Source of the DNA: a virus
Strand: one strand, 5' to 3'
IMG/VR virus record: IMGVR_UViG_3300027963_000324
Span: 1 to 24,535 of that record
DNA: 24,535 nt
The notes under the pieces are model-generated. The model saw nothing but the letters and a program-made list of their open reading frames with translations, was not told the DNA's origin and searched no databases. Of this stretch, positions 1 to 24,535 are shown piece by piece (position 1 is the stretch's first letter; every line of letters starts with the position of its first letter). The position numbers and the translations under genes were made by a program.

Positions 1-2
1 CC

Positions 3-1499
3 GAAGAGCAGACGTTGATGACGCGGTTGTGGTCACCCGCGATAGCGAACGATCCTGAAGCGTTTGTACTGTTCGCGTTTCCTTGGGGCCAGCCCAACAC
101 ACCGTTAGCTAAGTTCAGCGGGCCGCGCAAATGGCAGCGCGAGATACTGCGTGACATTACTAAGCACATCAAAGTCAACGAAGGTAAAGTCAACATGGAC
201 ACGCTACGCGAAGCGGTGTCCAGCGGACGGGGTATTGGTAAGTCGGCGTTAGTTAGCTGGCTGATCTTGTGGATGCTGTCAACGCGGATCGGCTCGACGG
301 TCATTGTCAGCGCCAATAGCGAGGCGCAGTTAAGGTCGGTGACCTGGGGTGAGTTGACCAAGTGGCAAGCGATGATCATCAACTCCCATTGGTGGGAGAT
401 CAGCGCGACGAAGATCGTCCCGGCGCAATGGTTGACCGAACTGGTCGAGCGCGACTTAAAGAAAGGGACGCGCTACTGGGCAGCGGAAGGCAAACTCTGG
501 TCAGAAGAAAATCCCGACGCTTACGCCGGGGTACACAACCACGACGGGATGATGTTGATCTTTGACGAGGCCAGCGGTATCGCCGACGCGATCTGGTCAG
601 TCGGGGCTGGCTTCTTTACAGAGAACATTCTGGACCGCTATTGGTTCGCGTTTAGCAACCCCAGAAGAAACAGCGGGTACTTCTTTGAGACGTTTAATAG
701 TAAGCGTGATTTCTGGCAGACGCGCCAGATAGATGCGCGCACGGTCGAGGGGACGGACAAGCAGGTCTACGAGCAGATCATCGCGGAGTACGGCGAGGAT
801 TCGATCCAGGCGCGCGTGGAGGTGTACGGCGACTTCCCAAGCGCGGGCGAGGATCAGTTCATCTCGCCGATGATTGTCGAGGACGCATTCAAGCGACCTA
901 AATACAAAGACGAGACCGCGCCTATAGTAATAGGGGTTGATCCGGCAAGGGGTGGGTTGGACTCGACGGTAATTGTTGTCAGACGCGGGCGTGACATTGT
1001 AGCGATCAAACGGTACAAAGGTGAAGATACGATGTCGATTGTCGGTCGTGTCATTGACGCAATTGACGAGTTTAAACCAACGCTAACTGTAATAGACGAA
1101 GGCGGTTTGGGTTACGGAATACTTGACAGACTAACCGAGCAACGGTATAAGGTGCGAGGAGTTAATTTTGGTTGGAAAGCCAAGAACCCCGTAATGTGGG
1201 GCAACAAGCGGGCTGAGATGTGGGGCGCGATGCGCGAGTGGTTAAAGACCGCCAGCATCCCGCAGGACAAGATGCTCAAGGATGATCTGGTTGGGCCGAT
1301 GAAAAAGCCCAACTCAGCGGGTACGATCTTTCTGGAAGGCAAGAAAGAAATGAAGTCTAGAGGATTGGCATCACCTGACGCAGCCGACGCGCTGGCGGTG
1401 ACCTTTGCTTATCCTGTAGCGCACCGTGAGTACGTTGAACGGCCCCGTACTATTACGATGAATCGTGACGCAATGGCCGGATCTTGGATGGGTGCATAA
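3..1499 (+). CDS. terL: Terminase large subunit (5' partial)
   Basis: This is the ATPase/nuclease motor that pumps and cuts phage DNA at the portal. Numbering from the TTG at 15, a Walker A motif SGRGIGKSA lies at about residues 70-78 and a Walker B LIFDEAS at about 181-187. The RNase H-like nuclease follows: D309 in GVDPARGG, D361 in TVIDEGG and D455/D458 in DAADAL. At least 494 aa is close to P22 gp2 (499 aa). The frame stays open to the left window edge (EEQTL before the first ATG at 18), and neither TTG 15 nor ATG 18 has a convincing ribosome site. The true start is therefore probably upstream. No small terminase gene is visible. The stop TAA shares its last base with the next ATG. Confidence 0.95.
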   Translation, partial: EEQTLMTRLWSPAIANDPEAFVLFAFPWGQPNTPLAKFSGPRKWQREILRDITKHIKVNEGKVNMDTLREAVSSGRGIGKSALVSWLILWMLSTRIGSTVIVSANSEAQLRSVTWGELTKWQAMIINSHWWEISATKIVPAQWLTELVERDLKKGTRYWAAEGKLWSEENPDAYAGVHNHDGMMLIFDEASGIADAIWSVGAGFFTENILDRYWFAFSNPRRNSGYFFETFNSKRDFWQTRQIDARTVEGTDKQVYEQIIAEYGEDSIQARVEVYGDFPSAGEDQFISPMIVEDAFKRPKYKDETAPIVIGVDPARGGLDSTVIVVRRGRDIVAIKRYKGEDTMSIVGRVIDAIDEFKPTLTVIDEGGLGYGILDRLTEQRYKVRGVNFGWKAKNPVMWGNKRAEMWGAMREWLKTASIPQDKMLKDDLVGPMKKPNSAGTIFLEGKKEMKSRGLASPDAADALAVTFAYPVAHREYVERPRTITMNRDAMAGSWMGA

Positions 1500-1627
1500 T
1501 GCTCAAAAAGTCTACTAGCGCAAAAGCATTTAAAGAAAACATTAAGACTGAAGTAAAAGCCGGTAAGCCGGTCAAGCAAGCAGTCGCAATTGCATACGCA
1601 ACCAAACGAGCGGCGGCTAAGAAATGA
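1499..1627 (+). CDS. Small basic phage protein with KPVKQAVAIAYA motif
   Basis: A 42-aa, Lys/Ala-rich protein begins at an ATG overlapping the terminase stop by one base (TAATG), implying translational coupling. It carries the motif GKPVKQAVAIAYATKR at residues 22-37. From memory, this signature recurs in short proteins of many tailed phages near packaging genes, of unknown function. The net charge is strongly positive, so nucleic-acid contact is conceivable, but that is inference. It is too short for usual ORF cut-offs. The motif and the tight overlaps on both sides are the reasons to call it real. Confidence 0.72.
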   Translation: MLKKSTSAKAFKENIKTEVKAGKPVKQAVAIAYATKRAAAKK

Positions 1628-1770
1628 AGCCCGGACTCTACGCCAATATAAACGCTAAAAAAGCACGTATCGCTGCTGGCTCTGGCGAGAAGATGCGTAA
1701 ACCCGGAACTCCCGGAGCGCCAACAGCTAAAGACTTCAAAGAGTCTGCAAAGACGGCGAAAAAGAAGTGA
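1624..1770 (+). CDS. Small basic phage protein (MKPGLYANI type)
   Basis: A 48-aa lysine-rich protein starts inside the stop of the previous gene (ATGA overlap) and ends inside the start of the next (GTGA overlap). It opens with MKPGLYANINAKKARI, followed by GSGEKMRKPG and ending in Lys-rich AKTAKKK. I recognise this from memory as a recurrent phage miniprotein of unknown function, typically found beside other small basic genes near terminase and portal. No membrane segment or Cys motif is present. Position within a four-gene overlapping chain supports expression. Confidence 0.74.
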   Translation: MKPGLYANINAKKARIAAGSGEKMRKPGTPGAPTAKDFKESAKTAKKK

Positions 1771-2024
1771 AAAAAGGCGTATCGTTATCGGTCGGGCGTG
1801 GTGAGAAGTTGCCAGTTAGCAAGGGCGCTGGCCTGACCGCCAAAGGGCGTGAGAAGTACAACGCCGCAACTGGTAGTAATTTGAAAGCACCAGCGCCCAA
1901 TCCGAAGACGGAAGCCGATAAGGGTAGGAAGTCTAGCTTCTGCGCTAGAATGGAAGGGGTTGTAGCCCACGCCAAAGGCGATGCCGAGCGGGCTAAAGCG
2001 TCACTTAAACGCTGGAAGTGTTGA
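1767..2024 (+). CDS. Small basic Cys-containing protein, DUF6321-like
   Basis: An 85-aa protein starts at a GTG that overlaps the preceding TGA (GTGA). It has GAGLTAKGREKYNAATG at residues 21-37, then KGRKSSFCARMEGV at about 52-65, and ends with SLKRWKC. The order GLTAKGR...KYN...SFCARM...KWKC matches what I recall of DUF6321, a phage family of unknown function with two conserved cysteines (FCARM and the terminal KC). The pattern suggests a small metal or disulfide site, which is inference. Its stop shares one base with the portal ATG (TGATG). Confidence 0.78.
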   Translation: MKKGVSLSVGRGEKLPVSKGAGLTAKGREKYNAATGSNLKAPAPNPKTEADKGRKSSFCARMEGVVAHAKGDAERAKASLKRWKC

Positions 2025-4195
2025 TGGCTGACTACACTGGTATTAACGCTGTTGGCAACGTCGCACTGGGTGGCAAACCACTCAAGAGCGACTCAGATGT
2101 GTTGTCAACAGCGCGAGATCGCCTGTCGATGGCAATCTCGGCGTACTCTGAGAGTCGAGAGGATGAGCTAGACGACCTGCGGTTTTACGCAGGTAGCCCT
2201 GATAACCAGTGGCAATGGCCGGCAGATGTGCTGGCGACCCGTGGTGCGGTGCAGGGTCAGACGATTAACGCTCGGCCATGCTTGACAATTAACAAGCTAC
2301 CGCAGCACGTACATCAGATTACCAACGATCAGCGCCAGAATCGGCCTAGTGTCAAGGTCATTCCGGTTGATGACAACGCGGACGTTGAGGTCGCCGAGAT
2401 TTTCAACGGCATGATTCGGCATATCGAGTACATCTCGGATGCAGATGTGGCCTACGATACTGCTTGCGAGAACCAAGTTGCGTATGGCGAAGGTTATATT
2501 CGGATTCTGACCGAGTATTGCGACGACGATACGTTTGACCAAGACATCAAGATTGCGCGGGTTCGCAATAGTTTCTCGGTCTACATGGACCCGCTGATTC
2601 AGGACCCATGCGGCAGTGATGCCGAGTGGTGTTTTATCACTGAGGACTTGTCTAAAGCCGAATACGCGCGGTTGTTTCCTAACGCATCTCCACTCTCTAC
2701 GCTTGAGACGCTGGGTGTAGGGGATCAGAACCTGAGCCAGTGGCTAAATACCGATACGATTCGTATTGCTGAGTATTTTTATTGCGAATACGACACGCAG
2801 ACGTTGAATTTGTATCCTGGTAATGTGACTGCGTTCCAAGGAACGCCGGAAGACAAAGAGTTGCGGGCGGTTTACGGCAAACCGAAGAAGTCGCGCCAAG
2901 CGGATCGCAAGAAGATTTGCTGGACAAAGATTAACGGCTACGAAATCCTTGAAAAGCAGGAATGGGCCGGTAGTTGCATCCCTGTTGTGCGGGTGATTGG
3001 CAACGAATACGAGGTTGAGGGTCGGATTTACATTAGTGGGTTGGTGCGTAACGCCAAAGATGCACAACGGATGTACAATTATTGGACTAGCCAAGAGGCA
3101 GAAATGCTGGCGCTGGCTCCAAAGGCCCCGTTTATTGGTTATGGCGGTCAGTTTGAGGGGTACGAGACCCAGTGGAAGACCGCAAACACAAATAACTGGC
3201 CTTATTTGGAGGTCAACCCGGACGTAACGGACGGTCAAGGCGCGATATTGCCGCTGCCCCAACGGGCGCAGCCGCCAATGGCGTCATCTGGCCTGTTGCA
3301 AGCTAAAGTTGGTGCTTCCGAGGACATCAAGTCTGCTACGGGGCAGTACAACGCCTCGTTGGGCATGACATCTAACGAGCGTTCTGGCAGAGCTATTCTG
3401 GCCCGCCAGCGTGAGGGTGATGTTGGTACTTACCACTACCAAGACAACCTAGCACGGGCTGTACGGTACGTTGGTCGCCAGTTGGTGGACATGATCCCCA
3501 AAATTTACGACACGCAGCGCATTGCCAGAATCATTGGGTTGGACGGCGAGACGAAGATGGTCAAGATTGACCCGACTCAGGCCGAACCAGTGCGTAAGAT
3601 CCAGAATCAAGAAGGAATTGTGATTGATAAGATCTACAATCCTTCGGTTGGCAAGTACGACGTAGTGGTTGCAACGGGTCCGGGGTACGCCACTAAGCGT
3701 CAAGAGGCACTTGAGGCGATGGCGCAGCTACTGCAAGGTAACCCGCAATTGTGGGCGGTGGCTGGCGATCTGTTCGTTAAGAACATGGACTGGCCTGGGG
3801 CGCAGGAAATGGCAAAGCGGTTTGCCAAGACGATTGATCCCAAGCTCATGGGTGATGCCGAGGATAATCCAGCTTTGCAAGCAGCACAGCAGCAGATGCA
3901 AGCGATGGCGGCAGAATTGGATCAGTTGCACAATATGCTGCAAAATGTCGGCAAGTCTATGGAAGCGCAGGACATGGAGCGCAAGGACTTTGAGGCGCAG
4001 ATTAAAGCGTACCAAGCTGAGACGCAACGTATTAGCGCTGTTCAGGCGGGTATGTCCGAAGAGCAGATCCAAGACATTGCAATGGGCGTGGTCGCTGCGG
4101 CTATTGAGTCTCAGAACCTTATGAATCAAATGCCTGAAATGCGTGAGGAATCCATGCCGATGGAAATGATGCCTTCTGAAGGGATGATGCAATGA
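2024..4195 (+). CDS. Portal protein (P22-like)
   Basis: A 723-aa protein, nearly the size of P22 gp1 (725 aa), in the expected position after terminase. The portal is the dodecameric DNA channel at the capsid vertex that docks terminase. Visible features are a charged N-terminus with LRFYAGSPDNQW, the core INKLPQHVHQITNDQRQNRP, and a Gln/Met-rich helical C-terminus from about residue 610 that could form the barrel. I chose ATG 2024 over the in-frame GTG at 2018 because it overlaps the preceding TGA and follows GGAAG. The Met-rich tail (PMEMMPSEGMMQ) is compositionally odd. The stop overlaps the next gene by 4 bases. Confidence 0.93.
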   Translation: MADYTGINAVGNVALGGKPLKSDSDVLSTARDRLSMAISAYSESREDELDDLRFYAGSPDNQWQWPADVLATRGAVQGQTINARPCLTINKLPQHVHQITNDQRQNRPSVKVIPVDDNADVEVAEIFNGMIRHIEYISDADVAYDTACENQVAYGEGYIRILTEYCDDDTFDQDIKIARVRNSFSVYMDPLIQDPCGSDAEWCFITEDLSKAEYARLFPNASPLSTLETLGVGDQNLSQWLNTDTIRIAEYFYCEYDTQTLNLYPGNVTAFQGTPEDKELRAVYGKPKKSRQADRKKICWTKINGYEILEKQEWAGSCIPVVRVIGNEYEVEGRIYISGLVRNAKDAQRMYNYWTSQEAEMLALAPKAPFIGYGGQFEGYETQWKTANTNNWPYLEVNPDVTDGQGAILPLPQRAQPPMASSGLLQAKVGASEDIKSATGQYNASLGMTSNERSGRAILARQREGDVGTYHYQDNLARAVRYVGRQLVDMIPKIYDTQRIARIIGLDGETKMVKIDPTQAEPVRKIQNQEGIVIDKIYNPSVGKYDVVVATGPGYATKRQEALEAMAQLLQGNPQLWAVAGDLFVKNMDWPGAQEMAKRFAKTIDPKLMGDAEDNPALQAAQQQMQAMAAELDQLHNMLQNVGKSMEAQDMERKDFEAQIKAYQAETQRISAVQAGMSEEQIQDIAMGVVAAAIESQNLMNQMPEMREESMPMEMMPSEGMMQ

Positions 4196-4554
4196 AGTGC
4201 GCGGATTTTGTAGGGCTGTTGTTCTTGGCGCGAGATGTAGCCCATAGCGTACATCTGAACACGCGCAGCTACAGCAAGCACAAGGCGCTTGGTCATTTTT
4301 ATGAGCTAATTGTTGAAGCGGCAGATGACTTTGCCGAAGCGTACCAGGGTCGGCACGGTTTGATCGGGCCGATCACGCTGATGACAGCCAAAAAAACAAC
4401 TAATATTGTTGAATTCTTAGAAGAGCAGTTGAAAGAAATTGAGGGTTGTCGGTACGAAATTGTTGACAAGACGGATATGTCTTTGCAGCAATTGATTGAT
4501 AACATTATAGAAATTTACCTTCGCGCCTTGTACCGTCTGAGGTTCTTGGCATGA
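4192..4554 (+). CDS. DUF5856-like helical protein
   Basis: A 120-aa, mostly helical protein is coupled to portal and fibre genes by ATGA overlaps at both ends. Conserved-looking segments are RDVAHSVHLNTRSYSKHKAL near residues 14-33, HFYELIVEAADDFAEAYQGR at about 36-55, and a C-terminal LQQLIDNIIEIYLRALYRLRF. This layout is what I recall of DUF5856, a family in phages and bacteria with a ferritin/Dps-like helical look. The His and Glu residues (H17, H21, H30, H36, E39, E43) could form a metal site, but that is unverified inference. Its role in a virion operon is unknown. Confidence 0.68.
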   Translation: MKCADFVGLLFLARDVAHSVHLNTRSYSKHKALGHFYELIVEAADDFAEAYQGRHGLIGPITLMTAKKTTNIVEFLEEQLKEIEGCRYEIVDKTDMSLQQLIDNIIEIYLRALYRLRFLA

Positions 4555-5405
4555 CATTAACTGTCAACCATTCAACCGCTGCCGATGGCTCGTTTAGCGC
4601 CACGGGAGCGACCGCGTGGAATGCAGCACATACGTTGTCTGGAACGATTGATATTGCCAACGGTGGAACTGGACAGACTACATCGACAGCGGCAATCAAT
4701 GCGTTGTTGCCAACTCAAGCCACTAATTCTGGTAAATATCTAACCACTGACGGAACCAACACTTCTTGGGCTACGGTTAGCGGTTCTGGGACGGTTACGA
4801 GCGTCTCAGTTGTGTCTGCAAATGGTTTGGCTGGGTCAGTAGCCAACGCTACTACAACGCCAGCCATAACGCTGTCTACAAGCATAACAGGGGTATTAAA
4901 AGGCAACGGCACGGCGATCAGCGCGGCCACTAGCGGGACTGATTACCAAGCACCTATTACGTTAACCACAACCGGAACATCTGGTGCGGCTACGTTTGTA
5001 AGCAACGTCTTAAATATTCCGCAATACACGGGTGGCGGTGGTGGAACTCCTGGCGGGTCTAACACCCAGATCCAATTTAATAATTCCGGTTCGTTTGGCG
5101 GGTCTGCAAATTTCACTTGGGATGGCACTAACGCTCAGTTAGGTTCACAAGGAGCGTTGCGGTTTGCTGATGCGGATAGCAGCAATTATGTAGCGTTTAA
5201 ATCCCCGGCTACGGTTGCCACAAACGTGACTTGGACGTTGCCAAGTGCAGATGGGGCATCTTCGCAGGTGCTTTCTACCAATGGTTCTGGCACGTTGTCT
5301 TGGGTAACTCAAAGCGGTGGTGGAGGCGGCAGTCCGAATTTGGACGGTGGAACACCATCAAGTAATTATGGCGGTATTACCGCAATTGACGGAGGTACAC
5401 CGTAA
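4551..5405 (+). CDS. Gly/Ser/Thr-rich tail fibre-like protein
   Basis: A 284-aa low-complexity beta-rich protein. It has the phage-fibre signature IANGGTGQTT at about residues 37-46, SGKYLTTDGTNTSWATVSG at about 61-79, then GTVTSVSVVSANG, two glycine linkers (TGGGGGTPGG and SGGGGGSP), and an ending DGGTPSSNYGGITAIDGGTP. Such modules form trimeric shafts in side fibres. No catalytic domain is visible. It is therefore a likely fibre shaft or adaptor for host recognition, by composition and context. The last codons GGA GGT also form the ribosome site of the following gene. Start ATG 4551 overlaps the upstream TGA. Confidence 0.75.
   Translation: MTLTVNHSTAADGSFSATGATAWNAAHTLSGTIDIANGGTGQTTSTAAINALLPTQATNSGKYLTTDGTNTSWATVSGSGTVTSVSVVSANGLAGSVANATTTPAITLSTSITGVLKGNGTAISAATSGTDYQAPITLTTTGTSGAATFVSNVLNIPQYTGGGGGTPGGSNTQIQFNNSGSFGGSANFTWDGTNAQLGSQGALRFADADSSNYVAFKSPATVATNVTWTLPSADGASSQVLSTNGSGTLSWVTQSGGGGGSPNLDGGTPSSNYGGITAIDGGTP
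5391..5395 (+). promoter_or_regulatory. Shine-Dalgarno GGAGG embedded in coding sequence
   Basis: GGAGG lies 9 bases before ATG 5405, inside the last codons (Asp-Gly-Gly-Thr-Pro) of the upstream fibre gene. It supports the 5405 start, and the same bases encode the terminal IDGGTP motif. Confidence 0.65.
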
Positions 5406-6229
5406 TGGCCGTTCAGATTCAACTTAGAAATGGTACTGCCGCGCAATGGACATCTGCCAATCCCACGCTTGCCGTTGGCGAATTAGGTGCTGAAACAGAT
5501 ACGGGCAAATTTAAAATTGGTACTGGGTCAACGGCTTGGAATAGCCTTGCCTATGCGGCGGTTGGTACTGTTACTTCCGTAGCGCAGTCATTTACCGGCG
5601 GTATTGTTTCGGTTGCGGGTTCTCCTGTTTCAACTTCGGGCACTTTGGCTTTGACGGTCGCCGGGACTAGCGGCGGAGTTCCATACTTTTCAAGCGGCAC
5701 GGCTTGGGCATCTTCTGCTGCATTGGCGGCAAATGCTTTGGTTATTGGTGGTGGTGCTGGCGCGGCCCCGGCAACGACCACGACCGGCACGGGTGTTTTG
5801 ACGTTCTTGGGGACGCCATCTAGCGCGAACTTGCTTTCGGCGATGACTGATGACACCGGCACTGGGCTGTTGGTCTTCAACAATGCTCCGGCGCTGACTA
5901 ATCCGACTGTTACGAACTACGTTGAGACGCTGTATTCGGCCAACACTAGCACGGCAATCACGGTTGATTTGACCAACGGAACTGTCCAGAACCTGACGCT
6001 GACGGGCAATGCAACGATCACAATGCCAACTGCTGTAGCTGGCAAATCGTTCATTATTATCCTCTCTCAGGACGCAACCGGAAGCCGGACGGTTACTTGG
6101 TCAACCGTATCTTGGCCTTCCGCAACCGCGCCAACAATCACCAGCACCGCGAGTAAACGGGATATTTTCTCGTTTTTCTCTAACGGTACAAGCTGGTTTG
6201 GAACAACACTCGGACAAAATTACACATAA
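5405..6229 (+). CDS. Tail fibre protein with Mtd_N-like N-terminal domain
   Basis: A 274-aa protein. Residues 1-50 (VQIQLRNGTAAQWTSANPTL, then GELGAETDTGKFKIGTGSTA) match the N-terminal domain known from the Bordetella phage major tropism determinant (Mtd_N) and many fibres, where it mediates trimerisation or attachment. The rest is a Gly/Thr/Ala-rich repeat region (GTVTSVAQSF, GTSGGVPYFSSGTAW), then a beta-rich C-terminal domain with LTGNATITMPT and RTVTWSTVSWPS. The role is probably receptor-binding or fibre extension. ATG 5405 overlaps the previous TAA by one base and is preceded by GGAGG. No Mtd lectin domain or variable repeat is apparent. Confidence 0.8.
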   Translation: MAVQIQLRNGTAAQWTSANPTLAVGELGAETDTGKFKIGTGSTAWNSLAYAAVGTVTSVAQSFTGGIVSVAGSPVSTSGTLALTVAGTSGGVPYFSSGTAWASSAALAANALVIGGGAGAAPATTTTGTGVLTFLGTPSSANLLSAMTDDTGTGLLVFNNAPALTNPTVTNYVETLYSANTSTAITVDLTNGTVQNLTLTGNATITMPTAVAGKSFIIILSQDATGSRTVTWSTVSWPSATAPTITSTASKRDIFSFFSNGTSWFGTTLGQNYT

Positions 6230-8223
6230 TGTTTGCTGCATCTAAATCAGGTCGAGTTGCCGCTGCCGCCGCCACTACGGACCCGTATTTTCCGTATGTC
6301 CCGTTGCTGTTGGAGACAACCAGCACTAACGGGCAGCAGAACAATACGTTTCTAGACTCCAGCACCAACGCATTCACCATCACCCGCAACGGAACCCCGA
6401 CGCAGGGGTCTGTGACTCCGTACTGGCCTAATGGGCAATGGAGTAATTTTTTTAATGGCAGTCCGGACTATTTATATAATAGCTCAAACAATGTAGCACT
6501 TCAAATGGGGACCGGCGATTATACAGTTGAGTTTTGGGCATATTCACTTGGATTTTTTTCTGGGTTTCCTGTTCTTTTAGAGATTGGTAGGCCGTCAGCA
6601 TCAGCGGGTGTTGGATTTCAAATTGACATAAACACAGCTGGTAATGTTGTTGTGTATGGAGGGACAGGAACCGGAACCTTATTGGTTACTTCTTCGCAAG
6701 CTATATCTCAATACAATTGGTGTCATATTGCGTTAGTTAGATCTAGCGCAGGAACAAAATTGTATATTAATGGTTCTCAATCTGGATCAACTGCGTCTGA
6801 TAGCACAAATTATACTAATGGCTATTTGTGGATTGGTGTTAACGCTGGTGGGGCAGCTTCATTTTATACCGGTTATCTTTCAAATATTCGCGTAGTCAAA
6901 GGCACGGCTGTCTACACCTCCAACTTTACGCCTAGCACAACCCCGCTCACGGCAATTACCAATACTTCGCTGCTGACCTGCCAAAGCAACAGGTTCATTG
7001 ACAACAGCGCTAACAACTTTACCATCACGGCGAACGGCACTCCCCGCGTCCAAGCATTCCAGCCGTTCTCACCGACTGCTTCGTACACCGCTGCGGCGTA
7101 TGGGGGAAGTGGGTATTTTAATGGAAGCACTGATTATTTAAGTCTTGCCGATAATACTGCGTTACAACTTGGTACGGGTGATTTTACAATTGAAGGATGG
7201 TTCTACATTTCTGGGGCCACTTCAACTGCATACAATTTAATTAGCAAGGGCGCGGCGGCAACTGGATGGTCGTTAAATACCACAACCGGCGCAAGGATTC
7301 AATTTAGTTATACGGCATCAAATTTGACAGGGGCAACCACAACTCTTGTACAAGGAGCGTGGTATCACATTGCTGTAGTTCGTTCTGGAAGCGCGTCTGG
7401 AAATTTAAAAATTTATATCAACGGAGTTCAAGAAATTGCAAGTGCAGGTGCGGTTAATGACGATTTTAACCAAACTAGCACAATGTACATTTCTGCCAGC
7501 AGAACTGCTACTTTGCCGTTAAATGGATATTCTTCAAATGTCCGGGTGGTAAAAGGCACAGCCGTTTACACCGCAGCTTTTACGCCTCCAACAACCCCAC
7601 TTACAGCAATTACTAACACCAGTCTTCTAGCTAACTACACCAACGCCGGGATCTACGACGCTGCGGTGCAGAACAATACGCTTACGGTCGGAGATGCCCA
7701 AGCATCAACCACGGTATCTAAGTGGTCGCCAACGAGCATGAAGTTTGATGGGACTGGGGATTGGTTGACGGCTATTGACAACCCGCAACTACAACTTGGC
7801 ACGGGAGATTTTACGATTGACGGATGGCTGTACCTATCTGCAAACGGCGTTGTTTACGGGCTTGTCAGCAAGGGAACGGCAACAACAGGATGGTCGGTCA
7901 ACGTAACAATATTAAACAAACTTCAGTTTAGCTATACGACGTCCAACTTGACTGGCACAACAACATTAGCCACAGGCACTTGGTATTATTTTGCTGTGGT
8001 GCGATCTGGCAGCGCAAGTGGGAACCTGAAGGTTTATCTAAATGGATCGGTTGATGCCACTAGCGGCGGCGCTGTGACGGACAACTTTAACCAAACAAAT
8101 ATTCTGTATGTTGGTGCAGATCGGGTTGGGGCAATGCCTGTAAACGGATACTTGCAAGACGTTCGGGTTACAAAATACGCTCGCACGATCACGACGCCAA
8201 CAGCAGCATTCCCAACGAGGTAA
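6229..8223 (+). CDS. Triple LamG/concanavalin-like lectin fibre protein
   Basis: A 664-aa protein with three LamG-type jelly-roll domains at about residues 72-235, 295-455 and 504-664. Each carries an LQ[ML]GTGD[YF]T[IV][ED] strand, a GxWYxxAVVRS-type strand (CHIALVRSS in copy 1), an LK[IV]Y[IL]NG-type strand and an R-V-K/T-K closing strand. Copies 1 and 2 each end in VVKGTAVYT followed by TPLTAITNTSLL. Linkers with NAFTITRNGTP and NNFTITANGTP precede copies 1 and 2. LamG folds bind glycans, so surface-sugar binding on the host is likely (inference). Copies 2 and 3 are visibly more alike than either is to copy 1. Base composition is uneven along the gene. It overlaps the previous stop (TAATG). 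Confidence 0.85.
   Translation: MFAASKSGRVAAAAATTDPYFPYVPLLLETTSTNGQQNNTFLDSSTNAFTITRNGTPTQGSVTPYWPNGQWSNFFNGSPDYLYNSSNNVALQMGTGDYTVEFWAYSLGFFSGFPVLLEIGRPSASAGVGFQIDINTAGNVVVYGGTGTGTLLVTSSQAISQYNWCHIALVRSSAGTKLYINGSQSGSTASDSTNYTNGYLWIGVNAGGAASFYTGYLSNIRVVKGTAVYTSNFTPSTTPLTAITNTSLLTCQSNRFIDNSANNFTITANGTPRVQAFQPFSPTASYTAAAYGGSGYFNGSTDYLSLADNTALQLGTGDFTIEGWFYISGATSTAYNLISKGAAATGWSLNTTTGARIQFSYTASNLTGATTTLVQGAWYHIAVVRSGSASGNLKIYINGVQEIASAGAVNDDFNQTSTMYISASRTATLPLNGYSSNVRVVKGTAVYTAAFTPPTTPLTAITNTSLLANYTNAGIYDAAVQNNTLTVGDAQASTTVSKWSPTSMKFDGTGDWLTAIDNPQLQLGTGDFTIDGWLYLSANGVVYGLVSKGTATTGWSVNVTILNKLQFSYTTSNLTGTTTLATGTWYYFAVVRSGSASGNLKVYLNGSVDATSGGAVTDNFNQTNILYVGADRVGAMPVNGYLQDVRVTKYARTITTPTAAFPTR
6418..8223 (+). 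repeat. Three degenerate linker-LamG repeat units
   Basis: Protein-level tandem repeats with lectin cores starting at about 6444, 7111 and 7738, a spacing of roughly 220 and 210 codons. Copies 2 and 3 share long stretches such as VVRSGSASGNLK, FSYT(A/T)SNLTG and DNFNQT/DDFNQT. The repeat is divergent at DNA level, so it is an old or diversifying duplication rather than a recent exact one. Confidence 0.75.
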
Positions 8224-8225
8224 TC

Positions 8226-8642
8226 ATGCAACTCGCTAATCAAGATCTGGTCATTAAAGACCACACAGAGTGGTTTCCTAACACTTCGTTTGGCGACCGT
8301 GGCCCATCGCTCGATTGGATTGCCGAACAGGGTTACTATGTCATCTCGGTTTGGAAGCCATACAACCACGCAACTGAAAAGTTGGTTTCTGCCGCTCCGC
8401 ATCTGTTTGACGGAATGTGCTGTCTGGTTGACGTTGAGCCATTGACTGCTGACGAGCTCCAGGCTCGCATTGACACGCAATGGCAGGTCATTCGCACTCA
8501 GCGCAACCAGATGCTTAAGGATACGGACTGGACGCAATTGGAAGACTCCCCCGTTGGCAAAGCAAAATGGGCGGCGTACCGGCAAGAGCTTCGTGATATA
8601 ACTACGCAAGATGATCCGTTTGACATCACTTGGCCGAAATGA
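8226..8642 (+). CDS. Phage tail assembly chaperone-like protein
   Basis: A 138-aa protein whose C-terminal part (about residues 80-138) contains RTQRNQMLKDTDWTQLEDSP, a segment with GKAKWAAYRQELRDI, and the ending DPFDITWP. That is the signature of the tail-assembly-chaperone-like family (PF16778 type), often encoded next to tail fibre genes. The N-terminal 80 residues (SLDWIAEQGYYVISVWKPYN) resemble accessory domains in such proteins. It plausibly helps fold or assemble the preceding lectin fibre. ATG 8226 follows GAGG just before the upstream TAA. The stop overlaps the next ATG (ATGA). Confidence 0.8.
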   Translation: MQLANQDLVIKDHTEWFPNTSFGDRGPSLDWIAEQGYYVISVWKPYNHATEKLVSAAPHLFDGMCCLVDVEPLTADELQARIDTQWQVIRTQRNQMLKDTDWTQLEDSPVGKAKWAAYRQELRDITTQDDPFDITWPK

Positions 8643-8860
8643 ACTTTTTTGGTGGTTCGTTTTTTAGCGGAAGTTTTTTTGAGACTGTAGCTGGTACATT
8701 TTTTGGCGGACAGTTTTTCAGCGGCGGCTTTTTTCAGACGGCCTACAACACTTACTTTAGCGGGCCGTTTTTCAGCGGCGGGTTTTTTGATTCTGTGGTG
8801 GTCGGTGCAGACCAATTGTTGATTAAACTTCGGTCATTCACCGAAAGAAGGAGATTTTGA
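8639..8860 (+). CDS. Phe/Gly-rich 18-residue-repeat miniprotein
   Basis: A 73-aa protein in which 19 residues are Phe and 12 Gly. Residues 3-56 form three 18-residue repeats of the pattern [FY]F(G/S)G-x-FFSG(S/G)FF followed by eight more residues: units start at residues 3, 21 and 39. The tail (residues 57-73) is basic and hydrophilic, ending in ERRRF. It is coupled to the upstream gene by ATGA and has no strong ribosome site. An in-frame TTG at 8630 is possible but less likely. Function unknown. The 5-residue sub-period with paired aromatics suggests a small beta-solenoid or an aggregation-prone adhesive strip (inference). I recall similar FFGG-repeat phage miniproteins without assigned function. 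Confidence 0.72.
   Translation: MNFFGGSFFSGSFFETVAGTFFGGQFFSGGFFQTAYNTYFSGPFFSGGFFDSVVVGADQLLIKLRSFTERRRF
8645..8806 (+). repeat. Three 54-bp tandem coding repeats
   Basis: Units at 8645-8698, 8699-8752 and 8753-8806 each encode 18 residues with FF pairs at matching positions. The DNA carries runs of six or seven T residues (TTT TTT codons), making it prone to slippage. Confidence 0.72.
8848..8853 (+). promoter_or_regulatory. Shine-Dalgarno AAGGAG deciding the 8860 start
   Basis: AAGGAG lies 6 bases before ATG 8860 and favours that codon over the in-frame TTG at 8857. Confidence 0.7.
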
Positions 8861-9165
8861 TGGCTATTAACCTCAAAGCAATTACCTCGGTAATGGGCTA
8901 CCAGCAGATCACAAGTCTGAGTTCTGCTACCAAATTGACCGTACCGCCCCGCGATATAAGCGGATTGATTGGATCCCCTCGGATTGCTATCATTACGCCC
9001 GAAACGCAAGCCGTGCGCTGGCGTGACGATGGCGTAGCTCCAACCGCAAGCGTTGGGATGCCGTTGGCCGCTGGTGTTACGCTACAGTATGACGGTGATC
9101 TGTCGCAGATTCAGTTCATTGAGCAAACTGCCAGCGCCAAGTTGAACATCACTTACTATTCTTGA
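8860..9165 (+). CDS. Small conserved phage structural-region protein
   Basis: A 101-aa protein, probably all-beta, with TPETQAVRWRDDGVAPTASV at about residues 46-65 and AAGVTLQYDGDLSQIQFIEQ at about 70-89. It ends in AKLNITYYS. I recall this RWRDDG...TASVGMPL pattern from many phage genomes, always unnamed, in the head/tail gene region. It looks like a compact beta-barrel virion component, but this is inference. A strong AAGGAG ribosome site and a TGATG overlap with the previous gene support the start. Confidence 0.75.
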   Translation: MAINLKAITSVMGYQQITSLSSATKLTVPPRDISGLIGSPRIAIITPETQAVRWRDDGVAPTASVGMPLAAGVTLQYDGDLSQIQFIEQTASAKLNITYYS

Positions 9166-9172
9166 GGCCAAA

Positions 9173-9661
9173 ATGCAAGTCTCTAACGACACAACCTCAG
9201 TTGACCCAATTGAGTACATTACCAAGCAGTTGCCCAAGGACTTGGTGCAGTTGCTACAGGTGCGTGACGAGTTGGCTGTTCGCCAAGGTGCTTTGTCTGC
9301 GGCTCAAGATGCCATGACTGACCGCGAAGCGGCCAGACAAGAATTGGCTGCGGCTCGTGAAGAAGCAAACGGATTACGGGCTGAAGCAAAGACCGACCGC
9401 GATGCCGCTAGGCTAGAGTTGTACAACGCCAAAGCAAAAGTTAAAGATACTACTGCACAAGCTAACGCTGCGCTTGCTGCTGCGGTAAACCGTGAGATCG
9501 CGGTTGAGTCGCGAGAAAAAGCGGTGGCAGATCGTGAGGCTTATCAGACTGCGGCCCAGGTTGAGATTGACAGCCAACAGGCTGATCTGAAAGCCAAGAC
9601 CGCCGCCTTGGACGCTCGCATAAAAGCGTTTCAAGATAAAGTTGCTGCACTTACTGCGTAG
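9173..9661 (+). CDS. Coiled-coil protein, unknown function
   Basis: A 162-aa protein, nearly all helical. From about residue 30 to the end it is rich in Ala, Glu, Arg and Asp with heptad-like spacing (REAARQELAAAREEANGLRA, then VESREKAVADREAY). The N-terminal 30 residues contain DPIEYITKQLPKDLVQLLQV. There is no membrane segment. Coiled coils between fibre genes can act as trimerisation or assembly factors, but no specific family is recognised. The ribosome site GAGG overlaps the upstream TGA stop. Confidence 0.68.
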   Translation: MQVSNDTTSVDPIEYITKQLPKDLVQLLQVRDELAVRQGALSAAQDAMTDREAARQELAAAREEANGLRAEAKTDRDAARLELYNAKAKVKDTTAQANAALAAAVNREIAVESREKAVADREAYQTAAQVEIDSQQADLKAKTAALDARIKAFQDKVAALTA

Positions 9662-9669
9662 GAAAAATC

Positions 9670-10173
9670 ATGCCCGCTGTGTCTCTTTCAATTTTTGGTG
9701 GTGTTGGGGCGCAGTTTTTTGACAACAACGGCGTTCCGCTATCCGGTGGCAAGATTTACACCTACGAGGCGGGCACAACAACGCCATTAGCCACGTACAC
9801 CTCATCGTCTGGCAGCACCGCGCACACCAACCCAATTATTCTTAATTCTGCTGGGCGTGTGCCTAGCGGCGGTGAAATTTGGAATCAGTTACGGTTGTAC
9901 AAGTTTGTGCTTGAAACCAGCACAAATGTTTTAATTGCCTCATACGACAATGTAGGGAGCAGCTTCAACGCCACCGCAATCATTGCCAATTTCACCGGCA
10001 ACGGCTCCACGGTTGCATTTACGTTGGCAAGCGCCCCTGCGGGTGAGAATTCCACCAACGTGTACATCAACGGTGTGTACCAGCAAAAGAACACGTACAG
10101 CGTTGCGGGTGCTGTTCTTACATTCTCTCAAGCACCTCCAGTTACTTCAACTATTGAAGTCAACTACGTCTAA
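9670..10173 (+). CDS. Tailspike/fibre anchor-like protein
   Basis: A 167-aa protein. Residues 1-90 carry QFFDNNGVPLSGGKIYTYEA, then GTTTPLATYT and NPIILNSAGRVP, the pattern seen at the N-termini of P22-type tailspikes (head-binding domain) and many fibres. Residues 100-167 form a second beta unit with FTGNGSTVAFTL and TNVYINGVYQQKNTYSVAG. No catalytic domain follows; the beta-helix protein is encoded two genes downstream. It is likely an adaptor joining adhesins to the virion (inference). The site TAGGA upstream overlaps the previous stop. Confidence 0.78.
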   Translation: MPAVSLSIFGGVGAQFFDNNGVPLSGGKIYTYEAGTTTPLATYTSSSGSTAHTNPIILNSAGRVPSGGEIWNQLRLYKFVLETSTNVLIASYDNVGSSFNATAIIANFTGNGSTVAFTLASAPAGENSTNVYINGVYQQKNTYSVAGAVLTFSQAPPVTSTIEVNYV

Positions 10174-10182
10174 GGAACAATT

Positions 10183-10932
10183 ATGGCCGATACTAAAATT
10201 TCCGCTCTTACGGCGGCGACAACTCCTCTGGCGGGGACAGAAGTACTGCCAATTGTTCAATCTGGAGCTACGGTTAAAGTCGCAAACAATGATTTGCGCC
10301 CAAAACAAATTCAATCAAATGCAACTAGCGGTGTGTTGCAAGTTGCCGGACCTACTGCTGCTGCGACCCGCGTAATGACGACGCCAGACGCAAATTTTAC
10401 GGTGGCTCGCACTGATGCGGCACAATCGTTTACTGGCAATCAAACATTAAGTACCGGCAACTTGGTTATTGGCACTTCGGGCGGAGGCGTCGACTTTTCT
10501 GCCACACCGGGCACCGGCACAAGCGAGTTGCTGGCTGACTATGAAGAAGGCACTTTTACCCCGCAATTGTTTTTTGGTGCTACTGAAATATCGGTATATA
10601 ACGCACAAGCAGGCTGGTATACAAAAGTAGGCAACACAGTGTATTTCACAGTGTTTATTCAAGTGCAGCAAAAAGGCGCTGGAACTGGTGCGGTTACTGT
10701 TCGTAATTTACCATTTACCTCTCAATCTTCAAATGACCACAAGTATTCTTTTAGCGTTACAGGTCAAAGTTTGACGTTGCTTACTGGCGCATTGTTTGGT
10801 GTCATGGATCAAAACACAACGCAAGTTGGTATTTTTCAGACTGACTCAACAGGCGGCGTTGCATTAACTGATGCGGCATTTACCACATTCAGTAACGACA
10901 ACGTAATCGTCACTGGCACATATCAAGTCTAA
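10183..10932 (+). CDS. Tail fibre-like protein
   Basis: A 249-aa protein beginning MADTKISALTAATTPLAGTE, a common short N-terminal fibre module. It is followed by a Thr/Ala-rich shaft (AATRVMTTPDANFTVARTDA, then LVIGTSGGGVDFSA) and a C-terminal beta domain from about residue 115 (LLADYEEGTFTPQLFFG, WYTKVGNTVYFTVFIQ, TGAVTVRNLPFTS). The EEGTFTP...YTKVGN...LPF pattern recurs at the tips of phage fibres. It is probably a receptor-binding protein. It starts at ATG after AAGGA that merges with the preceding TAA (TAAGGA). No enzymatic motif is seen. Confidence 0.78.
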   Translation: MADTKISALTAATTPLAGTEVLPIVQSGATVKVANNDLRPKQIQSNATSGVLQVAGPTAAATRVMTTPDANFTVARTDAAQSFTGNQTLSTGNLVIGTSGGGVDFSATPGTGTSELLADYEEGTFTPQLFFGATEISVYNAQAGWYTKVGNTVYFTVFIQVQQKGAGTGAVTVRNLPFTSQSSNDHKYSFSVTGQSLTLLTGALFGVMDQNTTQVGIFQTDSTGGVALTDAAFTTFSNDNVIVTGTYQV

Positions 10933-10940
10933 GGATTATT

Positions 10941-12656
10941 ATGGCGCTCACTAAAGCTAGCTACTCAATGGTAAGCGGAACGCCAATCAGCGTTCTGGAT
11001 TACGGTGCTGACCCAACAGGCGCTGCAAACAGCACTGCTGCATTTCAACTTGCCGTAAATGAGGCTATTTCCCGCGCTGCATCATTGGCTGCTGGGGGTT
11101 CGGTAATTGACCCTACTTTTGTAGCAACACCAAATGTTGTTATCCATTTTCCAAGTGGTAAATATTTACTCTCAGACGCAACTGGCGTAGATATTCCACC
11201 ACAAGCTGGAAGTGCTTTAGTCCAGGCGTGTATCACTTTTTCCTCGGATGAGGGCGGTGCCACTATTGTTGGAAATGTTACAAATATAGGGTTTAACTTT
11301 ACTGGTGGTGGATACAGAAACAAGTTTTCAAATATTTTATTTGCAAAGTTTGGAACTGCTATTCGCTTTGACACAAACAATAAAAACGAGTCATTTTTAC
11401 AGATTGACTCTTGCCGTTCGCAGAGTAATGACATTTTTATTGATACTGTAAGTTATGCAGAATCTCGGTCAACAATGATTGACATCCGCAATACTTATTG
11501 CGATGACACCCGAGTTTTTGTAAAGCATTACACCGATCACATGACAATTCGTGATTGCTGGATGTACGCCAAAAAAGACTCTTACGATGCGCTTTTGTAC
11601 TTGTCAGGCGATGGTAATGTCAATCTCTACGACAACTTCATGATTCCGTTTGGTTCTCAAATTCCAAACCCTCAGAACGCTCGTTGGATTGACTTTGTTT
11701 CTGAAAGTGCCCAAAGCACAATGACAGATCGAAGCGTTAAATTTCTAAACATCCGTGGTTGCCGAATGTCTTTAGAAAGCGCACGACCGTTTATTTGGAC
11801 GTATTCAAACACACCCCCCGGCCCACCCAATGCCATATCTTCAATCACGATTGAAGACAGCTACATTGGCGGCACTGGCGGCGCGTCCGTCATCACTTAC
11901 AAAACGGGATACCCTGGCAGCGTCAATCTTAAAAACTGCAAGGTTCTTTCTGCTCCGTTGATTGTCAGCGTTGATGCAGGCAATACAACCTACCCAGAAC
12001 CAAGTGTTGCAATTGGTGGAGGTGGGTTTTTAACCTATCACACAATCATGGTAGATGAAGCAACTCGCCTTTCTCAAAATAACAGCTTCACGATCAATCT
12101 TGGAAACTTGATTGACCCCAATCTGATGCCATTTTATGTGGACACCACCACACAAACGTCTAAATACAAGACAACTTTTCCTTGGGAAGTTCCTTCCGAC
12201 TATCGGATGCGTGCTGAAACAAACACAGGAACAACTGTCAAAACATCGTTCCCAATTTTCTTTGACTACAACCCGGCGGTTGCCAATAGAGACATTTGCT
12301 CTTTCATTCTTGTGACGGTAGGCAATGGAAACAGCGCGTTGTCAACATATCGGGCGCAGTCTACGTGCTTGGTGACAATCGTCGGTGGATTTACAGCTTC
12401 TGCTGAAAAAAGAATCATCACCACTGTTTTGCAAAACGCGCAAGGCGGCATCGCATACGCGATTTCCGCAAATCCAACTGTGACTTGGAATGCAACAGGT
12501 ACAGACACAATAGCTTTTGCAGGTTCTGGAACAACACAGGAGACAATCGATATGGTGTGGAACTCGACAAGCGCGAGTGTTTCTTGGGCTTACATCATTC
12601 CGTTGTCCGGCATAAGGCCAAATCAACCATCTCTGCAACAATTTAACGTCTGGTAA
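10941..12656 (+). CDS. Tailspike with pectate-lyase-like beta-helix (putative depolymerase)
   Basis: A 571-aa protein. The N-terminal motif ISVLDYGADPTGAANSTAAF at about residues 17-36 is the classic start of a right-handed parallel beta-helix of the Pectate_lyase_3 / GH28-like group. The middle (about 100-360) has repeated rungs such as FLQIDSCRS, TMIDIRNTYC, MTIRDCWMY and ITIEDSYIGG. The C-terminal 200 residues form a different, probably beta-sandwich, module. Such spikes bind and often cleave capsule or O-antigen. Catalytic residues cannot be assigned by eye. It lacks a P22-like head-binding domain, which occurs instead in the separate gene at 9670. The ribosome site is TAAGGA. Confidence 0.85.
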   Translation: MALTKASYSMVSGTPISVLDYGADPTGAANSTAAFQLAVNEAISRAASLAAGGSVIDPTFVATPNVVIHFPSGKYLLSDATGVDIPPQAGSALVQACITFSSDEGGATIVGNVTNIGFNFTGGGYRNKFSNILFAKFGTAIRFDTNNKNESFLQIDSCRSQSNDIFIDTVSYAESRSTMIDIRNTYCDDTRVFVKHYTDHMTIRDCWMYAKKDSYDALLYLSGDGNVNLYDNFMIPFGSQIPNPQNARWIDFVSESAQSTMTDRSVKFLNIRGCRMSLESARPFIWTYSNTPPGPPNAISSITIEDSYIGGTGGASVITYKTGYPGSVNLKNCKVLSAPLIVSVDAGNTTYPEPSVAIGGGGFLTYHTIMVDEATRLSQNNSFTINLGNLIDPNLMPFYVDTTTQTSKYKTTFPWEVPSDYRMRAETNTGTTVKTSFPIFFDYNPAVANRDICSFILVTVGNGNSALSTYRAQSTCLVTIVGGFTASAEKRIITTVLQNAQGGIAYAISANPTVTWNATGTDTIAFAGSGTTQETIDMVWNSTSASVSWAYIIPLSGIRPNQPSLQQFNVW

Positions 12657-12666
12657 AGGAGTCATC

Positions 12667-12954
12667 ATGGCACTTAGGCAAACAATCACAAAAACCTGTC
12701 CTTCAATTGCTTTGTTTGATGGGGTAAAAGTTGAATCTAATCCTGTTACTGTTTCAGATGTTTTTTACATTAAGGTTGAGGCAGTCACTGGAACAAAAGA
12801 AAAAGCAAATTGTTCTGTTTCTTTTACAGGTGAAAAAATTAAAATTCAAAAAATGTTTGAGTTCACCCCGTCAATGATGGCTGGAAACTTTATCGCGCAA
12901 GCATACGCGCACTTAAAAACCCTGCCAGAATTCGCTAGCGCAACTGACTGCTAA
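12667..12954 (+). CDS. Small protein of unknown function
   Basis: A 95-aa protein with a strong AAAGGAG ribosome site directly after the tailspike stop. The sequence alternates beta-type stretches (DVFYIKVEAVTGTKEKANCS) with a C-terminal helix containing MMAGNFIAQAYAHLKTLPEF. It has three cysteines (C14, C49, C95). I do not recognise a family. Position between tailspike and scaffold suggests a virion or assembly role. Confidence 0.65.
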   Translation: MALRQTITKTCPSIALFDGVKVESNPVTVSDVFYIKVEAVTGTKEKANCSVSFTGEKIKIQKMFEFTPSMMAGNFIAQAYAHLKTLPEFASATDC

Positions 12955-12966
12955 AAAGGAAATATC

Positions 12967-13218
12967 ATGACTCTCGAAAAAATCATCTCTGTTGATCTGA
13001 TTGAAATTGTCGAATCTGGCATTATTCAAGTCCGTACCAAGACCGCCATTAAAGAAGATGGCGTTGAGATCAGCAGCAACTTTCACCGCCACGTTGTCGT
13101 GCCCGGTGCTGACGTAAGTGGTGAAGATGCCAAAGTGCAAGCTATTGCTGCATCTATCCACACTGCTGAAGTTGTTGAAGCATATAGACTTGCACAACTT
13201 GACAAAACCCTTGCATAA
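12967..13218 (+). CDS. Small conserved phage protein of unknown function
   Basis: An 83-aa protein with AAAAGGA before its ATG. The pattern is VDLIEIVESGIIQVRTKTAI at about residues 9-28, then FHRHVVVPGADVSGEDAKVQ at about 39-58, and a C-terminal helix (HTAEVVEAYRLAQ). I recall VQVRTKT...HRHVVxPG...VxAI as a recurring unnamed phage miniprotein. The predicted shape is a beta-hairpin sheet plus helix. Just upstream of scaffold and coat it may be a structural accessory, but no function can be assigned. Confidence 0.72.
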   Translation: MTLEKIISVDLIEIVESGIIQVRTKTAIKEDGVEISSNFHRHVVVPGADVSGEDAKVQAIAASIHTAEVVEAYRLAQLDKTLA

Positions 13219-13219
13219 T
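13191..13219 (+). promoter_or_regulatory. Weak sigma70-like promoter candidate before scaffold gene
   Basis: TGCACA (13191-13196, 4/6 of the -35 consensus) is separated by 17 bases from CATAAT (13214-13219, 5/6 of the -10 consensus). It lies in the end of the upstream gene. Transcription would begin near 13226, leading into the scaffold and coat genes. Sequence match only. Confidence 0.25.
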
Positions 13220-13243
13220 ACTGTACCGGCCCAGCAGACCGGG

Positions 13244-13257
13244 GAATCTTAGGATTC
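13244..13257 (+). promoter_or_regulatory. Hairpin presenting the scaffold gene ribosome site
   Basis: GAATC TTAG GATTC forms a perfect 5-bp stem with a 4-base loop. The Shine-Dalgarno AGGA (13251-13254) spans the loop end and the stem, 6 bases before ATG 13261. It could tune scaffold translation. A second small inverted pair CCGG/CCGG sits just upstream (13226-13229 and 13239-13242). Confidence 0.45.
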
Positions 13258-13260
13258 AAA

Positions 13261-13998
13261 ATGTCGGAAGAAGTAGCGATTGAAGCGGAAGTAGCGCCCG
13301 CGCCGGAACTGGAAGCCACGGCGGCCCCGGAACCTGTAGTAGATACGCCGGAAGTTGCGCCCAAGACATTCTCGCAAGAGGAACTTGATGCCGCGATTCA
13401 AAAACGTCTCGCAAGAGAACAGCGAAAGTGGGAGCGTGAGCGTCAAGCACCGCCGCCCGTTGCCGTTGATGTCCCGCCCGTAGATCAGTTTGATTCGGTC
13501 GATGCTTACGCAGAAGCCAAAGCAATCAAGCTAATCGAGCAGCGAGAACAGCATCGTCAACAGACGGAGATTCTTGAGGCATACCACGAACGTGAGGAAG
13601 AGGCTCGGTCCAAATACGATGACTTTGAACAAGTTGCGTACAACCCAACCCTCAAAATCACGACCGTGATGGCGCAAGCGATTCAAGCCTCTGATGCTGG
13701 CCCTGATGTAGCTTACTACCTCGGGTCCAATCCAAAAGAGACAGATCGCATTTCCCGTCTTAGCCCGATCTTGCAAGCAAAGGAGATTGGACGCATTGAG
13801 GCTAAAATAGCCAACGATGTCCCGGTCAAACGTACTACGTCCGCGCCCGCACCGATTAGTCCGGTAACTGCCAGAACTTCAGGCAATCCGAGTTACGACA
13901 CGACGGACCCCCGGTCCACCAAAACGATGTCTGCCTCGGAATGGATTGAAGCAGAACGGCTGCGCCAGACTAAGAAATGGCAAGCTCAGAATCGCTAA
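13261..13998 (+). CDS. Capsid scaffolding protein
   Basis: A 245-aa hydrophilic, helical protein immediately before the coat gene. The N-terminus is acidic and Ala/Glu/Pro-rich (residues 1-35). A coiled-coil FSQEELDAAIQKRLAREQRK follows at 37-56, and a second Glu/Arg/Gln-rich helix spans about 88-120. The C-terminus has MSASEWIEAERLRQTKKW at about 223-240, a basic amphipathic helix like the coat-binding end of P22 gp8 (303 aa). The protein would guide coat assembly and leave the procapsid. Start ATG follows AGGA held in a small hairpin. Confidence 0.88.
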   Translation: MSEEVAIEAEVAPAPELEATAAPEPVVDTPEVAPKTFSQEELDAAIQKRLAREQRKWERERQAPPPVAVDVPPVDQFDSVDAYAEAKAIKLIEQREQHRQQTEILEAYHEREEEARSKYDDFEQVAYNPTLKITTVMAQAIQASDAGPDVAYYLGSNPKETDRISRLSPILQAKEIGRIEAKIANDVPVKRTTSAPAPISPVTARTSGNPSYDTTDPRSTKTMSASEWIEAERLRQTKKWQAQNR

Positions 13999-14014
13999 CT
14001 TTTAAGGAATTACC

Positions 14015-15226
14015 ATGTCAAATAGCATTCTTACGATTGACATGATCACCAGGAAGGCCCTGGAGATCTTGGAAAACAATCTGGTTCTTACCCGTAACGT
14101 CAACCGTCAGTACGACGACAGCTTTGCTGTTGAAGGCGCAAAGATCGGTTCGACCCTGCGTATTCGTCTGCCCGATCGCGCTCTGGTGACCGACGGTGCT
14201 GCCCTGCAAGTTCAGGACGACAACGAGCAGTTCACAACCCTGACCGTGGCTTCGCAGAAGCATATCGGCGTGAACTTTACGTCTGCCGAACTGACAATGC
14301 AGTTGGATGACTTTGCAGAGCGCGTCCTCAAGCCGCGTATCTCGCAGTTGGCCTCTAGCATTGACGCTGACGTTGCCAATGCTTACAAAGCAATTGGTAA
14401 CACGGTTGGCACCCCAGGCACCACGCCAGGAACCTCGCTCGTTTTGTTGCAAGCGCAGCAGAAGCTGAACGAGAACGCCGCTGTGATGTCGCCACGTTAT
14501 GCAACGGTTAACCCCGCTGCCAACGCTGGTCTGGTTGAAGGCATGAAGGGTCTGTTCAATCCTACGGACACAATCTCCAAGCAGTTTAAGAACGGCATGA
14601 TGGGGACTGGTGTTCTTGGGTTTGACGAGATCAATATGTCTCAGTCGATCAAGCAGCACACCACGGGTAACTTCCCTGTTTCGCCTATTGTTTCTTCTAG
14701 CGCCACGTTTGCTGAAGGTCAATCGACCCTCGCCATTACGTTCTCTAGCGGGACCAAGACGGTTAAGCAAGGCGACGTGTTCACCATTGCTAACGTGTAC
14801 GCTGTTAACCCACAGACCCGTGAGTCAACTGGCAGTTTGCAGCAGTTCGTTGTGACCGCTGACAACAGCGTGACCTCGGGCACTGCAATGACCTTGGCAA
14901 TTTCTCCGGCGCTTTACACGTCGGCAAATGCTTTGGCTACCATTGATGCGTTCCCAGCCACCAGCGCGGTTATCACGTTTGTTGGAACTGCATCAACTCA
15001 GTACCCACAGAACTTGGTCTACCACAAAGACGCAATCACGTTTGCCACGGCTGACTTGTTGCTGCCGCAGGGTGTTGATATGGCTGCCCGCGCAGTGCAT
15101 AACGGTATTTCGTTGCGTGTCGTGCGCCAGTACGATATTAACAACGACCGTCTGCCATGTCGTATTGACGTTCTGTATGGCTTCAGCACGATTCGTCCGC
15201 AGATGGCTTGCCGCGTCTGGGGTTAA
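14015..15226 (+). CDS. Major capsid (coat) protein, P22 gp5-like
   Basis: A 403-aa protein of the P22 gene-5 coat family (HK97-like fold; P22 gp5 is 430 aa). Hallmarks are the N-terminus SILTIDMITRKALEILENNL, a VNRQYDDSFAVEGAKIGSTL segment at about 28-47, VGVNFTSAEL-like IGVNFTSAELTMQLDDFAER at about 85-104, and a C-terminal IDVLYGFSTIRPQMACRV. An insertion around residues 220-340 is beta-rich and Thr/Ser-heavy, where P22 carries its I-domain. The ribosome site AAGGA precedes ATG. It is followed by a small beta-rich gene in the same transcript and then a terminator. Confidence 0.94.
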   Translation: MSNSILTIDMITRKALEILENNLVLTRNVNRQYDDSFAVEGAKIGSTLRIRLPDRALVTDGAALQVQDDNEQFTTLTVASQKHIGVNFTSAELTMQLDDFAERVLKPRISQLASSIDADVANAYKAIGNTVGTPGTTPGTSLVLLQAQQKLNENAAVMSPRYATVNPAANAGLVEGMKGLFNPTDTISKQFKNGMMGTGVLGFDEINMSQSIKQHTTGNFPVSPIVSSSATFAEGQSTLAITFSSGTKTVKQGDVFTIANVYAVNPQTRESTGSLQQFVVTADNSVTSGTAMTLAISPALYTSANALATIDAFPATSAVITFVGTASTQYPQNLVYHKDAITFATADLLLPQGVDMAARAVHNGISLRVVRQYDINNDRLPCRIDVLYGFSTIRPQMACRVWG

Positions 15227-15246
15227 TTTAATTTAAGGAAATTATT

Positions 15247-15654
15247 ATGGCTCTCCCTAATGGTGGTGGTGGTTACCAAGTTGGTGCTGGTAACCGTCAA
15301 GAAACAATCCTGAGCGCTATGGCCGCTCCTCAAACGGCTACGGCTACTGCAACTCTTACCGCAGCGCAAATCGTTGGTCAAATGTTGGTGGCTAACCCAT
15401 CAACGTCTGCCGCAACGTACACGCTGCCTTTGGGCACGGCAATTGATACTGCTGTTCCTAACGCTACGGTCGGCAGCACTTTTGACCTGTCAATCGTCAA
15501 TATCGGCACTTCGTCCGGCGCGGTGACGTTGGCTGTTAACACTGGTGTGACCGATGGCGGCAACGCTTTGGTTGCTATCGCTGTTACAACCAGCCAGTTG
15601 TTCCGTTTCCGTAAGACCGGCGACGGTACTTACGTTGTGTATCGTTTGGGCTAA
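15247..15654 (+). CDS. Small beta-rich protein after coat (candidate capsid decoration)
   Basis: A 135-aa protein with N-terminus ALPNGGGGYQVGAGNRQETI, then beta-strand, Ala/Thr/Val-rich sequence (TSAATYTLPLGTAIDTAVPN, GSTFDLSIVNIGTSSGAVTL), ending GDGTYVVYRLG. I recall the NGGGYQVGAGNRQE start from unnamed proteins directly behind coat genes of similar phages. Placement between coat and a terminator suggests production in virion-level amounts, as for decoration proteins (inference). It has a strong AAGGA ribosome site. Confidence 0.75.
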   Translation: MALPNGGGGYQVGAGNRQETILSAMAAPQTATATATLTAAQIVGQMLVANPSTSAATYTLPLGTAIDTAVPNATVGSTFDLSIVNIGTSSGAVTLAVNTGVTDGGNALVAIAVTTSQLFRFRKTGDGTYVVYRLG

Positions 15655-15669
15655 AAGCCTAAATCTAAG

Positions 15670-15698
15670 GGGGAGGGCCACAAGCTCTCCCCTTTTTT
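15670..15698 (+). terminator. Rho-independent terminator after coat operon segment
   Basis: GGGGAGGGC (15670-15678) pairs with GCTCTCCCC (15684-15692), a 9-bp stem with one G-U pair and loop CACAA, followed by six T (15693-15698). This is a textbook intrinsic terminator 15 bases past the stop at 15654. The next gene starts only 13 bases later, so it must rely on read-through or another promoter. Confidence 0.88.
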
Positions 15699-15711
15699 AA
15701 AGGAATTAAAA

Positions 15712-16164
15712 ATGGGTAATACAAAATCTATTGGCGTTGCTTATAGCGATCAAGATATTGATGGCGGTACGATTGGCGCTGTTATTCCATCGACGATTGT
15801 TGGCACGACAATTTACGCTACCACTGAAATCGGCTACAGCGCAGCAGCCCAAGGTACTGTCACGCAAGCAACCAGCAAATCAACGGCTGTTACGTTGAAC
15901 AAGTCTGCTGGTCAAATTACAATGAACAACGCATCGTTGGCAGCCGCCACGAATGCTACGTTTACACTAAACAATTCTTTGATTAGCGCAAACGATGCAG
16001 TAATTTTGACTATTGCTGGTGGTCAAACAACCCCTGGTTCGTACAACGTTTTTGCTAACTCTCTAGCTTCTGGATCGGTTAGTATTACGTTGCGAAACAT
16101 CTCGGGCGGCACTTTGTCTGAGGCAATTGTCATCAACTTTGCTATCATTCATTGCACTGTCTAA
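15712..16164 (+). CDS. Beta-rich protein, candidate decoration/head fibre protein
   Basis: A 150-aa protein starting GNTKSIGVAYSDQDIDGGTI, then TQATSKSTAVTLNKSAGQIT at about residues 53-72, and a C-terminal SGGTLSEAIVINFAIIHCTV. The TQATSKSTAVTLNK...GQITMNNA...SEAIVINFA pattern is, from memory, widespread in unnamed proteins near phage coat genes. It looks like a jelly-roll or immunoglobulin-type fold (inference). AAAGGA lies before ATG. It sits downstream of a strong terminator, so its expression level may differ from coat. Confidence 0.74.
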   Translation: MGNTKSIGVAYSDQDIDGGTIGAVIPSTIVGTTIYATTEIGYSAAAQGTVTQATSKSTAVTLNKSAGQITMNNASLAAATNATFTLNNSLISANDAVILTIAGGQTTPGSYNVFANSLASGSVSITLRNISGGTLSEAIVINFAIIHCTV

Positions 16165-16166
16165 AC

Positions 16167-16186
16167 GGCGGGGCTTCGGCCCCGTC
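16167..16186 (+). promoter_or_regulatory. UUCG-capped GC hairpin
   Basis: CGGGGC-TTCG-GCCCCG (16169-16184) extends to 8 bp with a G-U and a G-C pair. There is no downstream T run, so it is not a canonical terminator. It could stabilise the 3' end of upstream mRNA, be a processing site, or act as a weak pause. Confidence 0.6.
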
Positions 16187-16200
16187 TACTGAGGTTTACG

Positions 16201-16932
16201 ATGGCAACATATTCGGCTGGCGATCAGATCAACCGCGCCCTGCGTTTGTTGGGGGTTCTGGCAGAAGGTGAAACGTCATCGGCGTCAGTGATGCAAGATT
16301 CACTGATGGCAATGAATCAGATGATTGATTCATGGAACACTGAGCGGTTGTCGGTGTTCTCAACCATAGACCAGATCGTTAATTGGCCTGTCGGTTCAAT
16401 CAACGCCACGCTAGGCCCGTCAGGGTCTTTGGTACGTCTAAACGGTACTGCTGTTCGTCCCATTCTGGTTGATGACGCAACGTATTTTCGTGATCCGCAG
16501 ACGAATGTGTCTTACGGGATCAAGCTGATCAACCAACAGCAATACGATGGTATTGCGGTCAAGACTGTAACGTCTACTTATCCACAAGTCATGTTCGTAA
16601 ACATGACCTACCCAGACATCGACATTTACCTTTACCCCAAGCCAACGCGCTTGCTAGAGTTTCACTTTATTAGCGTGCAAGAGTTGTCTGAACCGGCAAC
16701 GCTATCAACCACGTTGGCGTTTCCCCCAGGTTACCTGCGGGCGTTTACTTATAACCTAGCGATGGAGATCGCGCCGGAGTTTGGCGTTGAACCCTCGCCG
16801 CAAGTGCAGCGTATTGCTATGACCAGCAAACGTAACTTGAAGCGCATCAACAATCCTGACGATGTGATGTCAATGCCGTATGCAATCGTTGCAACGCGCC
16901 AGCGGTTTAACGTGTACGCCGGGAATTATTGA
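16201..16932 (+). CDS. Head-tail adaptor / packaged DNA stabilisation protein, P22 gp4-like
   Basis: A 243-aa protein. Its N-terminus SAGDQINRALRLLGVLAEGE followed by MAMNQMIDSWNTERLSVFST is the family signature of P22 gp4-type adaptors, which bind the portal ring after packaging. The middle is beta-rich (MTYPDIDIYLYPKPTRLLEF), and a C-terminal helical part begins near FPPGYLRAFTYNLAMEIAPE. It is longer than P22 gp4 (166 aa). GAGG lies before ATG. The stop overlaps the gp10-like gene by one base, in the gene order expected for P22-like phages. Confidence 0.87.
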   Translation: MATYSAGDQINRALRLLGVLAEGETSSASVMQDSLMAMNQMIDSWNTERLSVFSTIDQIVNWPVGSINATLGPSGSLVRLNGTAVRPILVDDATYFRDPQTNVSYGIKLINQQQYDGIAVKTVTSTYPQVMFVNMTYPDIDIYLYPKPTRLLEFHFISVQELSEPATLSTTLAFPPGYLRAFTYNLAMEIAPEFGVEPSPQVQRIAMTSKRNLKRINNPDDVMSMPYAIVATRQRFNVYAGNY

Positions 16933-18470
16933 TGAAAAGTCCCATTTTGGGATCGGCGTATGTTGCTCGGTCGGTCAACGCCGCCGACAACAGAATGGTG
17001 AACTTGTTCCCGGAAATTGTGCCGGAAGCAGGTAAGGAACCGGCGTTCCTAAACAGAGCGCCAGGACTCAAACTGTTGGCAACAATCGGTGGCGGGCCGA
17101 TCCGTGGCGTATGGGCGTTCTCGTCTCAAGACGGCACCGGCTTTGTAGTGTCTGGCACCGAGTTGTACAAGATTAACAACTCCTACACTGCGACACTTTT
17201 GGGGACCGTAGCTGGCACAGGCCCCGTCAGCATGGCTGACAACGGTACGCAATTGTTCATTGCGGCTAACGGCCCTAGTTACATCTACAACAACACGACT
17301 GGCGCGTTTGGAGCAATCACCGATCCTGACTTCCCCGGCGCTGTAACCGTCTGCTATCTGGACGGCTACTTTGTGTTCAACGAACCCAACAGCCAGAAAT
17401 TGTGGGTGACTGCGCTGCTAGACGGTACGTCTATTGACCCGCTGGAATTTGCCAGCACCGAAGGCTCGCCCGATGGTTTGATTGCGGTAGCTGCAAACTT
17501 CCGCGAAGTGTGGGCGTTTGGCACCAACTCCATTGAAGTCTGGTATGACTCCGGCGCAACGGATTTTCCGTTGCAACGCATTCAAGGCGCGTTTAATGAG
17601 TTAGGTTGCGCTGCACCATATTCTGTTGCCAAGATGGACAACGGGATGTTTTGGCTTGGGCGTGATCGGCGCGGTCAGGGCATGGTCTACCGTGCCAACG
17701 GCTACACCGGCCAGCGCATCTCTACCCATGCAATTGAATGGCAGATCCAGCAATACAGTGACATTTCTGACGCGATTGCTTACACGTACCAGCAGGGCGG
17801 TCATTCTTTCTATGTGCTGATTTTCCCAACTGGCAACGCTACTTGGGTGTACGACGCGGCTACGGAAGCGTGGCACGAACGGGCCGGTTGGGTAAACGGT
17901 GAGTTTACTCGTCACCGCAGCAACTGCCAGATGTCGTTTAACAATCAGATTGTTGTTGGCGACTATGCCAACGGCAACATTTACGCTTTTGACTTAGATG
18001 TGTACGCTGACAACGGCAGCATCCAAAAGTGGTTGCGCTCATGGCGGGCGCTGCCAACTGGTCAGAATAACCTAAAACGCACCGCGCACCATAGCCTACA
18101 ACTTGATTGTGAGTCTGGCGTTGGGCTAAACGGGTTTGTTGTAAACGAAGACATTTACCTACAAACGGAAGATGGCGATTATTTAATTACTGAAGCTAGC
18201 GACTATTTGATCGCAGACCAGCAAGCAATTGCCACGCAAGGCGCTGACCCAAAAGTAATGTTGCGTTGGTCGGATGACGCGGGTCACACTTGGTCAAACG
18301 AGCACTGGTCGCCAATTGGCAAGATTGGCGCTTATTATCATCGGGTGTTCTGGCGGCGCTTAGGTATGACCCTAAAATTGCGCGATCGGGTATACGAGGT
18401 TTCGGGCACCGATCCAGTCAAGACGGTGATCATGGGTGCAGAATTGATTCTTAGCCCGACCAATGCCTAG
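16932..18470 (+). CDS. Packaged DNA stabilisation / tail hub protein, P22 gp10-like
   Basis: A 512-aa protein close to P22 gp10 (472 aa), which forms the tail hub beneath gp4. Signatures are the N-terminal ILGSAYVARSVNAADNRMVN, NLFPEIVPEAGKEPAFLNRA, and a later beta-propeller-like body with VWAFGTNSIEVWYDSGATDF and NELGCAAPYSVAKMDNGMFW. The C-terminus has RWSDDAGHTWSNEHW, common in such hub proteins. I chose ATG 16932 (TGATG overlap with gp4 gene) over the in-frame TTG 16929. The 3' end overlaps the next gene by 8 bases. Confidence 0.9.
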   Translation: MKSPILGSAYVARSVNAADNRMVNLFPEIVPEAGKEPAFLNRAPGLKLLATIGGGPIRGVWAFSSQDGTGFVVSGTELYKINNSYTATLLGTVAGTGPVSMADNGTQLFIAANGPSYIYNNTTGAFGAITDPDFPGAVTVCYLDGYFVFNEPNSQKLWVTALLDGTSIDPLEFASTEGSPDGLIAVAANFREVWAFGTNSIEVWYDSGATDFPLQRIQGAFNELGCAAPYSVAKMDNGMFWLGRDRRGQGMVYRANGYTGQRISTHAIEWQIQQYSDISDAIAYTYQQGGHSFYVLIFPTGNATWVYDAATEAWHERAGWVNGEFTRHRSNCQMSFNNQIVVGDYANGNIYAFDLDVYADNGSIQKWLRSWRALPTGQNNLKRTAHHSLQLDCESGVGLNGFVVNEDIYLQTEDGDYLITEASDYLIADQQAIATQGADPKVMLRWSDDAGHTWSNEHWSPIGKIGAYYHRVFWRRLGMTLKLRDRVYEVSGTDPVKTVIMGAELILSPTNA

Positions 18471-18933
18471 CCCTAACGCAAACCCCACGCCAATCACTCC
18501 ACCACGGGTGCCGCTGGTTGACCCGCGCACGGGGTACATTGACCGCGCTTGGTATCTGTTCTTTTTGTCGCTCAACAACGCAGCGATTGCGATTATTGAT
18601 GACTCTGGGCTTACATTTAGCGCCGAGTCAACAATTGCTTCTGTTGATGCGGAACTGCAAACGCTGGCGCAATTTGTGGAGACGCTACCGCCTGTTGTTG
18701 CTTTACCGGCCCCAGACGTATTGACGGATTGCTGCTCGGGCTTGGTGTCGCAGATTGCCGAGATGCAAAAGCAGATTGACTCGCTGGCGTTGCTGCCCGC
18801 ACAAGTAACCGCTATGCTTTCGCAATTGGCTGATGTGAGCGCAATGAACCCGTCTAACGGTGACAAGCTGATCTACAACGGCACCACCGGAAAATGGGAG
18901 CAAGACTCTCGCAGCTACCTCATGCTTGAATAA
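18463..18933 (+). CDS. Candidate tail needle/plug protein (gp26 position)
   Basis: A 156-aa protein. It has a Pro-rich start (NANPTPITPPRVPLVDPRTG), then IDRAWYLFFLSLNNA, a helical region with a coiled-coil-like QIAEMQKQIDSLALLPAQVT at about residues 97-116, and a terminal motif SNGDKLIYNGTTGKWEQDSR. P22 encodes the trimeric needle gp26 right after gp10; this gene holds that position and has an elongated helical middle. The xDxLxYNxxTGKW ending is common to fibre tips. There is no sequence match strong enough to call it gp26, so the role is inferred from position and shape. Confidence 0.65.
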   Translation: MPSPNANPTPITPPRVPLVDPRTGYIDRAWYLFFLSLNNAAIAIIDDSGLTFSAESTIASVDAELQTLAQFVETLPPVVALPAPDVLTDCCSGLVSQIAEMQKQIDSLALLPAQVTAMLSQLADVSAMNPSNGDKLIYNGTTGKWEQDSRSYLMLE

Positions 18934-18944
18934 AGGATCTTTAC

Positions 18945-19280
18945 ATGGCTGTTTCAGTAAAAGTTTTAGTCCCCGCCAAGTACGCGGAGTCCTCGCAAAC
19001 GACCCAGTACACCGCGACTGGTCTTACCGCAATCATTGACAAGTTTACGGCGACCAACATCAGCGGTTCTGCTGCTACAATTTCCGTCAACTTGGTTACA
19101 CTGGCTGGTTCTGCTGGCAATACTAACCTGATCACCAAGACCAAGACGTTGGCCGCATCAGAGGTCTACACGTTCCCAGAGTTGGTTGGGCAAGTTCTAG
19201 GTGTCGGCGACTTTATCAGTACAATTGCTGGAACGGCCAGCGCAATCAACATCCGGGTTTCTGGGCGGGAGGTAACATAA
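18945..19280 (+). CDS. Small beta-rich virion-region protein
   Basis: A 111-aa protein with VLVPAKYAESSQTTQYTATG at about residues 7-26, then IIDKFTATNISGSAATISVN at about 30-49, and ending INIRVSGREVT. This pattern (PAK...TTQYTA...IDKFTxTN...PELVGQVL...SGRE) is familiar from unnamed proteins in the tail-hub/ejection region of similar phages. The predicted fold is a compact beta-sandwich. AAAGGA lies before ATG. The stop shares a base with the next ATG. Function unknown; a tail or capsid surface subunit is plausible. Confidence 0.76.
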   Translation: MAVSVKVLVPAKYAESSQTTQYTATGLTAIIDKFTATNISGSAATISVNLVTLAGSAGNTNLITKTKTLAASEVYTFPELVGQVLGVGDFISTIAGTASAINIRVSGREVT

Positions 19281-20017
19281 TGAGTTGGCTTGACAAATTA
19301 GCTCCAGTTTTAGGTGGTGTTGGTGGGTTTTTAGTTGGTGGACCAACCGGAGCAATGTTAGGAGCTTCTTTGGGTTCTGGCATTAGTGGCGCGTCTGCCG
19401 CTAAAAACGCTGCCAATGTACAAGCGCAAGCAACTCAGGCCGCGCAAGATGCTCAAGAACGAATGTTTGAGCGTCAGGTTGAACTGCAAGAGCCGTTTCG
19501 TCAAGCCGGCGTTAATGCGCTTAACAAACTGATTCCGCTATCTGACTATACCAAGTTTGGTATGGATCAGTACCAAGCCGACCCTGGCTACGGGTTCCGC
19601 TTGTCAGAAGGCATGAAAGCACTTGACCGCACGGCAGCAGCGCGTGGTGGTTTGTTGTCTGGCGCTACGCTTAAAGGGGCGCAGCGTTACGGTCAAGACC
19701 TTGCATCGCAAGAGTATCAAAACGCTTTTAACCGTTACCAGACCGAGCGAGCGGCGCAACTTAATCCATTGCAATCATTGGCGGGCGTAGGGCAGACCGC
19801 AGCAGGTACGTTAACTAACGCATACGGCGCTTTCGGTGCGCAGATGGGTCAGAATCTGCAAGACATTGGGTCTGCCCGCGCCTCTGGTTATCTTGGTGGT
19901 CAAAACGCTTTAAATCAAGCACTTGGTCAAGCTGGTCAAATGTATCAGTACGGGCAGCGTACAAATGCGCTGGCTGATTTCTACGGCAGGACTCCAGCGC
20001 CAATTGAAAATAGGTAA
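19280..20017 (+). CDS. DNA ejection / internal virion protein (gp7-like position)
   Basis: A 245-aa protein. It has a Gly-rich hydrophobic N-terminus (APVLGGVGGFLVGGPTGAML at about residues 8-27) and a long Gln/Ala-rich helix (QAQATQAAQDAQERMFERQV). A conserved core DPGYGFRLSEGMKALDRTAA begins at about residue 101, with RGGLLSGATLKGAQRYGQDL after it. This core and the following Ala/Gln-rich helices are typical of podovirus ejection proteins. These proteins are packaged and released into the host envelope to build a DNA conduit. It is the first of three consecutive such genes. Confidence 0.8.
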   Translation: MSWLDKLAPVLGGVGGFLVGGPTGAMLGASLGSGISGASAAKNAANVQAQATQAAQDAQERMFERQVELQEPFRQAGVNALNKLIPLSDYTKFGMDQYQADPGYGFRLSEGMKALDRTAAARGGLLSGATLKGAQRYGQDLASQEYQNAFNRYQTERAAQLNPLQSLAGVGQTAAGTLTNAYGAFGAQMGQNLQDIGSARASGYLGGQNALNQALGQAGQMYQYGQRTNALADFYGRTPAPIENR

Positions 20018-20022
20018 TTGAC

Positions 20023-21501
20023 ATGGCACTTCGACCTCTTGATCCGTCAATCGTCAACGCTTACCAAGCGCCCAAGTTCAATATGCCAGATCCTTTGCAG
20101 GATGCTGTTGCTATGGAACAACTTAGAAATTATAAAGCGGCGCGGCAAATCCGTGAGCAGGATTTGGCAAATGAAAACGAGTCTAAAACATTTTTGACAA
20201 ACATACAGAACACAATTACACAAGAGGGTGGGCCAGAACTGCGATTAGCAGTACCAAAAATGCTTGCTCACCCAAACGCTAAAATTAGGCAAGCTGCTGG
20301 TGCAATTCAAGAGCATCTTGATCGTCTTGATCGAATAGCTGAGTACAAAAAACTTAACCCAGAAGAACCAATCCAACCTACAGAAGGCGCAATAACGTCA
20401 CGCGTAGCGCCGTTAAGTGTTTCAATGCTTGAGACAGGGCCGGAAGGTGCTGCCCCACGCACGTTTCCAAATGCGCCGCCGGGAATGGCGGGGGTTACTG
20501 TAGGAACTGCTGAACGCGGAAGCAATGTTAGCCCTGCTGCCGCAGCGTCTACTAATGCTTTAATTCCTGATGCGTTTAAGCAACAGATACAAAACGAGTT
20601 AGCCAGAGCAGAAAAATTTGCTAGATTCTATGAAATTCAAGCGTTACGAGACCCTAAAGAATATAAAGACGCGGCAAAACAAGCCCGCGAACAAGTAAAT
20701 GCTTTAAGGAAAATGCAATCAATTGAACCAAACAGATTGCTGATGTTGGGCGACGTTTCCATGATGACGCCCCCCGCGCCAGAAGGAATGCCAGCAGATC
20801 AACGCTTGTTTAATGCGTACATGAGTATGACGCCTGATCAACAAGCGGCATTTGATAAATTTCGAATGGCTACCAAACCGACTACAACCATAAACGTCAG
20901 CGCCACAAACACGCCCCCCGGGAAAAGTTTAGCCGCGCCGATTGGACAACGCGCCGAAGCGTCTTTGGTAAAAGCTGAAGGCGCTACGGAAATTATGACT
21001 GCCGCGAATTCTGTGCGGGACGCGCTTAACACCGGCAACGTGATTGCTGGTCCGGGCGCGGGCATACGAACTAAGTTTGCTCAAGTTCTTGAAATGGCCG
21101 GCGTTGGCGATAAAGAAAAGTTGACCGCCACCCGTACCGCTATTCAAGGTATGGCTGACTTGACTTTGCAAAGCCGCGCTGAATTGAAAGGCCAAGGTCA
21201 GATCACAGACGCGGAAACCAAGTTGCTGGAGCGCGCGCGGTCTGGCGATATTGCCGATATGACTATCGCAGAACTTCAAACCGTTGTTAATGTATCGCAG
21301 CGTTTGGCTGGCCGGTTGTGGTCTAACCATCAGACGTTGCTAGGTACAATGAAAACCGATCCCGCTGCCGCTGACGTATTTAAATACTACACCCCGACTG
21401 CGGCTATGCCGCAAGCTCTTGAGGAAGGTAAGTCTGTATCTGAGCAAGAGAAAAAAGATAGATTATCTGGGCTAAAAACTATCTTTGGTACAAAACAATG
21501 A
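20023..21501 (+). CDS. Ejection / internal virion protein, large helical
   Basis: A 492-aa protein, mostly helical. The N-terminus LDPSIVNAYQAPKFNMPDPL is followed by long charged helices (residues 30-120), a Pro/Ala-rich low-complexity stretch at about 115-190, and a C-terminal helical domain with GPGAGIRTKFAQVLEMAGVG at about 344-363 and LKGQGQITDAETKLLERARS at about 388-407. The latter region resembles C-terminal parts of phage internal-virion proteins as I recall them. P22 encodes three ejection proteins in this position (gp7, gp20, gp16). The assignment is by order, size and composition. The stop overlaps the next ATG (ATGA). Confidence 0.75.
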   Translation: MALRPLDPSIVNAYQAPKFNMPDPLQDAVAMEQLRNYKAARQIREQDLANENESKTFLTNIQNTITQEGGPELRLAVPKMLAHPNAKIRQAAGAIQEHLDRLDRIAEYKKLNPEEPIQPTEGAITSRVAPLSVSMLETGPEGAAPRTFPNAPPGMAGVTVGTAERGSNVSPAAAASTNALIPDAFKQQIQNELARAEKFARFYEIQALRDPKEYKDAAKQAREQVNALRKMQSIEPNRLLMLGDVSMMTPPAPEGMPADQRLFNAYMSMTPDQQAAFDKFRMATKPTTTINVSATNTPPGKSLAAPIGQRAEASLVKAEGATEIMTAANSVRDALNTGNVIAGPGAGIRTKFAQVLEMAGVGDKEKLTATRTAIQGMADLTLQSRAELKGQGQITDAETKLLERARSGDIADMTIAELQTVVNVSQRLAGRLWSNHQTLLGTMKTDPAAADVFKYYTPTAAMPQALEEGKSVSEQEKKDRLSGLKTIFGTKQ

Positions 21502-23054
21502 GCGAACAATTTCGCGAGCAGATCAACACCGCGCGGCGGCGCGGGTACAGCGACGATGAGATCGTTGACTTCCTAAAGCAAAGCGACAAGCGCGTAAGCG
21601 AAGCGTTGTCGTCTGGGTACAAGTCAAACGAGATCCTTGATTTCCTTGCGCCCAAACCTTCAATGGGTGAAGAAGCAGTACGGAAAGCGGGTATCGTAGG
21701 ACGATCTGCAAGCGAGGCAATGATTGGCCCCGCAGCGGGCGCGCTGATGGGTGCGCCGTTTGGCCCAGTCGGTGCGGCGGTAGGTGGTTTAGTTGGTGGT
21801 TTGGCAATTCCCGCTGCCGATGTTTTAGTTCAAGGCTACAACCGTCTTGCCGACAGTAACCTAAGAACGCCATCTCAAGTTATTTCAAATTTCCTTCCCG
21901 GCCCCCGCCCAGAATCTTCTGGTGAACGTATGCTTGGCGCGGCCACTAACGCGCTTGCGGGTACTGTTGGATCGGTAGCAACTGGGCGCGGCGCTATGGC
22001 GATGCCAGGGATGTTTGGCGCGGCGGGTAAAGAAGCTGCTCGCGCGCCAGTTGGTCAGATTGTTACCGCGCCAGTTTCGGCGGCTACGGCGCAAGGCGTA
22101 ACCGAAGCGACGGATAGCCCATTGGCGGGTCTACTCGCAGGAACTGCGGTTAGCGGAGCGGCGGGTCTGCGGCCTACAAAACGTGAAGCAGTTCCGTCAA
22201 CTGAGCAATTGAAAGCGCAGTCTGACGCAGCGTATAAAGTGCTAGATAACTCTGGTTTTCAGTTCTTTAGGAAAGAATTTAACCAGCACATGGACACGCT
22301 GCCTAGCAAACTGCGGTCTGAAGTTGGGTACGCAGAAGGCTTGTCGCCTAAAATCGACGCGGTAATGGCCCAACTTAAATCTGACCGACCTAAAGATATT
22401 GTTGAGTTGCAAGCACTTAGAAAAGTAATTGGGGGTGCGGCTAAAAGTCCCGACCCTCAAGAGCGTTTAATCGCGAGTAGAGTATTGGATGAGTTTGATG
22501 ATTATTTGTTAAACGCGCCCAACAAAGCGTTGATAGTGCGAGATCCTGCGGCGCTTGAGGCTTGGAAAACTGCCAAGTCTGACTACGCCAAGATGAAAAA
22601 AAGCGAGCTAATTACCGACATCATCGAACGCGCCGACGTTTCCCAAGGAAACAAAGAAGGAAACATGGCGTCGCAATTGTCGGCGCTGGCTAAAAACGAA
22701 AAGAAAATGCGGTTCTTTACGCCGGACGAACAGCAAGCTATTAAGGACGCCGCCAAAGGTGGGGTTACGCAAAACATCCTTCGCACGTTAGGGAAGTTCA
22801 CGCCGCTAACGCCCGCGTCAACTATCTTTACTGTTGTAAGCCCGTTCGGCGCATATACCGCCGGTGCTGGTTATGCTGCGCGTGAGTTGGCAACCATACG
22901 GCGAGAGCAGGAAATTAACAGACTGGCTAGTCAAATGCGTCTGGGCGCGCGGCCAAAAGTTATCGAAGGCGCTGGCGCAAATGTACCGGTATTTGCAGGG
23001 CGCGCTGCGTTAAACTCTCTTTATTCTGAAAACCAAAACCAACTGGCCCCATGA
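21498..23054 (+). CDS. Ejection / internal virion protein with tandem GY-EI-FL motifs
   Basis: A 518-aa protein. The N-terminal 55 residues hold two copies of a short helical motif, ARRRGYSDDEIVDFLKQSD and ALSSGYKSNEILDFLAPKP, which recur in podovirus internal proteins as I recall. A Gly/Ala-rich hydrophobic segment follows at about 75-113 (GPAAGALMGAPFGPVGAAVG) and a second at about 436-465, with charged helices between them (about 240-430). Hydrophobic Gly-rich segments fit proteins that enter or cross membranes during genome ejection. It overlaps the preceding and following genes by 4 bases each. Confidence 0.77.
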   Translation: MSEQFREQINTARRRGYSDDEIVDFLKQSDKRVSEALSSGYKSNEILDFLAPKPSMGEEAVRKAGIVGRSASEAMIGPAAGALMGAPFGPVGAAVGGLVGGLAIPAADVLVQGYNRLADSNLRTPSQVISNFLPGPRPESSGERMLGAATNALAGTVGSVATGRGAMAMPGMFGAAGKEAARAPVGQIVTAPVSAATAQGVTEATDSPLAGLLAGTAVSGAAGLRPTKREAVPSTEQLKAQSDAAYKVLDNSGFQFFRKEFNQHMDTLPSKLRSEVGYAEGLSPKIDAVMAQLKSDRPKDIVELQALRKVIGGAAKSPDPQERLIASRVLDEFDDYLLNAPNKALIVRDPAALEAWKTAKSDYAKMKKSELITDIIERADVSQGNKEGNMASQLSALAKNEKKMRFFTPDEQQAIKDAAKGGVTQNILRTLGKFTPLTPASTIFTVVSPFGAYTAGAGYAARELATIRREQEINRLASQMRLGARPKVIEGAGANVPVFAGRAALNSLYSENQNQLAP

Positions 23055-23242
23055 TGGTTACATTATCTGAAGTCGATCACAAGATTGACGCCCACGTTGA
23101 CATCTGCGCGATTCGGTACGAAGGTATCGAGAAAGAGACGCGCGGTATCCACGCCCGGATCAAGCGTCTAGAGCAGATCTTGATCACGGGCGGCGGGGCC
23201 ATCATTATGATGCTGCTGACGATGCTAATAAAAGTTCATTAA
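23051..23242 (+). CDS. Small single-span membrane protein, holin-like
   Basis: A 63-aa protein with an N-terminal charged helix (VDHKIDAHVDICAIRYEGIE), a basic amphipathic stretch ARIKRLEQ, and one C-terminal membrane segment at residues 43-60 (ILITGGGAIIMMLLTMLI). This layout resembles XhlA/hemolysin-type holin partners or class III holins. No endolysin or spanin is visible next to it, so a lysis role is only a candidate. Two adjacent ATGs exist (23051, 23054); the first overlaps the upstream TGA. Confidence 0.66.
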   Translation: MMVTLSEVDHKIDAHVDICAIRYEGIEKETRGIHARIKRLEQILITGGGAIIMMLLTMLIKVH

Positions 23243-23281
23243 ACGGTAATCGTCAGTTCGTAAAATGAAGTTCCTTTTCTT

Positions 23282-23285
23282 GGAG
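23282..23285 (+). promoter_or_regulatory. Shine-Dalgarno GGAG deciding the 23292 start
   Basis: GGAG sits 6 bases before ATG 23292, whereas the in-frame ATG at 23265 has no upstream purine site. This favours the shorter 70-aa product. Confidence 0.7.
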
Positions 23286-23291
23286 CCTCAC

Positions 23292-23504
23292 ATGAAAGAC
23301 GACATCCTTGCCGCTATCGACGCTTCTGAGCCAGTTGACGCCCTGAACGCTCTGTTCTCGGTCGCCTTTTTGGTTGCTAAAGCATCGAACATCAACGAGT
23401 TCACGCTGTCTTCGCTGTTCTCCTCAACCGCCGACGCTCTCTTCCAAGCTCACGTTGAAGAAGAAGAAGAAGTTGAAGAGTTTGACGAACAGACTGACGA
23501 GTAA
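23292..23504 (+). CDS. Acidic small protein, unknown function
   Basis: A 70-aa protein. A helical N-terminal part (DDILAAIDASEPVDALNALF, then SVAFLVAKASNINEF) is followed by a highly acidic tail (VEEEEEVEEFDEQTDE). The acidic tail makes it a possible DNA mimic or a binding partner of a basic protein, but that is speculation. I do not recognise a family. It is the last gene before a GC hairpin. An in-frame ATG at 23265 would add 9 residues but lacks a ribosome site. Confidence 0.68.
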   Translation: MKDDILAAIDASEPVDALNALFSVAFLVAKASNINEFTLSSLFSSTADALFQAHVEEEEEVEEFDEQTDE

Positions 23505-23510
23505 TGATTA

Positions 23511-23535
23511 GGCCCCCCGATGACCTCGGGGGGTC
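23511..23535 (+). terminator. GC-rich hairpin, possible transcript end
   Basis: CCCCCCGA (23513-23520) pairs perfectly with TCGGGGGG (23526-23533) around loop TGACC. The outer bases add a G-U and a G-C pair. It lies directly after the stop of the acidic gene at the end of the structural module. No T tract follows, so it is not a standard intrinsic terminator; it may act with Rho or protect the mRNA 3' end. Confidence 0.5.
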
Positions 23536-23593
23536 ACCCAACCGCAACAAAACTGTGGTATTTGGGGTGCTTCTCCTAAAAGGATGAAGAATA

Positions 23594-24535
23594 ATGTCAC
23601 CAAAAATCACGGACGAAGAATTTTTGCGGTTATGGGAAGAGCACAAATCACCACTTAAAGTAGCAAGAATTGCTGGCATTTCTGAACGCCGCGCGCACAC
23701 TCGGCGGCGCAATTTAGAAAGCAAATTAAACATCAAACTGGCAATTGGTAAACCAATCCATATCAAAAAAGCCAGACACGAAGCTGGCCTGACTGATGGC
23801 ATCGCCATCATCTTTTCTGACGCACACTTCTGGCCCGGTATCCGGTCAACCGCTTTTAAGGGCCTGTTATGGGCAATAAACGAACTTAAACCGCACGTTG
23901 TAATCGCCAACGGCGATATTTTTGACGGAAGTTCGATCAGCAGACACCCTAGAATAAATTGGGGCGCGGTCCCAAACGTGAAGCAAGAACTTGATGCTTG
24001 CAAGGAAGCACTTAAAGAGATTGAAGACGCCTGCGAGAAGGCCCGCCATCACACACAACTGATCTGGCCGCTAGGTAACCATGATTCGCGCTTTGAAACG
24101 CGCTTATCTGAGGCCATACCCCAATTTGAAGGGGTCGGCGGTACGGCGCTTAAAGATCATTTCCCCAAGTGGCATCCGTGCTGGTCCTGCTGGTTGTCAG
24201 ATAGCGTAGTGGTCAAGCATCGCTACAAAGGCGGCGTTCACGCAACGCACAACAATACAGTCGCTGCCGGTACAACCATCATTACCGGACATTTGCACAG
24301 TCTAAAAGTCGCGGCGTTTTCGGATTACAATGGCGTCCGTTGGGGAGTAGACACCGGGACGCTGGCCGAAACGGATGGGCCGCAGTTCATTGACTACCTT
24401 GAAGACGGCCCCGTCAACTGGCGTTCAGGGTTTGCAGTCATAACCATGAAAGACAGTAAACCGCTCTGGCCTGAGTTGGTCAGCAAACACGCCGAAGGTA
24501 TCATTGACTTCCGTGGTCAACTTATTGATGTAAGT
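23594..24535 (+). CDS. Metallophosphoesterase with N-terminal HTH-like segment (3' partial)
   Basis: The frame from ATG 23594 is open for 314 codons to the right window edge. It shows the full calcineurin-like metallophosphoesterase motif set: SDAHFW (D76, H78), NGDIFDG (D108), GNHD (161-164), and GHLH (H233, H235), with KHRYKGGVHATHNN at about 208-221 before the last motif. Residues 8-45 (EFLRLWEEHKSPLKVARIAG and following ERRAHTRRR) look like a helix-turn-helix plus basic patch. Similar phage enzymes, as I recall, are about 320 aa, so only a short tail is probably missing. The enzyme would hydrolyse phosphodiester or phosphomonoester bonds; the substrate is unknown. AGGA lies 10 bases before the start. 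Confidence 0.88.
   Translation, partial: MSPKITDEEFLRLWEEHKSPLKVARIAGISERRAHTRRRNLESKLNIKLAIGKPIHIKKARHEAGLTDGIAIIFSDAHFWPGIRSTAFKGLLWAINELKPHVVIANGDIFDGSSISRHPRINWGAVPNVKQELDACKEALKEIEDACEKARHHTQLIWPLGNHDSRFETRLSEAIPQFEGVGGTALKDHFPKWHPCWSCWLSDSVVVKHRYKGGVHATHNNTVAAGTTIITGHLHSLKVAAFSDYNGVRWGVDTGTLAETDGPQFIDYLEDGPVNWRSGFAVITMKDSKPLWPELVSKHAEGIIDFRGQLIDVS

Follow-up and report, generated by a model that had tools for sequence, protein, structure and literature searches.

A conserved C-terminal peptide on a phenylalanine-rich miniprotein and other variable phage proteins: a candidate docking tag

An N-terminal domain is the usual anchor of phage parts that determine host range. Short terminal peptides can also direct proteins to a common structure; encapsulin cargo targeting peptides and the T4 capsid targeting sequence each send otherwise unrelated proteins to one shell. 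Encapsulins are the subject of a review (PMC7355545). In modular receptor-binding proteins (RBPs), for example those of Klebsiella phages, a conserved N-terminal anchor is joined to an exchangeable C-terminal part, as far as the account in PMC8262889 goes. In tentaclins and T4 Hoc-like proteins, the N-terminal part varies, and a conserved C-terminal part is presumed to serve virion attachment; in tentaclins, the anchor is a C-terminal Ig-like domain, C-type lectin and Ig domains are variable, and DGR cassettes are present (PMC10743442).

Here, we describe a gene for a small phenylalanine-rich protein (FF protein) in the window, which is the whole stretch of 24,535 nucleotides analyzed and derives from a 24.5-kb IMG/VR virus record. 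P22-type genes in the window encode terminase, scaffold, portal (phrog_156), coat (phrog_283), and the head closure protein Hc3 (phrog_578). A 518-aa gene at 21498–23054 matches phrog_21712 ("major head protein"), though the coat gene is at 14015; this label may be mistaken, and the gene sits where ejection proteins are expected. The ORF of the FF protein translates as MNFFGGSFFSGSFFETVAGTFFGGQFFSGGFFQTAYNTYFSGPFFSGGFFDSVVVGADQLLIKLRSFTERRRF, followed by the stop codon. Phenylalanine accounts for 19 of the 73 residues (26%), and residues 3–56 form three in-register units with the core FF-x3-FF-x3-FF, the third of which starts with YF instead of the first FF. The DNA copies of the unit, 54 nt apart, show 76–88% identity to the middle copy, and the summed period-18 identity of the protein is 30/54, a value equaled by none of 5000 residue shuffles (best shuffle, 17). 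The three in-register, phenylalanine-rich units that a first-pass annotation had read from this sequence are thus confirmed. So is the coupling to a chaperone-like gene behind a lectin fiber, as the ATG at 8639 overlaps the stop of the upstream gene (ATGA) and the two neighbors match PF16778 and Laminin_G_3, respectively. Overlooked at that stage were the overlap of the FF gene stop with the start of a 101-aa gene (TGATG, 8858–8862), the tag formed by residues 57–73, and the fact that the body preceding it can be swapped. Coordinates are collected in Table 1.

Table 1. Features of the FF protein locus, in window coordinates
Feature	Position	Strand	Basis
FF miniprotein gene, 73 aa	8639..8860	+	Sequence and 68 distinct homologues
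Three 54-nt/18-aa units (8645-8698, 8699-8752, 8753-8806)	8645..8806	+	54-nt spacing, shuffles, alignment
Constant C-terminal tag, residues 57-73, ADQLLIKLRSFTERRRF; core RSFTER at 8831-8848	8807..8857	+	
Shine-Dalgarno-like AGAAGGAG of the 101-aa gene, inside tag codons	8846..8853	+	Sequence
101-aa predicted jelly-roll protein gene; constant neighbor, candidate tag partner	8860..9165	+	Gene relatives, model
Tail fiber assembly chaperone (Phage_tail_APC, PF16778, E 1.8e-14)	8226..8642	+	Pfam match
Lectin-type fiber protein, three Laminin_G_3 stretches, in the exchanged cassette	6229..8223	+	Pfam match
Exchangeable cassette: fiber genes 4551-5405, 5405-6229, and 6229-8223, chaperone, FF body without tag	4551..8807	+	No homology to L091
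Constant block: tag, 101-aa gene, coiled-coil-like gene 9173-9661, first ~89 codons of fiber gene 9670-10173	8808..9937	+	L091 homology

A first scan of IMG/VR gave 112 confirmed relatives of the FF protein, the best 80 of which were kept, and at least 68 distinct FF proteins were collected from this source. All of them retain the exact FF-x3-FF-x3-FF spacing (Tyr allowed). The pN/pS ratio is 0.23 for the last FF unit, 0.18 for the tag, and 0.18 for the neighboring 101-aa gene, and TTT and TTC are exchanged freely at the FF codons; gathering the set by pattern lowers pN and leaves the TTT/TTC mixture unaffected. No broken copies were recognized among the collected sequences, although this is again a pattern-gathered set, which a broken copy could escape. 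Because the homologues all keep the spacing and pN/pS is not near 1, sequence comparison indicates that the ORF is a functional gene, in line with the earlier view of a real, selected protein linked to fiber and chaperone genes. No family for the protein exists in PHROGs, Pfam, or NCBIfam, and neither FF proteins nor the tag gave a match in the INPHARED phages, where the BLAST low-complexity filter may hide the FF part.

FF relatives contain one, two, three, or four units, with one being the commonest, and units are joined by linkers of 4 or 6 residues, giving a period of 16 or 18 in the alignment. Because most members have a single unit, the three-unit form in the window is probably an expansion. 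The AlphaFold (AF2) model of the FF protein shows no confident fold (pTM 0.33); its C-terminal part is drawn as a helix at low confidence, which speaks neither for nor against docking. A β-solenoid needs several stacked coils, and the single-unit majority speaks against such a fold; the three-unit solenoid originally suggested is not supported as the functional unit. Our guess is that the units probably act as a minimal aromatic packing or oligomerizing body, and this is the weakest step of the explanation given below. Some other short tagged bodies, namely those of L395 (WGxSW), L415 (SSFSITAFSVNAFAF), L214 (GFAPISALPISAI), and L394 (FGFASFSELPFCAL), also place aromatic or hydrophobic motifs ~5 residues apart, as if such short strips had been reached by different lineages separately.

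By far the most widely shared part of the FF protein is its C-terminal tag of ~17 residues (14–17), with the core pattern [IV]-x-[LI]-R-S-F-T-E-R-R-R-[FI], and the same tag ends proteins that otherwise have no likeness to the FF protein. To avoid circularity, slots were anchored on relatives of the downstream 101-aa gene, with the best 80 kept per scan. Among the matches listed, the tag or a variant of it ends ~170 of 174 distinct slots; 142 carry the strict pattern, and the other 32 were judged by eye, all but ~4 being variants with endings such as RSFTQPRRF, RTFATSFTQSRRMS, RSFTGRS, RPFGGRF, and similar. In the ~4 exceptions, the 101-aa gene is present and the tag is absent. The strict motif was found nowhere else in the loci fetched until then, except in one slot at a contig end, and a looser pattern occurred in 8 other contexts in 422 loci. 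Simple patterns sort the bodies of 196 distinct tagged slots into 110 with FF units, 39 with GQ-hairpin repeats, 15 with ETxD repeats, 2 with WGxSW repeats, and 30 others; the bodies range from 38-aa FF proteins to ~1000-aa repeat proteins, the longest tagged ORF having 1030 codons. Almost no long body matched PHROGs or Pfam, and few fit a known fiber family; the body of L218 gave a borderline match to Gly_rich_2. No published description of such a C-terminal tag was found in the open-access literature, which is weak evidence.

Two variants of the tag deserve separate mention. In L223 (1540–1773) and L302 (2382–2615), a 77-aa protein of the same cassette, encoded two genes upstream of an untagged 101-aa gene, has a tag-like stretch, MKRYMYSDTPIVDLRSATEYW (IVDLRSATEYW), near its N-terminus, followed by repeats resembling those of GQ bodies. 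This stretch is possibly a displaced tag, seen in two contigs only, and, if so, it would argue strongly for a docking peptide. In L039 (2007–2225), loss of one base carries the tag beyond its usual stop and adds ~22 residues that reach into the 101-aa frame region; the stop is normal in the closely related L040, and L039 is either a real variant or a sequencing error.

Comparison of the window with the related locus L091 shows the limits of exchange most clearly. The two are homologous from 2711 to 4550 (88% identity), unrelated across the cassette, and homologous again (78% identity) from a position inside the first tag codon up to 9937, around residue 89 of the next fiber gene, whose N-terminal region matches phrog_26190. 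In other pairs of FF and non-FF loci, homology resumes within ~10 nt of the tag, and for L395 and L403 it resumes ~25 nt before it. The latter two have identical 101-aa genes and different bodies (WGxSW and GQ, respectively), and the 101-aa genes of L017 (43-codon FF ORF) and L091 (735-codon ETxD ORF) share 97% identity. The tree of the 101-aa gene implies at least 21 changes between FF and non-FF bodies, a rough number from one short gene. Because the preceding gene in many relatives is something other than a Phage_tail_APC chaperone, the chaperone is part of the cassette and not a fixed partner of the FF gene. At the left border of the cassette (window 4192–4554), directly after the portal gene, lies a 120-aa gene matching phrog_858 ("starvation-inducible transcriptional regulator"), which occupies the same place in tagless loci too. 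A second exchangeable stretch spans window 9937–13215, where homology to L091 ends ~89 residues into the gene at 9670–10173 and returns just before the scaffold gene.

The constant neighbor of the tag encodes a protein of 101 residues predicted to be a jelly roll, or double-stranded β-helix, with its first 8 residues disordered (mean pLDDT 82; five models, 38 to 82). The model resembles PM2 spike P1 (Z 8.6), cupins, and endospore appendage subunits, a common type, as well as many unnamed small phage proteins; among solved structures, no close relative was matched (best Foldseek E 0.008; the top VIA score, Z 8.7, is one that unrelated models often reach). Searches of GTDB genome contigs gave no confirmed relative of the gene, and INPHARED gave one weak match, in MW202577. 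This sole relative found in an annotated phage (L273:5971–6258, MW202577.1; ~35% over two-thirds of the length) has no tag before it and closely follows a 398-aa gene that sits where a coat gene usually lies, a location that would suit a head decoration role. In tagless loci, the 101-aa and coiled-coil genes are in the same place behind ordinary upstream sequence; the 101-aa gene is therefore not dependent on the tag.

We propose that an exchangeable fiber cassette in a P22-like podovirus ends with the gene of the FF protein, which has two parts, a variable N-terminal body and the constant C-terminal tag. The body, made of FF-x3-FF-x3-FF units here and of β-type repeats, glycine-rich or other modules in relatives, would in its FF form be the smallest occupant of the slot. 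The tag would be a docking or assembly peptide fixing whichever body it carries to a constant virion component, for which the adjacent 101-aa protein is the first candidate. As judged from sequence, the chances that the tag docks the last protein of a swappable fiber cassette to the virion are about evenly balanced. The tag is read as an anchor mainly because the N-terminal constant part of the fiber protein on one side of the constant block mirrors the C-terminal tag on the other, and the fiber, lectin, and chaperone genes of the cassette also favor this reading. Against it, the tag runs exactly up to the overlap with the start codon of the following gene, leaving room for a translational role, and the ~4 tagless slots imply that a 101-aa partner does not need the tag. 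A conserved tag on a swappable body suggests a cassette of virion-attached proteins, and we infer a virion location for the FF protein. Among the functions first put forward for it, fiber capping or adhesion comes nearest to such a cassette, whereas membrane activity fits poorly with its low hydropathy.

Several other readings of the tag were weighed. The conserved object could be an RNA element of hairpin and Shine–Dalgarno sequence, with the peptide mere read-through: the window tag codons hold the hairpin TTCGGTCATTCACCGAA together with the Shine–Dalgarno sequence of the 101-aa gene, and in the window and the main group TTCGGT-loop-ACCGAA lies immediately 5′ of the latter. However, while the peptide stays fixed, the first, second, and third codon positions of RSFTER differ pairwise by 1.28, 0.27, and 3.70 on average (97 distinct core versions); the tag arginine, invariant in 108 versions, uses five codons; and the tags of 54 divergent representatives, many of which have no hairpin, do not have lower folding energy than synonymous shuffles (Fisher p 0.68). 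No further copies of the tag DNA element are present in the window. Because of the third-position divergence, the five arginine codons, and the shuffle result, the data argue that the peptide is selected and the hairpin incidental, and the RNA element was rejected as highly improbable; only the last three tag codons (RRF) are probably held by the Shine–Dalgarno sequence as well. It is scarcely credible, too, that the tag is functionless, a remnant at the head of the constant block that persists only because cassettes recombine through its homology. Homology between phages does begin at the tag, but its amino-acid identity is held through strong third-position divergence between groups and the frame into it is kept on all body types, which is not expected for a mere recombination site. 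A small membrane-active peptide of holin- or lysis-like type, with a hydrophobic front and a basic end, is suggested by the one-unit members (38–40 aa, rich in FF pairs and basic at the C-terminus). A hydropathy of 1.6 is the rule of thumb for a membrane span; the best 19-residue value averages 1.1 in the FF family, similar to other bodies and low for a span, and the same basic tail occurs on soluble-looking proteins of up to ~1000 aa. With the gene also sitting in a fiber cassette, we regard this reading as very unlikely.

The main rivals to docking are capsid cargo and a regulatory nascent peptide. As a capsid-targeting peptide, the tag would mark internal proteins that are packaged or ejected, like encapsulin cargo or T4 internal proteins, and would not serve external docking. 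A short, basic, terminal peptide on unrelated proteins is the typical look of such signals and widely differing bodies suit cargo, but the cassette consists of fiber, lectin, and chaperone genes and the long bodies, rich in repeats, resemble adhesins rather than enzymes; we consider it unlikely. Alternatively, the tag could be a nascent-chain or termination-coupled peptide that tunes initiation of the overlapping 101-aa gene, a reading that draws on the closeness of the stop to the following start, with a few bases at most between them in almost every slot, and on the position of the Shine–Dalgarno sequence inside the tag codons. A ribosome paused at the stop would, however, cover that Shine–Dalgarno sequence, the motif tolerates endings such as RRMS, RS, and H, and tagless groups keep a well formed 101-aa gene. 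The tag-like stretch near the N-terminus of another gene in L223 and L302, two contigs only, would also be unexplained by a stop-linked device, and regulation of this kind appears quite unlikely.

The docking reading, if true, would account for a large number of phage genes that are short or rich in repeats and lack annotation, and it would predict virion-borne genes in hundreds of uncultured phages. A more specific form of it, which the sequences make tentative and somewhat doubtful, is a plug-and-socket display in environmental podoviruses, whereby a peptide of 14–17 residues (xIxLRSFTERRRF) would plug unrelated bodies into a virion socket formed by the constant 101-aa jelly-roll protein. 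The bodies would then extend from a 20-residue FF strip to a ~1000-residue protein, and the whole fiber cassette would be exchangeable provided that its last gene joins the tag in frame. Compared with an N-terminal anchor domain, a short C-terminal peptide shared by unrelated bodies would be another, very compact means of swapping virion parts.

When set against described systems, the FF gene directly follows a Phage_tail_APC (PF16778) chaperone gene, and the FF protein itself is not a member of that family, the match belonging to the neighbor. With encapsulin and T4 targeting, the tag has in common that a short conserved terminal peptide is found on unrelated proteins; its sequence and setting differ, so that the likeness would be one of principle only. 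As with modular RBPs, to the extent that these are covered in PMC8262889, a constant part lies next to the backbone, a swapped part carries specificity, and cassettes are exchanged, the variable part of the FF protein being exchanged between related phages. Unlike those proteins, the FF protein has its constant part at the C-terminus, where homology to L091 begins (8808), and this part is a peptide rather than a domain. The usual N-terminal RBP arrangement is seen in the gene at 9670, which flanks the constant block on its other side. The order of a variable N-terminal and a conserved C-terminal part is that of tentaclins and Hoc-like proteins (PMC10743442), but no such anchor domain was matched in the FF protein, of 73 aa with a 17-residue tag; it gave no Pfam match, and no Ig or C-lectin match was found in ten long tagged bodies. 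By its short C-terminal peptide, the tag thus differs from both of the nearest designs, the N-terminally anchored RBPs as presented in PMC8262889 and the tentaclins (PMC10743442).
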